Shown: positions 1-64,000 of the stretch, piece by piece
Numbering within the stretch: position 1 is the stretch's first letter
How the letters are laid out: each line of letters opens with the position of its first letter
DNA from: Dyella acidiphila
GTDB taxonomy: Bacteria > Pseudomonadota > Gammaproteobacteria > Xanthomonadales > Rhodanobacteraceae
Reading direction: 5' to 3'
Length of the DNA: 64,000 nucleotides
Assembly (NCBI RefSeq): GCF_014863405.1
Contig: NZ_JACZZA010000004.1
Location: 186,001 to 250,000 of the forward strand
Notes under the pieces: generated by a model
Database searches by the model: none
What the model was told of the DNA's origin: nothing
The model's input: the letters and a program-made list of their open reading frames with translations, nothing else
Program-made: the position numbers and the translations under genes

Positions 1-470
1 CTGCCCACCATCATCCTGCCGCGTACCGGCCGCAGCAGCGGCTCGGCCATGGCGCCGGCAAGCCGTACCACCGGCTGATAGGGATCGGCCGACAGCATGG
101 TCAGCAACGACCAGCCGAAGATCACCACGATATAGAACAGCAGCACGAAGTCGAGCAGATCCGCCAGCGACAGCACCAGCAAGCCGGGCGCCCCGGGCAG
201 GAAACCGGCGAGCAGGAAAATCACCAGCCGTTCCAGCAACAGACTCAGCCACACCACCAGCAGGGCGGCCAGATTGATGCGTCGCCAGTTCGGCAGCGCG
301 CGGCGCACCGGCGCGAGCACCGGATTGGTGTAGCGGTAGATGAACTGGCTGAGCGGATTGTGGAAATCGGCCCGCGTGGCTTCGGCGGCCAGGCGGCACA
401 TGAACAGGGTGGCGATGGCGCCGAACGCCACCTGGATCAACATCGACAAGGCATTGAGCAAATAAGGCAT
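1..470 (-). CDS. yggT: YggT family membrane protein, partial (C-terminus beyond window edge)
   Basis: The reverse-strand frame starts MPYLLNALSMLIQVAFGAIA and stays open to the left edge, so about 156 residues are visible and the C-terminus is missing. The protein is very hydrophobic, with helices near residues 5-20, 60-85 and 95-120, and has the two-repeat layout of the YggT family of small inner-membrane proteins. The family is linked to osmotic-stress tolerance, but its biochemical role is not settled. It lies 15 bp downstream of proC on the same strand, the usual proC-yggT pairing, so co-transcription is likely. Confidence 0.85.
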   Translation of the reverse strand, partial: MPYLLNALSMLIQVAFGAIATLFMCRLAAEATRADFHNPLSQFIYRYTNPVLAPVRRALPNWRRINLAALLVVWLSLLLERLVIFLLAGFLPGAPGLLVLSLADLLDFVLLFYIVVIFGWSLLTMLSADPYQPVVRLAGAMAEPLLRPVRGRMMVG

Positions 471-485
471 GGGATTTCCTGAGAG

Positions 486-1307
486 TTATTCCTTGTCCAG
501 CGCGGCGGCCAGTTCTTCGCCGCGCCGGGTTGCGGCAGCCACGGCACGCGCGACCACGCGCGGCAGCTGGTCGGCGCTGAAGCTCTCCAGCGCGGCCTGG
601 GTGGTGCCGTTCGGCGAGGTCACGCGCTGGCGCAGGGTGGCGGGCGCCTCGTTGCTTTCCACCAGCATGCGTCCGGCGCCCAGGCAGGTCTGCGTGGCCA
701 GGATGCGCGCGGTTTCGCGCGGCATGCCCTGCAGCACGGCGGCCTCTTCCAGCGCCTCGACAATGGCGAAGAAATAGGCCGGCCCGGAGCCGGAAACGGC
801 GGTGACGGTATCCATCAGCTTTTCGTCGTCGATCCAGCGGGTGATGCCCACTGCATCCAGAATGTGTTGCGCCTGTTCGCGCTGCTGCGGCGTCACGCGC
901 AGGTTGGCGCACAGGCCGGTGGCGCCGGCGCCGATCAGGGCCGGCGTGTTGGGCATGCAGCGCACGATCGGCAACAGATTGCCGAACCAGCGTTCCAACT
1001 GGTCGATGCGCACGCCGGCGGCGATCGAGATCAGCAGCGGACGGTTGCGCTGCAAGGTATCGCGCAGCTCGGCATGGATGGCCGGCATCACCTGCGGTTT
1101 CACTGCCAGCAGCAGCACGTCGGCGTCGGCCGCGGCCTGACGGTTGTCGGCGAAGGTAGGTACGCCGAAATCGCGGCCCAGGGATTCGCGCGCCTGCGCC
1201 ATCGGCTCGGCCACGCGCAGGTTGGCGGCGGCTGCGCCGGTCTTGAGCAAGCCACCGATCAGGCTGCGTGCCATGTTGCCGCCGCCGATGAATGCAATAC
1301 GGGTCAT
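486..1307 (-). CDS. proC: Pyrroline-5-carboxylate reductase
   Basis: Last step of proline synthesis in the cytoplasm: NAD(P)H-dependent reduction of pyrroline-5-carboxylate to L-proline. The N-terminus MTRIAFIGGGNMARSLIGGL carries the Rossmann GxGxxA-type loop. The C-terminal dimer domain contains the family signature around VSGSGPAYFFAIVEAL and TSPNGTTQAALESF. I chose the start at 1307 (273 aa, the normal family length); an in-frame ATG at 1337 would add ten residues that do not look like ProC. It probably forms an operon with yggT. The yggS gene usually found upstream is absent here. Confidence 0.95.
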   Translation of the reverse strand: MTRIAFIGGGNMARSLIGGLLKTGAAAANLRVAEPMAQARESLGRDFGVPTFADNRQAAADADVLLLAVKPQVMPAIHAELRDTLQRNRPLLISIAAGVRIDQLERWFGNLLPIVRCMPNTPALIGAGATGLCANLRVTPQQREQAQHILDAVGITRWIDDEKLMDTVTAVSGSGPAYFFAIVEALEEAAVLQGMPRETARILATQTCLGAGRMLVESNEAPATLRQRVTSPNGTTQAALESFSADQLPRVVARAVAAATRRGEELAAALDKE

Positions 1308-1678
1308 GTTGCGGTTGTCCGGGTCTTCAGAAGGCATACCTTACTGAAGGCGGCGTAGCGGGAACAGGGAACGGGGCATGGCGGTTCGCCCGCGAGACAG
1401 CCTGCTGCGGCCTGCAGCGGGTCTGTTACAAGCAAGCCAAGCCGAGGGCTGCCTCGCCCCGCATGTTCCCGGCTTTTAATGTGCTCACGCCCGCATTTAG
1501 GCGATTGAAAGGCTGGCTGTTTTACCGCTGCCCCGAGTAGTATCAGGCCGGCTGCACGGGATAGGGGGAGTGGCGGGGCAGATCGGCCCGCCTCCGCGCG
1601 TCCGTCCAAGATGACCTACCGTCGTCCTGTTTGTGGCTGAGCTTCCATCATTGACGATCGGTTGAGGGGATACATCCG
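1308..1678. other. Intergenic region between divergent proC and pilT
   Basis: A 371-bp gap with no credible gene. In related bacteria this position holds yggS (PLP-homeostasis protein), but no reading frame here resembles it. It should contain the promoters for proC and pilT. A good Shine-Dalgarno (GAGGGG, around 1662-1667) precedes pilT; I see no clear -35/-10 pair. Confidence 0.6.
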
Positions 1679-2716
1679 ATGGACATCGCCGAACTGCTTG
1701 CCTTCTCGGTGAAGAACAAGGCATCCGACTTGCACCTTTCGGCGGGCTTGCCGCCGATGATTCGCGTGGACGGCGACGTGCGCCGTATCAACATTCCGGC
1801 GCTCGAGCACAAGCAGGTGCATTCGCTGATCTACGACATCATGTCGGACAAGCAGCGCCGCGACTACGAAGAATTCTACGAGACCGACTTCTCCTTCGAG
1901 ATTCCCGGCCTTGCCCGTTTCCGCGTCAACGCGTTCAACCAGAACCGCGGCTCGGGTGCGGTATTCCGTACCATTCCGTCCGAGGTGCTGACCCTGGACG
2001 ACCTGGGTTGCCCGAAGATCTTCCGCGAGCTGATCGAGCAGCCGCAGGGCCTGATCCTGGTCACCGGCCCGACCGGCTCGGGCAAGTCCACCACGCTGGC
2101 GGCGATGGTCGACCACATCAACAAGAACGAATACGGCCACATCCTCACCATCGAGGATCCGATCGAATTCGTGCACACCTCGCAGAAGTGCCTGGTCAAC
2201 CAGCGCGAAGTGCACCGCGACACGCACGGCTTCAACGAAGCCTTGCGCTCGGCGCTGCGCGAAGACCCGGACTTCATCCTGGTGGGCGAGCTGCGCGACC
2301 TGGAAACCATCCGCCTGGCGCTGACCGCGGCGGAAACCGGCCACTTGGTGTTCGGCACCCTGCATACCAGCTCGGCGGCCAAGACCATCGACCGCATCAT
2401 CGACGTGTTCCCGGCCGGCGAAAAGCCGATGGTGCGCTCGATGCTGTCCGAATCGTTGCGCGCGGTGATTTCGCAGACACTGCTGAAGAAAGTCGGCGGC
2501 GGCCGTATGGCGGCGCACGAGATCATGGTGGGCATTCCCGCCATCCGCAACCTGATCCGCGAGGACAAGGTGGCGCAGATGTATTCCTCGATCCAGACCG
2601 GCCAGCAGTACGGCATGCAGACGCTGGACCAGAATCTGCTCGACCTGGTTAAGCGCGGTCAGATCGCGCGCCAGCAGGCGATCGGCTATGCGAAGAACAA
2701 GGAAGTGTTCAAGTAA
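1679..2716 (+). CDS. pilT: Type IV pilus retraction ATPase PilT
   Basis: Hexameric cytoplasmic ATPase that drives pilus disassembly and so twitching motility. The 345-aa length is typical. Visible motifs are the Walker A loop GPTGSGKSTT with Lys136, the Asp box/Walker B region near EDPDFILVGELRD, His-box residues in ETGHLVFGTLHT, and the PilT-specific AIRNLIRE motif near residues 285-292 that is needed for retraction. The start is ATG after GAGGGGATACATCCG. pilU follows 53 bp later on the same strand, so the pair is likely an operon. Confidence 0.98.
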   Translation: MDIAELLAFSVKNKASDLHLSAGLPPMIRVDGDVRRINIPALEHKQVHSLIYDIMSDKQRRDYEEFYETDFSFEIPGLARFRVNAFNQNRGSGAVFRTIPSEVLTLDDLGCPKIFRELIEQPQGLILVTGPTGSGKSTTLAAMVDHINKNEYGHILTIEDPIEFVHTSQKCLVNQREVHRDTHGFNEALRSALREDPDFILVGELRDLETIRLALTAAETGHLVFGTLHTSSAAKTIDRIIDVFPAGEKPMVRSMLSESLRAVISQTLLKKVGGGRMAAHEIMVGIPAIRNLIREDKVAQMYSSIQTGQQYGMQTLDQNLLDLVKRGQIARQQAIGYAKNKEVFK

Positions 2717-2769
2717 GACAGGGTGGGGTGGTGTCCCCATCTTGATGCACGTCCTTAGGGGAGAGCGCC

Positions 2770-3939
2770 ATGAGCGAATTTGATTTCACCTCATTCCTGA
2801 AACTGATGGTCCACAAGAAGGCCTCGGACCTGTTCATCACGGCCGGTGTGGCGCCCTCGATGAAGGTGCAGGGGCGCGTTGTGCCGATCACGCAGAGCCC
2901 GTTGTCGGCGCAGCAATCGCGCGACATGGTGATCAACGTGATGACGCCGGCACAGCGCGAGGAATTCGAAAAAACCCACGAATGCCAGTTCGCGATTTCC
3001 GCGCAGGGCGTGGGCCGTTTCCGTGTGTCGTGCTTCTACCAGCGCAATTGCGTGGGCATGGTGCTGCGCCGGATCGAATCGAAGATCCCCACCATCGAAG
3101 AACTGAGCCTGCCGCCGGTGATCAAGCAGCTGGCGATGACCAAGCGCGGCATCATCATCTTCGTCGGCGCGACCGGTACCGGTAAGTCCACCTCGCTGGC
3201 GGCGATGGTCGGCTACCGCAACCAGAACTCCACCGGCCACATCATTACCATCGAAGACCCGATCGAATACGTGCACAAGCACGAGGGCTGCATCATCACC
3301 CAGCGCGAGCTGGGCATCGATACGGACAGCTGGGAAAACGCGCTGAAGAACACCCTGCGCCAGGCACCCGACGTGATCCTGATCGGCGAAGTGCGTACGC
3401 GCGAGACGATGGAATACGCGATCAACTTCGCCGAAACCGGCCACTTGTGTCTGTGCACCCTGCACGCCAACAACGCCAACCAGGCGATCGACCGCATCCT
3501 GCACTTCTTCCCGGAAGACCGGCGCCAGCAGTTGTTCATGGACTTGTCGCTGAACCTCAAGGGCATCGTGGCGCAGCAGCTGATTCCCACGCCCGACGGC
3601 AAGGCCCGGCGCGTGGCGATGGAAGTGATGCTGGGCACGCCGCTGGTGCAGGACTACATCCGCCAGGGCGAGATCCACAAGCTCAAGGAAGTGATGAAGG
3701 AGTCCACCAACTTAGGCATGATGACCTTCGACCAGAGCCTGGTGACGCTCTACCAGGCCGGCGAGATCAGCTACGAAGATGCGCTGCGCCACGCCGACAG
3801 TTCCAACGAAGTGCGCCTGCGCATCAAGCTGTCGCAGGGTGGCGATGCGCATACCTTGTCGCAGGGCCTGGAAGGCGTGGAACTGGAAGAGGATCGCACC
3901 AATCAGAACGGGGCCGGCAACGGGTTTCTGCGCCGTTAG
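2770..3939 (+). CDS. pilU: PilT-dependent retraction ATPase PilU
   Basis: Paralogue of PilT that helps retraction under load, acting at the inner-membrane base of the type IV pilus. The 389-aa protein has Walker A GATGTGKSTS, an Asp-box/Walker B region around QAPDVILIGEVRTRETM, and a His box AETGHLCLCTLHA. Like other PilU proteins it lacks the PilT AIRNLIRE motif and has a longer, charged C-terminal tail. Shine-Dalgarno GGGGAGAG precedes the ATG. Transcription probably ends at the hairpin at 4085-4110. Confidence 0.96.
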   Translation: MSEFDFTSFLKLMVHKKASDLFITAGVAPSMKVQGRVVPITQSPLSAQQSRDMVINVMTPAQREEFEKTHECQFAISAQGVGRFRVSCFYQRNCVGMVLRRIESKIPTIEELSLPPVIKQLAMTKRGIIIFVGATGTGKSTSLAAMVGYRNQNSTGHIITIEDPIEYVHKHEGCIITQRELGIDTDSWENALKNTLRQAPDVILIGEVRTRETMEYAINFAETGHLCLCTLHANNANQAIDRILHFFPEDRRQQLFMDLSLNLKGIVAQQLIPTPDGKARRVAMEVMLGTPLVQDYIRQGEIHKLKEVMKESTNLGMMTFDQSLVTLYQAGEISYEDALRHADSSNEVRLRIKLSQGGDAHTLSQGLEGVELEEDRTNQNGAGNGFLRR

Positions 3940-3990
3940 AGCAAACAGGCGCAGTACTGCAGATTGACCTGATCATCTGCCACCCCTCAC

Positions 3991-4053
3991 CGTCATCCCG
4001 GCGAAGGCCGGGACCCAGTGACTTTCCCCGTATCAAAAACGCTGGAATGACAG
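3991..4053. repeat. REP-like element of the CGTCATCCCGG family
   Basis: A CGTCATCCCGGCGAAGGCCG block is followed about 30 bp later by GCTGGAATGACAG, an imperfect inverted counterpart. A related inverted pair occurs at 28827-28900. Such elements are dispersed in gammaproteobacterial genomes and sit in intergenic DNA. This copy lies just past pilU. Confidence 0.6.
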
Positions 4054-4084
4054 TGGCGTAGTCCGACACACATCAGGGGCAAAG

Positions 4085-4110
4085 AAAAAGGAGCCGAAAG
4101 GCTCCTTTTT
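4085..4110. terminator. Bidirectional intrinsic terminator between pilU and the convergent lipoprotein gene
   Basis: Perfect 11-bp stem AAAAAGGAGCC / GGCTCCTTTTT closed by a GAAA tetraloop. It gives a U-run on either strand, so it can end pilTU transcription (plus) and the lipoprotein gene (minus, stop at 4138). Confidence 0.93.
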
Positions 4111-4137
4111 CATGTGCCCCTGCAACGCAGGCAAGCG

Positions 4138-5910
4138 CTACTTCAACTCGGTATGCGTGGTGATCACCAGACCCTGATCGCCCATCTGCACATTCGCGCC
4201 GATCGCCTTGATATGCGCCGCTTCCGCCTGCATCGCCGCGAACTGCGTCTTGGTGCTGGCCAGCGACGCAGCGGCGTTCTTCTGGTCGTCCTGTGCATCG
4301 GCATCGTCGGGGCTCGAAGCCGCCGCCGCGCTCGCGGCATTCTCGGCATGCTGTTCCATCAGCTGGATCCAGCTGCTGTACATCGAGCCGTCCAGGTGCA
4401 TGCGCATCAGCTCGCCCGCATCGCCGCCGGGCTGGGTGAGCAGGTCGGCCAGCTTGCTGTCTTCGCCATCGCCCACGGCTACGCCCAGCGACTTGGCGCC
4501 CATCGCCGCCCAGCCGGTTTCGCCCAGCGCATTGGTGAGCTGGGCCGGCAGCGCCACCGGCTTGCCGTCGCCGGTGAGCTTCACGCCGGCGATCAGCGGG
4601 CTGGTGACTTGGGCCATGGCCAGCAGGCCGGCCGGGTTATTGGTGCCGACCAGCACGCGGCCGGCTACCTTGGGCATGCCGCCATTCGGGTTGGGGGTGT
4701 AGCTATCCAGCGCGATATGCAGGCCGAGCAAGTCGCCGATCGGCGGCACCGCCGCCTTCTGCATGCCCTGGCCGAGGTTGCTGAAGCTCTCGTTGAGGTT
4801 TTCCAGCATCGGGCAGGTGAACGGCTTGGCCGCCACGGCATCGGCCTGAGCGCCCCAGAACGCGCGCAGCTGGGTCATCGGCAGGGCCACGCTCAGCTCG
4901 AACGGAGCGCTGGCATTGCCGCCAAGGCCGGGCAGTTCCACCTTCAGGCCGTTGAAGGCGGTGACGATGTCGTTGGCCAGCGCTACGTCGAAGCGCATGT
5001 CGCGATGCTTGTCGTCCAGATTGGTGTAGCCGAAGCTCATCTGCGGCATGCGTGCGGCAATGCGTGCCGCATCGGTCTGGCAGCTGGCCGGCACCTGCAG
5101 CAGGTTGGCCACCGGTTCGCCGGTCTTGGCCGATTCGCTTTCGGCGCGGGTCTTCAGCAGCGCCACGGCGAGCGGATCCTGGCCGCCGCTGGCCAGCGGC
5201 AGCAGGCGACTCAGGTCGATCTCGCCCACCGCCCACTTGGCATAGCCCTTGGCCTTGGCCAGGTCGGCGAGGGCGTCGCTGTCCTGGATGCTCTTGGCCG
5301 GGCGATCCAGGCCCAGCGCTTGGCGCACCAGCGGCTGGGCAGCGTCATCCGGCAGCATTGCCAGCACGGCCTGCTTGCCGGTCACCGCGATGATGAACTG
5401 CAGATGCGAGGCGGTGGCCACATAGCGCTGGTAGCTCTGCGAGCCCACCGTGGCGGTATCGAATTTCTTGCCGTAATCGTTCTGCAGCTTGGCGACGAAG
5501 CTTTCGAACGCTTTGGTGTCGGCCAGCTGCATGCGCAGCACCGGCGACAGGCCCAGCCCGTAGAACGCGGAATAGCCCTTGGGGTCGATGCCAGTTTCCT
5601 GGATCACCTGGTTGGCGCTCTTGCCGTCGAATTCGCTGGCGACCGTGCGCAGGTATTTGGCCATGTCCGGATCGGTGGCCTGGATCTGCTCGGCCTGCGC
5701 CTTCATCTGCGCGACCTGTGCCGGCATCTCGGCATCGACCTGGGCCAGGATGGCCTCGCGCGTGCTGTCGTCGAGCACGTCGAGATTGGCGATCACGTAG
5801 GGGGTATCCGCCGGCACGAAGGCCAGGGGGGCATCCTTGTCTTTGTGCGAGCAGGCGGCCAGCATCAAGCCGGACAACGCCAGCGCCAGCACGCGCTTGG
5901 TCGTACGCAT
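4138..5910 (-). CDS. Predicted large lipoprotein of unknown function
   Basis: 590-aa protein with a lipoprotein signal: MRTTKRVLALALSGLMLAAC ends in an LAAC lipobox, so the mature protein should be anchored by Cys20, probably in the outer membrane. The rest is soluble, with an acidic Ala/Ser/Asp-rich C-terminal linker (around residues 525-550) and a coiled-coil-like Ala/Gln/Lys stretch near 90-115. I do not recognise a catalytic motif. Similar uncharacterised lipoproteins occur in Xanthomonadales. It is followed by the terminator at 4085-4110 and lies 85 bp downstream of pyrB, so it may be its own transcription unit. Function is unknown. Confidence 0.85.
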   Translation of the reverse strand: MRTTKRVLALALSGLMLAACSHKDKDAPLAFVPADTPYVIANLDVLDDSTREAILAQVDAEMPAQVAQMKAQAEQIQATDPDMAKYLRTVASEFDGKSANQVIQETGIDPKGYSAFYGLGLSPVLRMQLADTKAFESFVAKLQNDYGKKFDTATVGSQSYQRYVATASHLQFIIAVTGKQAVLAMLPDDAAQPLVRQALGLDRPAKSIQDSDALADLAKAKGYAKWAVGEIDLSRLLPLASGGQDPLAVALLKTRAESESAKTGEPVANLLQVPASCQTDAARIAARMPQMSFGYTNLDDKHRDMRFDVALANDIVTAFNGLKVELPGLGGNASAPFELSVALPMTQLRAFWGAQADAVAAKPFTCPMLENLNESFSNLGQGMQKAAVPPIGDLLGLHIALDSYTPNPNGGMPKVAGRVLVGTNNPAGLLAMAQVTSPLIAGVKLTGDGKPVALPAQLTNALGETGWAAMGAKSLGVAVGDGEDSKLADLLTQPGGDAGELMRMHLDGSMYSSWIQLMEQHAENAASAAAASSPDDADAQDDQKNAAASLASTKTQFAAMQAEAAHIKAIGANVQMGDQGLVITTHTELK

Positions 5911-5995
5911 ATCTTTCCCCGGGTAATGGTGTCGTGTTACCGCAACATTATGCCCGCTTTACGGCGCAGGCGCTGCGAATACTTGCTGGCCGCGT

Positions 5996-6922
5996 TCAGC
6001 GCGCGAGCATCTCGGCCAATACCGCCATGCGCACGAACACGCCGTTGCCGACCTGCTCCAGGATGCGCGACTGCGGCCCGTCGGCGACCTCCGGGGCGAT
6101 CTCGACGCCGCGGTTGATTGGTCCCGGATGCATTACCAGGCAGCCGCGCGCGGCCTTGGCCAGGCGACGGGTGTCCAGGCCGTATTCGCGGAAATAAGCG
6201 GCCTCGTCGGGCAGGTCGATGCTGGCCATGCGTTCTTTCTGCAGGCGAAGCATGATCGCCACGTCGGCGCCTTCGACCGCCTCGTCGAAGCTCTCGTAGA
6301 AGGTGCAGGAGGGGAGCTCCTCGGCTTCCGGCATCAAGGCGGCCGGTCCGCACAGGCGGATTTCCTTGGCGCCCAGCTTGGTGAAGGCGTGCACATCCGA
6401 GCGCGCCACGCGCGAATGCTTGACGTCGCCGCAGATCACCACGATCAGCTTGCTGAAGTCCGGGCGGTGCTGGCGGATGGTCAGCGCATCGAGCAGGCCC
6501 TGGGTCGGGTGGGCGCGGTTGCCGTCGCCGGCGTTGACCACGGACACGCCGCTCATCGCATGCTTCACCAGTTCGTCCGGTGTGCCCGATACCTTGTGCC
6601 GCACGATGATCGCGTCCAGGTGCATGGCTTCGAGCGTGTGCAGGGTGTCGAACAGTTCCTCGCCCTTGGCGGTGGAAGAGAAGCCGATATCGAAATTGAT
6701 CACGTCCGCACCGAGGCGGCGTGCGGCCAGCTCGAACGAAGTGCGCGTGCGCGTGGACGGTTCGAAGAACAGATTGAGGATCGTGCGCCCGGTAAGCAGA
6801 TCCAGCTTGCGCGTGCCGTGCGCACAGGCGTCGCGCATGGTGATGGCGCGGTCGAGCAGGCGTTCGATGCATTCGCGCGGGAGGTTTTCCAGCGTGGTGA
6901 GGTGGCGCAGGCGTGGGAACAT
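5996..6922 (-). CDS. pyrB: Aspartate carbamoyltransferase catalytic subunit
   Basis: Joins carbamoyl phosphate and L-aspartate in pyrimidine synthesis. Signature blocks are visible: FFEPSTRTRTSFE (carbamoyl-phosphate site), HPTQGLLDAL and MHPGPINRGVEI. The frame is open further upstream. I use the ATG at 6922 (MFPRLRHLTTLENLPRE, 308 aa) because it gives the normal length. An ATG at 6967 (323 aa), 14 bp after ruvX, is the alternative; neither has a strong ribosome binding site. In Pseudomonas pyrR precedes and pyrC' follows pyrB; both are absent here, so this is either a stand-alone enzyme or it pairs with subunits encoded elsewhere. Confidence 0.95.
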   Translation of the reverse strand: MFPRLRHLTTLENLPRECIERLLDRAITMRDACAHGTRKLDLLTGRTILNLFFEPSTRTRTSFELAARRLGADVINFDIGFSSTAKGEELFDTLHTLEAMHLDAIIVRHKVSGTPDELVKHAMSGVSVVNAGDGNRAHPTQGLLDALTIRQHRPDFSKLIVVICGDVKHSRVARSDVHAFTKLGAKEIRLCGPAALMPEAEELPSCTFYESFDEAVEGADVAIMLRLQKERMASIDLPDEAAYFREYGLDTRRLAKAARGCLVMHPGPINRGVEIAPEVADGPQSRILEQVGNGVFVRMAVLAEMLAR

Positions 6923-6980
6923 GGTGGTCGTCTTGATGTTGTTATTGGAAATGGGCCAGTTCTTCATGACGATGCACGCG

Positions 6981-7424
6981 CTACGGGAGCGTGTTCGCCG
7001 CTTCGACGTGCTGATGCAGCCAGCGCTCGAGAATGACTGCCGCCGCTTCCGCATCGATCTGCACCGCATCGCGCCGCCGCTTCAGGCCGGCGGCGCGCGC
7101 ATGTGCGAAACGCTGCGCGGCCTCGCGCGAGCTGTGCCGCTCGTCCATCAGCATCACCGGCACCCGGTAGCGCTGCTGCAGGTGTTCGGCGAAGCGGCGC
7201 GCGCGTTTGCTGGCTGGCTGTTCTTCGCCTTCGAGGGTGAGCGGCAGCCCGACTACGAATGCCTCCGGCAGCCATTCGCCACGCAGGGCATCGAGCGCGG
7301 CCCAGTCGGGCGTGTCGTTGCGCATCGCCACGGTGGCGAGGGCGCGCGCGCTGGCGGTGACGCGATTGCCCACTGCGACGCCGATAAGCTTGCTGCCGAC
7401 GTCGAAGCCGAGCGCGCAGCTCAT
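6981..7424 (-). CDS. ruvX: RuvX/YqgF Holliday-junction-resolvase-like nuclease (16S rRNA processing)
   Basis: 147-aa RNase H-fold protein. The N-terminal GFDVGSKLIGVAVGN is the YqgF metal-binding strand (first Asp). A second acidic site lies in VVGLPLTLEGEE and a third in MDERHSSREA. The family takes part in 16S rRNA 5'-end maturation and has been proposed as an alternative junction resolvase. Its start overlaps the yqgE stop by 4 bp, so the two are translationally coupled, and pyrB follows. Confidence 0.93.
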   Translation of the reverse strand: MSCALGFDVGSKLIGVAVGNRVTASARALATVAMRNDTPDWAALDALRGEWLPEAFVVGLPLTLEGEEQPASKRARRFAEHLQQRYRVPVMLMDERHSSREAAQRFAHARAAGLKRRRDAVQIDAEAAAVILERWLHQHVEAANTLP

Positions 7425-7990
7425 GCGTGGCCCGCGTAGCCGGGCAGTTGCAGCGGATCCACGCCGACCAGACCGGCGGCGGCGCTCCAGCGCTCCTCCA
7501 GCGGCGTGTGGAACACCACCCGCTCGTTGGCGTCGGCGGTGAGCCAGGTGTTGTCTTTCAGTTCCTGCTCGAGCTGGCCGGCGCTCCAGCCGGCATAGCC
7601 CAGCGCCATCAGGGCCAGCCGCGGGCCTTCGCCGGCGGCCATGGCGACCAGGATGTCGCGCGAGGTGGTCACCGACCAGTCGCCGTTGATGCGGTAGCTG
7701 GATTCCCAGTGGCCGTGCTCGCGATGCAGTACAAAGCCGCGCTCCTGCTGCACCGGGCCACCGATCAGCACCGGGGCATCGGCCAGTTCGTGGTCGACGC
7801 AGTCCAGCTTCATCTGCGCCAGCACGTCGCCGAAGCGGTATTCGGACAACTGGTTCACAAGCAGGCCGACTGCGCCGTCCTCATCGTGCTGGCAGAGAAA
7901 GGCTACGCCGCGGGAAAAAGGCGGCTCAGCCAGGCTGGGCATGGCGATCAGGAACTGTCCGGCGAGGGATTGGGGAGTCTTGGGCCGCAT
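7421..7990 (-). CDS. yqgE: YqgE/AlgH family protein
   Basis: 189 aa, matching the UPF0301 (YqgE/AlgH) family: SLAGQFLIAMPSLAEPPFSR near the N-terminus, the VGLLVNQ strand, the LIGGPVQQERGFVLH segment and the ALGYAGWSAGQLEQEL block. The molecular role is not firmly known; AlgH was once linked to alginate regulation. Gene order yqgE-ruvX is conserved in gammaproteobacteria. The start is ATG at 7990. Confidence 0.93.
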   Translation of the reverse strand: MRPKTPQSLAGQFLIAMPSLAEPPFSRGVAFLCQHDEDGAVGLLVNQLSEYRFGDVLAQMKLDCVDHELADAPVLIGGPVQQERGFVLHREHGHWESSYRINGDWSVTTSRDILVAMAAGEGPRLALMALGYAGWSAGQLEQELKDNTWLTADANERVVFHTPLEERWSAAAGLVGVDPLQLPGYAGHA

Positions 7991-8144
7991 GTCGCCATTG
8001 TATGCGCTGGCCGGCGCCGCGTCTGCCGCGCGTGAACGTGGAAAAGCGGTGAATATTGGCCTGCGCAGGTTATTAGGATGTCATCGCGAGGTGAGATGAA
8101 CCGTTATGGTGCGTCGTATTGGATTACCAAAAGGGAAGTCGCGC

Positions 8145-8741
8145 ATGAACCGTCTGGCCCGGCTGCTGATGCTGTTGCCCCTGCTGATCGTCCCCAGCCT
8201 GGCCTTGGCCAAGCATGACCATGGGAGCGGCGATGGTCTGGCCGATGCCACGGTGCTGATCATCCGCCACGCCGAAAAGCCGGCCGACGGCGCGGGCCTG
8301 ACGCCGGAAGGCGAAGCCAGGGCGCGCGCCTACGTGGGCTACTTCGAGCATTTCAGCCTCAATGGTGCGCCGATGGTGCCGAATGCGCTGTATGCCGCGG
8401 CCGATTCCAAATCCAGCATGCGCCCGCGGCTCACCATCACACCGCTGAGCGAGGCGCTGCAGCTGCCGATCGATAGCCGCTTTGCCGACAAGCAGACCAG
8501 GAAGCTGGTCGACGCGCTGCGCCAGGAGCCGCACGGCAAGCAGGTGCTGATCGCCTGGCATCATGGCGAGATTCCCGCCTTGATCGATGATCTGGGTGGC
8601 GATGCCGCCGCGCTGATTCCCGGAGACAAATGGCCATCGCAGGTGTTCGGCTGGGTGATCGTGCTGCAGTACGACCACAAGGGCCGCCTGGCGGCATCCC
8701 AGGTGGTGCACGAGGATCTGATGCCGGACGATCGGTCCTGA
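8145..8741 (+). CDS. Exported histidine phosphatase superfamily protein
   Basis: 198 aa with an N-terminal signal peptide (MNRLARLLMLLPLLIVPSLA, likely cleaved after ALA), so periplasmic. The core has the phosphatase RHG-type motif as VLIIRHAEKPADG and a second histidine site in LIAWHHGEIPAL, both needed for phospho-His chemistry. The substrate is unknown. I chose ATG 8145 because AAGGGAA lies eight bases upstream and the signal peptide begins there. The gene sits between yqgE and tonB on the opposite strand, an insertion relative to the Pseudomonas order. REP hairpins follow it. Confidence 0.8.
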   Translation: MNRLARLLMLLPLLIVPSLALAKHDHGSGDGLADATVLIIRHAEKPADGAGLTPEGEARARAYVGYFEHFSLNGAPMVPNALYAAADSKSSMRPRLTITPLSEALQLPIDSRFADKQTRKLVDALRQEPHGKQVLIAWHHGEIPALIDDLGGDAAALIPGDKWPSQVFGWVIVLQYDHKGRLAASQVVHEDLMPDDRS

Positions 8742-8772
8742 GCCCAAACGCACAGTGATCAACGCATGGCAC

Positions 8773-8901
8773 GTAGGTTGGGTTAGCGCAGCGTAACCCA
8801 ACGATTCCATCATCCATGGCAAGCGTTCTGCCTTGCGCATGACGGTCAAGTTCGTGCGAAATGGCGACATCGTTGGGTTACGCTGCGCTAACCCAACCTA
8901 C
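8773..8901. repeat. REP doublet (REPIN): perfect 33-bp inverted repeat pair
   Basis: Positions 8773-8805 and 8869-8901 are exact reverse complements, 63 bp apart. Each unit is itself a hairpin with TTGGGTTA / TAACCCAA arms. This is the layout of a REPIN, two REP sequences in inverted order mobilised by a RAYT transposase encoded elsewhere. Related units appear at 23058-23156 and 61026-61120. Confidence 0.85.
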
Positions 8902-8913
8902 GGCGACGTTGCG

Positions 8914-9774
8914 TCAGCGCGTCTTCAACACATCGCCTGGCTGAAACTGCCAGGTGCGCGTGATGTAGAGAATGTCCACTTTCTCTTTGCTGTCCGGCGG
9001 CAGCGCCGGGAAGGGCGCGCAAAGCCTGACGATGGCGATGGCGGCCTTGTCGATCACCGCCTGGCCCGAGCTCTGCGTGATATCGATGCTGTGCACGCTG
9101 CCGTCGCGGTTGAGCCCGACGGTGAGAATCACATCGCCGTACAGATGCTGCTCGCGCGCCTGCTCCGGATAGTTGAGATTGCCTACGCGCTCGATCCGGT
9201 CCACCCAACCGCGCATATACGCCGCATAGGCGTATTCCTTGGTGCTGGCCGAAATGAATTTCTTGTGCGGACGCTTGGCGTAGGCCTGGCTTTGCTGGCG
9301 CACCTCGGCGGTGAGCTGCGCGGCCTGTTGTTCGATGCGCGCCTCGTCGGCATTGGCGGCGGTGTCGCGTTCGTCCTTGGTGGTGCCGCTGTTGACGCTG
9401 AAATTGCTGCTGCCGCTGGTGGTGAGCATGCGCTGGTCGGTCGCTTGCTGCGGCGAGGGCGTGGCAGCGTCGACCTGCTGCGGCGCCGTGCCCGCATCCG
9501 GCTTGGGAAGCAGGCCGGAGAAGGGTTGCGAGGGGCGGGCCGATTTGTCGCTGTCGCCGCCGCCCTTGTTATTGGCCTGGCCGAGGAAATCGGCCTTGTC
9601 CGGCGCCTCGTTGTTGGCCACGTTGACCAGGGTCACGTCCAGCGTGGGCAGCGCCGGGCGCGTGGCCACGTAGGTGACGCCGATGCCGAACAGCAGCAGG
9701 CCGTGGACCAGCAGCGAAAAAATGAAGGTGGCCCCGATCTTGTTGTCGCCGGGACGGTGGGCAACGGCATTCAC
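8914..9774 (-). CDS. Energy transducer TonB family protein (TonB3-like position)
   Basis: 286 aa: one N-terminal membrane helix (about residues 15-38, GATFIFSLLVHGLLLFGIGV), a long Gln/Ala/Ser-rich periplasmic linker, and a C-terminal TonB domain (YPEQAREQHLYGDVILTVGL) that would contact outer-membrane receptors. It replaces the usual Pro-rich linker with a less Pro-rich one. It lies between yqgE and gshB, the position of P. aeruginosa tonB3, a gene needed for twitching motility. By position, a role in pilus function is more likely than iron uptake, but that is inference. Its ATG overlaps the gshB stop by 4 bp. Confidence 0.85.
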   Translation of the reverse strand: MNAVAHRPGDNKIGATFIFSLLVHGLLLFGIGVTYVATRPALPTLDVTLVNVANNEAPDKADFLGQANNKGGGDSDKSARPSQPFSGLLPKPDAGTAPQQVDAATPSPQQATDQRMLTTSGSSNFSVNSGTTKDERDTAANADEARIEQQAAQLTAEVRQQSQAYAKRPHKKFISASTKEYAYAAYMRGWVDRIERVGNLNYPEQAREQHLYGDVILTVGLNRDGSVHSIDITQSSGQAVIDKAAIAIVRLCAPFPALPPDSKEKVDILYITRTWQFQPGDVLKTR

Positions 9775-10733
9775 GCAGGAGTGTTCTCGATCGCATCGAA
9801 CAGTAACCCGGCAATATTAAGCCCGAACTGCTGGTCCAGTTCGCGCACGCAAGTCGGCGATGTGACGTTGATCTCGGTCAGGTAGTCGCCGATCACGTCC
9901 AGGCCCACGAAGCGCAGGCCGCGGCGGCGCAGATCGGGGGCGACTTGGGCGGCGATCCAGCGGTCGCGCTCGCTCAGCGGCACGCCTTCGCCGCGGCCGC
10001 CTGCGGCGAGGTTGCCGCGGAATTCATCCCCCTGCGGGATGCGGGCCAGCGCATACGGCACCGGTTCGCCGTCGATCAGCAGGATGCGCTTGTCGCCGGC
10101 GCTGATCTGCGGAATGAATTTCTGCGCGATGGCGAACTGCCGCCCCTCGCCGTGCGCATCGCCGGCCAGCAGTGTCTCCAGCATGGAGTTGAGGTTTTTG
10201 TCGCCGGCCTTCACGCGGAAGATGCCGCGGCCGCCCATACCGTCCAGCGGCTTGAGCACCGCATCGCCATGCTCGGCCACGAAGGCGCGCAGCTCGGCGG
10301 GATCGCGCGCCACCAGGGTGGGTGCCATGCATTGCGGGAACTGGGTGGCGAACAGCTTCTCGTTGCAGTCGCGCAGCGCGCGCGGGTCGTTGATGACCTG
10401 CACGCCGGCGCGCTGGGCCGCTTCCAGCACCATGGTGTCGTAGATGAACTGGGCGTCGACCGGAGGGTCCTTGCGCATCAGCACCACGTCCAGCTCGCGC
10501 AGGTCGGTCCAGCGGGCCTCGCCCAGGGTGAACCAGCCGGTGGGGTCGTCCTTCACCGTCAGCGGGCGCAGGCTGGCCCATGGGGCGCCGTCGCGCAGGG
10601 CCAGGTTGCCCTGTTCCATGTAGTACAGCCGATGGCCGCGGCGGGCCGCCTCCAGCAGCATGGCGAAGGTGGTGTCCTTGGCGATCTTGATGGCGCCGAT
10701 GGGATCCATCAGCACGGCGACCGAACGGGGCAT
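9771..10733 (-). CDS. gshB: Glutathione synthase
   Basis: ATP-grasp enzyme that adds glycine to gamma-glutamylcysteine. 320 aa, starting MPRSVAVLMDPIGAIKIAKD, as in known GshB. The ATP-grasp core is visible as VLKPLDGMGGRGIFRV, and the C-terminal segment FVGLDVIGDYLTEINVTSPT is the family signature. The start at 10733 is chosen by homology; the frame is open to 10847 but the upstream residues are Arg/Pro-rich noise. It is the first gene of a gshB-tonB unit divergent from pilG. Confidence 0.96.
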   Translation of the reverse strand: MPRSVAVLMDPIGAIKIAKDTTFAMLLEAARRGHRLYYMEQGNLALRDGAPWASLRPLTVKDDPTGWFTLGEARWTDLRELDVVLMRKDPPVDAQFIYDTMVLEAAQRAGVQVINDPRALRDCNEKLFATQFPQCMAPTLVARDPAELRAFVAEHGDAVLKPLDGMGGRGIFRVKAGDKNLNSMLETLLAGDAHGEGRQFAIAQKFIPQISAGDKRILLIDGEPVPYALARIPQGDEFRGNLAAGGRGEGVPLSERDRWIAAQVAPDLRRRGLRFVGLDVIGDYLTEINVTSPTCVRELDQQFGLNIAGLLFDAIENTPA

Positions 10734-10941
10734 GGGAATTCCGGTGATCAGCGAGCGGGGGTGTGCATCGTCGCCGAGGCGGTCCGGTACGGCAAGGCGG
10801 CGGGCGGGGACGGCGGCTGGCAACCTTCTCCGGGCGTTGCTTTGCATCCCGGGACATGATGGTGATCAACATCACATTCGTGAAGATCAGGGAAACTATA
10901 GGGGGTGGGCGCTAAAGCTGGCTGCCATAAGCGATTTTTCC

Positions 10942-10970
10942 TTGACGGAAAGGCGTGCAGGCAGTAAACA
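10942..10970 (+). promoter_or_regulatory. Candidate sigma-70 promoter for the pilG operon
   Basis: TTGACG (10942-10947), 17-bp spacer, TAAACA (10965-10970), reading toward pilG, whose start is at 11108. This would leave an untranslated leader of about 130 nt. It lies in the 374-bp gap between gshB and pilG, which holds no other gene. Confidence 0.5.
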
Positions 10971-11107
10971 GCAACGATGGAGCGCCCTGACGAAGATCAG
11001 GCGTGTAGGTAAGTGTTCTGCAGGATTTTTCATCTGCATCGGGTAACGGCCCTTGGCTGCGTACCGGGTGTCGTACCTGAGCCTGGGGAAGGCCACAGGG
11101 GGGTTAA

Positions 11108-11509
11108 GTGAACTTGAACGTAGGTACGAACGGCTTGGCCGGTCTTAAGGTCATGGTTATCGATGACTCCAAGACCATCCGCCGCACGGCGGAAACCTTG
11201 CTTAAGAAGGAAGGCTGTGACGTGCTCACTGCCGTCGACGGCTTCGAAGCGCTGGCCAAAATCTCGGACCAGAAGCCGTCGATCATCTTCGTGGACATCA
11301 TGATGCCGCGACTGGACGGCTATCAGACGTGCGCGCTGATCAAGAACAATCCGCAATTCCGTGCGACGCCAGTGATCATGCTGAGCTCGAAGGACGGGCT
11401 GTTCGACAAGGCGCGCGGCCGCATCGTCGGCGCCGAGCAATATCTCACCAAGCCGTTCACGCGCGATGAACTGCTTGGGGCAATCCATCGCCATGTCACC
11501 ACGGTTTGA
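11108..11509 (+). CDS. pilG: Twitching motility response regulator PilG
   Basis: 133-aa stand-alone receiver domain of the Chp chemosensory pathway; phosphorylated by ChpA, it promotes pilus extension and cAMP signalling. Acidic pair in VMVIDDSKTIRRT, phospho-acceptor Asp in IIFVDIMMPRLDGY, Ser in MLSSKDG and Lys in YLTKPFT complete the receiver site. The start codon is GTG at 11108, preceded by a strong AGGGGGG. First gene of pilGHIJ-chpABC. Confidence 0.96.
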   Translation: MNLNVGTNGLAGLKVMVIDDSKTIRRTAETLLKKEGCDVLTAVDGFEALAKISDQKPSIIFVDIMMPRLDGYQTCALIKNNPQFRATPVIMLSSKDGLFDKARGRIVGAEQYLTKPFTRDELLGAIHRHVTTV

Positions 11510-11541
11510 TGTCCGTGGGGACAAGCTCTAAAGGGGGAGCT

Positions 11542-11913
11542 GTGGCCAATATTCTCATCATCGACGATTCGCCGACCGACGTGCGCGTGTTCACCACGCT
11601 GCTCGAGCGCGCCGGCCATCGAGTCGATGCCGTCAACAATGCCGAGGACGGCATCGAGCGCGTGCGCGTCACGCGACCGGATCTTGTCATCATGGACGTC
11701 ATCATGCCGGGCATGAACGGTTTTCAGGCGACGCGCACGCTTACGCGCGATCCGGAAACCGCGGGCGTACCGATCGTGATCATCACCACCAAGTCGATGG
11801 AAACCGATCGTGTGTGGGGCATGCGCCAGGGGGCCAAGGCGTTCATCACCAAGCCGGTGAACGAGAAGGAATTGCTGGCCTGCATCGACGAGCTGCTGCC
11901 CAAAGCGGCCTGA
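11542..11913 (+). CDS. pilH: Twitching motility response regulator PilH
   Basis: 123-aa receiver protein starting MANILIIDDSPTDVRVFTTL from a GTG at 11542 behind AAGGGGGAGC. Earlier in-frame ATG codons at 11506/11509 lack this ribosome binding site. The receiver site is complete: DD near the N-terminus, Asp in LVIMDVIMPGMNGF, Thr in IVIITTKSME, Lys in FITKPVN. In P. aeruginosa PilH acts against PilG, favouring retraction or serving as a phosphate sink. Confidence 0.95.
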   Translation: MANILIIDDSPTDVRVFTTLLERAGHRVDAVNNAEDGIERVRVTRPDLVIMDVIMPGMNGFQATRTLTRDPETAGVPIVIITTKSMETDRVWGMRQGAKAFITKPVNEKELLACIDELLPKAA

Positions 11914-11920
11914 GGTGAGC

Positions 11921-12466
11921 ATGAACGCAGTCGTCGCCCAGACACCTTTCGAGATTCTCGCCCGCTACGAGCGGCTGTCGCTGGCGCACGCGTCCGGTAC
12001 GCAGGAGCGCTTCGAGGCGCCGGGCCTGTGGCGCGGCATCGGTTATCGCGCGGGCAGCCATTTGTTCGTCAGCGGCATCGAGGAAATCAACGAGCTGCTG
12101 GCCGTGCCCACGCTGACGCCGGTACCCGGCACCAAGCAATGGCTGCTGGGTGTGGCTAACGTGCGCGGCAACCTGATGCCGGTGATCGACCTGGCGCGTT
12201 TCCTGTTCAGCGAGCGCACCCAGCATTCGGAGCGTACGCGCCTGCTGGTGGTGCGCCAGGGCAATGGCAACGTCGCGTTGATGGTGGACGAAGTGTTCGG
12301 CCAGCGCACGGTGGATGCGGAGCAGCGCCGCGGTGCGGAGCCGGAAGCCGATCCGCGCCTGACCCGCTTCGTCGACGACCGCGTGGACGTGGACGGGCAG
12401 CGGCTGGCGATGTTCAGCATGGGCAAGCTGGTGCGGGCGCCGGATTTCCGGCAGGCGACCGCGTAA
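11921..12466 (+). CDS. pilI: CheW-like adaptor PilI
   Basis: 181-aa CheW-domain adaptor that couples the receptor PilJ to the kinase ChpA. Features are GIGYRAGSHLFVSGIEEINELL at the start of the CheW fold, VANVRGNLMPVIDLARFL in the centre and LMVDEVFGQRTVDAEQR near the end. I prefer ATG 11921 because GAGGTGAG sits just upstream; a GTG at 11915 would add two residues. It follows pilH by 7 bp. Confidence 0.94.
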   Translation: MNAVVAQTPFEILARYERLSLAHASGTQERFEAPGLWRGIGYRAGSHLFVSGIEEINELLAVPTLTPVPGTKQWLLGVANVRGNLMPVIDLARFLFSERTQHSERTRLLVVRQGNGNVALMVDEVFGQRTVDAEQRRGAEPEADPRLTRFVDDRVDVDGQRLAMFSMGKLVRAPDFRQATA

Positions 12467-12504
12467 CGAAATGAGCAGGACCGGTGCCAGATGCGGCCGG
12501 ACGA

Positions 12505-12518
12505 GGAGCCTAGGCTCC
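12505..12518. other. 14-bp perfect palindrome between pilI and pilJ
   Basis: GGAGCCTAGGCTCC in the 110-bp gap between pilI and pilJ. It can form a short hairpin but has no U-run. It may be an RNA stability element or a protein site, or it may be chance. Confidence 0.35.
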
Positions 12519-12576
12519 GGATTATTTGAGCCGGCAGGGTGTGGTGCCGGTGGGCAGTAACGGATGAGGTGAAGAT

Positions 12577-14610
12577 ATGAGCACTACAGGGGGCGTCGGC
12601 AAGGAACGGGGATATACCATCCTCATCGTCTTGCTGGTGGTTTCGATCGGCTTCGCGGCCATCGACTTCGTGCTACTCAACTTCAAGAACAGCGAAGATC
12701 GCCAGGCGATCTCGCTGACCACGCAGATCCAGGTGCTGTCGCAGCAGACGGCCAAGTACGCGCTGGAAGCGTCCGGCGGTAACGCCGACTCTTTCGCGGA
12801 GCTGGAGAATGCGCGCGACGCCATCGACTCGGCCGTACAGCGCCTGGTCAACGGCGACAGCAAGACCGGCATGGTGCCCTATGCCGACAAGAACGCCACG
12901 CCTACCGGGCGTTCGGTCAGCAAGCTGGCCGACGCGTGGAAGCAGCTCGACGGCGATATCGGCAAGATCCTGTCCAACAAGGCGACGGTGCTCGATTCCT
13001 CGCAGCGCGCGGACGATCTTTCCAAGCAATTGCCGCTGCTCAACTCCAACATGGAGCAGGTGGTCAACATCCTGCAGCAGCGCAAGGGCAGCAGCGTGGA
13101 TGAAATGCTCGGTGCCTCGCGCCAGATGTTGCTGGCCGACCGCATCATCCGCCGCGTGCAGGAGGTGCTGCAGGGCGGCGAATCCGAACAGGCTTCCGCC
13201 GACGGCCTCTCGCGCGACGCGCAGAGCTACGGCGAAGTGCTGAAGGGTCTGCTGCAAGGCAACCAGGGCATCGGCGTGCAGCAGCTGGGCGATGCCAATG
13301 CGCGCAAGATTCTTTCGCAGATGCAGGGCGACTGGGACAAGCTGAGCGACCCGGTGGCCAAGCTGGCGGCCGCCGCCAGCAACATCGCCGAAGTGAAGAG
13401 CGCCGGCAACCAGGCCTCGCTGGATTCGCAGAACGTGCTGCTGCGCGCGAACGACCTGGCCGAGCAGATCGGCCAGCTGCCGGTGCGCCGCCTGTTCCCG
13501 AACGTGTGGTGGGGCGTGATCGGTGCACTGGGCGCCGCCGCCTTCGCCGTGCTGCTGGTTATCCAGCTGGTGACCGACCAGCGCCGCCGCTTCCGCGAAT
13601 CGACCGAACTCAACCAGCGTAACCAGGAGGCGATCATGCGCCTGCTGGACGAAATGGGTTCGCTCGCCGAAGGCGACCTGACGGTGAAGACCACCGTGTC
13701 CGAGGACATCACGGGCGCGATCGCCGACTCGGTGAACTACGCCATCGACGAATTGCGCACCCTGGTGACGACGATCAACGAAACCTCCGAGCAGGTATCG
13801 TCCTCGGCGCAGGAAACGCAGACCACCGCACGCCACCTGGCCGACGCGGCGCAGAACCAGGCGCACCGCATCAGCACGGCGACCACCGCGATCAACCAGA
13901 TCGCCAGCTCGATGGACGATGTGTCGAAGAACTCCGCCGAATCGGCTGACGTGGCCGAACGCTCGGTGCAGATCGCTTCGCACGGCGCCGAAGTGGTGCG
14001 CGAAACGATCTCCGGCATGGACTCGATCCGCGACCAGATCCAGGAAACGTCCAAGCGCATCAAGCGGCTGGGCGAATCCTCGCAGGAAATCGGCTCGATC
14101 GTGGAACTGATCAACGACATTGCCGAGCAGACCAACATCCTCGCCTTGAACGCCGCTATCCAGGCGGCCTCGGCGGGCGAAGCGGGTCGCGGCTTCGCGG
14201 TGGTGGCGGACGAAGTGCAGCGCCTGGCGGAACGCTCCGCCAGCGCGACCAAGCGAATTGAAACCCTGGTGCAGACGATTCAGTCCGACACCAATGAGGC
14301 GGTCAATTCCATGGAGCAGACGACGGCCGAAGTGGTGGCCGGTGCACGCAAGGCGGAAGACGCCGGCAGCGCACTGGGCGACATCGAGCGCGTTTCGCAC
14401 GACTTGTCCGCGCTGATTCAAAACATCTCCGCCGCGGCGCGTCAGCAGTCGATCGCCGCGACGGATATTTCGCAATCCATGAACGCGATTCAGGAAATCA
14501 CGTCGCAGACGTCGCAGGGCGCAAGCCAGACGGCGGAATCGATCGGTTACCTGGCGCAGTTGGCTAGCGATTTGCGCCGCTCGGTGGCGCACTTCAAGCT
14601 GCCGGGTTGA
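12577..14610 (+). CDS. pilJ: Methyl-accepting chemotaxis receptor PilJ
   Basis: 677-aa inner-membrane receptor. Helix 1 at about residues 13-32, a periplasmic helical sensor region to about 305, helix 2 at about 308-330, a HAMP-like segment, then a long cytoplasmic coiled coil. The signalling tip [20 protein letters not shown] is the highly conserved MCP hairpin. Gln/Glu pairs that could be methylation sites remain, but pilK, the methyltransferase gene that normally follows pilJ, is missing. In P. aeruginosa PilJ senses pilus state or PilA contact. Confidence 0.96.
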
Positions 14611-14684
14611 TATCGGGCCATAACAATGAGGGCAGCCTCGACGGTTGCGAGAAGCGTCAGCAACGCAACCGCTGAGGAGGGCGC

Positions 14685-17600
14685 ATGAGACTTCAAGACC
14701 ACATCGATTTCACCACCCTGCAATGGGTCAAGCCCGAGCTTGACGAGACGCTTGCGCTCGCACGTCAAGCGCTGGAGTCCTACGTCGACAACCCCGGCGA
14801 GCGCGAAGCCATGCGCTCCTGCGCCGACAACCTGCACCAGGTGCAGGGCACTCTGCGCATGGTGGAGTTGTACGGCGCGGCGATGGTTGCCGAAGAGATG
14901 GAAACACTGGCCATCTCGCTGCTCGAAGACCACGTACGCAACCGCGAGGATGCCTACGCCGCGCTGATGCGCGGCCTGATGCAGCTGCCCGACTACCTCG
15001 AGCGCCTGTCCGGCGGCCATCGCGATGTGCCGGTAGTGCTGCTGCCGCTGCTCAACGAGCTGCGCGCCAGCCGCGAACAGGAAGCGCTGACCGAAGCGGC
15101 GTTGTTCACGCCCAACCTCGATGCACAGCTGCCGGCGCAGGCACCGCCCCCCGCCAACGTCGCCGATGCCGCGCAGAACAAGGCCGAGATCGGCGAACTT
15201 CGCCTGCGCTTCCAGCAGCAGATGCTGGCCTGGTTCCGTGGCCAGGGCGCGCAGCATCAGCTCGCCGCCATGCGCAAGACGCTTACCGCGATCACCGCGC
15301 GCTGCACCACCACGCCCGGACGCCGGCTGTGGTGGATTGCGGCCGGCGTGCTCGAAGGCCTCGATCACGGTGTGCTGAAGAACCATGCGGGCGAAGTGCG
15401 CCAGTTGATCGGCCGCGTCGACCGCAGCATCCGCCAGCTGATCGAGCAGGGTGAAAACAGCCTGCAGGGCGGCGACGCCGACGACCTGGCGCGCAAGCTG
15501 CTGTACATCGTGGCGCAGTGCAAGCAGCGCAGCCCGCAGATGACGCAGCTGGCGCAGACCTACAACCTCGATGGCCTGGTGCCGGACGACACCGAGCTGG
15601 AGCACGCACGCGGCTCGATGGCCGGCCATAACCGGGCCCTGCTCGATTCGGTCGCCCGCGCGCTGAAGGACGATCTGCTGCGCGTAAAGGAATCGCTGGA
15701 CCTGTTCCTGCGCCAGGCCGATGCCGACCCCGCCCAGCTCGGCGCCCAGGCCGAAGTGCTCGAGCGCGTCGGCGACACGCTCGGCATGCTGGCGCTGAAC
15801 GTGCCGCGCCGCGTGATCAACGAACAGCGCCGCGTGCTGGAAGAAGTCGCCAATCGCATGCGCAGCCCCGATGAGGAGTCGCTGCTGGATGTGGCCGGTG
15901 CGCTGCTCTATGTAGAAGCGTCGCTGGACGACCATATCGAAAGCCTCGGTGCCGAAAACGCGCCGGCCGAAGAGCAGGGGCCGGCCATGCTGCCGCGCAG
16001 CGAGGCGCGCCACATCCTCGCCACCCTGATGAACGAGGCCGTCGGCAACACCGGCAAGGTGAAGAACGGCATCGTGGCCTTCGTGGAATCGGGCTGGCAG
16101 CACGAGCAGCTCAACGGCATGCCGGCGCTGATGGACGAAGTAGCCGGCGCCATGCGCATGCTGTCTTCGCCGCGCCCGGCGCAGATCGCCGAAGGCGTGG
16201 GCCGCTTTATCGGCAACGAACTGTGCGTGGATCAGCGCGTGCCCAGCAGTGTCCAGATGGACCAGCTGGCCGACGCCCTGGCGGCACTGGAGTACTACCT
16301 GGAAGCTGCGCGCGAACATCGCGGCGGCCTCGAGCACATTCTGGATGTCGCCGAGCACAGCCTGGGTGGTCTTGGCTATTGGCCGCCACCGCTGGCCAAG
16401 GCGATGCCGGAGCCGGAAGAAGAAGCGCATGCCGAACTGCATGCGCCGGCACCGACCTTGAACGAGCCGGTGAGCCTCGCCCATGGCGAGGATGTCAGCG
16501 GGCTGTTCATCGGTCATGCCGAAACGCCGGCGCCGCTGGTGCACGACGTCACCGGCCTGCATCTGGTCGAAACCGAAAGCCGCACCTACGCGCCCGCCGC
16601 CGATGAAGGCGCCGACTGGATCGAGATCGAAGAAGAAGTCGAAGAGCAGGTGGCGTCTGCCGATCCGCTCGCCGCCGGCGCCGGCTTCCAGGCCAGCACC
16701 GAGGGCATCGACGACGATATCCGCGAGATCTTCCTGGAAGAAATGCAGGAAGAGATCAACAACCTGCGGCAGGCGCAGGAAGCGTGGGTGGCCGATGCGG
16801 CCCAGCTCACCGCGCTGACGCCGATCCGCCGTTCGTTCCATACCTTGAAGGGTTCCGGCCGCCTGGTCGGTGCCAGCGTGCTGGGCGAATTCGCCTGGCG
16901 CGTGGAGAACATGCTCAACCGCGTGCTCGACGGCACCGTGCCGCCGCACGAAGGTGTGCAGGTGCTGGTCGGCCATGCCATCGACGCACTGCCGCAACTG
17001 CTGGCCATGCTCCGCGACGGCCAGCTGCCGACCGCGCCGCTGAGCGCGATCATGCAGGCTGCCGACAAGCTTGCCGCCGGCGAACAGGCCAGCATGGAGC
17101 AGTTCGCCTCTACCGGCGACGTGCAGACCGTGCGGCGCGTGGTGCGCCGTCGCGTGCCGCGTACGGACGCGGCGATCGATGCCATTCCGGCCGCCACCCA
17201 TACCGATCACTCCGTTGCCGCACAGCAGCCGGTCGAAGTCGCCGAGCCTGCCGCGTTCTTCGCACCGATCCACGAGCCGGTGTTGCCGCCGGTCGATCCG
17301 GTGCTGCTGGAAATCCTGCGCAGCGAAGTGGCGCAGTACCTGCAGATCATCCGCAACGCCGCCAACTTCGCCGACGGCGAGCTGCCGGTGGAAGACGGCC
17401 TGCTGCGTGCCGTGCATACCCTGCACGGCGCGATCGCGATGGTCGAGATTCCGTTGCTGATGCACCTGCTGTCGCCGCTGGAAAGCCTGCTCAAGCGCCT
17501 GCGCGCCGCCGGCCAGCCGTTGTCGACCGAGGGCGTGCGTCTGTTGCGCCAGAGCGCCGACGTGGTCGACGAAGTGATGGCGCAGTTCGACACGCCGTAT

Positions 17601-20600
17601 CCGCAGCTGCCGGATGCCGCGGCGCTGATCGAACGGCTGGAACAGCTGCGCGATCACCAGCCCGAACCGCAGATGGCGCACGTGGTGTTCGAGCCGCATC
17701 AGCTGGAAGCCGAAGCGGCCGCGCCCGATGCGCACGAAGCCCAGCACATCGAATTCGAAACGCCGCTCGCCCCGTCGCAGCAGGCGCCGGCCGAGCACGA
17801 TGCAGAAACTCAGTTCGACGCGCCGCTCAGTCACGATGACGATGAGGCGGAGCTGCTGGCCGCGCTCTCCGCGCACGAACCGGAACAGACGATCGAGTCG
17901 TTCGAGCACGCCGCACCGGAAACGACGGAGCCGCTGAGCCAGCACGAGCCGGAGACCAGCGCGGAGGAAGAAGAATTTGCCGCGCTACTCGCCAGCCTCG
18001 ATGCGCTGGAGCCGGAAGAACACGCCACCGCGCTGACGCACGAAGCGGACGTCGCGCCGGTCGAGCTGCATGCCGATGTGCAGCACTTGGCCGCGAACGA
18101 ACTGCTCGACGCCACGCCGGCCACCGAAGCAGAGGCTGCGGACGAAGAGAGCAAGCTTGCGGATGAAGCGCCGCAAGTGGAGCACGTTGCCGAAGAAGCG
18201 ACGGAGCAGGAACTCACGCCGGAGCCCGAGCCGGAGCACGTCGAGGCCGAAGCCGAGCATGTGGCGGAAGAGCCTGTACACGTGGCGGAGGAACCCGCAC
18301 ACGTGGCAGAGGAGCCCGTGCACGCAGCGGAAGAGCCTGCGGTGGAAGCCGAGCCGGTGCATGTGGCCGAGGAAGCGGTGCCGGCAGAAGAGCTGCTCAT
18401 CTTCAGCCATATCGATCCCGACTTGCTGGAAATCTTCAGCGAAGAGGCGCGCGAGATTCTCGACGACGCCGACGGCGTGCTGGCGAAATGGCATGCCGAA
18501 CCGGCCGATGTGTCGCATATGAACGGACTGCTGCGTGCGCTGCACACCCTCAAGGGTGGCGCACGCATCGCCGGCGTCACCCCGGTGGGCGATCTGAGCC
18601 ACGCCATCGAAAGCTTGCTGGAGCGTTCGCACAACATCGATCCGCAGCAGACCGCGCCGCTGATCGGTACGCTGGAAGTGGCCTTCGACCAGATGCACGG
18701 CCTGGTGCAGCGCGTATCGCAGGGCAAGGGCATTGCCTACCCGCACGCGATGATCGAGCTGTTGCAGAAGGGCACCGAAGAACCTGCTGCAGCCTCTGCG
18801 GAAGCGCCGGCGGAGCAGCATATCCACGTGCCCGCGCCGCAGCCGTTGCCGATGGTGGAACTGCCGTCGCTGCTGCCGGCAGAGGAGCTGCAGACCGAAG
18901 AAGTCGGACGCACCGCACAGGAACAGATCCGCGTTCGCGCCGACCTGCTCGACAGCCTGGTGAACAACGCCGGCGAAGTGGCGATCTACCGCTCGCGCCT
19001 GGAGCAGCAGGTTTCGGCCTACCGCTTCAACCTGGTCGAACTGGAACAGACGGTATCGCGTCTGCGCGGCCAGCTGCGCATGCTGGAAATCGAAACCGAG
19101 GCGCAGATCATCGCGCGCTTCCAGCGCGAGCACCGCGAAGCCGGCATCGGTGTGTTCGATCCGCTCGAGCTCGACCGTTTCTCGCAGCTGCAGCAGTACT
19201 CGCGTGCACTGGCCGAGTCGGTATCGGACTTGGTGTCGATCCAGAACATGCTCGACGAACTTACCCGTCAGGCGGAAACGCTGCTGATCCAGCAGTCGCG
19301 CGTGAGTTCGGAACTGCAGGAAGGCTTGCTGCGCACCCGCATGCTGCCGTTCGACACCATGGTGCCGAATCTGCGCCGCACGCTGCGTCAGGCCGCGCAG
19401 GAAGAAACCAAGAGCGCCCAGCTGTACGTGGAAGGCGCGCACGGTGAAATGGACCGCAACCTGCTCGACCGCATCAAGGCGCCGTTCGAGCACATGCTGC
19501 GCAATGCCGTAGCGCACGGTATCGAAACGCCGGACGAACGCCGCAAGGCGGGCAAGCCGGAAGAGGGCGCGGTACGCATCCGCGTGGCGCGCGAAGCCAC
19601 CGAGGTGGTGGTGCGCGTCAGCGATGACGGCCGTGGCCTGGACCGCGAAGCGATCCGCAAGCGCGCGATCGAACGCGGCCTGGTGCGCCATGAAACGCGC
19701 CTCAGCGACGACCAGTTGCTGGCGCTGATCACCCAGACCGGCTTCTCCACTGCCAGCACGGTGACCCAGCTTGCCGGCCGCGGCGTGGGCATGGACGTGG
19801 TGGCGAACGAGATCAAGCAGCTTGGCGGTTCGCTGGCGATTGAATCGACCCAGGGCGTGGGCACGACGTTTGTGCTGCGCCTGCCGTTCACTCTGGCGGT
19901 AACCCAGGCGATCCTGGTACGCATCGGCGAATCCACCTTCGCCATCCCGATGACCTCGGTGCAGGGTGTGGCGCGCATTACGCCGGACGAACTCGCCCAG
20001 CGCATGGCGGAAGACAATCCGCAGTTCGAATACAACGGCGAAGAGTTCGGCATCCACGATTTGTCCGAGCTGCTCGGCCTGGTCTCGGGCCATGTCGGCG
20101 ACGAGGAACAGCTGCCGCTGCTGCTGACCCGTTCGGGCGACCTGCGCGCCGCGATCCGCATCGACGCCGTGATCGGCTCGCGCGAAATCGTGGTGAAGTC
20201 GGTCGGCCCGCAGGTGAGCTCGGTGCCGGGCATCCTCGGTGCCACCATCATGGGCGACGGCTCGGTGCTGGTGATTCTCGACCTGGCCCCGCTGGTGCGC
20301 CACGGCCTGAGCCGGCGCGAGCAGCGCCTGGCCGAAGGTGCGTCGTACGCGAGCGTTGCGCCGGTGGTCGAAGATGTACGCACGCGGCCGCTGGTGATGG
20401 TGGTGGACGATTCCATCACCATGCGCAAGGTCACCGGCCGCGTCCTGGAGCGCCACGAGTACGAAGTGGAAACCGCGAAGGACGGCCTCGACGCGCTCGA
20501 AAAGCTGCATGAACGCGTGCCCGACCTGATGCTGCTCGACATCGAAATGCCGCGCATGGACGGCTACGAGCTGGCAATCCAGATGAAGGCCGACCCGCGC

Positions 20601-20774
20601 TTCCGTGGCGTGCCGATCATCATGATCACCTCGCGTACCGGCGAAAAGCATCGCCAGCGCGCGTTCGATCTCGGCGTGGAACGCTACCTCGGCAAGCCGT
20701 ACCAGGAAGCGGAACTGTTGGCGCAGATCAGCGAAGTGCTGGAGCAGCATGCGCGGGAGCCGGTGAATGATTAA
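14685..20774 (+). CDS. chpA: Hybrid chemotaxis histidine kinase ChpA (PilL), multi-HPt
   Basis: 2029-aa core kinase of the Chp pathway. Several HPt-like modules carry candidate phospho-His: His51 (LHQVQGTLRMV), His719 (FHTLKGSGRLVG), His911 (VHTLHGAIAMV) and His1287 (LHTLKGGARIAG). Acidic Ala/Glu/His linkers join them, including a run of 7-aa repeats near residues 1191-1231. The CheA core follows: dimer region about 1415-1570, ATP-binding N-box HMLRNAVAHGIETPDER, G boxes VSDDGRGLD and GRGVGMDVV, then a CheW-like domain. It ends with a receiver, Asp1952 in MLLDIEMPRMDGYE. Length and architecture match pilus ChpA proteins. pilJ lies 74 bp upstream and chpB follows. Confidence 0.96.
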   Translation: MRLQDHIDFTTLQWVKPELDETLALARQALESYVDNPGEREAMRSCADNLHQVQGTLRMVELYGAAMVAEEMETLAISLLEDHVRNREDAYAALMRGLMQLPDYLERLSGGHRDVPVVLLPLLNELRASREQEALTEAALFTPNLDAQLPAQAPPPANVADAAQNKAEIGELRLRFQQQMLAWFRGQGAQHQLAAMRKTLTAITARCTTTPGRRLWWIAAGVLEGLDHGVLKNHAGEVRQLIGRVDRSIRQLIEQGENSLQGGDADDLARKLLYIVAQCKQRSPQMTQLAQTYNLDGLVPDDTELEHARGSMAGHNRALLDSVARALKDDLLRVKESLDLFLRQADADPAQLGAQAEVLERVGDTLGMLALNVPRRVINEQRRVLEEVANRMRSPDEESLLDVAGALLYVEASLDDHIESLGAENAPAEEQGPAMLPRSEARHILATLMNEAVGNTGKVKNGIVAFVESGWQHEQLNGMPALMDEVAGAMRMLSSPRPAQIAEGVGRFIGNELCVDQRVPSSVQMDQLADALAALEYYLEAAREHRGGLEHILDVAEHSLGGLGYWPPPLAKAMPEPEEEAHAELHAPAPTLNEPVSLAHGEDVSGLFIGHAETPAPLVHDVTGLHLVETESRTYAPAADEGADWIEIEEEVEEQVASADPLAAGAGFQASTEGIDDDIREIFLEEMQEEINNLRQAQEAWVADAAQLTALTPIRRSFHTLKGSGRLVGASVLGEFAWRVENMLNRVLDGTVPPHEGVQVLVGHAIDALPQLLAMLRDGQLPTAPLSAIMQAADKLAAGEQASMEQFASTGDVQTVRRVVRRRVPRTDAAIDAIPAATHTDHSVAAQQPVEVAEPAAFFAPIHEPVLPPVDPVLLEILRSEVAQYLQIIRNAANFADGELPVEDGLLRAVHTLHGAIAMVEIPLLMHLLSPLESLLKRLRAAGQPLSTEGVRLLRQSADVVDEVMAQFDTPYPQLPDAAALIERLEQLRDHQPEPQMAHVVFEPHQLEAEAAAPDAHEAQHIEFETPLAPSQQAPAEHDAETQFDAPLSHDDDEAELLAALSAHEPEQTIESFEHAAPETTEPLSQHEPETSAEEEEFAALLASLDALEPEEHATALTHEADVAPVELHADVQHLAANELLDATPATEAEAADEESKLADEAPQVEHVAEEATEQELTPEPEPEHVEAEAEHVAEEPVHVAEEPAHVAEEPVHAAEEPAVEAEPVHVAEEAVPAEELLIFSHIDPDLLEIFSEEAREILDDADGVLAKWHAEPADVSHMNGLLRALHTLKGGARIAGVTPVGDLSHAIESLLERSHNIDPQQTAPLIGTLEVAFDQMHGLVQRVSQGKGIAYPHAMIELLQKGTEEPAAASAEAPAEQHIHVPAPQPLPMVELPSLLPAEELQTEEVGRTAQEQIRVRADLLDSLVNNAGEVAIYRSRLEQQVSAYRFNLVELEQTVSRLRGQLRMLEIETEAQIIARFQREHREAGIGVFDPLELDRFSQLQQYSRALAESVSDLVSIQNMLDELTRQAETLLIQQSRVSSELQEGLLRTRMLPFDTMVPNLRRTLRQAAQEETKSAQLYVEGAHGEMDRNLLDRIKAPFEHMLRNAVAHGIETPDERRKAGKPEEGAVRIRVAREATEVVVRVSDDGRGLDREAIRKRAIERGLVRHETRLSDDQLLALITQTGFSTASTVTQLAGRGVGMDVVANEIKQLGGSLAIESTQGVGTTFVLRLPFTLAVTQAILVRIGESTFAIPMTSVQGVARITPDELAQRMAEDNPQFEYNGEEFGIHDLSELLGLVSGHVGDEEQLPLLLTRSGDLRAAIRIDAVIGSREIVVKSVGPQVSSVPGILGATIMGDGSVLVILDLAPLVRHGLSRREQRLAEGASYASVAPVVEDVRTRPLVMVVDDSITMRKVTGRVLERHEYEVETAKDGLDALEKLHERVPDLMLLDIEMPRMDGYELAIQMKADPRFRGVPIIMITSRTGEKHRQRAFDLGVERYLGKPYQEAELLAQISEVLEQHAREPVND
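18255..18377 (+). repeat. 21-bp coding minisatellite inside chpA
   Basis: Four contiguous 21-bp units (18255-18338) encode variants of x-H-V/A-A-E-E-P, with a fifth at 18357-18377 after a short break. They lie in the acidic linker before the last HPt module. Copy number could change by slippage without breaking the frame. Confidence 0.75.
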
Positions 20775-20867
20775 GAGTCTGGCATCGCTCAGTCACGTAT
20801 CGACATATGCTCCTTCGCTCTGCCTTGGCCTGCGGCCAAACAGCTTCCGGCGCGAGGTAACCGGGGT

Positions 20868-22532
20868 ATGACGTCAGACCCGAAGCACATCGCGCTCTTC
20901 TTTGATGATGCTGAGCTTGGTAGTCACCTGCGCGCCGCACTTTCCGAGCACGGCGCACAGATCGCCCACGAAGGCCCGCTAAGCAGCTTCGACGCAGCAC
21001 AGCTGCGCCAGTCCGGCGTGGACGTGCTGGTGGTGAATCTGGACGATGCGGTAGACGACGCAACGCTCGACCGCATCTACGGCCTGATCGAATCGGGCGA
21101 CATCCCGGTGGTATTCAATGACGCGCAGGCCAGCCGCGCACTAGAGGGCTGGGACCGTGCGCGCTGGGCGCGTCACCTGGCGGCCAAGGCGTTGAACAGC
21201 GGCAGCATCGATCCGCCGCGTCCCGACCATGCACGCGAAATCGAAGCGCCTGCACCGTACGAAGAACTCGTAGCGGCACCGGAGGCGGCTGCACTGATCG
21301 ATGAAGCGGCGCTGGAAGATCAGGGCGAAGAACTGCCGCTGGTGCACGACGACTCGGCACCGGACAGCGAAACGCTGGCGGCCGAGCTGGAAGCCCTGCT
21401 GGCCTCGGACGAAGGTGGCGAGCCGATCGAAAGCGAATTCGGTTCGGGCCTGAAATACCAGGCGGAAGACGAACTGCCGCCGTTGCACGATGGCGATTTC
21501 GGCCAGCACGAAGCGGCTGCGCAGGAAACGGCTGTGCAGGAAGCAGCATTGCCGGCGACAACCGCCGAGCTCACTACTTCCGAGCCCGCGGCCGTGGAAG
21601 TCGCCAAACCGCCCGCATTCGAGATCAACCTCGATCATCTTTCGCTGGCCGATGCTGGCGAGGCGTTCACCGCGCCGGTAATCGACCGCTCCACGCTGGC
21701 GCAGCAGACCCCTACACCCACCGCACCGGAATGGGGCTTTGTGGATGAAGAAGCCGCTGCACCTGCGCCGGCCAAGAACAGCCCGGTGTTCGGTGTGGAA
21801 AAAGTAAGCGCTGCCGACTACCTGGCGCCGGCTGCCGAGCAGGTCGAAGAGAGCGAGCTGCCAATTGCGCCGGGCATGAGCCTGGAGCTGGTGTCGATGG
21901 AAGAAGCCATCGCGCCCAAGCACGATTACCAACCCTACGAAACCCATTTGCACGAGCTGGAAACCGCGTTTGCGCGGCTGCTGGTGCTGGGCGCGGCGCG
22001 TGACAGCGGTGCATCGCTGGCGAATTTCCTGGCCGGCTTGCCGGCCGACCTGAAGCTGCCGATCCTGCTGACCCAGCATCAGGGCGATGGCGCTGCCGAA
22101 CAGCTGGCGCAGTCGCTGGCCGAGCGCAGTGCGCTGCCGGTGAAAGTGGCGGCGACCGGCGCGCGTGCGCGCGTCGGCGAAGTGCTGGTGGTGCCACGCG
22201 GGCAACAGGTGCGGGTGCTGCGCGATGGCCGCGTGGAACTCAGCGCCGCCAATGACGGCGACAACGAGCAGGCGCCTTCGATCGACAGCAGCTTCACGAT
22301 GGCGGCCAACGTCTTCGGGCGCGATGCGCTGGCGATCGTCTTCGCCGGCAAGGCCACCGACGCGGTGGCCGGCGCGCAGGCGATCCACGATCGCGGCGGA
22401 CAGGTGTGGGTCGAATCGTCCGTCAGCGACCACTATTCCGACATGGTGCATGGCGTGCTGGCCGAACGCCTGGCCAGTTTCTCCGGTTCGCCGCAAGAGC
22501 TCGCGGTGCGACTGGTCGAGGACTTCCGATGA
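20868..22532 (+). CDS. chpB: ChpB-like CheB-domain protein, probably lacking the catalytic serine
   Basis: 554 aa. The N-terminus (about 1-100) is receiver-like in shape but degenerate. A long acidic low-complexity linker spans about 115-340. The C-terminal CheB methylesterase-like domain starts near 370. The catalytic triad of CheB is Ser-His-Asp. Here His404 (LLTQHQGDG) and Asp498 (FAGKATDAVAG) are kept, but the GASxGG serine position reads GAARDSG, with Ala377 where Ser should be. Ser380 is three residues further on and might substitute, which I doubt. The position between chpA and chpC matches chpB. A structural or scaffold role is more likely than demethylation. Confidence 0.82.
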   Translation: MTSDPKHIALFFDDAELGSHLRAALSEHGAQIAHEGPLSSFDAAQLRQSGVDVLVVNLDDAVDDATLDRIYGLIESGDIPVVFNDAQASRALEGWDRARWARHLAAKALNSGSIDPPRPDHAREIEAPAPYEELVAAPEAAALIDEAALEDQGEELPLVHDDSAPDSETLAAELEALLASDEGGEPIESEFGSGLKYQAEDELPPLHDGDFGQHEAAAQETAVQEAALPATTAELTTSEPAAVEVAKPPAFEINLDHLSLADAGEAFTAPVIDRSTLAQQTPTPTAPEWGFVDEEAAAPAPAKNSPVFGVEKVSAADYLAPAAEQVEESELPIAPGMSLELVSMEEAIAPKHDYQPYETHLHELETAFARLLVLGAARDSGASLANFLAGLPADLKLPILLTQHQGDGAAEQLAQSLAERSALPVKVAATGARARVGEVLVVPRGQQVRVLRDGRVELSAANDGDNEQAPSIDSSFTMAANVFGRDALAIVFAGKATDAVAGAQAIHDRGGQVWVESSVSDHYSDMVHGVLAERLASFSGSPQELAVRLVEDFR

Positions 22533-23005
22533 GCGAACAGCAACTTCCCCGTGAAATCCGCTGCGTGCTGGTGCCGGTCGGCAATCTGCGCCTGCTGCTG
22601 CCCAATGCGACCGTGGCCGAAGTGATTACGCTGGCTACGCCCGAGCCGGTTCCTGATGCGCCGGACTGGCTGGTCGGGCGCATCGCCTGGCGCGGCTGGC
22701 GCGTGCCGCTGATCTCCTTCACCAAGCTGGCTGGCGCCGAAGAAGGCGATACCGAACTGAGTGTGCGCGTGGCCGTGCTCAAGGCGCTTGGCGACAATGC
22801 CGAACTGCCGTTCGTAGCCGTGCTCACCCAGGGCTTCCCGCGACTGACCACGCTCAACTCCGAGCTGATCATCCCCACCCACGACGGCAAGCCGCTGCCG
22901 CGCGGCGTGAAGGCGCAGGTGCTGGTGCGCGACGACGTGGCGGTGATCCCCGATCTGGAAGGGATCGAGAACGAAGTCTACGAGCTGCTGCAGCAAGCGA
23001 GCTGA
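22529..23005 (+). CDS. chpC: CheW-like protein ChpC
   Basis: 158-aa CheW-domain protein starting MSEQQLPREIRCVLVPVGNL at an ATG that overlaps the chpB stop (ATGA), so translation is coupled. The fold shows LLLPNATVAEVI, LVGRIAWRGWRVPLISF and a C-terminal VLVRDDVAVIPDLEGIENEV. In P. aeruginosa ChpC links extra receptors to ChpA. Last gene of the pil-chp operon; a REP doublet follows. Confidence 0.9.
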   Translation: MSEQQLPREIRCVLVPVGNLRLLLPNATVAEVITLATPEPVPDAPDWLVGRIAWRGWRVPLISFTKLAGAEEGDTELSVRVAVLKALGDNAELPFVAVLTQGFPRLTTLNSELIIPTHDGKPLPRGVKAQVLVRDDVAVIPDLEGIENEVYELLQQAS

Positions 23006-23057
23006 AGCGCCGATTTTCGCGACCTGTTGCGCATGGCCATGTGGCGAGTGAGCTGGC

Positions 23058-23156
23058 GTAGATTGGGTTACCCCGGACTTGATCCGGGGGTAACCCAACA
23101 ATGCCTCGCCGCTTCGATGAAGATTTGTTGGGTTACGCTGCGCTAACCCAACCTAC
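23058..23156. repeat. REP doublet, mixed type
   Basis: The left unit is TTGGGTTACCCCGGA with an almost matching inverted arm, an extended hairpin. The right unit (23125-23156) repeats the sequence seen at 8869-8901. The two lie inverted with about 27 bp between them. They sit between convergent chpC and rsmE and may also act as a terminator or mRNA-protecting structure. Confidence 0.75.
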
Positions 23157-23164
23157 TGGCCGGC

Positions 23165-23899
23165 TTATAGATCGCCGTGCAAGGCCTGCAGCGCCGCCAA
23201 TGCGGCCAGGCCCGCGGTTTCGGTACGCAATATCCGCGGCCCCAGGCGCAGGCCCTGAAATCCCGCTTCCTGCAACGCACCGACATCGCGTTCGCCCAGG
23301 CCGCCTTCCGGCCCCACTACCAGCAAGCCCCCGGCATCGCCGAAGCGCAATGCGCGCGCGCGCAGCGTGCCCTCGGGCAGCAGGGCAACGCGTTGCGCAT
23401 CGTCGGCGACGAGATCTTTCAGCCACTCCTGCAGCAACTGCGCGGGCGCAATTTCTGGCACGCACACGCGGCCGCTCTGCTCGCAGGCGCTGGCGGCCAC
23501 GGCACGCCAGTGCAGCAGGCGCTTGTCGGCGCGCGCCGCATCCAGCTTCACTTCGGAGCGCTCGGTAAACAGTGGCACAACCCGCGCCACGCCCAGCTCG
23601 GTCGCCTTCTGCACGATCAGGTCCATCTTTTCGCCGCGCGCCACGCCTTGCGCCAGGGTGAGCCGGAGCGGAGATTCGCACGCGACCTGCTCACGCTCTT
23701 CGAGGCGCACGACGACCTCGCGCTTGCCTACCGACACCAGCGTGGCGGCGTAGTCGTAGCCATCGCCGTTGAACACGGTAAGCATGTCGCCCGCGTTCAT
23801 GCGCAGCACGCGCGCCACGTGTTCGGCGGCCTGTTGCGGCAGGGCCAGTTCGGTATGCAGGGACAGGGCCTGATCGACGTGGATGCGGGTGCTGCGCAT
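23165..23899 (-). CDS. rsmE: 16S rRNA m3U1498 methyltransferase
   Basis: SPOUT-family enzyme that methylates U1498 of 16S rRNA. 244 aa with an N-terminal PUA-like domain (MRSTRIHVDQALSLHTELAL) and a C-terminal knotted domain; VVGPEGGLGERDV and LGPRILRTETAGLAAL are the RsmE SAM-binding knot. I start at 23899, where family homology begins; an open frame reaches 23962. Confidence 0.95.
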   Translation of the reverse strand: MRSTRIHVDQALSLHTELALPQQAAEHVARVLRMNAGDMLTVFNGDGYDYAATLVSVGKREVVVRLEEREQVACESPLRLTLAQGVARGEKMDLIVQKATELGVARVVPLFTERSEVKLDAARADKRLLHWRAVAASACEQSGRVCVPEIAPAQLLQEWLKDLVADDAQRVALLPEGTLRARALRFGDAGGLLVVGPEGGLGERDVGALQEAGFQGLRLGPRILRTETAGLAALAALQALHGDL

Positions 23900-24075
23900 A
23901 CAGGTTCGCGTAACAGAAGGACCGTCCAGCATACAACTTGCCGTCGCGGTGCGTTCACGCAACTAAACGCCGCTGGCCGGATCTGCCCCTCTGGCTTGCG
24001 GGCGGGGCAACGCGGGATCAGGATGGTGAGTACCCACTGGTGGCTCGCCACTCCCCGGGCGAGCAGGAGCTTGCC

Positions 24076-24402
24076 ATGTCCAAGATCGTTACCGTCGTGA
24101 TCCTGCTGGCCGCCGCCGGCTTTGCGACCGCGCTGCGCGCAGCGCCGCAGAATGTCCCGCCAGCGCCCTTGGTGCCCGCTGCAGCGTCATCCGCAGCATC
24201 CCCCGGCCACGCCTCGCCGTTGAAGCCGGGCGATCGCAACTGCATTCGCGACACCGGTAGCCTGATTCCGCCCAAGCCGGGCCAATGCCTGCCCGTGGCG
24301 GGGCGCTCCTACAGCAAGGACGAACTGGACAGCACCGGCAAGATGAAGCTCGGCCCGGAGTTGCAGCAGCTGGATCCGAGCGTCACCTTGCAACGGCATT
24401 GA
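24076..24402 (+). CDS. Small exported hypothetical protein
   Basis: 108 aa. N-terminal signal peptide MSKIVTVVILLAAAGFATAL followed by a Pro/Ala/Ser linker, then a small domain with two Cys (NCIRDTG and GQCLPVAGRSYS) that could form a disulfide. Shine-Dalgarno CAGGAGC precedes the ATG. I do not recognise a family. The start of the mature part (KPGDRNCIRDTGSLIPPKPG) is typical of short periplasmic proteins seen in Xanthomonadales. It is convergent with bioA, only 6 bp between stops. Confidence 0.7.
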   Translation: MSKIVTVVILLAAAGFATALRAAPQNVPPAPLVPAAASSAASPGHASPLKPGDRNCIRDTGSLIPPKPGQCLPVAGRSYSKDELDSTGKMKLGPELQQLDPSVTLQRH

Positions 24403-24408
24403 TGGCCG

Positions 24409-25773
24409 CTAAGCCTTGACCGCGAGCGTAATGCCGTCGCTGGCCACCTGCACGAGTTGATCGATCTGCGCTTCGGTGATCACGTACGGCGGCATGAAGT
24501 AGACGATATTGCCCAGCGGCCGCAGCAGCGCACCGTGTTGCAGTCCGTGCAGATACACATGCATGCCGCGCCGCTCGGCTGCGGGGAAGGGGCGGCGCGT
24601 GGTCTTGTCTGCGACCAGTTCCACCGCCGCGATCATGCCGTGCTGGCGCACGTCGGCAACATGCGGATGCGCGCGCAACGGCGCGAGTGCCTTGGCCAGA
24701 TGTGCGGATAGCGCGCGATTGCGTTCCAGTACCGGCTCGTCGCGGAAGATCGCCAGCGTTTCCAGCGCCGCGCGGCATGCCAGCGGATTGCCGGTATAGC
24801 TGTGCGAATGCAGGAACGCCTTGCCGGCGCTGTATTCCGCATAGAAAGCGGCATATACGTGCTCGGTGGTCAGCACCGCCGACAGCGGCAGGGTGCCGCC
24901 GGTGAGTCCCTTGGACAGGCACATGAAATCCGGTGCGACCTGCGCCTGCTCGCACGCGAACATGGTGCCGGTGCGGCCGAAGCCGACGGCGATTTCATCG
25001 GCGATAAAATGCACCTGGTATTGATCGCATAGCGCGCGCAGCCCGGTCAGATAGCTGGGGTGATACATGCGCATGCCGCCGGCACACTGCACCAGCGGCT
25101 CGACGATCACGGCACAGGTTTCGTGCGCGTGCCGCTCCAGCAGTGCGCGCATCGCTTCGAGTCGGCGTGCTGCGGTTTGCTCGGGCGATTCGCCTGGCTC
25201 GCCTTCATACGCATCCGGCGACGGCGCCAGGATCGGCGTCAACAACAGCGGCGCATAGGTCTTGCGGTAGAGCGCCACATCGCTCACCGACAGGGCGCCC
25301 AGCGTTTCGCCGTGATAGCTGCCGCTCAGCGCGATAAAACGCGTCTTTTCGCCGTGTCCCTGGTTGAGCCAATAGTGGAAACTCATCTTCAGCGCCACTT
25401 CGACGGCGGCCGAGCCGTTGTCGGCGAAGAACACCTTGTCCAGTCCGGCCGGGGTGATCTGCACCAGCTGTTCGGCCAGTTCGATCGCAGGTGGATGGGT
25501 GAAGCCGGCGAAGATCACGTGCTCCAGCGTCCTGGCCTGTTCAGCCAGGCCTGCGGCAATGCGCGGATTGGCGTGGCCGAACAGATTGGTCCACCAGGAG
25601 CTGATGCCGTCGAGATAGCGGCGGCCGTCGGCATCGATCAGCCACACGCCTTCGCCGCGCACGATCGGCACCAGCGGCACCTGCTCGTGGTCGTGCATCT
25701 GCGTGCAGGGATGCCAGATATGCTGGAGATCGCGCCGGGTAAGTGCGGCGTTGGCGTCGTGTGCTGGAGTCAT
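24409..25773 (-). CDS. bioA: Adenosylmethionine-8-amino-7-oxononanoate aminotransferase
   Basis: PLP enzyme of biotin synthesis that makes 7,8-diaminopelargonate using SAM as amino donor. 454 aa. Family signatures: HIWHPCTQMHDHE at the N-terminus, SWWTNLFGHANPRI, YHGETLGALSVSD, IADEIAVGFGRTGT, and the PLP lysine in LSKGLTGGTLPLSAVL. Start at 25773 by homology. No other bio gene is adjacent. The gene is divergent from gspN. Confidence 0.95.
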   Translation of the reverse strand: MTPAHDANAALTRRDLQHIWHPCTQMHDHEQVPLVPIVRGEGVWLIDADGRRYLDGISSWWTNLFGHANPRIAAGLAEQARTLEHVIFAGFTHPPAIELAEQLVQITPAGLDKVFFADNGSAAVEVALKMSFHYWLNQGHGEKTRFIALSGSYHGETLGALSVSDVALYRKTYAPLLLTPILAPSPDAYEGEPGESPEQTAARRLEAMRALLERHAHETCAVIVEPLVQCAGGMRMYHPSYLTGLRALCDQYQVHFIADEIAVGFGRTGTMFACEQAQVAPDFMCLSKGLTGGTLPLSAVLTTEHVYAAFYAEYSAGKAFLHSHSYTGNPLACRAALETLAIFRDEPVLERNRALSAHLAKALAPLRAHPHVADVRQHGMIAAVELVADKTTRRPFPAAERRGMHVYLHGLQHGALLRPLGNIVYFMPPYVITEAQIDQLVQVASDGITLAVKA

Positions 25774-25841
25774 CCGGCTATGATCGGCGCATTGGCCGAT
25801 CGCCTCAAGGGCGCGGCCGCCTCCCTGCAGAAAGCGATGGC

Positions 25842-26624
25842 ATGACGTATTTGCGCGCAGTCCTGGCCGGTGTGGCCGTTTTTGTTGCCGCACTGGCCCT
25901 GCTGGTGTGGTTCATGCCGGCGCGGCTGGCGCTAGGCCTGATGCAATCGCGCCTGCACGGCCTGCAATGGGAGCAGGTGGGCGGCAGCCTGTGGGATGGC
26001 CAGGCCGGGCAGGTGTCCACCGCCGATGGCGCCGCGCTTGGCCAGTTGCACTGGACGTTGTCGCGGCGCGCCTTGCTGGGCGATGTGCGGTTCGGCATGG
26101 ATCTGCGCCAGCCGCAGCTGCAACTGCAGGCGCAGATGCAGCGGATCTCCGACACGCAGGAAAACTGGCACGACGTCGATCTGCATGCCGACATGGCCAT
26201 GCTCGGCATGCAGCCACTGCTCGCGGGGCAACCGCAAGGCCAGCTGGATCTGCACATCACGCACATGCTGCTGCAAGGGCAGTGGCCAATGCAGGCCGAT
26301 GCGTCCGGCAGCTGGTCGCACGCTGCCGTGCGCACGACGCAAGGCACCGTCGCGCTAGGCCGGCTGCGGCTTGTCGTACAGGCCGAAGCCGGTGTGCTCA
26401 AGGCCACGCTCGACGATGATGGCAGCGGTCCCTTGCGGACGGCTGGACGGCTATCCGTAAGCCCGCTCGGCTGGGAGCTGCAACTGGATATGAAGCCACG
26501 CCGCGACGATCCGGCCTTGCTGCACTGGCTGCGCGGCTTTGGCCATCCTGCTGCGGACGGCAGCGTGCAAGTCCGCTATCGTGGCGGCTTGGCCCAACTC
26601 AATCCAGCGACAGGACATCCATGA
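25842..26624 (+). CDS. gspN: Type II secretion system protein N (GspN family)
   Basis: 260-aa bitopic inner-membrane protein: one helix at about residues 5-25, then a periplasmic beta-rich domain. The pattern LHGLQWEQVGGSLWDGQAGQ after the helix is typical of GspN/PulN, which are accessory to type II secretion. No other gsp gene is nearby; T2SS N genes are often detached. The start ATG 25842 follows AAAGCGATGG weakly. The stop overlaps the next start (ATGA), so it is translationally coupled to the phosphatase gene. Confidence 0.78.
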   Translation: MTYLRAVLAGVAVFVAALALLVWFMPARLALGLMQSRLHGLQWEQVGGSLWDGQAGQVSTADGAALGQLHWTLSRRALLGDVRFGMDLRQPQLQLQAQMQRISDTQENWHDVDLHADMAMLGMQPLLAGQPQGQLDLHITHMLLQGQWPMQADASGSWSHAAVRTTQGTVALGRLRLVVQAEAGVLKATLDDDGSGPLRTAGRLSVSPLGWELQLDMKPRRDDPALLHWLRGFGHPAADGSVQVRYRGGLAQLNPATGHP

Positions 26625-27397
26625 ACGATCCGCGATGGGATGCGGCGCTTAAGGCAGCGCGCGAGGCCGCCGCCGCGGCGGCCGAGGTGATCCTTCACTA
26701 CTGGCGCCGCGGCGTCGAGGTTGAGATCAAGTCCGACGCCACGCCGGTTACGATTGCCGACCGCGAGGCCGAGCAGGCGATCCGCGCCGTGCTCGCACCG
26801 GCCCTGCCGGGCGCGGCGATCTACGGTGAGGAGTTTGGCCTGGACGGCGAGCGGGATGGGCTGCTGTGGCTGGTCGATCCGCTGGATGGCACCAAGAGTT
26901 TCGTGCGGCGCACGCCGTTCTTTTCCACCCAGATTGCGCTTATGTATCGGGGCGAGCTGGTGCTGGGCGTATCGAGCGCGCCGGTGTACGGCGAAACGAT
27001 GTGGGCCAGCGCGGGCGGCGGGGCGTGGCTCGACGGCAGCCGGGTAGAGGTGGCGCCGACGGCGCAGATGGCGCAGGCCGCGCTCTCGATCGGCAATGTG
27101 AAAACGCTGACCGGCGACGCGCGCTGGGATGCACTGGGCGCGCTGATCCGCGACAGCAACCGCATCCGCGGCTATGGTGATTTCTGCCATTACCACCTGC
27201 TTGCACGCGGCGGCCTGGACCTGGTGATCGAATCGGATGTGAACATCCTCGATATCGCGCCGCTGGCGGTGATCGTGCGCGAGGCCGGCGGGGTATTCAC
27301 CGACCTGCATGGCCAGCCGCTCAGCCTCGAAACCCGCAGCGTGCTGGCCGGCACGCCGGCTATCCATGCGCAGGCGCTGCGGCGACTGGCCCTATAA
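26621..27397 (+). CDS. hisN: Inositol-monophosphatase-fold phosphatase, probable histidinol-phosphatase HisN
   Basis: 258 aa. Metal-site motifs of the family are YGEEFGLDGERDGLLWLVDP and LDGTKSFVRRTP (Glu and the DPLDGT triad), with a late acidic site in NILDIAPLAVIVREAGG, where GWDxAA is usual. This pattern is the HisN-type histidinol-phosphate phosphatase of actinobacteria and Xanthomonadales. Inositol monophosphatase activity is the alternative. It lies in a gspN-hisN-nudE-cysQ run, all overlapping or close. Confidence 0.85.
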   Translation: MNDPRWDAALKAAREAAAAAAEVILHYWRRGVEVEIKSDATPVTIADREAEQAIRAVLAPALPGAAIYGEEFGLDGERDGLLWLVDPLDGTKSFVRRTPFFSTQIALMYRGELVLGVSSAPVYGETMWASAGGGAWLDGSRVEVAPTAQMAQAALSIGNVKTLTGDARWDALGALIRDSNRIRGYGDFCHYHLLARGGLDLVIESDVNILDIAPLAVIVREAGGVFTDLHGQPLSLETRSVLAGTPAIHAQALRRLAL

Positions 27398-27425
27398 ATC
27401 GGACGACAACGGTTACAATCCCCCG

Positions 27426-27986
27426 ATGCCTCCACGCTACCCCATCATCCACGCCAAGCAGGATTCCGATGCCAGCAGCTTCCTGCGCGTGGAAAAAATC
27501 GATCTCGAATTCTCCAACGGCGAGCATCGCACCTACGAGCGGCTGAAAGGCAGCGGCCTGGGCGCAGTGATCATCGTGCCGATGATCGACGAGCAGACGG
27601 TGTTGCTGGTGCGCGAATACGGCGTCGGCGTGGAGCGCTACGAGCTGGGCCTGCCCAAGGGGCGGCTCGACCGCGACGAAACGGTCGAGCAGGGCGCCAA
27701 CCGCGAGTTGAAGGAAGAAGTCGGCTACGGCGCGCGTTCGCTGAAAATCCTGCACAACCTGTCGCTGTCGCCGTCCTACATGACGCATATGGCGCACGTG
27801 GTGCTGGCGCAGGATCTCTATCCCGAAAAACTGGTCGGCGACGAGCCCGAGCCGCTCGAAGTAGTGCCCTGGAAGCTGGCCGACCTGCATACCCTGGTCT
27901 CGCGTGACGATGTCACCGAAGGCCGCTCCATCGCCGCGCTGTTCCTGGCGCGCGAATACCTCGCCGGACGATTGCAACGAACGTGA
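27426..27986 (+). CDS. nudE: Nudix hydrolase NudE (ADP compounds hydrolase)
   Basis: 186 aa. The Nudix box reads GRLDRDETVEQGANRELKEE followed by VGYGA, matching GX5EX7REUXEEXGU. NudE hydrolyses ADP-ribose, NADH and Ap3A. The start ATG is 27426 (MPPRYPIIHAKQDSDASSFL). The stop overlaps the cysQ GTG start. The nudE-cysQ pair is conserved, both clearing nucleotide by-products. Confidence 0.93.
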   Translation: MPPRYPIIHAKQDSDASSFLRVEKIDLEFSNGEHRTYERLKGSGLGAVIIVPMIDEQTVLLVREYGVGVERYELGLPKGRLDRDETVEQGANRELKEEVGYGARSLKILHNLSLSPSYMTHMAHVVLAQDLYPEKLVGDEPEPLEVVPWKLADLHTLVSRDDVTEGRSIAALFLAREYLAGRLQRT

Positions 27987-28804
27987 GCGACACTCCCGAT
28001 CATCCCCTGCTGCTTGAGATCGGCCTGCTGGCGCGCCGCGCCGGCGAGGCCATCATGGCCATCTACCGCGAAGACTTCGACGTCGAGCTGAAGGAAGACC
28101 GCTCGCCGCTCACGGCGGCTGACCTGGCTGCGCAAAACGTGATTGCCGCCGGCCTGGCGCAGCTCGATCCGGTGCTGCCGCTGGTATCGGAAGAAGCCAG
28201 CCAGCTGCCGTGGGAACAGCGCCGCAGCTGGTCGCGCTACTGGCTGGTGGATCCGCTCGACGGCACCCGCGAATTCATCAAGCGCAATGGCGAATTCACC
28301 GTCAATATCGCGCTGATCGACGCGGGCGAACCGGTGCTGGGCGTGGTGCTGGCGCCGGTCACGGAGGAACTGTTCGTCGCCGCGCGCGGGCATGGCGCCT
28401 GGTGGCAGGTGCAGGCCGGGGCCGAATGGGAACGCATTTCCACCCGCGAGCTGGCCAATCCGCCGGTGGCCGCCGGCAGCCGGTCGCATGGCGGCGAAGG
28501 CGAGGCGGCGCTACGCCGCTTGCTGGGCGATGAATTCCGCCTGCAGCCGCTGGGTTCCTCGCTGAAGTTCTGCCTGCTGGCGCGCGGCGCCGCCGATGTC
28601 TACCTGCGCCGCGGCCCGACCAGCGAATGGGATACCGCCGCCGCGCAATGCGTGCTCGAAGAAGCCGGCGGTGCGGTGCTCGATCTCAGTGGCCGGCCGC
28701 TGCGCTACAACCGCGGCGAATCGCTGCTCAATCCTGAATTCCTCGCCGTGGGCGACACCGGCATCGACTGGGCGGCGCGGCTGCGCGAAGCCGGCCTGGC
28801 GTGA
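27983..28804 (+). CDS. cysQ: 3'(2'),5'-bisphosphate nucleotidase CysQ
   Basis: Dephosphorylates PAP to AMP, clearing the by-product of sulfate assimilation. 273 aa, GTG start overlapping the nudE stop. The metal site is visible in SEEASQLPWEQR and WLVDPLDGTREFIKRNGEF, with the late acidic motif SEWDTAAAQCVLEEAGG. Inner-face cytoplasmic enzyme. Confidence 0.95.
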   Translation: MSDTPDHPLLLEIGLLARRAGEAIMAIYREDFDVELKEDRSPLTAADLAAQNVIAAGLAQLDPVLPLVSEEASQLPWEQRRSWSRYWLVDPLDGTREFIKRNGEFTVNIALIDAGEPVLGVVLAPVTEELFVAARGHGAWWQVQAGAEWERISTRELANPPVAAGSRSHGGEGEAALRRLLGDEFRLQPLGSSLKFCLLARGAADVYLRRGPTSEWDTAAAQCVLEEAGGAVLDLSGRPLRYNRGESLLNPEFLAVGDTGIDWAARLREAGLA

Positions 28805-28826
28805 GCGCGCTGCGGAATATTGATCC

Positions 28827-28900
28827 CGTCACCCCGGCGCAGGCCGGAGCCTAGCGCCTGCGTTGAACGACACTGGGCCCCGGCCTGCGCCGGGGTGACG
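28827..28900. repeat. REP-like inverted pair of the CGTCACCCCGG family
   Basis: CGTCACCCCGGCGCAGGCCG at the left is mirrored by CGGCCTGCGCCGGGGTGACG at the right (20-bp arms), about 34 bp apart. It fills the cysQ-mazG gap and is related to the element at 3991-4053. Confidence 0.8.
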
Positions 28901-28914
28901 ACTGGAAAGCCCGC

Positions 28915-29727
28915 ATGAACAACGCCGCACGCCATAGCCTTGCCGACCTGCTCGCCATCATGGCCCGCCTGCGCGATCCCGAGCGTGGCTGTCCCTGGGA
29001 CGTCAAACAGGATTTCAGCACCATCGCCCCCTACACGGTCGAAGAGGCCTACGAAGTGGCCGATGCGATCGACCGTCGCGACTGGCACGACCTGCGCGAC
29101 GAACTCGGCGACCTGCTGCTGCAGGTGGTGTTTCATGCGCAGATGGCGAAGGAACAGGCGCTGTTCGATTTCGACGACGTGGCGCATGCGATCAGCGACA
29201 AGATGCTGCGCCGCCATCCGCATGTGTTCGGCGACGTCCGCTATGCCGACCTGGACGAGCAGAAGCGCGCCTGGGACGAGATCAAGGCGCGCGAGCGCAC
29301 GGCCAAGGGCGAGCAGCACGATGACAGCGTGCTGGCCGGGGTGTCGCGCGGCCAGCCGGAATGGCAGCGCGCGCTCAAGCTGCAGCAGCGGGCCGCCACG
29401 GTCGGTTTCGACTGGCCCGGGCATCGGCCGGTGATCGAAAAGCTGCACGAGGAACTGGCCGAGGTGGATGCGGAGTTCGCCGCCGGCGCCGACCCGGCCC
29501 GGCTGGAAGACGAGATCGGCGATGTGCTGTTCGTGGCCGTGAACCTGGCCCGGCATGCCGGCGTGGACTTTGCCCGCGCACTGAAACACGCGAATGCGAA
29601 ATTCGAGCGGCGCTTCCGCCGGATGGAGCAACTGGCCGACGCGGCCGGACAGGCCATGCCCGCGCTGGACCTGGCCGCACAAGAGGCATTGTGGCGCCAG
29701 GCCAAGGCCGAGGAACCCAAGCTTTAG
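28915..29727 (+). CDS. mazG: Nucleoside triphosphate pyrophosphohydrolase MazG
   Basis: Cleaves NTPs and dNTPs to monophosphates and PPi, limiting aberrant nucleotides and ppGpp signalling. 270 aa with two MazG folds: RGCPWDVKQDF and EEAYEVADAID ... DELGDLLLQVVFHAQ in the N-terminal half, and EELAEVDAEF ... DEIGDVLFVAVNLAR in the C-terminal half; EExxE and ExxD motifs are complete in both. The downstream gap holds a GC hairpin without a clear U-run. Confidence 0.95.
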   Translation: MNNAARHSLADLLAIMARLRDPERGCPWDVKQDFSTIAPYTVEEAYEVADAIDRRDWHDLRDELGDLLLQVVFHAQMAKEQALFDFDDVAHAISDKMLRRHPHVFGDVRYADLDEQKRAWDEIKARERTAKGEQHDDSVLAGVSRGQPEWQRALKLQQRAATVGFDWPGHRPVIEKLHEELAEVDAEFAAGADPARLEDEIGDVLFVAVNLARHAGVDFARALKHANAKFERRFRRMEQLADAAGQAMPALDLAAQEALWRQAKAEEPKL

Positions 29728-29912
29728 GCACTTCCCGGCCCCGGGTTCGGGGGCCCTACCATGACCCCCAGGCCAGATCGCGCCCCATCATCATGCCGGT
29801 GGGGTAGGCGGAGGCGAAGATTGGACCCCATGCCCGGCACCGCCTGCATCGGCCCTTCAACCTTTGTCCTCCGATACGCATCTGAGCATTCGAACCACAC
29901 CGGAGATTTCCT

Positions 29913-30689
29913 ATGCGCCGCACCCTCGTTCTGTTGCCTTTGTTGCTGCTGTCGCTGACCGCCGCGGCGGATGAATGCCGTTACTCGGCACCGCGCAATC
30001 TGCATGACGACCTGTCCGGCGTGCGCGGGGTGCAGATCGAATTGCACAGCCACGACATGCACCTGGTCGGCAGCGGCAGTTCCAGCACGCTGGAAATCAC
30101 CGGGCGCGCCTGCGCTTCTTCGGAAGCCGCGCTGGACAATCTGCAAGTCAGCTCGCATCGCGAAGGCGACCAGCTGATCATCGAAGTGGGCGGCGGCCAC
30201 GGCGTCAACATCAGCTTCTTCGGCGTGTCCTACCAGGACCTGGACCTGCAGATCCAGTTGCCGTCGAGCATGCCGGTGACGGTCAACGACGGTTCCGGCG
30301 ACGCCTATATCAGCGGCCTGAACCAGCTGGATGTGCAGACCGGGTCGGGCGATCTGCATATCCACGACATCGCCGGTGCGGTGAGCGTGAGCGCGGGTTC
30401 GGGCGACGTCGAGATGGTGCACATCGGCAGCCTGCGTTCCGGCTCGCTCGGCTCGGGCGATCTGAACGCGCGCGATGTGAAGAGCGACGTGCACATCGGC
30501 AGCGTCGGCTCGGGCGATGTGGCGCTCGATGGCGTCGGCGGCAGCGTGGAAGTAGGCACGCTGGGCTCGGGCGACCTGACGGTCAACAACGTGCGCGGCA
30601 ATCTTACGGTGAGCGCGAAGGGCAGCGGCGACGTCAGCCATTCCAATATCGGCGGCCACGTCAACGTGCCGCACGATGACGACGATTGA
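29913..30689 (+). CDS. Exported protein with GSGD repeats (DUF4097/DUF2807-like adhesin fold)
   Basis: 258 aa: signal peptide MRRTLVLLPLLLLSLTAAAD, a beta-sandwich-like first half, and from about residue 130 at least six degenerate repeats of roughly 19 residues each containing GSGD (DGSGDAYISG, QTGSGDLHIHD, SAGSGDVEMVH, GSLGSGDLNAR, GSVGSGDVALD, GTLGSGDLTVN, AKGSGDVSHSN). This is the pattern of the DUF4097/DUF2807 putative auto-transporter-like beta-helix. It ends in HVNVPHDDDD, an acidic tail. Cell-envelope location is likely, function unknown. RBS GGAGA before the ATG. Confidence 0.78.
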   Translation: MRRTLVLLPLLLLSLTAAADECRYSAPRNLHDDLSGVRGVQIELHSHDMHLVGSGSSSTLEITGRACASSEAALDNLQVSSHREGDQLIIEVGGGHGVNISFFGVSYQDLDLQIQLPSSMPVTVNDGSGDAYISGLNQLDVQTGSGDLHIHDIAGAVSVSAGSGDVEMVHIGSLRSGSLGSGDLNARDVKSDVHIGSVGSGDVALDGVGGSVEVGTLGSGDLTVNNVRGNLTVSAKGSGDVSHSNIGGHVNVPHDDDD

Positions 30690-30696
30690 TCGTAAT

Positions 30697-30731
30697 CTGG
30701 ATTACCCCGGACTGGATCCGGGGTAATCCAG
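30697..30731. terminator. Perfect 14-bp hairpin between convergent genes (REP-like)
   Basis: CTGGATTACCCCGG, 7-nt loop, CCGGGGTAATCCAG. It occupies the whole 43-bp gap between the GSGD protein gene and the convergent transporter gene, so it can serve both 3' ends. No U-run. It resembles the left unit of the repeat at 23058. Confidence 0.6.
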
Positions 30732-30732
30732 A

Positions 30733-31851
30733 CTAGCCAAGCAAACGCATCACCAGATACACCAGCGGCGCGCACACCAGCAGAAACGGTATCGATACCG
30801 CATGGAACAGCCGCATCGCATGCGGCTGTCGCGCCAGGCGCAGGGCGATCAGGTTTGCCAGCGAACCGATCACCACACCAAAGCCGCCCACATTCACCGC
30901 CACGGCCAGTGCCAGCGCATCCGGTGCACGATCGAGCAACAGCACGGTGGCCGGCACATTGCTGATCAGCTGCGAACTGACGATGCCGCCCAGGTAGGTC
31001 GTCATCGGCTGCGTGAAATCGATCGCGCCCAAGGCATGATCGACCGCCTGCAAGGACGCGAAATGGCCAAGGCCGAGAAAAATCGCGGCGAAGGTCAGCA
31101 TCAGCAGCCAGTCGATGCGCAGCAGGCTGCGCCAGGAAAGCAGGGCGAACGGCGCCACCAGCAGCAGGGCGCCGAGCGGCGCATGGCCGTGTTCCATCAT
31201 CAGCACCATCAGCGCCAGGCTGATCAGCGACAGTGCGGCCAGCGATACGGAGATGGCGCGATCGTTCAAGCGCCCGGCTTGTAACGCCACGCGCTCGTCC
31301 GGCAGCCATAGCCAGGTCAGCGCCGCGACCAGCACGAACATCACCGCTGCGGCCGGCAGCAGGTGGCCTACAAAGCTCAAGAACGGCAACTGCGCGTGCT
31401 GCCAGATCAGCAGATTCTGCGGATTGCCGATCGGGCTGAGGGTGGAGCCGGCGTTTACCGCCAGCGCTTCCAGCACCGCCATGCGCAGCACCGGCAGGTT
31501 GGACAGGCTGCCGATCGCCACGGTCAGCGGCACCACCAGAAACAGGCTGACATCATTGGTCAGCACCATCGACAGCACCGCCGTCATGCTCACCAGCAGC
31601 AGGCCCACCGCGCGCAGCGAATGCATGCGCGCCACCAGCATGCCGGCCAGCCGCTGCACCAGGCCGCTGTCGCGAATGCCCTGGATGGCGATCATCAGGC
31701 CGAGCAGGCCGCACAGCGTGGGCCATTGCAGCCAGCGCTGGTAATGGCTCAGCGGTTGCGGATCGATCCAGGCCAGCACGATGGTCAGCGCGGCGAACAG
31801 CAGCAACAGGAATTCGTGCTTGAGGCGCTCGCGCCAGGTAAGGCCGCTCAT
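30733..31851 (-). CDS. SLC13/ArsB-type anion (or Na+/H+) transporter
   Basis: 372-aa polytopic inner-membrane protein with about ten helices. NDVSLFLVVPL (after MVLTN) and SPIGNPQNLLIWQ match the paired reentrant motifs of the ion transporter superfamily (ArsB/NhaD/CitMHS/SLC13). The second half has the mirrored SNVPATVLLL. Length is at the short end. Substrate cannot be told from sequence: arsenite, citrate, sulfate or Na+/H+ exchange are all possible. No arsenic genes are nearby. Start ATG 31851. Confidence 0.8.
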   Translation of the reverse strand: MSGLTWRERLKHEFLLLLFAALTIVLAWIDPQPLSHYQRWLQWPTLCGLLGLMIAIQGIRDSGLVQRLAGMLVARMHSLRAVGLLLVSMTAVLSMVLTNDVSLFLVVPLTVAIGSLSNLPVLRMAVLEALAVNAGSTLSPIGNPQNLLIWQHAQLPFLSFVGHLLPAAAVMFVLVAALTWLWLPDERVALQAGRLNDRAISVSLAALSLISLALMVLMMEHGHAPLGALLLVAPFALLSWRSLLRIDWLLMLTFAAIFLGLGHFASLQAVDHALGAIDFTQPMTTYLGGIVSSQLISNVPATVLLLDRAPDALALAVAVNVGGFGVVIGSLANLIALRLARQPHAMRLFHAVSIPFLLVCAPLVYLVMRLLG

Positions 31852-31882
31852 GTGGCAGACGCCCCGTGCCGAGGGCAGAACC

Positions 31883-32512
31883 TCACCACGCGCTCAAGCC
31901 TTCCAGCTCATACAGCCGCTGCCAGCTCGGGCGCGCGCGCACCAGATCCGCCAGCCGCCGCAGCGCCGGCCATTCGGTAGCGGGCCGCGGCATGTTGCGC
32001 GACCAGCGCATCAACATGGCCAGCAGCAGATCGACGCCGGAAAACGTATGGCCCAACAGGTACGGGCCGTGCGCGGACAGATGCGTTTCCAGTTGCTCCC
32101 ACACGCTTTCGATCTTGCGCTGCACGGCGGCGCGGGTAGCGGGCGAATGTTCCTCGGCGCCCAGCTCCTGCGGATAGAACCACAGCCGGTAGCTGGCCAT
32201 CAGCGCATTGCTGAGGAACACCGTCCACTGCAGCCAGGCTGCGCGTTCCACCGTGCACGACGGCGGAATCAGTTTCGCCTCCGGATGGCGCTCGGCCAGC
32301 ACGGTAAGCAGCGCGGCCGATTCGTGGAACGGCAGGCCGTCGATCAACAGGGTCGGCACCTTGCCGCCCGGATTGAGCTTGCGGTATTCCGCGCTGTGCT
32401 GCGCGCCCTGTTCGATGTCGACCAGTTCAAGCTGGTAGTCGGCGCCGATTTCCAGCAAGGCCAGGTGCACCACCATGCTCGCGGTGCCGGGTGAGTAATA
32501 GAGGGTGTACAT
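31883..32512 (-). CDS. Glutathione S-transferase family protein
   Basis: 209 aa. N-terminal thioredoxin-like domain starts MYTLYYSPGTASMVVHLALL, with Ser in the SPGTAS active-site turn; GGKVPTLLIDG gives the cis-Pro and ESAALLTVLAERHP binds glutathione. A helical C-terminal domain follows. It is the beta/theta-like class of bacterial GSTs; substrate unknown. The gene lies 31 bp upstream of the transporter on the same strand and may be co-transcribed. Confidence 0.88.
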   Translation of the reverse strand: MYTLYYSPGTASMVVHLALLEIGADYQLELVDIEQGAQHSAEYRKLNPGGKVPTLLIDGLPFHESAALLTVLAERHPEAKLIPPSCTVERAAWLQWTVFLSNALMASYRLWFYPQELGAEEHSPATRAAVQRKIESVWEQLETHLSAHGPYLLGHTFSGVDLLLAMLMRWSRNMPRPATEWPALRRLADLVRARPSWQRLYELEGLSAW

Positions 32513-32569
32513 GCGACGGCACCAAGTGGAGGAAGCCACTATCGTAGCGGCGGCTGCGTGCAGGCGGCA

Positions 32570-35053
32570 TCACTCCGCCCGCAACAATCGCATCGGTGGC
32601 GTGTGCGTCACTTTGCGCGTGCCGGCCAGTCCCAGCAACATCACCACCACGGCGGCGAGCAGGGCGGCCAGCAGCAGCGGCACGGGTTGCGGCATGAAGT
32701 TCTTGATGTGGAACACGCTGCGTCCCAGCCACCAACCGCCCACCATCGCCCCCAGTGCCGCGGTGACGCCCGCGATCAGACCCAGCAGCGCGAACTCGCA
32801 GGCCGCCGCCACGCGCAGCAGACCGCGGCGCGCACCCAGCGTGCGCAGCAGGGCGGCTTCGTGTCGGCGCTCCTGCCCGCTGGTGGCCAGCGCCGCGGCA
32901 AGCACCAGCGCGCCGGCCAGCAGGCTGAAGCCGAGCACCCAGCGCACTGCACCGGTCACGCGCTGCACGATCTCGCGCACGCGGTCGAGCAAGGCATCCA
33001 CATCGATCAGGCTGAGATTGGAATACGTGCGCGAGAGCTTTGCCAACGCCTCGGTATTGCCGCGCGGCAGGTAGAAACTGGCGATCCAGGTATGCGGCAG
33101 CGCCTGCGCGTGCGACGGATCCAGCAGCAGGAAGAAATTCACCTTGAACGAAGTCCAGTCCACGTGCCGGAAGCTGGTGATCTTGGCATCGAGCTGACCT
33201 TCGCCCACGTTGAAGCGCATGGTGTCGCCGAGCTTCAGCGCATACATGTCGCGCCACATCGTATCCACCGACACTTCGGCCTGCGCCGGATGCGCGACGA
33301 ACCAGTGGCCGGCGGATACTGTGTTGGCCGGCGGCAGTTCGTCGGACCAGGACAGGCGCAGCTGGCGGTCGTTCCAGTCCTTGGTGCGTTCGTCCTTGAA
33401 ATGGATGCTGTCGATCGGCTGGCCGTTGATGGCGGTGAGCTTGCCCACCGCCAGCGGCATCATGTTGAGTTGGTTGCCGCCCATGGCGGCCAGCGTTTTG
33501 CTGAAGTCGTCGCGCTGCTCGTCCTGCAGATTGAGCACGAACCAGTTCGGCGTGTCGGACGGCAGTTCCTGCCGCCAGCCGTCGAGCAGCGACGGCGCGA
33601 CGATGGCGAGCAGCAGCAGGGCGGTCAGCCCCGGGCTCAGGGCGGTGGCCTGCACGATGCTCAAGCCGCGGCGACGCGCCAGCGCGGCCATGCCTAAGCG
33701 CAGTGCAGGATGGCCGCCCGGCGCGATGCGCCGGACGATCCATAGCAGCAGCGCAGCCAGCAGGGCCGCGACCACCGCTACGCCGCCCAGGCTGGCCGCG
33801 AGAATGCCGGCCAGCGTGGCCGAACCGCTGAGCTGCCAGATCAGCGCCAGCGCCACCAGCGCCGGCAGCAGATACAGCGCATCGAAGCGGCGCACACGGC
33901 GCGCCAGGCTGGCGCGGAACACCGCCACCGGCGGTACGTCTGCCAACCGCACCAGCGGCGGCAAAGCGAAGCCGACCAGCACGGCGATACCCATGCCTGC
34001 GGCGGCTAGCGCCGGCAGGATCGGCAGCACCGTCGGCACGCCGGCAAACAGCTGGCTGGCAAACATCCACGCCGCTTGCGATAGCGCCAGGGCAAGCAGC
34101 ACACCGATCAGCGCGGCCGGCAGGGCGAGGCCGCCCAGCGTGCCCAGCAGCAGGCCGAATACGCGCCGGCGTGAGGTGCCCAGGGCCCGCAGCAGCGATA
34201 TTTCACTGGTCTTGCGCCGCGCATAACGCTGCGCAGCGAGCGCGATGGCCACGCCGGAAAGCAGGGCCGACAGCAAGGCGGTGAGACGCAGGAAAGCACC
34301 GGCGCGATCGAAGGCGCTACGCATGCGTTCCTGGGTTTGTTCCGGGGTGATCAGCTCGCCGCCCTGTGGCAGGGCGGTGGCCTGTGCCCAGCGGTGCCAG
34401 CTCTGCACCGCCGCAGGCTCGCCTGCCAGCAGCACGCGATGGCGCGCACGACTGCCGACACCGAGCAGTCCGGCCTGCTGTGCATCATCCAGATTCATCA
34501 ACGCGCGCGGCGCCATTGCCACCAGTTCGCCGCCGTCCGGCTGCTGGATCAATTCGCCGGCAACGCGCAGATCGCGGCCGCCCAACTGCACCGTGTCGCC
34601 CACCTGCCGATGCAGGGCGACCAGCGCACGGTGATCGAGCAGCACGCTGCCGCTGGCCGGCCCGCGGGCGGCTTGCTGGCGGCCATGGGCATCGGCGATC
34701 AAGAGCGTGCCGCGCAGGGGGTAGGCGGTATCGGTGGCCAGTACATCCAGCAGCTGGCTTTGCTCCTGGGCGAAGGCAACGCTGGGGAAACTTGCCGTGC
34801 GCGTGACGGCGAGGCCACGCTCGCGACCCGCCGCCGCGAAGGTGTCGGGAATGGTCTGCGGTGCGGAAACGCCGAGATCGCCGCCGATCAATTCGGCCGC
34901 GCTGGCCAGCACGCCGCGTTCCATTCGCGCGGTGAGCGTGGCGACGACGCCAAGTGCGACCACCGCCAGCACCAGCGAGGCGGCGAGCGTGCGCATTTCC
35001 GGCAGGTGCCATTCGCGGCGCAGGCTGCGCAGGGCGAGCAGGAGGATTTTCAT
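32570..35053 (-). CDS. ybbP: ABC transporter permease, YbbP/FtsX family
   Basis: 827 aa starting MKILLLALRSLRREWHLPEM. Topology is an N-terminal helix (about 25-45), a large periplasmic domain, a cluster of helices at about 255-400, further helices near 430 and 470, a second periplasmic domain and three C-terminal helices, the double FtsX layout. The gene overlaps the ATPase stop by 4 bp. The pair matches YbbA-YbbP of E. coli, a type VII (mechanotransmission) ABC system of uncertain substrate, probably acting on lipids or lipoproteins at the periplasmic face. Confidence 0.92.
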   Translation of the reverse strand: MKILLLALRSLRREWHLPEMRTLAASLVLAVVALGVVATLTARMERGVLASAAELIGGDLGVSAPQTIPDTFAAAGRERGLAVTRTASFPSVAFAQEQSQLLDVLATDTAYPLRGTLLIADAHGRQQAARGPASGSVLLDHRALVALHRQVGDTVQLGGRDLRVAGELIQQPDGGELVAMAPRALMNLDDAQQAGLLGVGSRARHRVLLAGEPAAVQSWHRWAQATALPQGGELITPEQTQERMRSAFDRAGAFLRLTALLSALLSGVAIALAAQRYARRKTSEISLLRALGTSRRRVFGLLLGTLGGLALPAALIGVLLALALSQAAWMFASQLFAGVPTVLPILPALAAAGMGIAVLVGFALPPLVRLADVPPVAVFRASLARRVRRFDALYLLPALVALALIWQLSGSATLAGILAASLGGVAVVAALLAALLLWIVRRIAPGGHPALRLGMAALARRRGLSIVQATALSPGLTALLLLAIVAPSLLDGWRQELPSDTPNWFVLNLQDEQRDDFSKTLAAMGGNQLNMMPLAVGKLTAINGQPIDSIHFKDERTKDWNDRQLRLSWSDELPPANTVSAGHWFVAHPAQAEVSVDTMWRDMYALKLGDTMRFNVGEGQLDAKITSFRHVDWTSFKVNFFLLLDPSHAQALPHTWIASFYLPRGNTEALAKLSRTYSNLSLIDVDALLDRVREIVQRVTGAVRWVLGFSLLAGALVLAAALATSGQERRHEAALLRTLGARRGLLRVAAACEFALLGLIAGVTAALGAMVGGWWLGRSVFHIKNFMPQPVPLLLAALLAAVVVMLLGLAGTRKVTHTPPMRLLRAE

Positions 35054-35736
35054 GCCAGCGGTTCCAGCTTGCCTTCCTGCAGTTCCACCCGTCGCACACA
35101 GCGTTCTGCCAATTGCAGATCGTGTGTCACCAACACCAGGGTGGTGCCGTGGTCGCGATTGAGCGCAAACAGCAGATCGCACACATGCCGCCCGGTGCGC
35201 CGGTCCAGGTTGCCGGTGGGCTCGTCGGCAAACAGCACGCGCGGACCGTGCACAAAAGCGCGCGCAATCGCCACGCGCTGCTGCTCGCCGCCGGACAACT
35301 GCGCCGGATAGTGTTTGCGCCGCGTGCCCAGTCCCACCGCTTCCAGTGCCGCATGCGCACGTTCGCGCGCGTCGGCATGACCTTCCAGTTCCAGCGGCAG
35401 CATCACGTTCTGCTCGGCGGTGAGCGCCGGCAGCAGATGGAACGACTGGAACACAAAGCCGACCAGGCGCCGGCGCAGGTCCGCGCGGGCTTCCTCGTCG
35501 AGCTGCTCCAGGGCGTGGCCATCCAGCGAGATGCGCCCGCGGGTGGGCGTATCCAGGCCGGCGAGCAGGCCGAGCAGGGTGGTCTTGCCCGAGCCGGAGG
35601 CACCGACGATGGCGAAGCTTTCGCCGTCATGCACCTGCATGGCCACGTCGCTGAGGATATCCAGGCGCCCCTCGGGACCATTCACCGACTTGCTAACATC
35701 CCGGACCTCTAGCACCGGACGAGAACCACCACTCAT
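35050..35736 (-). CDS. ybbA: ABC transporter ATP-binding protein, YbbA/LolD family
   Basis: 228-aa ATPase with Walker A GASGSGKTTLLG, Q-loop FQSFHLL, signature LSGGEQQRVAIARAF, Walker B VLFADEPTGNLD and His switch VTHDLQLA. Partner of the YbbP permease (4-bp overlap). The start ATG (35736-35734) shares bases with the tesA ATG (35735-35737) on the other strand, so the two leaders lie inside each other's coding region. The tesA/ybbA-ybbP divergence is conserved with E. coli. Confidence 0.95.
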   Translation of the reverse strand: MSGGSRPVLEVRDVSKSVNGPEGRLDILSDVAMQVHDGESFAIVGASGSGKTTLLGLLAGLDTPTRGRISLDGHALEQLDEEARADLRRRLVGFVFQSFHLLPALTAEQNVMLPLELEGHADARERAHAALEAVGLGTRRKHYPAQLSGGEQQRVAIARAFVHGPRVLFADEPTGNLDRRTGRHVCDLLFALNRDHGTTLVLVTHDLQLAERCVRRVELQEGKLEPLA

Positions 35737-36352
35737 GCGTCGTTTCCTTTGTCTGCTTGTTCTGCTTTGCGGTATCGGGGTGTTGCAGGCGGCGCCGAAC
35801 GCGACCAAAAGCGTGCTGGTGCTGGGCGATTCGCTGTCCGCCGCGCATAACATTCCAGTGGAATCGGGCTGGGTGCATCTGCTGGAAGTACGTCTGAACG
35901 ACATGGAGCCGGGCTGGACGGTCGTCAATGCCAGCATCAGCGGCGAAACCTCGTTGAGCGGGCGCAGCCGCCTGCCGGCCCTGCTGGGGCAGCAGCATCC
36001 GCGCATCGTGATTCTCGAACTGGGCGCCAATGACGGCCTGCAGGGCCTGCCGCTGGCCAAACTGCGCGACAACCTGGCGGCGATGATCGACGCCGCCCAG
36101 CATGCCGGGGCCAAGGTGCTGCTGCTGGGCATCGAGCTGCCGGTGAACTACGGGCCGCAGTACCGCGACGGGCTGCGGGCGGTCTACGCCGGGCTGGCAC
36201 AGGAAAAGCACGTGGCCCTGCTGCCGTTCCTGCTGGAGGGGGTGGCGCTGAACCCCGCGCTGATGCAGGACGACGGCCTGCACCCGCTGGCGGCCGGCGA
36301 GCCGATCGTGCTCGATAACGTCTGGCAGCCGCTCAAGTCATTGCTGCACTGA
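35735..36352 (+). CDS. tesA: Multifunctional acyl-CoA thioesterase I / lysophospholipase L1 (TesA)
   Basis: 205-aa periplasmic SGNH hydrolase. Signal peptide MRRFLCLLVLLCGIGVLQAA, block I VLVLGDSLSAAHNIP (catalytic Ser in GDSL), block II Gly region ASISGETSLSGR, block III GANDGLQGLP, block V DDGLHPLAAGE with catalytic Asp and His. All residues are present. The promoter must lie inside ybbA. Confidence 0.95.
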   Translation: MRRFLCLLVLLCGIGVLQAAPNATKSVLVLGDSLSAAHNIPVESGWVHLLEVRLNDMEPGWTVVNASISGETSLSGRSRLPALLGQQHPRIVILELGANDGLQGLPLAKLRDNLAAMIDAAQHAGAKVLLLGIELPVNYGPQYRDGLRAVYAGLAQEKHVALLPFLLEGVALNPALMQDDGLHPLAAGEPIVLDNVWQPLKSLLH

Positions 36353-36413
36353 GATTTTCTGCACGTTTTTCTAGCCTTGAATTCACGTTGCGCTGACACC
36401 GCTCCCGGTTAGC

Positions 36414-36429
36414 CTTCACAAATGTGAAG
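36414..36429. promoter_or_regulatory. Inverted repeat upstream of the response regulator gene
   Basis: CTTCACA-AA-TGTGAAG, a perfect 7-bp dyad 26 bp before the start codon at 36456. It is a good candidate for an autoregulatory site, or one for another dimeric regulator. Confidence 0.5.
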
Positions 36430-36455
36430 ATTGCGCGGAAGCAAACGAGGCGACC

Positions 36456-37187
36456 ATGAGTTCACGTGACGAGCATGCCGGTCTGATCCTGCTGGTAGAA
36501 GACAACCGCCAGATTGCGGAGATGGTGGGGGAATTCCTGGAGCGTCGCGGCTACTCCGTCGATTTCGCCCAGGACGGGGTCAGCGGCCTGCACCTGGCCG
36601 TTTCCAACAGCTACGACGTGGTGGTGCTGGACCTGATGCTGCCGGGCATCGACGGCCTGGACGTATGCCGCAAGCTGCGCTCGGAAGCGAAGAAATCCAC
36701 GCCAGTGCTGATGCTGACGGCGCGCGACACGCTGGAAGACAAGCTGGTCGGCCTGGAAGCCGGTGCCGACGACTACCTGGTAAAGCCGTTCGAAGTACGC
36801 GAGCTGGAAGCGCGCCTGCGCGCCCTGATCCGCCGCGACCGCCGCCAGGTGTCCAGCGAAGTGCTTACCGTCGGCGACATGACCCTGGATACGGCCACCC
36901 TGCGCCTGACCCGCAGCGGCCAGGAGCTGACCGTCTCGCCGATCGGCCTGAAGCTGCTGGCGATCCTGATGCGCGAATCGCCGCGCGTGGTGAGCCGCCG
37001 CGATATCGAGCGCGAGATCTGGGGCGATACGCTGCCCGATTCCGACACCTTGCGTTCGCACCTGTACAACCTGCGGCGGATCATCGACAAACCGTTCCAG
37101 CGTCCGCTGCTGCACACGATCCACTCGGCCGGCTACCGCCTGGCCGACCTCGACTCCGAAACTACCGCGACCAGCTATTTCGCCTGA
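36456..37187 (+). CDS. OmpR-family response regulator
   Basis: 243 aa. Receiver domain (about 10-125) with acidic LVEDNRQIAE, phospho-acceptor Asp in DVVVLDLMLPGIDGL, Thr in LMLTARDT and Lys in YLVKPFE. The C-terminal winged helix (about 145-235) ends in LRSHLYNLRRIIDKPF and the HSAGYRL wing. A complete, normal regulator. It is followed 12 bp later by a sensor kinase gene whose ATP-binding domain looks degenerate. Target genes unknown. The inverted repeat at 36414 may be its own operator. Confidence 0.93.
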   Translation: MSSRDEHAGLILLVEDNRQIAEMVGEFLERRGYSVDFAQDGVSGLHLAVSNSYDVVVLDLMLPGIDGLDVCRKLRSEAKKSTPVLMLTARDTLEDKLVGLEAGADDYLVKPFEVRELEARLRALIRRDRRQVSSEVLTVGDMTLDTATLRLTRSGQELTVSPIGLKLLAILMRESPRVVSRRDIEREIWGDTLPDSDTLRSHLYNLRRIIDKPFQRPLLHTIHSAGYRLADLDSETTATSYFA

Positions 37188-37199
37188 TCCGCCCATAAC

Positions 37200-38183
37200 A
37201 TGAGACAACCGGGTGCGCCTACCCAACGCGCAGAGTCTGCGCGCGGGGGACTTCATCGCCAGTTGCTGCTGATTTTCGGGCTGCAGCTGGTGGCGCTCGT
37301 GCTGGCCTGCCTGATGGGTTACTACAACGTGGCGCCGATGGGCGCGGTGCTGCTCTTGATTGTCATCGTCAGCGCGCTGGCCTGGCTGGCGGCGCAGCGT
37401 CACTGGCGCCAGGTGCGCGCGCTGGCGCAATGGGTGGACAGCTGGCACGAAGGGCAGACCGAACTGCAATCCCTGCACCCCGACCACGCGCTGCAGCACG
37501 CCGATGCCGACGTGGCCGCGCTGGCGCGCAGTTTCCAGCGCTTCGCCAATCGCCTTGCCGGCTACAACGAACGCGAGCGCAACTTCACCCGCGATGCCAG
37601 CCACGAGCTGCGCAGTCCGCTCACCGTGATCAAGATGTCCACCGACATGCTGGCCGACGAAGCGGGCCTGAGCGATTTCGGCCGGCGTTCACTGGAGCGC
37701 ATCCGCCGCGCAACTCGCGAAATGGAAGCACTGGTGGAAGCGATGCTGATCCTGGCGCGCGAAACCGATCCCGGCCAGGGCGAGCAGGATTTCGTGGTGA
37801 ACGATGTGCTGCGCGACGAACTGGTCGACGCGCGCGAAATGCTCCACGGCCATCCGATCGAATTGCAGTTCGAAGAACCTGCCACCTTCGCGCTGCATGG
37901 TTCGCCGCGGGTGTTCGCGGTGTTGTGCTGGCAATTGATTCGCCATGCCAGCCAGTACACGGGGCAGGGCACGGTGCTGGTGACGGTGCTGCCGGGTGCG
38001 GTGAGCGTGTGTGCAACCGCCGGTGCCGATCACGATCCGCATCTGCCGGGCCAGCAGGGCTTCGAATATGCAATTGCGCGGAGGATCAGCGAGCGCTTTG
38101 CATGGGCGCTGGATCTGCGCGTGCAGGGCGGCAACAGCTATGTGGCGGAAATACGTTTCCCGCAGCCGCTGCCGGTGCATTGA
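37200..38183 (+). CDS. Sensor histidine kinase-like protein with degenerate ATP-binding domain
   Basis: 327 aa. Two helices (about 22-42 and 48-66) with almost no periplasmic loop, a linker to about 120, then the H box FTRDASHELRSPLTVIKMST with His135. In the catalytic domain the N box reads WQLIRHASQYT, with Gln245 and His249 where Asn is required for Mg-ATP binding; the DxGxG box reads ATAGADHDP and the GLGLAI box reads GFEYAI. All three ATP-site signatures are therefore altered. The overall fold (ending YVAEIRFPQPLP) is kept, which argues for a functional pseudokinase rather than decay. Confidence 0.85.
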   Translation: MRQPGAPTQRAESARGGLHRQLLLIFGLQLVALVLACLMGYYNVAPMGAVLLLIVIVSALAWLAAQRHWRQVRALAQWVDSWHEGQTELQSLHPDHALQHADADVAALARSFQRFANRLAGYNERERNFTRDASHELRSPLTVIKMSTDMLADEAGLSDFGRRSLERIRRATREMEALVEAMLILARETDPGQGEQDFVVNDVLRDELVDAREMLHGHPIELQFEEPATFALHGSPRVFAVLCWQLIRHASQYTGQGTVLVTVLPGAVSVCATAGADHDPHLPGQQGFEYAIARRISERFAWALDLRVQGGNSYVAEIRFPQPLPVH

Positions 38184-38185
38184 CG

Positions 38186-38671
38186 CCCTCTCTCCTGCGG
38201 GGAGAGGGTTGGGGTGAGGGGTACTCCTGCGATAAAGCTTCTTGATGCGTGCTTCGAACTTGCATCCTCGCAAGATTGGCCCCTCATCCGACCCTTCGGG
38301 CCACCTTCTCCCCGCAGGGGAGAAGGAAAATCTGTGTGGTGCTGGGCGCGTTGACTCCCTCTCCCCTGCGGGGAGAGGGTTGGGGTGAGGGGGCACTCTT
38401 GCGATAAAGCTTATTGGTGCACGTTCTGAACTTGCATCCTCGCAAGATCGGCCCCTCATCCGACCCTTCGGGCCACCTTCTCCCCGCAGGGGAGAAGGAA
38501 AATCTGTGTGGTGCTGGGCGCGTTGACTCCCTCTCCCCTGCGGGGAGAGGGTTGGAGTGAGGGGGCACTCTTGCGATAAAGCTTCTTTGAAGCGCGCTCC
38601 GAACTTGCATCTTCGCAAGATCGGCCCCTCATCCGACCCTTCGGGCCACTTTCTCCCCGCAGGGGAGAAGG
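38186..38671. repeat. Three tandem copies of a 171-172-bp palindrome-bearing repeat
   Basis: The phrase CTGCGGGGAGAGGGTT-GG-GTGAGGG recurs with periods of 171 and 172 bp (38211, 38382, 38554). Each unit also contains GCGATAAAGCTT, CTTGCATC-TCGCAAGAT and CTTCTCCCCGCAGGGGAGAAG. Units 1-3 are over 85% alike by eye. The third unit ends about 5 bp before the stop codon of the convergent CoA-transferase gene. Each unit combines two palindromes facing each other. No gene is seen in this 492-bp gap. Confidence 0.88.
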
Positions 38672-38675
38672 GCAA

Positions 38676-40031
38676 TCAGTGCAGCGACGGGTGAACTTCG
38701 AACGCGCACCCCGTCTTCGCCTTCACCTCATCCACCGTCACGCCTTCCTGCAGCTCGATCAGCGTCAGGCCCTTGCCCTTGTGCACTTCGAACACGCACA
38801 GGTCGGTGATGATCAGGTCCACCACCTGCTTGCCGGTGAGCGGCAGATCGCATTCGTTCTTGATCTTGGGCGAACCGTCTTTGGCGGTGTGCTCCATCAG
38901 CACCACCACGCGCCGCACGCCGCTGACCAGGTCCATCGCGCCGCCCGGACCTTTCACCATCTTGCCCGGCACCATCCAGTTGGCCAGGTCGCCGGTGCAG
39001 GACACTTCCAGGCCGCCGAGGATCGACAGGTTGATATGGCCGCCGCGGATCATCGCGAATGATTCGGCGCTGGAGAAATAGCTCGAACCCGGCAGTGCGG
39101 TGATGGTCTGCTTGCCGGCGTTGATCAGGTCCGGATCGACATGCGCATCGTCCGGGAACGGACCGATGCCGAGCAGGCCGTTTTCCGACTGCAGCGTCAC
39201 GTCCATGCCTTCCGGAATGAAGTTGGCCACCAGGGTGGGAATGCCGATGCCCAGGTTCACGTAGAAGCCGTCGCGCAGTTCCTTCGCGGCGCGCTTGGCC
39301 ATGGCCATGCGGATCGGGCTTTCCTTGCCGGTGTTGGCGCCGGCAATGGTGCGAAATTCGATGCGCTTTTCGTACTTTTCACCCTGGACGATGCGATCGA
39401 CGTAGATGCCCGGCACATGGATCTGGTCCGCTGCCAGTTCGCCCACTTCGACCAGTTCTTCCACTTCGGCCACGCAGACCTTGCCGCAGGTGGCAATCAT
39501 CGGATTGAAGTTGCGCGCGGTCTTGCGGAAGACCAGGTTGCCCAGCTTGTCGCCCTTCCACGCCTTGACGATGGATACATCGGCGTGGATCGCTTCTTCC
39601 AGCACGTATTCCTTCTCGCCGAACTTCTTGGTCTCCTTGCCTTCGGCCAGCTTGGTGCCATAGGCCGTGCGCGTGTAGAAGCCCGGGATGCCGGCGCCGC
39701 CGGCGCGCAGTTTTTCCGCCAGCGTGCCTTGCGGCACCAGGTGCAGCTCCAGTTCGCCGGCCAGCACCTGGCGCTCGAATTCCTTGTTCTCGCCCACGTA
39801 GGAGGCATACACGCGCTTCACCTGGCGGGTCTTCAGCAGCGGGCCCATGCCGAAGTCGTCCACCCCGGCGTTGTTGCCGACGATGGTCAGGCCCTTGGTG
39901 CCGGCGGCCAGCAGCGCGCCGATCAGGTTTTCAGGAATGCCGCACAGGCCGAAGCCGCCTGCCGCAATGGTCATGTCATCGAACAGCAGGCCATCGAGTG
40001 CCTTGGCCGCGTTTGCATAAACCTTTTCCAT
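38676..40031 (-). CDS. scoAB: 3-oxoacid CoA-transferase with A and B subunits fused (SCOT-like)
   Basis: 451 aa. Residues 1-235 match subunit A ([49 protein letters not shown]). Residues 245-451 match subunit B ([20 protein letters not shown], catalytic Glu283 in [24 protein letters not shown]). Transfers CoA between succinyl-CoA and acetoacetate or a related acid. Bacteria usually carry two genes; here they are one frame with a 10-residue joint, as in animal SCOT. Neighbours give no pathway hint. Start ATG 40031. Confidence 0.93.
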
Positions 40032-40173
40032 GAGGGTGCCTTCTAACGGGGGACAGATAGCTCAATAGGATACGACGGATCCATGGCAGCACATGCTGTA
40101 CGAAGGTCGCAGGGCGCTGCCCATGCGTCGGCGTACGCGGCGGGGCGCGGGACGCGGCGGTGTACGGACCCGC

Positions 40174-40223
40174 TTGACAGTTATCGTTTACGTGCGTAAA
40201 CATAATTGCGATTACACATGTAA
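40174..40223 (+). promoter_or_regulatory. Promoter with two BlaI-type operators
   Basis: TTGACA (40174-40179), 17-bp spacer, TAAACA (40197-40202). Dyad 1 GTTTACG-TG-CGTAAAC (40186-40201) overlaps the spacer and -10. Dyad 2 TTACA-CA-TGTAA (40212-40223) lies just downstream, 24 bp centre to centre. TACAnnTGTA is the known BlaI/MecI operator core, so repression by the adjacent BlaI is expected. Confidence 0.72.
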
Positions 40224-40233
40224 ACGGTGATGT

Positions 40234-40605
40234 ATGTCGATCAGCGAAGCCGAAGCAGTGATCATGGAAGTGCTGTGGCGGCAGGCCCCGCGCAGCGCCG
40301 AGGAGATCCTGGCCGAAGTGGGCGAGCAGCAGGGCTGGCAGGAGGGCACGGTGAAATCCCTGCTCAACCGCCTGTTGACCAAGAAGGCCGTCAAGGCTGA
40401 ACGCGATGGGCGGCGTTATCTGTATTCGCCCAAGCTCAGCCGCGAGCAGTACGTCTCGCATACCAGCAAGAACGTGCTCGATCGCCTGTTCGAAGGGCGC
40501 GTGGCGCCGCTGGTGGCGCATTTTGCCGAGCAGCGCAAGCTGAGCAAGCGCGATATCGCCGAACTGCGCAAGCTGCTGGAGGAGCTCGACGATGAGCAGC
40601 ATTGA
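40234..40605 (+). CDS. blaI: BlaI/MecI/CopY family transcriptional repressor
   Basis: 123-aa winged-helix repressor: ISEAEAVIMEVLWRQAPRSA (helix 1), EGTVKSLLNRLLTKKAVKAE (recognition helix) and the YLYSPKLSREQYV wing. The C-terminal dimer helix runs to EELDDEQH. Dimers bind TACAnnTGTA-type sites, and two such dyads lie immediately upstream. The family is inactivated by proteolysis triggered by BlaR1-type peptidases, one of which is encoded by the next gene (14-bp overlap). Confidence 0.93.
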   Translation: MSISEAEAVIMEVLWRQAPRSAEEILAEVGEQQGWQEGTVKSLLNRLLTKKAVKAERDGRRYLYSPKLSREQYVSHTSKNVLDRLFEGRVAPLVAHFAEQRKLSKRDIAELRKLLEELDDEQH

Positions 40606-42112
40606 TGCGTTCGCCGCTGCGCTGACCGAGCATGGCTGGCGCCTGCTGGTAGCTTTTACCGTGTCGGTGTCGTGCGTGTTCGTATTGCGCAAGAGCTACC
40701 GCCGCTGGTTCGGGGTGCAGCGCGCGGTCTGGCTCTGGTGGCTGCCGGTGCTGGCGAGCGTGGTCAGCCAGCTGCCGCATCCGGTATCGCCGAGTGCGGC
40801 GCTGCCGCCGCTGGTGTATTGGATCGCCCGGGTGCCGGGAGCGTTGCCGGCGCATGGCGCATTGCCGTTCATGCCGGACTGGCGCGTGGTCGTCATGGGC
40901 GTGTGGATGGCCGGGCTAGTCGCTGCCATGTTGTGGACCGGCATGAAGCAATGGCGTTTTCGTTCGCGCTTGCGTGATGCCACGGCGGTCGATGAGCTGC
41001 ACCTGCCTTGTCCGGTGTTGCGCGCCGGCCGCAGCGATATGGGGCCGGCCCTGGTGGGTTTGCTGAAGCCGCGCATCGTGCTGCCGTCGGATTTCCGCGA
41101 ACGCTACAGCGTGGCCGAGCGCCAGCTGATCCTTGCGCATGAAGCCACGCATCTGCGCCGCCGCGATGTCTGGTGGTCGCTGTTCGCACAAGGCGTGGCG
41201 GTGCTGCTTTGGTTCCATCCGCTGGCATGGCTGGCCCTGCGTGCGCTTCGCCACGATCAGGAGCTTGCCTGCGATGCCACCGTGCTGAGCACGCATGGCA
41301 TGCCGCGCCGCACTTATGCCAGCGCCATGTTGAAAACCCAGCCTGCGGCGCTGCCGTTGCCGGTGGGTTGCAGTTGGTCATCTCGTCATCCACTTACGGA
41401 GCGCATTGCCATGCTGAAATCGTCTTTCCCCACCTCGCGGCGCAAGGCGGCCGGATCGTTGCTGCTGTGCGTGCTGCTCGGCACCAGTGCAGGTTTGGCC
41501 TACGCGGCCTCGGCCACCCCCGCGACCACCGCTGCACAGGCACGCTATCAACTGAGCGTACAAGTGATGCGCGGCGATCACACGCTGGCTGCTCCAGTTC
41601 TGTGCATGGCTGCAGGCCAGGTAGCGGAAATCCGCCAGGGGCAGGGCGCCGATGCCTGGCAGCTCGCGTTTACGCCGAGCGCGTCAGGCACCGGCAAGGT
41701 GAACGTGCACGTGACCGGCGACATCGGCGGCGCGCCGGGCGCCGCACATCTGGATGCCAGCGTGGCCGGTCCGCTGGGCCAAATGATGTCAGTGATGATG
41801 GGGCCGTCGAACGCGGATCCCGGTGCGGTGCATGTTTCTTTCACGCCGACCAGCGGCTGCGCGGCAGAGACCGCTGATGTAAGCGGCGGCAAGATCACCG
41901 TGCAGCTCACCAATGTCAGCGCACGCGCCGCGGCGCAGTTGATCGCTTCGCGCGCGGGTCTGAGCGTGAGCAATCCGCAGGCGCTGGATGAGCAATTGAT
42001 CACCTTCAATTTCGATCACATGCCGGTAGCGGCGGCGCTGCAGGCCGTGGCGTCGATCGATGGCAAGCGCGCCAGCGTGAGCGGCGAGCACGTCAACATT
42101 CTCGCAAAGTAA
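40592..42112 (+). CDS. BlaR1/M56-type membrane metallopeptidase with a periplasmic STN-like domain
   Basis: 506 aa. Transmembrane helices near 15-32, 42-60, 97-115 and 290-312. The zinc site is complete: HEATH at 183-187 and third ligand Glu224 in QELACDATVL, on the cytosolic side. The periplasmic part (about 315-506) is not the penicillin-binding domain of BlaR1: it ends in an STN-like module (ISARAAAQLIASRAGLSV-type, ...VAAALQAVASIDGKRASVSG) and carries two Cys. So the inducer should differ from beta-lactams. It overlaps blaI by 14 bp. Confidence 0.85.
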   Translation: MSSIDAFAAALTEHGWRLLVAFTVSVSCVFVLRKSYRRWFGVQRAVWLWWLPVLASVVSQLPHPVSPSAALPPLVYWIARVPGALPAHGALPFMPDWRVVVMGVWMAGLVAAMLWTGMKQWRFRSRLRDATAVDELHLPCPVLRAGRSDMGPALVGLLKPRIVLPSDFRERYSVAERQLILAHEATHLRRRDVWWSLFAQGVAVLLWFHPLAWLALRALRHDQELACDATVLSTHGMPRRTYASAMLKTQPAALPLPVGCSWSSRHPLTERIAMLKSSFPTSRRKAAGSLLLCVLLGTSAGLAYAASATPATTAAQARYQLSVQVMRGDHTLAAPVLCMAAGQVAEIRQGQGADAWQLAFTPSASGTGKVNVHVTGDIGGAPGAAHLDASVAGPLGQMMSVMMGPSNADPGAVHVSFTPTSGCAAETADVSGGKITVQLTNVSARAAAQLIASRAGLSVSNPQALDEQLITFNFDHMPVAAALQAVASIDGKRASVSGEHVNILAK

Positions 42113-42162
42113 GCTGGTTATACTCATCCCACCCCTTGGCATCACCGTTGGAGGGTGGTGGG

Positions 42163-43203
42163 ATGAGCCATCGCCTATTTGTTGCACTTGCCAGTCTTGG
42201 TATGGCTACGATCACGTATGCCACCACGCCGGTGCTGGTCATTCATGGCGGCTCTGGCGTGATCAAGCGCGATATGACGCCGGCCAAGGAAAAGGCTGTG
42301 CGCGCCGCAATGAGCAAGGCCCTGCTCGATGGCTACGCCCAGCTCAAGGCGGGTAAACCGGCACTGGATGCGGTCACCACGGCACTCACCGTGCTGGAAG
42401 ACGATGCCGACTTCAACGCCGGCAAGGGTTCGGTGTTCACGCACGACGGCAAGACCGACATGGATGCCGCAATCATGGATGGCGACAGCTTGCGTGCCGG
42501 TTCGGTCGCCGGCGTGCATCGGGTGAAGAATCCGATCCTGCTGGCGCGCGCGGTGATGGAACATTCCTCGCATGTGATGCTCAGCGGCGACGGCGCGGAA
42601 GCCTTTGCCAAGGAGCAGGGCATCGCCCTGGTCGATCCTTCCTATTTCCACACCGACCAGCGCTGGCAGCAATTGCAGAAGGCCTTGAAGGAAGACGCGG
42701 CCAAGCAGCCGCATGCGGATGTGGCGACGGCGAAACATTTCGGCACGGTGGGCGCGGTGGCGCTAGATAGTGAAGGCCATCTTGCTGCCGGCACGTCCAC
42801 CGGCGGCATGACCGACAAGCGCTGGGGCCGCATCGGCGATTCGCCGATCATTGGCGCGGGCACTTACGCCAACGCGCAATGCGCCGTATCCGGCACCGGC
42901 TGGGGCGAGTTCTATATCCGCACCGTGGCCGCGCACGAGATCTGTATGAAGGTGTCGATGTTGAACGAGCCGATCCAGCGCGCTGCCGCCGAAGTGATCA
43001 ATCAGGAAATCCCTTCGATGGGCGGCAACGGCGGCGCCATCGCGCTGGACAGCGACGGCAATATCGCGATGCCGTTCAACACCGACGGCATGTATCGCGG
43101 CTGGATCGGCGCCGATGGCGTGCCGCACGTGGCGATCTATGACGACGAGCCGGATCCGTCGAACCATGCGCAGCCGCCGGCCGAGGCATCGTCGGCCGAT
43201 TAG
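42163..43203 (+). CDS. iaaA: Periplasmic isoaspartyl peptidase / plant-type L-asparaginase
   Basis: 346-aa Ntn-hydrolase precursor that self-cleaves before Thr195 (KHFGTVGAVALD) to give the alpha and beta chains and a Thr nucleophile. GIGDSP-type (GRIGDSPIIGAGTYA) and GTGWGE-type (VSGTGWGEFYIR) motifs are intact. A signal peptide (MSHRLFVALASLGMATITYA) sends it to the periplasm. It hydrolyses beta-aspartyl dipeptides. It starts 50 bp after the M56 peptidase gene with a strong GGAGGG site, so it may belong to the blaI operon. Confidence 0.92.
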   Translation: MSHRLFVALASLGMATITYATTPVLVIHGGSGVIKRDMTPAKEKAVRAAMSKALLDGYAQLKAGKPALDAVTTALTVLEDDADFNAGKGSVFTHDGKTDMDAAIMDGDSLRAGSVAGVHRVKNPILLARAVMEHSSHVMLSGDGAEAFAKEQGIALVDPSYFHTDQRWQQLQKALKEDAAKQPHADVATAKHFGTVGAVALDSEGHLAAGTSTGGMTDKRWGRIGDSPIIGAGTYANAQCAVSGTGWGEFYIRTVAAHEICMKVSMLNEPIQRAAAEVINQEIPSMGGNGGAIALDSDGNIAMPFNTDGMYRGWIGADGVPHVAIYDDEPDPSNHAQPPAEASSAD

Positions 43204-43227
43204 CTTCTGCGCGTCGGGCCGGCGCGA

Positions 43228-43815
43228 TCAGTCGGCCTGCGCAGGCCGCTCGCGTACCGGATGCTTGCTCAGCTTGCGCTGCAAGGTGCGGCGATGCATG
43301 CCCAGGCGGCGCGCCGTTTCGGAAATATTGCCGTCGCATTCGGTCAGCACGCGCTGGATGTGTTCCCACTCCAGCCGGCGCAGGGCCAGCGGCGCTTCGG
43401 GCGCATCGATCACTTCGTCATCGCCGGGCTGTGCGCTTTCCCCTTCGAGCAATGCGCGCACTACCGCATCGGCATCGACCGGCTTGGCCAGGTAATCGTG
43501 CGCGCCACGCTTGATCGCTTCGACCGCGGTGGCGATCGAGGCGTAGCCGGTGAGCAGCAGGATGCGCATGTCCGGCACCAGTTCGTGCAGCTCGGGAATC
43601 AGGCGCAATCCGTTTTCTTCGCCGAGCTTCAGATCGAGCACGCAATGGCGCGGCTGATGGCGGCGCGAGAGCGCGCGGGCTTCGTCGGCACGGCTGGCGG
43701 TGAGAACTTCGAAACCGCGGGAGGTGAGGGCCCGGCTGAGTACACGTACAAAGGTGGCGTCGTCGTCCACGATCAACAGTGGACGGGTGCTGCTTGCCTG
43801 ATTCGGGGGGATCAT
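43228..43815 (-). CDS. regA: RegA/PrrA/RoxR-type response regulator
   Basis: 195 aa. The receiver domain has acidic LLIVDDDATFVRVL, phospho-acceptor Asp in HCVLDLKLGEENGL and Lys in DYLAKPVD. The C-terminal Fis-type helix-turn-helix NISETARRLGMHRRTLQRKL is almost identical to the strongly conserved RegA DNA-binding segment. It controls redox-dependent respiratory and energy genes. Downstream of regB (70 bp), same strand. Confidence 0.95.
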   Translation of the reverse strand: MIPPNQASSTRPLLIVDDDATFVRVLSRALTSRGFEVLTASRADEARALSRRHQPRHCVLDLKLGEENGLRLIPELHELVPDMRILLLTGYASIATAVEAIKRGAHDYLAKPVDADAVVRALLEGESAQPGDDEVIDAPEAPLALRRLEWEHIQRVLTECDGNISETARRLGMHRRTLQRKLSKHPVRERPAQAD

Positions 43816-43885
43816 GTGTTGCTACCGGTCATAATTGCCCGCCTATTTTGCCGGATTCGCGGACTGCGTGCGCGGCAATGCGGGA

Positions 43886-45184
43886 TCAGTGCTGCGTGAT
43901 CACCGATAAAGGCAGGCGCAGGCGCATTTCCGCGCCGCTGTCGGTATTGGCGGCGATCAGCTCGCCATCCAGCCGTTCCGCCGTGGCTTCCGCCAATGCC
44001 AGGCCGATGCCGAGGCCGCTCTGCTTGTCGCTCTGGCCGATCGACGCGGTATGGCCGGCGGGGTGGAAGCCCGGCCCATGGTCGCGCACGATCCATTCGA
44101 GCCAGCGCTGATCGCGGCGCACTTCCAGCGCCACATGCTGCGACGCGCGCAGGGCCGAGGCATCGGCGGCGTTGTTGAGCAGGTTGATCAGGGCGTGGCG
44201 CAGGCCCGGCGGGGTGTGCAGGCGCAGGGGTTCGAGCGCCGCTGGCACCAGCAATTCCAGTTCTGCTTCTGGGCGCAGCAGTTTGAAGCGTTCCACGAAG
44301 CCATGGATAAATGCCTGCAGGCTGATCTGCTCGGGCTCCTGCGAGAGCTGCGCTTTGCCGAAGGCGACCATCTCGCGCAGGATGGTGCGGCAGCGTTCGA
44401 CCTGGTCTTCCAGCAGCTCCAGGTCTTCATTAAGCACCGTGTCGGTGGCATGTTCGCGCCGCAGTTCCGGCAGCAGGGTGCGCATGGTCGACAGCGGCGT
44501 ATTGAGTTCGTGCGCCGCGCCGGCAGCCTGGGTGGCAATCGCCAGGATGCCTTCGTCGCGCAAGGCGCGCTCGCGCACGCGCTGCACTTCCAGTTGCTGC
44601 AGGCGTACCGCGGTGGCCAGTCGGTTGATGAAAAAGCCCAGCAACAGCGCGCTGATCGCGAAGTTCACGCCCATGCCGACCACGTGCAGCGAGTAGCCGT
44701 GATCGCTGTCGCGCAGCTCGTTCATCGGCAAGGGCACGTACCAGCGCAGCAAGGTCAGATAGGCGAGCCCGGCGATCGACGCTACCGACAGCACCGCCGG
44801 CACCGACAAGGCCGCCGCACTCAAGGCGATCGGCACCAGCAGCAAGGTGACGAAGGGATTGCTGGCGCCGCCGGTGTAATAGAGCAGGTAGCTGAGCACC
44901 AGCGTATCTGCGGCAACATGACACACCGTTTCCCATTCGCGCACCGGCCACGGCTGGCTGATGCGCCAGGCGGCAAACACCGCGAACACCGCCAGCAGAT
45001 CGATGCCGAGCAGCAACGGAATCTCGGGAATATCGATGCGCATCCACCAGGAGCAGACCATCACCGCCATGCTCTGGCCGGCGATGGCACACAGGCGCAG
45101 CCACACCAGGGTGCGCGTGAGCGCAAACGGGCCAATGGCTTGCTTGAGTGGGTGCGGCGACATAAGCGTGCGGGCGGGACTCAT
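43886..45184 (-). CDS. regB: RegB/PrrB/RoxS redox-sensing histidine kinase
   Basis: 432 aa starting MSPARTLMSPHPLKQAIGPF at ATG 45184 behind AGGGAA. Six helices (about 25-190) carry the quinone-sensing GGASNPF motif at 105-111. The H box AAHELNTPLST has His225 and the redox-active cysteine is Cys265 (QVERCRTIL); with this start both numbers equal those of Rhodobacter capsulatus RegB. The catalytic domain is complete (NLLNNAADAS, RDHGPGF, GLGIGLALAEA). It phosphorylates RegA. An ATG at 45163 is a possible alternative start. Confidence 0.95.
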   Translation of the reverse strand: MSPARTLMSPHPLKQAIGPFALTRTLVWLRLCAIAGQSMAVMVCSWWMRIDIPEIPLLLGIDLLAVFAVFAAWRISQPWPVREWETVCHVAADTLVLSYLLYYTGGASNPFVTLLLVPIALSAAALSVPAVLSVASIAGLAYLTLLRWYVPLPMNELRDSDHGYSLHVVGMGVNFAISALLLGFFINRLATAVRLQQLEVQRVRERALRDEGILAIATQAAGAAHELNTPLSTMRTLLPELRREHATDTVLNEDLELLEDQVERCRTILREMVAFGKAQLSQEPEQISLQAFIHGFVERFKLLRPEAELELLVPAALEPLRLHTPPGLRHALINLLNNAADASALRASQHVALEVRRDQRWLEWIVRDHGPGFHPAGHTASIGQSDKQSGLGIGLALAEATAERLDGELIAANTDSGAEMRLRLPLSVITQH

Positions 45185-45295
45185 CGTTTCCCTGGCATGG
45201 CGGGGGAACCGGGAGGGTGTGGCATGGGCTGCTTCAACGCAAGCGTGGACAACCACGCCGAACCCTCCCCTGCTTGGCAGGGGAGGGCGATGACA

Positions 45296-46843
45296 TCAGG
45301 CGTTGAATTCCTCGCTGCGCACGGCGGGCAGCGAGTCGTGGTTGGTGGCCGGATCCGAATGGCTGGCCGACAGGCGGTTCATCAGCGGCAGCATCAGGAT
45401 GGCGATGGCGGTGCAGCCGATGCCGACGAAGCCGAGGATATTGAACAAGTGCGTGTAGATCGCCAGCGACTGCATCGGGTCGGTGATGTTGTCCGGGATA
45501 TGCGCAATGTTGGCGATCACGCTGCCCAGGTACTGCGAAATACCCACCGCCACAAAGTAGGCGCCCATCATGAAGCCGCCCATGCGCTCGGGCACGTAGC
45601 GGGCGATCATCGCCAGGCCCAGGCCGCTTACCAGCAGCTCGCCCAGCGAATACAGGCCGTAACCCCAGACCATGATCCAGGACGAAACCTGGCCGTTCAC
45701 CGCCGAGCGCGCGCCCACGCCATACATGAAAAAGCCCAGCGCCACGGCGGCGAAGCCCCAGGCGAACTTGGCCGCCACCGACGGATCCTTGCCGACGCGG
45801 CCGAGCGAGTTATAGATGAAGACCAGCACGGGGCTGAGCAGCACGATCCAGATCGCATTGAGGTTCTGGTACTGCTCGGGAATCCAGGTGAGCATGTGCC
45901 AGCCGAACAGGTTGAACGACAGGTCCACATTGCGTTGCGCGAACAGATTCAGCGACGTCGCCATCTGCGCGTAGAAGATGAAGAAGAAAATGGTCTGCAC
46001 CGTCAGCACCAGTGCGGCGATAAGACCGGCGCGTTCGCTCTGGCGGCTGCCGCGGATCAGATGCACGAAAATACCGAGGATCACCACGCCGGCGCCGTAC
46101 ACGCACCACTTGGCCACCGTTTCGCTCTGCAGGATGAAGGCGGAAACGAACACCGTGCCGATGCCGGCCAGCATTACCAGCGCCAAAAGCTTGAGGTCGA
46201 CCGGACGATCGTCGGCCGGCGAACCGATGTGCGACAGCGTGCGGCGCATGAAGCTGTAGTTGAACAAGCCCGCGATCAGGCCGACCGAGCAGGCGCCGAA
46301 TGCGGTATGCCAGCCCATCGAATCGCCGTACAGGCGCGCCACGTAGTCGCGGATCCACGGCGTGGCGGTCATCGAGATCATCGAGCCGACATTCACCGCC
46401 ATGTAGTAGATGGTGAATGCGCTATCGATGCGGGTTTCGTCGCCTTCGTAGATCTTGCGCACCAGGTTGCCGGCATTGGGCTTGAAGAAGCCGTTGCCGA
46501 CCACGATCACGCCCAGCGCCAGATAGGTGGCATACGCGTTGTCGGAAGGCATCCACAGCAGGCCATAGCCCAGCGCCAGGATGACGGCGCCGATCAGCAT
46601 GGTGCGGCGCGTGCCCAGCAGTTTGTCGCCGACCCAGCCGCCGATTGCCGGCGTGGCGTAAATCAATGCGGCGGCGGCGCCCCAGACCAGGTTGGCCCGG
46701 GTGTCGACGAAGCCGAGCTTCTTCATCATGAAGGTGACCATCAGCACCTGCATGCCGTAGAAGCCGAAGCGCTCCCACATCTCGATCAGGAAGACCGTAA
46801 AGAAGGAGCGGGTTTGAGAAACGGGGCGTAATTGATTTGCCAT
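45296..46843 (-). CDS. POT-family proton-coupled di/tripeptide transporter
   Basis: 515 aa, 12-14 helices of the major facilitator fold. The N-terminal EMWERFGFYGM is the ExxERFxYYG proton-coupling motif of peptide transporters (PTR2/DtpA), and NPNAGNLV-type (FKPNAGNLVRKIYE) and YYMAVNVGS are the other family motifs. It imports di- and tripeptides with protons. It lies next to regB, on the same strand, separated by 111 bp. The isoaspartyl peptidase gene two loci away would suit peptide use, which is inference. Confidence 0.93.
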   Translation of the reverse strand: MANQLRPVSQTRSFFTVFLIEMWERFGFYGMQVLMVTFMMKKLGFVDTRANLVWGAAAALIYATPAIGGWVGDKLLGTRRTMLIGAVILALGYGLLWMPSDNAYATYLALGVIVVGNGFFKPNAGNLVRKIYEGDETRIDSAFTIYYMAVNVGSMISMTATPWIRDYVARLYGDSMGWHTAFGACSVGLIAGLFNYSFMRRTLSHIGSPADDRPVDLKLLALVMLAGIGTVFVSAFILQSETVAKWCVYGAGVVILGIFVHLIRGSRQSERAGLIAALVLTVQTIFFFIFYAQMATSLNLFAQRNVDLSFNLFGWHMLTWIPEQYQNLNAIWIVLLSPVLVFIYNSLGRVGKDPSVAAKFAWGFAAVALGFFMYGVGARSAVNGQVSSWIMVWGYGLYSLGELLVSGLGLAMIARYVPERMGGFMMGAYFVAVGISQYLGSVIANIAHIPDNITDPMQSLAIYTHLFNILGFVGIGCTAIAILMLPLMNRLSASHSDPATNHDSLPAVRSEEFNA

Positions 46844-47090
46844 GAAGTAGTCCGGGTACGTGTACTGCCGAGGCCGGAATCGACCTGTAATTCAGTGCTT
46901 TGCTACAAGCACAATCGGCGAAGGGTAACCCATTCGTCATTAGCTTGAAGTTGCAATGCGGCATACAAAAACCTGCGGCCCGGGGCCCCCGGCCCGGCTT
47001 GTGGCATGATGGCGCGCTTGTTGCCGCCCCAGGGGAGCCCGCCTGCCATGCCGAACCATGCCGTAACTCCCCGCGCGGCCGGTCTCCGCC

Positions 47091-47465
47091 ATGCCCGGTA
47101 GCGGTTTTCGCGGCGACCCGCGCCAGCTCTGGCGCGCTTTCCGCTGGTCGATGAACGGCCTGCGCGCCGGCTGGCGCCATGAGGCCTCGTTCCGGCTGGA
47201 GGCGATGCTGACGGTGATCCTGCTGCCCATCGGCCTGTGGGTGGGCAATGGGGCGCTGGAAAAGATCGCCCTGGTCTCGCCGGTGATCCTGGTGCTGTCG
47301 GTGGAACTGCTCAATTCCGCCATCGAGGCCGTGGTGGACAAGGTCAGCCCGGAATTCCACGAGCTGGCCGGGCGCGCCAAGGACATGGGCTCGGCCGCGG
47401 TCTTCCTGCTGCTGGTGCTGGTGATGCTGTGCTGGGGGCTGATCCTGGGCCCGCGCTGGTTCTAG
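47091..47465 (+). CDS. dgkA: Diacylglycerol kinase
   Basis: 124-aa trimeric inner-membrane enzyme that phosphorylates diacylglycerol released by MDO or LPS synthesis. Three helices are visible. The DgkA signature ELLNSAIEAVVDKVSPEFHE followed by LAGRAKDMGSAAVF is intact (catalytic Glu, Asn, Asp). The start ATG at 47091 is near the family start; an earlier start is possible but the frame upstream is Pro/Ala noise. Divergent from the peptide transporter. Confidence 0.94.
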   Translation: MPGSGFRGDPRQLWRAFRWSMNGLRAGWRHEASFRLEAMLTVILLPIGLWVGNGALEKIALVSPVILVLSVELLNSAIEAVVDKVSPEFHELAGRAKDMGSAAVFLLLVLVMLCWGLILGPRWF

Positions 47466-47550
47466 CCGGGCGCCTGCGCGGCATTCGCAAAAGATTGCAT
47501 CCACTTAGTCCAGATGCTGCAATGGCCGCTCACTGGAAGGGAGCACTCCG

Positions 47551-48171
47551 ATGAATACCGTACGCATGCTGCTCGTGCTGCTGCTGGTCGCGATGCTTTC
47601 GGGTTGCGGCTACAACGCGATCCAGCAACAGGACGAGGCCGTCAAGGCCCAGTGGTCCGAAGTGCTCAATCAATACCAGCGGCGCGCCGACCTGGTGCCC
47701 AACCTGGTCAATACGGTGAAGGGCTATGCCGCGCATGAAGAGAAGGTCTTCAGCGACGTCACCGAAGCGCGCTCGCGCGTAGGCAGCATCCAGATCAATG
47801 CCGACGATGCCCAGTCCCTGGCCAAGTTCCAGGCCGCACAGGGCCAGTTGGGCGGCGCGCTGTCGCGCCTGATGGCGGTGAGCGAGAACTATCCCAACCT
47901 CAAGGCCGACGGCCTGTTCCAGAACCTGCAGGCGCAGCTGGAAGGTACCGAGAACCGCATTACGGTAGCGCGCAATCGCTATATCCAGGCGGTGCAGCAG
48001 TACAACACGCTGCTGCGCACCTTCCCGAACAATCTCACCGCAAAAATGTTCGGCTACCAGGTCAAGCCCAACTTCACGGTGGATAACGAGAAGGCCATTT
48101 CCACGGCGCCGACCGTGGATTTCGGCACCAGCGCACCGACCAGTCCGGCTCCGGCCGCGTCGGCGCATTAA
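47551..48171 (+). CDS. lemA: LemA family lipoprotein
   Basis: 206 aa. MNTVRMLLVLLLVAMLSGCG gives a lipobox LSGC, so it is a lipoprotein; the rest is the LemA four-helix bundle (NAIQQQDEAVKAQWSEVLNQ, YQRRADLVPNLVNTVKGYA). The tail is Ala/Pro/Thr-rich. Function is not established; LemA and TPM proteins occur as a conserved pair. First gene of a three-gene operon; RBS GGAG before the ATG. Confidence 0.92.
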   Translation: MNTVRMLLVLLLVAMLSGCGYNAIQQQDEAVKAQWSEVLNQYQRRADLVPNLVNTVKGYAAHEEKVFSDVTEARSRVGSIQINADDAQSLAKFQAAQGQLGGALSRLMAVSENYPNLKADGLFQNLQAQLEGTENRITVARNRYIQAVQQYNTLLRTFPNNLTAKMFGYQVKPNFTVDNEKAISTAPTVDFGTSAPTSPAPAASAH

Positions 48172-48183
48172 GCGAGGCGCGCC

Positions 48184-49053
48184 ATGCTGCGGCGCTGGCT
48201 GAGCGGGTGGATGGCGTTGGCAATAGCGCTGCTGTTGCCATGCGCCGTGCTGCATGCGGACGATCAGCCGGCGGTGCCCACGCTGTCGCGCCATGTCACC
48301 GATCTCACTGGCACGCTCACGCCGCAGCAGATTGACCAGCTCGATGCGCAGCTGGTCAATCTGGAAAAACAGAAGGGCGCGCAGCTGGTGGTGCTGATGG
48401 TCGGCACCACCCAGCCGGATGATTTCGACGATTACTCCCTGCGCGTAGCTGAGCAGAACAAGCTCGGACGCAAGGGTGTCGATGACGGCGTGCTGCTACT
48501 GATCGCCAAGAACGATCGCCAGGTACGCATCGAAGTCGGCTACGGCCTGGAAGGCGCCATTCCCGACGCGGCCAGCGCACGCATCATCCGCGAATACATT
48601 GCGCCGAAGTTTCGCAGCAACGACTACGCCGGCGGCATCAACGACGCAGTCGGCGCACTGACCCAGCTGATCGATGGCGAGCCGTTGCCGCCGCCCGTGC
48701 ATGGCAACGACGTCGAGCGGCGCGGCACCGATCTGCACGGCGTGTTCTTCCTGGCCATTTTCGCCGTGCTGTTCCTGCGCGGCGTGTTCGGGCGCGCACC
48801 GGCGCTGGTGCGTGCGCCGATCGGCGGCCTGGTGGTGGGCGGCCTGTTGTGGCTGCTGGCGTCGGCGGCGATCGGAATTTTTGGCGGCCTGATCGGTGCC
48901 GCGTTCATGCTGCTGCCGGCTGGCGCTGGCCGTTCCATCGGCGGCGGTGGTTGGGGCGGTTTTGGCGGCGGCGGTTTCGGCGGCGGCGGTGGCGGCGGCT
49001 TCAGCGGTGGCGGCGGCAGCTTCGGTGGCGGCGGCGCGTCGGGGAGCTGGTGA
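48184..49053 (+). CDS. TPM domain protein (YgcG family) with Gly-rich tail
   Basis: 289 aa: signal peptide to about residue 25, TPM domain about 35-170 (VTDLTGTLTPQQIDQLDAQL, VDDGVLLLIAKNDRQVRIEV, GYGLEGAIPDAASARIIREY), two helices at about 185-200 and 205-240, and a C-terminal Gly/Phe/Ser run of 35-40 residues. This is the YgcG type, membrane-bound with a periplasmic TPM domain. The function is unclear; some TPM proteins have weak phosphatase activity and stabilise photosystem II in plants. Confidence 0.9.
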   Translation: MLRRWLSGWMALAIALLLPCAVLHADDQPAVPTLSRHVTDLTGTLTPQQIDQLDAQLVNLEKQKGAQLVVLMVGTTQPDDFDDYSLRVAEQNKLGRKGVDDGVLLLIAKNDRQVRIEVGYGLEGAIPDAASARIIREYIAPKFRSNDYAGGINDAVGALTQLIDGEPLPPPVHGNDVERRGTDLHGVFFLAIFAVLFLRGVFGRAPALVRAPIGGLVVGGLLWLLASAAIGIFGGLIGAAFMLLPAGAGRSIGGGGWGGFGGGGFGGGGGGGFSGGGGSFGGGGASGSW

Positions 49054-49054
49054 C

Positions 49055-49558
49055 ATGGCGCATATGCAACGGCTGTTTGCCAATCTGTTCGATGGCTGGT
49101 TCCAGATTCACCGGCGGTTTCCGGCCGAGCTGCTCGACGACATGACCGCGGCGATCGCCGATGGTGAACGCACGCATCTGGGCGAAGTACGTATCGCGGT
49201 TGAATCGCGCCTTGGCCCCGCAGCGGTGCTCGCAGGGGTGGATGCGCAGGCACGCGCGCGGCAGCTGTTCGCTCAATTAGGCGTGTGGGACACCGAGCAC
49301 AACTGCGGTGTACTGCTGTATTTGCTGATGGCCGAGCATCGCATCGAGATCGTGGCCGATCGTGGCATTGCGCACCGCGTGCAACCGCACGAATGGCTGG
49401 CGATCTGCGCGGCGATGCAGGCGAGTTTTGCGGCCGGGCAGTGGCGCGCGGGCAGTTTGCGCGGCATCACGGAAGTACATGCCTTGCTGGCCAAACATTT
49501 TCCGAGCCATGGCAAGCCGCGGCCGGACGAACTGCCGGATCGGCCGATCCTGCTGTAA
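49055..49558 (+). CDS. TPM domain protein without signal peptide
   Basis: 167 aa starting MAHMQRLFANLFDGWFQIHR one base after the preceding stop. TPM fold residues are present: AIADGERTHLGEVRIAVESR, NCGVLLYLLMAEHRIEIVAD and RGIAHRVQPHEWLAICAAM. It has no signal peptide or helix and should be cytoplasmic, a frequent third partner of LemA-TPM operons. Confidence 0.87.
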   Translation: MAHMQRLFANLFDGWFQIHRRFPAELLDDMTAAIADGERTHLGEVRIAVESRLGPAAVLAGVDAQARARQLFAQLGVWDTEHNCGVLLYLLMAEHRIEIVADRGIAHRVQPHEWLAICAAMQASFAAGQWRAGSLRGITEVHALLAKHFPSHGKPRPDELPDRPILL

Positions 49559-49566
49559 GCCACGCC

Positions 49567-50088
49567 TCAATCCGCATCGGCGCAGCGCGCCGCATCCGCA
49601 GCAGTGGCGCGCGAGCCACGCACACGCCCACGCCGGGCGATCACCACGCTCAAGGCCTGCGCTGTATCGTGTCGCAGGCACAAGGTGAGCGTCTGATTGC
49701 TGTTGCCGACGGTGCCGTCGGTCTGGAAGCGAATGCCTTGCCCACTGCTGCTGACGATATTCAGCCGGCCCGAATACGGGCCGCCGCGGTACCAGGGCGA
49801 TCCATCCGCCTGTCCGGCATGGCCGCCATCGTGCGCGATCAGCCAGCCGCCGCTCCATGCGCCATCGGCATTGCAGCGTTGCATGTCGCGGCTAGGACAG
49901 AACAACAGCGCAACTTGCTCGTTCACCGCCAGATGACGCGCATGCGACAGTGCGTTGAGGTAATCGCTCTGCGCCACCGCCAGCTCCTGCCGCGCCAGCA
50001 AGTGCGCGAAAGCCGGTACGGCGGCCGCCGCAAGCACGGCCAGGATGGCCAGGGTCACGATCTGTTCGATCAGCCCGAAGCCCTTCAT
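49567..50088 (-). CDS. Type IV-like pseudopilin (GspH/FimT family)
   Basis: 173 aa with a short prepilin leader MKG-FGLIEQIVTLAILAVL: cleavage after Gly leaves Phe1 and the critical Glu5, followed by the hydrophobic assembly helix. The C-terminal globular domain has four Cys. Size and order match GspH/FimT minor pseudopilins. It stands alone here, far from any secretion or pilus operon, though it may feed either. An in-frame ATG at 50145 would give a 19-residue longer leader. Confidence 0.85.
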   Translation of the reverse strand: MKGFGLIEQIVTLAILAVLAAAAVPAFAHLLARQELAVAQSDYLNALSHARHLAVNEQVALLFCPSRDMQRCNADGAWSGGWLIAHDGGHAGQADGSPWYRGGPYSGRLNIVSSSGQGIRFQTDGTVGNSNQTLTLCLRHDTAQALSVVIARRGRVRGSRATAADAARCADAD

Positions 50089-50212
50089 GGCCGTGACTCC
50101 GGCAGGCGGGGCGCGGTTTACCGGTATGGCGCGATCGGATTTCATGGCAGCCCATGCTAGGCGGCCTCGCGGCAGCTTCCAGCTGCTGCGGGCCGGCCCG
50201 GCTGTCAGGTCC

Positions 50213-50233
50213 TGCTGACAACCCCTGTCAGCA
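50213..50233. promoter_or_regulatory. Inverted repeat in the divergent pseudopilin/uvrB promoter region
   Basis: TGCTGACA-N5-TGTCAGCA, 8-bp perfect arms, preceded by a half-site GCTGTCAG at 50201. It lies 43 bp before the uvrB start, in front of TTTAAAAT. It is a candidate operator, but it does not look like known LexA boxes. Confidence 0.4.
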
Positions 50234-50275
50234 CCGGGCATTTAAAATGCACGCTCAAGCCCGCAGAGTAAGCCC

Positions 50276-52312
50276 ATGACCGATCGCGACCGCTTCGAAC
50301 TCGTTTCCGATTACCAGCCCGCCGGCGACCAGCCCGATGCGATCCGGCGTCTGGTCGAAGGTTTTGACAATGGCCTGGCCGCGCAGACCCTGCTCGGCGT
50401 GACCGGCTCGGGCAAGACCTTCACCATCGCCAACGTCGTCGCACAGGTGCAGCGCCCGACCATCGTGCTGGCGCCGAACAAGACCCTGGCCGCGCAGCTG
50501 TATGGCGAGTTCAAGGAATTCTTCCCGCACAACGCGGTGGAGTACTTCGTCAGCTATTACGACTACTACCAGCCGGAGGCTTACGTCGTCGCGTCGGATA
50601 CGTTCATCGAGAAAGATGCCTCGATCAACGAGCATATCGAGCAGATGCGCCTGGCCGCCACCAAGGCGCTGCTGTCGCGCAAGGATTCCTTGATCGTCGC
50701 CACAGTATCGGCGATCTACGGCCTGGGCGATCCGGAGGATTACCTCTCGCTGCGCCTGATCCTGGCGCGCGGCGAGCGCATCGACCAACGCGCACTGATC
50801 CGCCAGCTCACCGAATTGCAATACACGCGCAACGAGATGGAACTGCGCCGCGGTACTTACCGCGTGCGTGGCGAGATCATCGATGTGTTCCCGGCCGAAT
50901 CGGAAACCGAGGCGCTGCGCATCGAGCTGTTCGACGGCGAAGTGGAAAACCTTGCAGTGTTCGATCCCCTTACCGGCGAAACCATCCGCAAGGTGCCGCG
51001 CTTCACGGTGTATCCGCGTACCCATTACGCCAGCACGCGCGAAAGCGTGCTCAACGCCATCGATACCATCAAGGAAGAATTGAAGGAAAGGCTGGAATAT
51101 CTCTACAAAGAGAATCGCCTGGTGGAAGCGCAGCGCCTGGACCAGCGCACCCGTTTCGACGTGGAAATGATGGCCGAAGTAGGCTATTGCCAGGGCATCG
51201 AAAACTACTCGCGCCACCTCACTCGCCGCGCGCCGGGCGAACCGCCGCCGACCTTGTTCGACTATCTGCCGGCGGATGCCTTGCTGGTGATCGACGAATC
51301 CCACGTCACCGTGCCGCAGCTGGGCGCGATGTACAAAGGCGACCGTTCGCGCAAAGAAACCCTGGTCGAATTCGGCTTTCGCCTGCCTTCGGCGATGGAC
51401 AACCGTCCACTGCGTTTCGAAGAATTCGAGCGCCGCGCACCGCGCAGCATTTTCGTTTCCGCCACGCCGGGCAAATACGAGCTGGAAAAATCCGGCGACG
51501 CCATCACCGAACTGGTGGTGCGCCCAACCGGCCTGATCGATCCGGAAGTGGAAGTGCGCCCCGTGCGCACCCAGGTCGACGATTTGCTGGGCGAAGCGAA
51601 AAAGCGCATCGCCATCGGCGACCGCGTGCTGGTCACCACCCTGACCAAGCGCATGGCGGAAAACCTCACCGAATACCTCAGCGAACACGATGTAAAAGTG
51701 CGTTACCTGCATTCGGATATCGAAACGGTGGAGCGCGTGGAAATCATTCGCGACCTGCGCCTGGGCGAATTCGATGTGCTGGTGGGCATCAACCTGTTGC
51801 GCGAGGGCCTGGACATGCCCGAGGTCTCGCTGGTGGCGATCCTCGATGCCGACAAGGAGGGCTTCCTGCGCTCCACCGGCTCGCTGATCCAGACCATCGG
51901 CCGCGCGGCGCGAAATGTACGCGGCAAGGCGATCCTCTACGGCGACGAAATCACCCGCTCGATGCGGGCGGCGATGGAGGAAACCAGTCGCCGTCGCGAA
52001 AAGCAGGTCGCCTGGAACGAGGCCCACGGCATCACCCCCAAATCGGTGGTGCGCCGGATCGCCGACATCATGGAGGGGGCGCGCAGCGAGGCCCCGGGCC
52101 GCGGCCGGGGCAAATCGTCTCGCGGCCGGGGCACCGCCATGGCGGTGGCCGAGGAGGCCGCCGACTACGCCGGCCTCAGCGCCGATCAGGCCGCCACCCT
52201 GATCAAGCGGCTGGAGGCGGACATGCGCAAGCACGCGGAAAACCTGGAATTCGAGGAGGCCGCCCGCCTGCGCGACCGGATCCACCAGCTGCGCGAACAG
52301 GCTTTGCGGTAG
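50276..52312 (+). CDS. uvrB: Excinuclease ABC subunit B
   Basis: 678-aa helicase-like damage-verification subunit of nucleotide excision repair. Walker [15 protein letters not shown], the beta-hairpin [15 protein letters not shown]-type [12 protein letters not shown], motif [10 protein letters not shown] and the C-terminal UVR motif ([20 protein letters not shown]) are all in place. A basic Gly/Arg patch (around 600-620) precedes the UVR motif. Start ATG 50276. The 3' end contains the -35 element of the tRNA-Val promoter. Confidence 0.98.
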
Positions 52313-52332
52313 CCAGGCGGATCGGCTAGACT
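52304..52332 (+). promoter_or_regulatory. Promoter for tRNA-Val
   Basis: TTGCGG (52304-52309), 17-bp spacer, TAGACT (52327-52332). The -35 overlaps the last codons of uvrB. Transcription would start about 25 nt before the mature tRNA at 52365. Confidence 0.6.
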
Positions 52333-52364
52333 ACGCGGCTCGCGCGGTACGCCGGGCGAGCTAT

Positions 52365-52439
52365 GGGCGGTTAGCTCAGCGGTAGAGCACTTCCTTGACA
52401 TGGAAGGGGTCACAAGTTCGATCCTTGTACCGCCCACCA
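52365..52439 (+). tRNA. tRNA-Val (anticodon GAC)
   Basis: 75-nt cloverleaf with acceptor arms GGGCGGT / ACCGCCC, D-loop TAGCTCAGCGGTAGAGCA, anticodon stem CTTCC / GGAAG with loop TTGACAT (anticodon GAC), T-loop GTTCGATCC and encoded CCA. Confidence 0.97.
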
Positions 52440-52501
52440 ATTTAAGCAGTGACTTGGTCTGGATCCGGTGTTTGACGGAACGGCGAGTACGAAAAGCTAC
52501 G

Positions 52502-52532
52502 AAAACCGCTCTGTAAAAAGGGGCGGTTTTTT
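52502..52532 (+). terminator. Intrinsic terminator downstream of tRNA-Val
   Basis: AAAACCGC, 13-nt loop, GCGGTTTT followed by TT. It can end the tRNA-Val transcript. Confidence 0.8.
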
Positions 52533-52588
52533 CGTTTTGGATGACAGCTTGGGCAACACCAGTACACCTAATGAAGTGAGATGCGCAA

Positions 52589-53965
52589 TCAGCCGGACGA
52601 TCGGCCCTCGATGCGCATGGCAGCGCGATTCACAGCCTCTTTCAGATGGCGCGCACGATCCTTGGCCCATTCGGCCCATTCGGGCGTGACTTCGTCATGA
52701 TCCGCTACAACCTCCCACACCTCGCGAGCGATGTTCATGGCTTCGCTATCGTCCACTTGCGGCGGCGCTTCCTTCATTAGTTCTGGAACGACTCCCGTTG
52801 TGGACGACGGCGCCCAGCGCATGGGGGCCATGTCATAGGCGGGTGCAACGGACAGCGGTGACTTGGCGTCGTTGGAAAGAAGGAACGACAGATTGCCCAT
52901 ATGCATATCGGTGTGCGCCATCAAATGCCCAATGTTGGCCAGGCGCTGTGTCCGCGCCACCTGTTCGGCATCGATGGCATTGCGCTGATACAAATATTCC
53001 ACTGCATTCACCCAGCCATTTTGCGGGCCGTTATATCCAAAGGTCTGCGCTAGCGAGCGCAATGAGGCCATGCCTTTGCGCCCGCGTTCGTTGATGCGAT
53101 CAAAGCGTGTTGTTTCCAGCCAGATACGATCTTGGTGGCGCCAGACCTGCGTTGGAGCAGCGCTCATGCCATGCAAGGTCATGACCTGCGCAACCATCCC
53201 CTCGGTCACCATGATGTCGCCCCACCGCCGGGCCGCAGGATCATGGGCGAGTGGTGGAGAAAATTTGACCAGCACTGAGCGCGGAGGCTGCCCCTTGCCG
53301 TCGTCGACCACCGCTGCAAACTTTGGCTGTTCGCCGTCGGCTGAGGCACCCACCATCACGCCGTTCAGTAGCTGATTGGCGAGCTCGGCATAGCGCTCGA
53401 ATCTGTTCTCTGCGAGCACTGCGGTGTCCGCGGCATCGGCTATGCGAGCGAGCCCGAGGTTGCCGCGCCAATCCCATGCTTCCTGCAGCGCCGCGGAGAT
53501 GACTTGATCATCCGTCCAGGCATTGGCATCTAAGGTCCAGCCGTGTGCTTGAGCGTGTTCGCGCACCCATGCACGTCCAAGGAAACCGGCCGGCCGGAAG
53601 GGCTCCAAATACCACGGCAAGCCCTGGAATACGCCGGGTGTCCCACTGCGTTCACCCAGCAGCATCCAGTCTGGTGCCTCAGCTGTTGGTTCCACCCACC
53701 ATTGACCTGCCGCGAGAGCGACCAGTGTGGCAACGGTGTGGTCGCGGCCTTGCTCGTCCCGGAGCAGGATGGGTACAGGCGCTATCTCCGGCCGGCGCAA
53801 CGCGTACGCGCTCCGCTTGGTGTGCCCCAGGCGCAGCACATGGGCGTCGGTTTTGATGGCGCGCTGCATAGTTCGCTCAGAGCCGATCTCATCGGCCACG
53901 TATTTGAGCAGCTCCTTCGAAGGCAAGGCTCCCCAGCGGGCTAGGATTTCGGTGATGGCGGACAT
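52589..53965 (-). CDS. yjjJ: HipA-family kinase, YjjJ type (orphan toxin-like)
   Basis: 458 aa. The N-terminal winged-helix-like segment (1-60, LARWGALPSKELLKYVADEI) is typical of YjjJ, not of HipA itself. The kinase part follows: P-loop region near VMVGASADGEQPKF (203-216), Lys234 (VLVKFSPP), catalytic loop HTDMHMGNLSF with Asp353 and Asn358, and metal-binding Asp378 in APAYDMAPM. HipA kinases phosphorylate aminoacyl-tRNA synthetases and cause growth arrest. No antitoxin gene is adjacent, as for E. coli YjjJ. Lower GC than neighbours, next to a tRNA: likely acquired. Confidence 0.88.
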   Translation of the reverse strand: MSAITEILARWGALPSKELLKYVADEIGSERTMQRAIKTDAHVLRLGHTKRSAYALRRPEIAPVPILLRDEQGRDHTVATLVALAAGQWWVEPTAEAPDWMLLGERSGTPGVFQGLPWYLEPFRPAGFLGRAWVREHAQAHGWTLDANAWTDDQVISAALQEAWDWRGNLGLARIADAADTAVLAENRFERYAELANQLLNGVMVGASADGEQPKFAAVVDDGKGQPPRSVLVKFSPPLAHDPAARRWGDIMVTEGMVAQVMTLHGMSAAPTQVWRHQDRIWLETTRFDRINERGRKGMASLRSLAQTFGYNGPQNGWVNAVEYLYQRNAIDAEQVARTQRLANIGHLMAHTDMHMGNLSFLLSNDAKSPLSVAPAYDMAPMRWAPSSTTGVVPELMKEAPPQVDDSEAMNIAREVWEVVADHDEVTPEWAEWAKDRARHLKEAVNRAAMRIEGRSSG

Positions 53966-54477
53966 AGGTGCGTGACGGTAGATGGCTGACGAAAAATCCT
54001 TGTAGGTCAGAAGTCTATGAATTTTTTGTCGGAAGACGTGTGGAGTATGGTAATTTTATTCAGCTTTCATTTAACTTTCTGGGCCGGCCGAAACACTTCG
54101 AAATGAGCGTCGAGAAATCTCCTGGTGCTCTTATCCAGTCCTGATCACGGCCGAGGGCCTCGGCCCTTTCGGTTTACGGTTGAGGGGTTCTTTTAGGGCG
54201 CTCTGGCAGTCTTTCTATTGCATCAGCGAACTTCTTCGTTTCGCCGGCTCGTATGTATCGCCCGGATTCTTTTGTGCGCGCATGCCTTTATGGTGTGACA
54301 CAAGGTCGGCGGCTGCCCGTCAAGAATTATTGTTACTGATCGCATGTCGTGGTCTTGCGCGCCGCACTGCACGTGCAAGGCGCACACATTCATATTCGCT
54401 TGAGATTGCTTCAGACCGGTCATTCCGACCCGGACAATGCGCGGCCTTCCCGCCAAGTCCTATCTCCGGAATCCGTC
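53966..54477. other. AT-richer intergenic region between yjjJ and fliE
   Basis: 512 bp with no credible gene, visibly richer in A/T than the rest (for example around 54010-54080). It holds a hairpin GGCCGAG-GGC-CTCGGCC (54149-54165) followed by CTTT, possibly a terminator. Flag-2-type clusters usually have a sigma-54 activator gene here. I see none, nor a sigma-54 site with correct spacing. Confidence 0.6.
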
Positions 54478-54795
54478 ATGAAGATCGAGCTTTCCAGTCC
54501 GATGCTCCAAGCCATGCTTGCTACGCGTACCACGCTTGCTCCCGGTGTGGCGGAGCAGGGCGACGGGACTGGCGGCACCGGCTTTGCGCAAGTCATGAAA
54601 TCGGCGATCTCCCAGGTCGACGGGCAGCAGCATGCCGCCAACGACACTACCGCCGCGGTGGAAAGTGGGCAGAGCGATGACCTGATCGGCGCCATGCTCA
54701 GCAGCCAGGAGGCCAATCTGTCGTTCTCGATGATGATGCAGGTGCGCAACAAGCTGATGTCCGCGTTCGACGACATCATCAAGATGCAAGTCTGA
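54478..54795 (+). CDS. fliE: Flagellar hook-basal body protein FliE
   Basis: 105-aa linker between MS-ring and rod. The conserved C-terminal half is normal (SSQEANLSFSMMMQVRNKLM then DDIIKMQV), with the usual variable N-terminus (FAQVMKSAIS). The start ATG is 54478. First gene of fliEFGHI. Intact, although the flagellar cluster it belongs to is broken. Confidence 0.93.
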   Translation: MKIELSSPMLQAMLATRTTLAPGVAEQGDGTGGTGFAQVMKSAISQVDGQQHAANDTTAAVESGQSDDLIGAMLSSQEANLSFSMMMQVRNKLMSAFDDIIKMQV

Positions 54796-54810
54796 CGGGT
54801 GCGCTGAGTC

Positions 54811-56433
54811 ATGTTTGCGAAACTCAAAACGATGGCGGTGGAGGCCGGCAAGAGCGTGAAGCTGCCGTCGTCGTCCACACTTGCCAAATTGCTGCCGCTG
54901 CTGGTGCTGGCGATCGGCCTCACTGCACTGGCGATGATGTTCATGTGGCGCAGCGAAGCCGGCTACAAGCCGTTGTTCGGTGCGAACGAAAGCGTCGCTG
55001 CGGCCGACACCATGGCCGTGCTCGATGGGGAAAAAATTCCGTACCGCATTCATCCGCAGACCGGCCAGGTGCTGGTGCCCGAAGCCAAGCTCGGCCAGGT
55101 GCGCATGCTGCTCGCCGCCAAAGGCGTGGTTGCCAAGCTGCCCGAAGGGCTGGAGCTGGTCGACAAAAGCGATCCGCTGGGCGTCAGCCAGTTTGTGCAG
55201 GATGTGCGCTTTCGGCGGGGCCTGGAAGGCGAGCTGGTCAAGAGCATCGCCAGCCTGGATTCGGTCGAATCGGCGCGCGTGCATCTGTCGATCGCCAAGT
55301 CATCGTCATTCATCCTCAGCGACGGCGAGAAAAGTTCGGCCTCCGTGATGCTCACACTCAAGCCCGGGCGCAAGCTGGGCAAGGAGCAGATCAGCGCAAT
55401 TGTCGGCCTGGTTTCCGGCAGCGTCGCCAATCTCGAGCCGGGGCGGGTCACGGTGATCGACCAGCACGGCAATTATCTTTCCTCCTCGATCGATCCCAGC
55501 GATCCGGCCGCCACCAGCGAAGGCGAACTGGGCGCGCGAGTGCGCGAGGATACCTTGCACAACATCCAGGAGTTGCTGGCCCAAAGCATCGGCAATGGCA
55601 ATTTCAAGGCCAGCGTCGCCGTCGATACCGACAACGATCGCGTCGAGGAAACGCGCGAGCAGTATGGCGAAGCGCCGCATATTTCCAATGAAGCAACCCG
55701 CGGCGAGCAGGACAATGGCGAAATTGCGCTGGGCGTGCCCGGTTCGCTCTCCAATCGGCCGCCTCAGGACAAGAGCAGCGATCCGGCCGGCGGCAAGGAC
55801 AAGCCTGGTCCGCATTCGCAGAAGAATGCAATCAGCCGGCAATACGTGTACGACCGCAACGTCGTGCAGATCAAGCACAGTCCCACCCGCGTAAAACGGG
55901 TCAGTGTCGCGGTGGTGTTGAGCAATACGGCAGCACCGGATGGCAAGGCCTGGACGCCGGCGCAGCTGCGCAATATCGAAACCATCTTGCGCAGCGGCAT
56001 CGGCCTGGATGAATCGCGCAAGGATCAGCTCAGCGTATCGGCCATCGATTTCCACGATCCCAAGCCGGAAGCGCTGCTGCCGTGGTGGAAGCAACCGGAG
56101 AACATGCTGACCATGGGCGGTTACGCTGGCTACGCGCTGCTGGCCTTGCTGGTATTCCTGTTGGTATTGCGTCCGCTGCTGAAGATCCTGCGCCAATGGG
56201 TCGCCAGTCAGTACCCAGTGGCGATCGCCGCGGATACCGCGGATGGCAACTTTGATGCAGCGCTGCCGGCAGAGCAGCGAACCGCTTCCTCTCCGTTGGA
56301 CGAAGACGAACTGCAGTTGCCGCCGGTCGGATCCAGTGCGGATGTACTGGTTGAACACCTGCGATTGCTTGCTGTGCAGGCTCCCGAGCGTGTCGCTGAC
56401 GTGATCAAACCCTGGATCCGCAAACATGGATAA
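54811..56433 (+). CDS. fliF: Flagellar MS-ring protein FliF
   Basis: 540 aa. Helix 1 about 28-48, RBM1/RBM2 ring domains (GYKPLFGANESVAAADTMAV; VQDVRFRRGLEGELVKSIAS; RVHLSIAKSSSF), an RBM3/beta-collar region, helix 2 about 432-452, and a C-terminal FliG-binding helix (APERVADVIKPWIRKHG). Length and domains are complete. fliE lies 15 bp upstream; the stop overlaps fliG by 8 bp. Confidence 0.95.
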   Translation: MFAKLKTMAVEAGKSVKLPSSSTLAKLLPLLVLAIGLTALAMMFMWRSEAGYKPLFGANESVAAADTMAVLDGEKIPYRIHPQTGQVLVPEAKLGQVRMLLAAKGVVAKLPEGLELVDKSDPLGVSQFVQDVRFRRGLEGELVKSIASLDSVESARVHLSIAKSSSFILSDGEKSSASVMLTLKPGRKLGKEQISAIVGLVSGSVANLEPGRVTVIDQHGNYLSSSIDPSDPAATSEGELGARVREDTLHNIQELLAQSIGNGNFKASVAVDTDNDRVEETREQYGEAPHISNEATRGEQDNGEIALGVPGSLSNRPPQDKSSDPAGGKDKPGPHSQKNAISRQYVYDRNVVQIKHSPTRVKRVSVAVVLSNTAAPDGKAWTPAQLRNIETILRSGIGLDESRKDQLSVSAIDFHDPKPEALLPWWKQPENMLTMGGYAGYALLALLVFLLVLRPLLKILRQWVASQYPVAIAADTADGNFDAALPAEQRTASSPLDEDELQLPPVGSSADVLVEHLRLLAVQAPERVADVIKPWIRKHG

Positions 56434-57469
56434 CGCGATCAACGAATTGTCTGCCGATATGGCTGGCATGCAATCTCCCGCCGTGGTGCTGAGTTCGATC
56501 GAGCGTGCCGCAATCACCTTGCTGAGCATGGGCGAAGAAGCCGCCGCGGCCGTGTTGCGCTGCCTTTCGCGCGAAGAACTGCTCGATGTCACTCTGGTGA
56601 TGGCGCGTATGAGCGGCGTGAAGCTGGACGCCGTGCAGCACACCTTGTCAGGTTTTTTCGATGCCTTTCGGGAGCAGAGCGGCGTGCGTGGCGCATCGCG
56701 CCAGTTCCTGCAGCGCTCGCTGGACATGGCGCTTGGCAGCGTGGTCGCCAAGAATGTGCTTAGTCATATCTACGGCGATGTGATCGGCCCCAAACTGGCG
56801 CGCCTGCAGTGGGCGCAGCCGCGCTGGCTGGCCGAATGCCTGGCGCGCGAACACGTGCGCATGCAAGCGATGTTCCTGTCGCTGCTGCCGCCGGAACAGG
56901 CCAGTCAAGTGCTGCATGCATTGCCGGCCGATAGTCGCGATCTGGTGCTGCTGCAGATCGCAAAGCTGAAAGAAATCGATTACGAGCTGCTGCACGACTT
57001 GGAAGCAGTGGTCGATGCCTGCATTGAAAATCTCGGCAAGCAGGGCACGGCCGTGGAGGGTGTGCGCCAAGCGGCGGATATCATCAACCGCTTGCCGGGC
57101 GACCGCGCCCGGGTGGTGGAGCTATTGCGTGCGCACGATCCGGACGTGGTGTCGGAGGTGGAAAGCCGCATCTACGATTTTCCGATTCTTGCCTACCAGA
57201 ACGACGCCACCGTCGCCGCCATTCTCGACCGCGTCCCATTCGAGCAATGGGGTATTGCGCTCAAGGGCGCCGATCCGAAGATTCGCGATGCGCTGGCGCG
57301 GGCAATGCCCTCCCGCCAGGTGCAGGCCTTCGACGACATATTGCGGCGTACGCCAGCCACCCCACTCAGCCGGATTGAAGAAGCGCGCAACGACATCATG
57401 GCGCAGCTGCGCGAGATGTCGGCCGAAGGCGAAATCGCCCTGCAATTGCTGGCTGAGGACGTGGTGTGA
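56426..57469 (+). CDS. fliG: Flagellar motor switch protein FliG, divergent
   Basis: 347 aa. N-, middle and C-terminal ARM-like domains can be traced (ERAAITLLSMGEEAAAAVLR; LPPEQASQVLHALPADSRD; FEQWGIALKGADPKIRDALA). The EHPQ motif that contacts FliM is EHVR here (142-145). The C-terminal torque helix keeps charged Arg and Asp residues (MPSRQVQAFDDILRR) but differs from the usual sequence. Otherwise intact. Divergence suggests a secondary or lateral-type flagellar system rather than decay. Confidence 0.88.
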   Translation: MDNAINELSADMAGMQSPAVVLSSIERAAITLLSMGEEAAAAVLRCLSREELLDVTLVMARMSGVKLDAVQHTLSGFFDAFREQSGVRGASRQFLQRSLDMALGSVVAKNVLSHIYGDVIGPKLARLQWAQPRWLAECLAREHVRMQAMFLSLLPPEQASQVLHALPADSRDLVLLQIAKLKEIDYELLHDLEAVVDACIENLGKQGTAVEGVRQAADIINRLPGDRARVVELLRAHDPDVVSEVESRIYDFPILAYQNDATVAAILDRVPFEQWGIALKGADPKIRDALARAMPSRQVQAFDDILRRTPATPLSRIEEARNDIMAQLREMSAEGEIALQLLAEDVV

Positions 57470-58122
57470 TGACCGTCTATCGCCGCTATCACTTTCCGCC
57501 GCTGACCCGTTTATTGCTTGGCGATGCGGAGGCGCCGTCCGAGTCGGCGCCGGCCGATCCAGCGTTGACGGAAGAAGTACTGGAGGAATACCGCAAGGCC
57601 GGCTATGCGGAGGGCCTTGCGGACGGTCTTGCCGAGGGCGGCAAGGCTGGCAGGGAGGGCGCGGCGCGTGCAGCAAAGGAAGCGCGCGCCGCGCTGGATG
57701 CGCTAAGTGGGCCATTCGAAGCGCTAATGGCAGGCTTTGGCCAGCTGCAGAAAGATCTTCGCACCGATCTGCGTGAACAAGTCGCCGGCCTGGTAGAACA
57801 GGTCGCCAGGCAGGTGATCCGCACCGAGCTCGAAGCGCAACCAGGCCAGTACCTGGCCCTTATCGACGAGGCGCTGGCGGAACTGCCTGCACCCTCGGAC
57901 AGCGTGCAGGTACGCCTGCATCCGGATGACTATCAGCGCGTGCTGGACGCGGCCCCGCGCCGCGCCAAGCGCTATGGCTTGGTACCCGATCCGCAATTGG
58001 AGCCCGGCGAGTGCCGCATCAGTGCCGGCGAGCGCGAGCTCGATGTCGGCTGTGCGCAGCGGCTGGTCCTGTGTATGGAGCAGGTCCGCAAACTGCTCGG
58101 CGAGCAGGAGCAGAGTGAATGA
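57469..58122 (+). CDS. fliH: Flagellar assembly protein FliH
   Basis: 217 aa; regulator and stator-like partner of the export ATPase FliI. A GxxxG-like run sits in the N-terminal region (YAEGLADGLAEGGKAGREGA), then a long helix and a C-terminal FliI/V-ATPase-E-like domain (VRLHPDDYQRVL). Start ATG 57469 overlaps the fliG stop (TGATG); a GTG at 57466 is the alternative. Overlaps fliI by 4 bp. Confidence 0.88.
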   Translation: MTVYRRYHFPPLTRLLLGDAEAPSESAPADPALTEEVLEEYRKAGYAEGLADGLAEGGKAGREGAARAAKEARAALDALSGPFEALMAGFGQLQKDLRTDLREQVAGLVEQVARQVIRTELEAQPGQYLALIDEALAELPAPSDSVQVRLHPDDYQRVLDAAPRRAKRYGLVPDPQLEPGECRISAGERELDVGCAQRLVLCMEQVRKLLGEQEQSE

Positions 58123-58952
58123 GCAATCCACTGCGCGGACTTAAGTTGGACGACGTTCCGGTCGCTCGTGAAATAGGAAGGCTCCATGGCGTAACCGGCA
58201 TTCTGCTTGAAGCAACCGGCTACGCATTCGAGACCGGACAGCGCACGCGCATTGAAACGACTTCCGGCGAGTGGCTGGACGCGCGCGTGGTGGGCTTCCG
58301 CAACAACGTGTCGTATCTCATGCCTTTCCGCAAATCCCATGGCTTGGTGGCCGGCGCTCGCGTCGTGGCCGATACGAGCGAGCGCCAGCTGCAGATCGGC
58401 CCGGCCTGGCGGGGGCGCATCATCGACGGGCTAGGTACGCCGCTCGATGGGCTTGGCCCGTTGCTCGGCGAGTATCCCCTCGACCTGCATCCGCCGAGGA
58501 TCAACCCGATGAAAAAGCAGCCCGTTTCGGGTGTGCTCGACGTCGGCGTGCGGGCGATCAACGGCATGCTTACGCTCGGTCGCGGCCAGCGCGTAGGGCT
58601 GTTCGCAGGCAGCGGCGTCGGCAAGAGCGTGCTGCTGGGCATGATCACGCGTCAGGCCGAAGCCGATGTGGTGGTGGTGGGCCTGATCGGCGAGCGCAGC
58701 CGCGAGGTACGTGAGTTCATCGAGCACTCACTCGGGCCAGAGGGCCTGCGCAATGCCGTAGTGGTAGTTGCGCCGGCAGACGACTCGCCATTGATGCGCC
58801 TGATGGCCACAGAACTGTGCCATGCGATCGCCGCGTATTACCGTGATAGCGGCAGCAACGTATTGCTGCTGGTCGATTCACTTACGCGGTATGCCATGGC
58901 GCAACGGGAGGTGGCGCTGGCCCTCGGCGAGCCGCCGGCTACGCGTGGTTAT
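58119..58952 (+). pseudogene. fliI: FliI export ATPase, 3'-truncated by rearrangement
   Basis: The first 278 residues are normal FliI: Walker A GSGVGKSVLLGM, the GLIGERSREVREFIE motif, Walker B NVLLLVDSLTRYAMAQRE and LALGEPPATRGY. Family homology then stops at 58952, where PPSVFAxLP should follow. About 160-180 C-terminal residues are lost. The frame continues to 59525 over antisense flgC and flgB, adding 189 meaningless residues. The product would lack the catalytic-core end and C-terminal domain and should be inactive. Confidence 0.92.
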
Positions 58953-59192
58953 CGGGTGATCGGGCTCGTAGCGCGCATTGAGCGGCTCGTCGCTGCTGAT
59001 CACGTCGAGTACCTGCACACGTGCGCCTGCGCCGTCGAACACGCTGGCGAACACCGGCTTGCGTGCGCGGTAGGCGCTTTGTTCGGTGCCGGTGGTATTG
59101 GCGTTGGCGAGGTTGCTGGCCACGGTATTGAGGCGTACGGTCTGTGCGCTCATGGCGGAACTGGCGATTTGGGCGATGCTTTTGAAGCTCAT
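58953..59192 (-). pseudogene. flgC: FlgC proximal rod protein, 3'-truncated by the same junction
   Basis: The first 80 residues are FlgC: IAQIASSAMSAQTVRLNTVA, SNLANANTTGTEQSAYRARK, ending at LNARYEPDHP. Normal FlgC has about 135 residues. The frame runs on to 58878 through antisense fliI for 24 foreign codons. It starts 2 bp after the flgB stop. Confidence 0.92.
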
Positions 59193-59194
59193 GC

Positions 59195-59557
59195 TCAGGT
59201 GCTCCCATTGATCGCGGCGGACAGGCCTTTCAGCTTCATGTTGAGGAAGGTCAGGCTGGTCTGGAAATCGACGGTGTTCTGTGCGAACTCGGCCTGTTCG
59301 GTGGCGAGATCCACGGTGTTGCCGTCTTGCGACGCGCCGCTGGGGACGCGGTATTGGATCTCGTCGGACTCGAAGCGCAAGGCCGACGAAGAGCCCTGTG
59401 CGGCTTCGCTCAGGCGCGCGCGGAAATCGATATCGTGCGCCTTGAAGCCTGGCGTGTTTTCGTTGGCGAGATTGGAGGCGATGATTTCGCCGCGTTCAGC
59501 GCGCAACTTCAGTGCGGCAGGGTGAACGCCCAGCGCCTGCTCGAGACTCAGTCCCAT
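59195..59557 (-). CDS. flgB: Flagellar basal-body rod protein FlgB
   Basis: 120 aa. N-terminal ALKLRAERGEIIASNLANEN followed by TPGFKAHDIDF is the rod-family signature. The C-terminal AEFAQNTVDFQTSLTFLNMK is the conserved rod helix. Slightly short, but both ends are present. It is oriented toward fliI and divergent from flgA, as in enterobacterial and lateral systems. The downstream flgC is truncated. Confidence 0.92.
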   Translation of the reverse strand: MGLSLEQALGVHPAALKLRAERGEIIASNLANENTPGFKAHDIDFRARLSEAAQGSSSALRFESDEIQYRVPSGASQDGNTVDLATEQAEFAQNTVDFQTSLTFLNMKLKGLSAAINGST

Positions 59558-59618
59558 CGTGGATCATCCTGGTTGGGAAATACGAAGGGATGCGATGGTA
59601 GGAGCGGCTGTGGCGAAG

Positions 59619-59677
59619 CTTGAGGAATCTAAAAGCACCTTAAAGCACCGCGCGGCTTGAGCAATCTAAAAGCATCC
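59619..59677. repeat. Short direct repeat between flgB and flgA
   Basis: CTTGAG-AATCTAAAAGCA-CCT occurs at 59619-59640 and 59656-59677 (period 37 bp, two mismatches). It lies in the divergent flgB/flgA promoter region. It may bind a regulator, or be a relic. Confidence 0.45.
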
Positions 59678-59749
59678 TGAGCGTTGCATGCGGATCGGTG
59701 CCGGCATAATTCGCGGCCGATCTCACAGCATAGGTAATAGGTGTAGCCG

Positions 59750-60475
59750 ATGTGTTCTTTGCGCTTGCGTTTCGGGCTGGCCATGGCCGCCGGTCTGCTG
59801 GCCCCGATGCACGCCATGGCCGGCCAGGTGCAGGATGTGGTTGCCAGCGCTGCGCGCACCTGGCTGGTCGATTGGGCGCGGCAGGCAAATTGGCCTGATC
59901 CGGAGATTGATGTAGTGGTGTTGCCGCTGCGTCGCCCCGAGCCGTCATGCGGGCAGTCCTTGAAGGTGATGCCGGCGGATACGTCTCAGTTGGCGCGGCT
60001 GCGTTTTTCGGCGCGTTGCCCGGATGGCGCGTCCGAAACGTATACGGTGCGCGCTGCTGTGCATAGCAAGGCTTTGGCTGTGATCAGCGCCGTCCCCGCC
60101 GGCAAGCCGATCGACAAAAGCGATGTGCAACAAGTGGATGTCAATGTGGCATTGACGCCGGATGCCGTACGCGATCCTGCCGAGGTTGCCGGGCGTGCCA
60201 GCCAGCGCCCGCTGCGTGCGGGGCAGGTGGTGCAGGCGCGGTTTCTGAAGGCGGGTGCGAGTGTGCGGCGCGGCCAGCTCGTGCAGATCGTTTCGCGGCA
60301 ACAGCATTTTCAGGTCAGCACGCAGGGTACGGCGATGCAGCGTGGGGAAGGAAATGAGCTGGTGCGCGTACGCGTCGATGCGAGCGGCAAGTCGATCCTC
60401 GCATGGGTGGTCGGGCCCGGCGTGGTGGAGCCGATGACGGGCGACAGCAAGGCCCCCGGACATCCCGAGGATTGA
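59750..60475 (+). CDS. flgA: Flagellar P-ring assembly chaperone FlgA
   Basis: 241 aa with a signal peptide (cleavage near MHAMAG) and the SAF/FlgA domain in the second half (KPIDKSDVQQVDVNVAL, SQRPLRAGQVVQARFL, RRGQLVQIVSRQQHFQVSTQ and GKSILAWVVGPGVVE). It assists FlgI ring assembly in the periplasm. Oriented away from flgB. No flgM or flgN follows; the next gene is unrelated. Confidence 0.9.
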   Translation: MCSLRLRFGLAMAAGLLAPMHAMAGQVQDVVASAARTWLVDWARQANWPDPEIDVVVLPLRRPEPSCGQSLKVMPADTSQLARLRFSARCPDGASETYTVRAAVHSKALAVISAVPAGKPIDKSDVQQVDVNVALTPDAVRDPAEVAGRASQRPLRAGQVVQARFLKAGASVRRGQLVQIVSRQQHFQVSTQGTAMQRGEGNELVRVRVDASGKSILAWVVGPGVVEPMTGDSKAPGHPED

Positions 60476-60562
60476 CGGCTGCGCGGCGCTTCGCCGCAAA
60501 CGCTGACGGCAGCCGCGGATCCTCGTACCATCGCCGGGTCATCCCCACCGCCCGGAGCCGCC

Positions 60563-61009
60563 ATGACCTATCTATGGATCAAGAGCCTGCATGTGCTGTT
60601 CGTGATGGCCTGGGTGGCTGCGGTGTTCTATTTGCCGCGCATCCTGGTGAATATCGCCGAGGCGGGAGCGGAGCCGGCGGTCAAGGCGAGGCTGGAGCTG
60701 ATGGGGCTGCGGCTATATCGCTTCGGGCACATGATGTTTGGCATGGCCTTTCTGTTCGGGCTCACGCTGTGGCTGGGTGCCTACGTTTTTCCGAACAGCT
60801 TGCCGCATTGGGGCGAGATGGGCTGGCTGCATGCCAAGCTGGGGTTGGTCGTAGTGCTGCTGGCGTATTTTGTGTGGAGCGGCCGGTTGGTCAAGCGCAG
60901 CGTGCAGGGTGGCGTGTTGCCGCCGGCACGTACGCTGCGGCTGCTCAATGAGTTGCCGGTGTTTCTGTTGCTGGGTGTGATCTTTCTCGCGATTGCCAAG
61001 CCTTTTTGA
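60563..61009 (+). CDS. CopD/HemJ-like membrane protein
   Basis: 148 aa, four helices. HVLFVMAWVAAVFYLPRILV and GWLHAKLGLVVVLLAYF carry the conserved His, Arg and Lys of the HemJ (protoporphyrinogen oxidase) and CopD families. HemJ is usual in Alphaproteobacteria and several Gammaproteobacteria; copper uptake is the alternative. RBS GGAG before the ATG. Confidence 0.78.
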   Translation: MTYLWIKSLHVLFVMAWVAAVFYLPRILVNIAEAGAEPAVKARLELMGLRLYRFGHMMFGMAFLFGLTLWLGAYVFPNSLPHWGEMGWLHAKLGLVVVLLAYFVWSGRLVKRSVQGGVLPPARTLRLLNELPVFLLLGVIFLAIAKPF

Positions 61010-61025
61010 GCATATGGTTCTGGGG

Positions 61026-61120
61026 CTTGGGTTGCCTCGGATTTGATCTGGGGTGACCCGGTGATGCTTGGCGGTTTCGGTGGAGATTTGTCGGGTTACG
61101 CTGCGCTAGCCCAACCTACG
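61026..61120. repeat. Decayed REP doublet
   Basis: Right unit (61088-61120) is TCGGGTTACGCTGCGCTAGC-type, one or two changes from the 8869-8901 copy; the left unit is a mutated CCCCGGA-type arm. It lies in the gap before the epimerase stop. Confidence 0.6.
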
Positions 61121-61125
61121 GTGTG

Positions 61126-62136
61126 TCAGGTGAGGTGGTGGTAGTCGCGATACCAGGCGACGAAACGCTTCACGCCTTCTTCGATGCTGGTGTTTGGTGC
61201 GTAGCCGACATCGCGGCGCAAGGCCGACACGTCGGCCCAGGTATCGGGCACGTCGCCGGGCTGCATCGGTAACAAGCGCTTTTCCACGCTGCGGCCCAGG
61301 TTCTGTTCCATCAGTTCGATAAAGCGCATCAGCTGCACGGGCTGATCGTTGCCGATGTTGTAGAGACGATACGGTGCGCTGGACGTGCCGGGGTTGGGCT
61401 GTAGCGGATCGTAGGCGGGATCGGGCTGCGCGACATGGTCGAGCGTGCGGATCACGCCTTCGACGATATCGTCGATATAGGTGAAATCGCGGCTGTGGTT
61501 GCCGTAGTTGAAAACGTCGATCGGTTCGCCGCGCACGATGCGGTCGGCGAACAGGATCGGCGACATGTCCGGTCGGCCCCAAGGGCCATATACGGTGAAG
61601 AAACGCAGCCCCGTGGTGGGCAGGTTGTAGAGATGGCTGTAGGTGTGCGCCATCAGCTCGTTGGCCTTCTTGCTGGCGGCGTACAGGCTGACCGGATGAT
61701 CGACCGCATCTTCCACCGCAAACGGCAGTTTGCGGTTGGCGCCATAGACCGAGCTGGACGAGGCATACACCAGGTGTTCCACCTTGCCGTAGCGGCAGGC
61801 TTCCAGCACGTTAACGAAGCCGACCAGATTGCTTTGCGCGTAGACCTGCGGATTTTTCAGTGAGTAGCGCACGCCGGCCTGGGCGGCGAGATTGACCACG
61901 CGCTGCGGCTGGAAATCCTGGAACGCCTGCTGCACGGACGCGGCATCGGCGAGATCGGCGCGCCGGTGGGTGTATCCGGCGTGGGTGGCAAAACGCGCCA
62001 GGCGCGCTTCTTTCAGTGCAGGGTCGTAGTAGTCGTTGTGATTGTCGATGCCGAGCACTTCATCGCCACGGGCCAGCAGGCGTTCGGTAAGAGCGGCGCC
62101 GACAAAACCGGCCGCACCGGTGACGAGAATGCGCAT
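61126..62136 (-). CDS. NAD-dependent epimerase, probable UDP-glucuronate 4-epimerase
   Basis: 336-aa extended short-chain dehydrogenase. NAD loop VTGAAGFVGAALTERLL, catalytic Ser-Tyr-Lys in ASSSSVYGAN and SLYAASKKANELMAHTYSHL, and RFFTVYGPWGRPDMSPILFA followed by the GEPIDVFNYG segment, which is typical of UDP-glucuronate 4-epimerases (LpsL/CapI). Makes UDP-galacturonate for LPS or capsule. Start 62136. The long open frame beyond it to 62313 is not coding. Confidence 0.9.
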   Translation of the reverse strand: MRILVTGAAGFVGAALTERLLARGDEVLGIDNHNDYYDPALKEARLARFATHAGYTHRRADLADAASVQQAFQDFQPQRVVNLAAQAGVRYSLKNPQVYAQSNLVGFVNVLEACRYGKVEHLVYASSSSVYGANRKLPFAVEDAVDHPVSLYAASKKANELMAHTYSHLYNLPTTGLRFFTVYGPWGRPDMSPILFADRIVRGEPIDVFNYGNHSRDFTYIDDIVEGVIRTLDHVAQPDPAYDPLQPNPGTSSAPYRLYNIGNDQPVQLMRFIELMEQNLGRSVEKRLLPMQPGDVPDTWADVSALRRDVGYAPNTSIEEGVKRFVAWYRDYHHLT

Positions 62137-62306
62137 CGAAAAATCCCTGAGATGATTCCCGGCTGGCGCCGGGCGACTGCACATTATTGTAGCGGCAGCG
62201 GGCGGTGCTGAATTGACAGTGGCGGCGTCCTGATCTAGCGTTGCACACCTCAATAATCCCCGGAGACAAGGTGGCCCGCGCCGAAGGCGCCGGTCGAGCG
62301 TGTGAC

Positions 62307-62333
62307 ATGGCAACTATCCGCCTCCAACACTGA
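62307..62333 (+). CDS. Possible 8-aa thrS leader peptide
   Basis: ATG...TGA encodes MATIRLQH, 24 bp before the terminator. It has one Thr and one Ile codon only and no clear ribosome binding site, so a leader role is possible but weak. It could also be chance. Confidence 0.25.
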   Translation: MATIRLQH

Positions 62334-62357
62334 CTCCTGCCACGCCTTGGTCTTCCC

Positions 62358-62382
62358 AAAGGGCGCCGCGTGGTGCCCTTTT
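62358..62382 (+). terminator. Intrinsic terminator in the thrS leader (candidate attenuator)
   Basis: AAAGGGCGCC, loop GCGT, GGTGCCCTTT, then TT-G-TTTT. A 10-bp stem with one G-T pair, 20 bp upstream of the thrS ATG. Either attenuation of thrS or termination of a transcript from upstream. Confidence 0.75.
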
Positions 62383-62402
62383 TGTTTTCAGAGAAAGCTC
62401 CC

Positions 62403-64000
62403 ATGATCGAAATCACGCTACCCGACGGCAGCAAGCGCCCCTTCGACCATCCGGTCACGGTGCAGGATGTGGCCGCCTCCATCGGCGCCGGCCTGGCCAA
62501 GGCGACCCTGGCCGGCAAGGTCGACGGCAAACTGGTGGATGCCAGCTTCCCGATCGGTCACAACGCCAGTCTTGAAATCGTCACGGAAAAAAGCCCCGAG
62601 GCGCTGGAAATTCTGCGCCACTCCACCGCCCATCTGCTGGCGCAGGCCGTGCAGCGCTTGTACCCCGGCGCGCAGGTGACGATCGGTCCGGTGATCGACA
62701 ACGGCTTTTATTACGACTTCGCCTACGAGCGCCCCTTCACGCCGGACGATCTGCTCAAGATCGAAGCCGAGATGGAGAAGATCGTGAAGGAGCAGCTGCC
62801 GGTGACGCGCAGCGTGAAATCGCGCGACGACGCGGTAACGTTTTTCCGCGGCCTGGGCGAGGAATACAAGGCCGAGATCATCCAAAGCATTCCGGCCAAC
62901 GAAGAGCTGTCACTGTATACGCAGGGCGAATTCACCGACTTGTGCCGCGGCCCGCACGTGCCGAACACCGGCAAGCTGCGCGCGTTCAAGCTGATGAAGG
63001 TGGCCGGTGCGTATTGGCGCGGCGATTCCAACAACGCCATGCTTACCCGCATCTACGGCACGTCCTGGCTCAACGACAAGGACCTGAAGGCCTACCTGCA
63101 CCAGCTGGAAGAGGCGGAAAAGCGCGACCATCGCAAGATCGGCAAGGCGCTGGACCTGTTCCACCAGCAGGAAGAAGCGCCCGGCATGGTGTTCTGGCAT
63201 CCCAATGGCTGGGCCATCTGGCAGGTGGTGGAGCAGTATGTGCGCGGCGTCTACCGCAGCAGCGGCTACCAGGAAGTGCGCGGTCCGCAGATCATGGACG
63301 TGAGCCTGTGGAAGAAGTCCGGCCACTGGGACAACTACCAGGAAAACATGTTTTTCACGGAATCGGAAAAGCGCACCTATGCGCTCAAGCCGATGAACTG
63401 TCCCGGCCACGTGCAGATCTACAACACCAGCCTGCACAGCTATCGCGACCTGCCGATCCGCTACGGTGAGTTCGGCGGCTGCCATCGCAACGAGCCCTCG
63501 GGTGCGCTGCACGGCATCATGCGCGTGCGCGCTTTCACGCAGGACGACGGTCACGTCTTCTGCACGGAAGAGCAGATTGAATCGGAAGTTACGGCGTTCC
63601 ATCAGCAGGCCATGAAGGTGTATGCCGATTTCGGCTTCGACGACATCGCGTTGAAAATCGCCCTGCGCCCGGACAAGCGCATCGGCAGCGACGAGGTGTG
63701 GGATCGCGCCGAAGACGCCCTGCGCGCCGCGCTGCATGCGGCCGGGGTGGAATGGGAGGAGCTGCCGGGTGAGGGCGCGTTCTACGGCCCCAAGATCGAG
63801 TACCACATGAAGGACTCGATCGGCCGTGCCTGGCAGGTGGGCACCATGCAGATGGATTTCATGATGCCCGAGCGCCTGGGCGCCGAGTACGTGGACGAGC
63901 ACAGCCAGCGCCGGCACCCGGTCATGCTGCACCGGGCCATCGTGGGCTCGATGGAGCGCTTTATCGGCATCCTGATCGAGCACCATGCCGGCAATCTGCC
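62403..64000 (+). CDS. thrS: Threonyl-tRNA synthetase, partial (C-terminus beyond window)
   Basis: The first 532 residues are visible, cut at the right edge; full-length ThrRS is about 640. TGS domain [20 protein letters not shown], editing-domain motifs [11 protein letters not shown] and [11 protein letters not shown] (zinc-like His/Cys), class II motif 1 near [15 protein letters not shown], motif 2 [19 protein letters not shown] with [12 protein letters not shown], and the start of motif 3 ([20 protein letters not shown]). The terminator at 62358-62382 lies in its leader. The rest of the thrS-infC-rpmI-rplT operon is likely to follow. Confidence 0.98.

Follow-up and report, generated by a model that had tools for sequence, protein, structure and literature searches.

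A truncated lateral-type flagellar gene island in Dyella acidiphila, probably left by a single internal deletion

Gene content of the locus

The flagellar locus described here lies in a window of 64,000 nucleotides, the whole stretch of DNA that was analyzed, which corresponds to positions 186001-250000 of contig C23 in a 28-contig, 5.07-Mb genome. Six flagellar genes (fliE, fliF, fliG, fliH, flgB, and flgA) are intact frames, in agreement with an earlier note on this sequence, and are accompanied by the 5' parts of fliI and flgC. For uvrB, thrS, epimerase, NAD synthase, sucCD, and rimK, the gene names used throughout are presumptive, having been assigned from the look of the sequences and not by a family search. 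The features are, in window coordinates:

50276-52312, plus strand: uvrB, open reading frame of 678 aa, left chromosomal neighbour of the island
52365-52439, plus strand: tRNA-Val(gac), found by ARAGORN, left island edge, at the same place in the congeners G003 and G009
52589-53965, minus strand: gene for a HipA-like protein (Pfam HipA_C), between tRNA-Val and fliE
54478-54795, plus strand: fliE, intact (Pfam FliE), 72% amino acid identity to G003
54811-56433, plus strand: fliF, intact (Pfam YscJ_FliF and YscJ_FliF_C), 74% amino acid identity to G003
56426-57469, plus strand: fliG, intact (Pfam FliG_N, FliG_M, and FliG_C)
57466-58122, plus strand: fliH, intact (Pfam FliH)
58119-58953, plus strand: fliI', first 278 codons, with the rest of the ATPase domain and the C-terminal domain lost (Pfam ATP-synt_ab, positions 1-137 of 213)
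58951-58953, no strand: probable deletion junction, three bases (ATC) that the two parent genes share, by base-by-base comparison with fliI and flgC of G003
58951-59192, minus strand: flgC', first 80 codons, with the C-terminal domain lost (Pfam Flg_bb_rod only)
59195-59557, minus strand: flgB, intact (Pfam Flg_bb_rod), 70% amino acid identity to G003
59750-60475, plus strand: flgA, intact (Pfam ChapFlgA), stop codon at the right island edge
60563-61009, plus strand: gene for a UPF0093 membrane protein (Pfam UPF0093), right chromosomal neighbour

The truncated genes fliI' and flgC' abut tail to tail on opposite strands at 58951-58953. That FliI homology runs to residue 278 and FlgC homology over 80 residues, on opposite strands, had been read from the sequence in the earlier note and is confirmed by Pfam and by comparison with G003, whose intact orthologues have 451 aa (FliI) and 132 aa (FlgC, with a Flg_bbr_C C-terminal domain in Pfam). 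The note had also described the join as having no gap and no shared bases. The genes do meet without a gap, but three bases, ATC, fit fliI and flgC alike: compared base by base with G003, which serves as a stand-in for the true parent, the window tracks fliI through 58953 and flgC from 58951 onward. An overlap of at least three bases would arise by chance in about 6% of joins, given the base composition, and so says little on mechanism. The longest word common to both break points within 60 bp in G003 has six bases, although the true parent may differ, and a deletion mediated by a long repeat was set aside, as far as G003 can show, for lack of any longer common word near both end points. DNA secondary structure at the join was also discarded as an explanation (folding energy z of -0.57, with 54 of 200 shuffles as good). 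The frame of fliI' stays open across the join and yields a frame of 468 aa (58119-59525) that runs antisense through flgC' and most of flgB.

A congener with intact fliI and flgC in a split island

In a DNA search of 61 genomes, the sole outstanding match besides the window itself was the congener G003, whose genome is one closed contig of 3.52 Mb. In G003, the match to fliI stands at 81% (C1:2157003-2157815, minus strand) and that to the flgC-flgB-flgA stretch at 72% (C1:1742854-1744028, minus strand), both in the same orientation relative to the window. A single blastn match (72%, window 58951-61010) runs from flgC' through flgA into the UPF0093 gene. Outward of flgA, G003 has the UPF0093 gene, epimerase, and thrS as in the window and in the same orientation. 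Outward of fliE follow tRNA-Val and uvrB, again as in the window except for the HipA-like gene, for which a tblastn search of the G003 interval found no homologue at the same place (chance-level matches with E values of at least 2.2). Window positions 52440-54480 share with the tRNA-Val-fliE interval of G003 only 49 bp at fliE and two chance-level words.

The island of G003 is present in two parts that lie 413 kb apart, with fliI and flgC intact; flgB-flgL point toward the fli block and fliE-flhA toward the flg block. It holds 34 flagellar genes by assignment. Thirty open reading frames were scanned against Pfam in three sets of ten, and 27 had hits, one of them an autotransporter. All ten frames of the first set were hit (flhA, flhB, fliR, fliQ, fliP, fliN, fliM, fliC, motB, motA), nine of the second (a sigma factor taken as fliA, fliL, fliK, fliS, fliD, fliJ with a match below the curated Pfam cut-off, fliI, flgC, flgD), and eight of the third (flgE, flgF, flgG, flgH, flgI, flgK, flgL, and the autotransporter). 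The fliT-like, the flgJ-like, and one 348-aa frame gave no Pfam hit; flgJ and fliT were named from position and similarity to betaproteobacterial clusters, and flgA, flgB, and fliE-H of G003 after their homologues in the window. The two G003 stretches that have no counterpart in the window measure 12.4 and 16.7 kb, 29.1 kb in sum, with the autotransporter as the last gene counted.

The neighbourhood of the two halves points to the split as the younger state. In G003, NAD synthase adjoins the inner end of the flg half, a block of rimK and tRNA-Gly adjoins the inner end of the fli half, and sucCD lies about 4 kb beyond uvrB. In the genome of the window, NAD synthase and the rimK/tRNA-Gly block are found elsewhere, on contigs C27 and C11, respectively, and C27 also carries sucCD, at a distance of about 5 kb from NAD synthase. 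Because NAD synthase and sucCD are about 5 kb apart in this genome and separated in G003, the split in G003 looks derived. This placement of NAD synthase, rimK, and sucCD, together with the 14 cluster-free sites described below, suggests that the G003 chromosome was rearranged at the island and that the contiguous order is older. Deletion of 413 kb from a G003-like order was rejected as the source of the window's arrangement: 20 kb were sampled at either end of that interval, and genes from both samples turned up on C21 and C11 of the window's genome, so the window does not derive from such a loss.

A fliI match of 69-72%, presumably marking the primary flagellar cluster, occurs in 15 other genomes of the genus and is absent from G003, in which the only fliI match besides the lateral one is at 64% (DNA similarity of one gene). 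By this sequence comparison, the split lateral-type set may be the only flagellum of G003.

Insertion at an otherwise cluster-free site

When window positions 50000-64000 were compared with 16 genomes of the genus, the matches to uvrB and UPF0093 lay 54-5270 bp apart in all 14 other congeners, as computed from the ends of the listed matches, and a search for this type of FliF at E ≤ 1e-80 was negative in each of these 14. In four of them (G009, G015, G014, and G005), frame starts in the gap between uvrB and UPF0093 revealed no flagellar gene. Homology with the same four resumes on the right at the stop codon of flgA (60475-60493) and on the left ends at or shortly after tRNA-Val, latest at 52532 in G009; the island edges were aligned with G009, G005, and G015. 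With 14 of 14 congeners free of the cluster and of this FliF, the cluster is an inserted island, and the insertion is at one place common to the window's genome and G003. Neither the 398 genomes of the order nor the 233 of the family that were searched yielded an island both intact and contiguous, and FliF at E ≤ 1e-80 occurs in two of the 233 family genomes, the window's and G003.

A possible decayed fragment of a phage-type integrase lies near tRNA-Val at the island edge in G003 (C1:2163022-2163225). The 67-aa frame next to tRNA-Val scores with Phage_integrase at E 7.9e-4, below the Pfam cut-off, and an overlapping longer frame has no hit. An integrase-driven island was not adopted as an explanation, given this below cut-off score and nothing similar at the window's copy.

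Relationship to betaproteobacterial lateral flagella

At E below 1e-200, three of the 398 sampled genomes of the order encode this type of FliF: G003, G265, and the genome of the window. The contig of G265 is identical to one of Pseudoxanthomonas taiwanensis. At E ≤ 1e-60, 81 of the 398 encode a FliF of some kind, the other 78 being at 32-38% identity. The best foreign FliF proteins, among the 80 of 223 loci retained from a scan of named genome contigs, come from Burkholderia dolosa, Caballeronia, Pseudoxanthomonas taiwanensis, Ralstonia, and Jeongeupia (58-63%). In the clusters of B. dolosa, Caballeronia, Ralstonia, and Jeongeupia, FliF has 58-62% amino acid identity to the window and FliI 72-80% to G003. 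FliF and FliI of G003 share 54-62% and 72-80% with these four clusters versus 29% and 53% with the cluster on contig C11 of the window's genome, and are thus nearer to lateral-type systems than to that genome's own primary system. On these similarities, the window cluster is nearest to betaproteobacterial lateral flagella; a putative lateral flagellum is described for B. dolosa in excerpts of PMC5773237.

The order fliE-F-G-H-I-J-D-S-K-L-A is common to G003, Caballeronia, B. dolosa, Ralstonia, and Jeongeupia. It is followed by motAB in three of the four betaproteobacterial clusters, the Ralstonia contig stopping before, and fliT was detected only in Caballeronia and Ralstonia among the four. 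Matches to the betaproteobacterial fliI and flgC cover almost the whole of both genes and show no break like the window's. Unlike in the inward-facing arrangement of G003, flgB..L of Caballeronia and B. dolosa are co-directional with fliE..motB, and flgA is divergent; flgI is co-directional in Jeongeupia too and on another contig in Ralstonia. From the co-directional flg genes of Caballeronia and B. dolosa it follows that the flg block had changed its direction or its place before the lineages of the window's genome and G003 diverged. The full gene set of such a system, with its own sigma factor, motAB, and flagellin, is present in G003 and missing from the window, which is a remnant and not a working lateral flagellar locus.

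The missing genes and other flagellar sets in the genome

The earlier note had expected the far side of the cluster to be lost, and searches of the genome bear this out. DNA searches with the two G003 stretches and a search with the rod family revealed no near copy of the lost genes in the window's genome, only weaker paralogues. Likewise, no orphan 3' end of fliI or flgC, which the note had proposed to look for, turned up among the scored candidates (40 of 270 and 40 of 220 first-look candidates for the two queries, respectively). G003 1744029-1760000 gave 93 listed matches. Those to flagellar genes were at 66-69%, apart from a 44-bp piece at 86%; non-flagellar ones included NAD synthase at 82%, which lies outside the cluster, and pieces on C3 at 68-70% in a non-flagellar gene of G003. 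G003 2140001-2157003 gave 14 listed matches, among them flhA at 75% over 743 bp, other flagellar parts at 68-77% in C11, C7, and C27, and tRNA-Gly stretches at 92% and 80%. With the exception of the 44-bp piece, the best flagellar matches listed for both queries were thus 77% over 135 bp and the 743 bp of flhA. At C23:288854, which matches the second query at 68%, there is a motAB pair with 32-38% amino acid identity. A lateral-type export gate was not found in the window's genome among the matches listed for the second query.

The rod family PF00460 had ten hits in the window's genome, six on C11, two on C7, and two in the window (flgC' and flgB). As flgF and flgG of G003 score at E 1.6e-6 and 7e-11, this search should have picked up a lateral copy of either gene; flgE scores weakly (E 7e-4), so that its absence is judged from the DNA search.

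Two kinds of repeated sequence were noticed on the way. A short repeat of about 40-60 bases, at about 10100-10160 of the query from the G003 flg block, occurs at dozens of places on many contigs of the window's genome. A 270-bp stretch between fliQ and fliP of G003 is 81% similar to C11:958842-959111, a place that does not belong to the flagellar cluster of that contig. A 70-bp part of the same stretch is 76% similar to C23:206785 (window about 20785-20854); the stretch is perhaps a small repeat element.

Protein comparison located a separate flagellar cluster on C11. Its region at 841.6-893.9k matches 25 of 36 query proteins, 34 of which are flagellar, at 25-53% amino acid identity, and we presume from these matches that it is the separate primary flagellar cluster of the genome. 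A third flagellar set (G000:C7:57001-77000, G000 being the window's genome) is only distantly related to both others and has 28% (FliF), 45% (FliI), and 38% (FlgI) amino acid identity to the lateral set. It matches the queries flhA, flgF, flgG, flgI, flgC, fliF, fliI, flgD, flgE, fliN, fliP, and fliA, with FliF and FlgE confirmed by Pfam. By protein comparison, C27 carries a flhA/fliI-like pair.

Deletion as the probable origin of the head-on join

The comparisons establish, as the earlier note had recognized, a broken secondary flagellar cluster that is cut inside fliI and flgC (Pfam; G003 comparison). We consider it very probable that one internal deletion in an acquired lateral-type island, with end points in flgC and fliI, made this layout. 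Because G003 keeps both outer junctions in the same orientation together with intact fliI and flgC, the join in the window is best read as a deletion. On this reading, uvrB/tRNA-Val and UPF0093-epimerase-thrS would have flanked an ancestral lateral-type island whose two halves pointed at each other (flgA< flgB..L> <flhA..fliE). A single deletion from flgC codon 80 to fliI codon 278 would then have removed the intervening genes and joined the two 5' parts, fliI' and flgC', tail to tail with no inversion needed, presumably by recombination with little or no homology at the join. The deletion would measure about 29 kb if the ancestral content was like that of G003, a length that is a guess from G003, and the contiguous ancestor is reconstructed rather than seen, the island of G003 being split. 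We infer such an ancestor, a single event of about this size, and a loss of function.

The earlier note had instead proposed that an inversion broke both fliI and flgC and that the far side was lost later. From the gene order of Caballeronia and B. dolosa (fliE..motB> <flgA flgB..L>), such an inversion does give fliE-I' <flgC' <flgB flgA>. In G003, however, flgB-L already face inward without any break in fliI or flgC, and the flgA-UPF0093 and fliE-tRNA-Val/uvrB junctions are the same as in the window. The flanks of the window's join are thus joined in their existing orientation, as in G003, and an inversion at fliI and flgC was rejected. The inversion model requires two events plus the independent arrival of flgA beside UPF0093, and we regard it as highly unlikely; the two steps of inversion and later loss collapse into one deletion event. 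Some rearrangement did form part of the island's history, only not at the fliI'/flgC' join.

The join could also be a contig chimera or a misassembly, given that the genome is a draft of 28 contigs and that no second genome among the 61 searched, the window's own included, has this join. Yet the two flanks are ordered and oriented as they should be at a single chromosomal locus. The assembly is listed as 99.97% complete, and among the scored candidates its other contigs did not yield the missing pieces. The contig that carries the join is 300 kb long, and its nearer end is about 55 kb away. An assembly error is therefore unlikely, its chance in our estimation being small.

Fate of the remnant

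Flagellum assembly requires flhA, flhB, fliP, fliQ, fliR, and genes for hook, filament, and motor. As the remnant (fliE-H, fliI', flgC', flgB, and flgA) is without export gate, hook, filament, motor, and the switch genes fliM and fliN, it should not be able to make a flagellum. Six intact frames, and dN/dS ratios to G003 of 0.08-0.33 (NG86, eight genes or gene parts), would fit a remnant that is kept by selection, with FliE, FliF, FliG, FliH, FlgA, FlgB, or the 468-aa FliI chimera in another role. Pairwise dN/dS, however, blends the time before and after the deletion, dS is high (0.84-1.88), and a lateral-type export gate is missing among the DNA matches listed for the window's genome. Retention by selection thus seems to us very improbable. 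We give still less credence to the more specific idea of an active remnant, in which the intact ring genes for FliF and FliG, or the 468-aa chimera of half of FliI with antisense flgC/flgB sequence, are expressed and retained for a task other than flagellum building. Three neighbour genes have dN/dS ratios to G003 of 0.03-0.10 (NG86).

Relative-rate counts speak against retention with two of four outgroups, where the window's genome evolved faster, and are about equal with the other two. Unique changes in the window's genome and in G003 numbered 144 and 107 with Caballeronia (chi2 5.5), 118 and 74 with Ralstonia (chi2 10.1), 111 and 109 with B. dolosa (chi2 0.02), and 84 and 92 with Jeongeupia (chi2 0.36), in 26 gene-by-outgroup comparisons that included flgA, flgB, and flgC' only with Caballeronia and B. 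dolosa. Relaxed selection since the deletion was therefore not adopted as an explanation of these mixed counts; with two outgroups showing an excess and two showing none, they neither date the deletion nor demonstrate such relaxation.

Parallels to other lost flagellar loci

A comparable scar is the lfhA/lafU (fhiA/mbhA) deletion of the Flag-2 locus in Escherichia, Shigella, and Citrobacter (excerpts of PMC6993521 and PMC3032704), the remnants of which are named fhiA and mbhA in strains K-12 and B (PMC3032704, in excerpt). As far as these excerpts go, the likeness to the Dyella locus extends to loss en bloc, both end points inside flagellar frames, retention of the outer parts, and a separate primary flagellum. 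In the window, both end points are likewise in flagellar frames, the intervening locus is gone, and the outer flanks are in place. The two differ in that the window keeps eight flagellar genes or gene parts versus two in the Flag-2 scar described there, and that its ends are in fliI and flgC. In addition, direct repeats are reported at the Flag-2 deletion end points of Escherichia in the excerpted text of PMC6993521, in contrast to the three shared bases, judged from G003, at the window's join. Its host, as placed by way of G265, belongs to the order of Pseudoxanthomonas, whereas the excerpts place the Flag-2 scar in Escherichia, Shigella, and Citrobacter.

The scar looks real and fairly ordinary, such decay being already known from E. 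coli. A limited search of the open-access literature, with the genus name guessed, found no report on this locus. The locus is a clean case of an acquired second flagellum lost outside Enterobacterales, and it illustrates that two genes meeting head-on from opposite strands are no proof of an inversion. All three loci with this FliF are disturbed, the window being deleted inside, G003 split, and P. taiwanensis cut after fliG, which fits a picture in which such islands reach this order and rarely last, three loci being few.

In P. taiwanensis, the lateral-type genes fliE-fliF-fliG lie on a contig of 7075 bases and end after fliG, with genes for phage head completion and a large terminase further along. 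The only flgI match of this genome is 46% to the lateral type. The three genes are possibly a second, independent remnant, or an artefact of the short contig.
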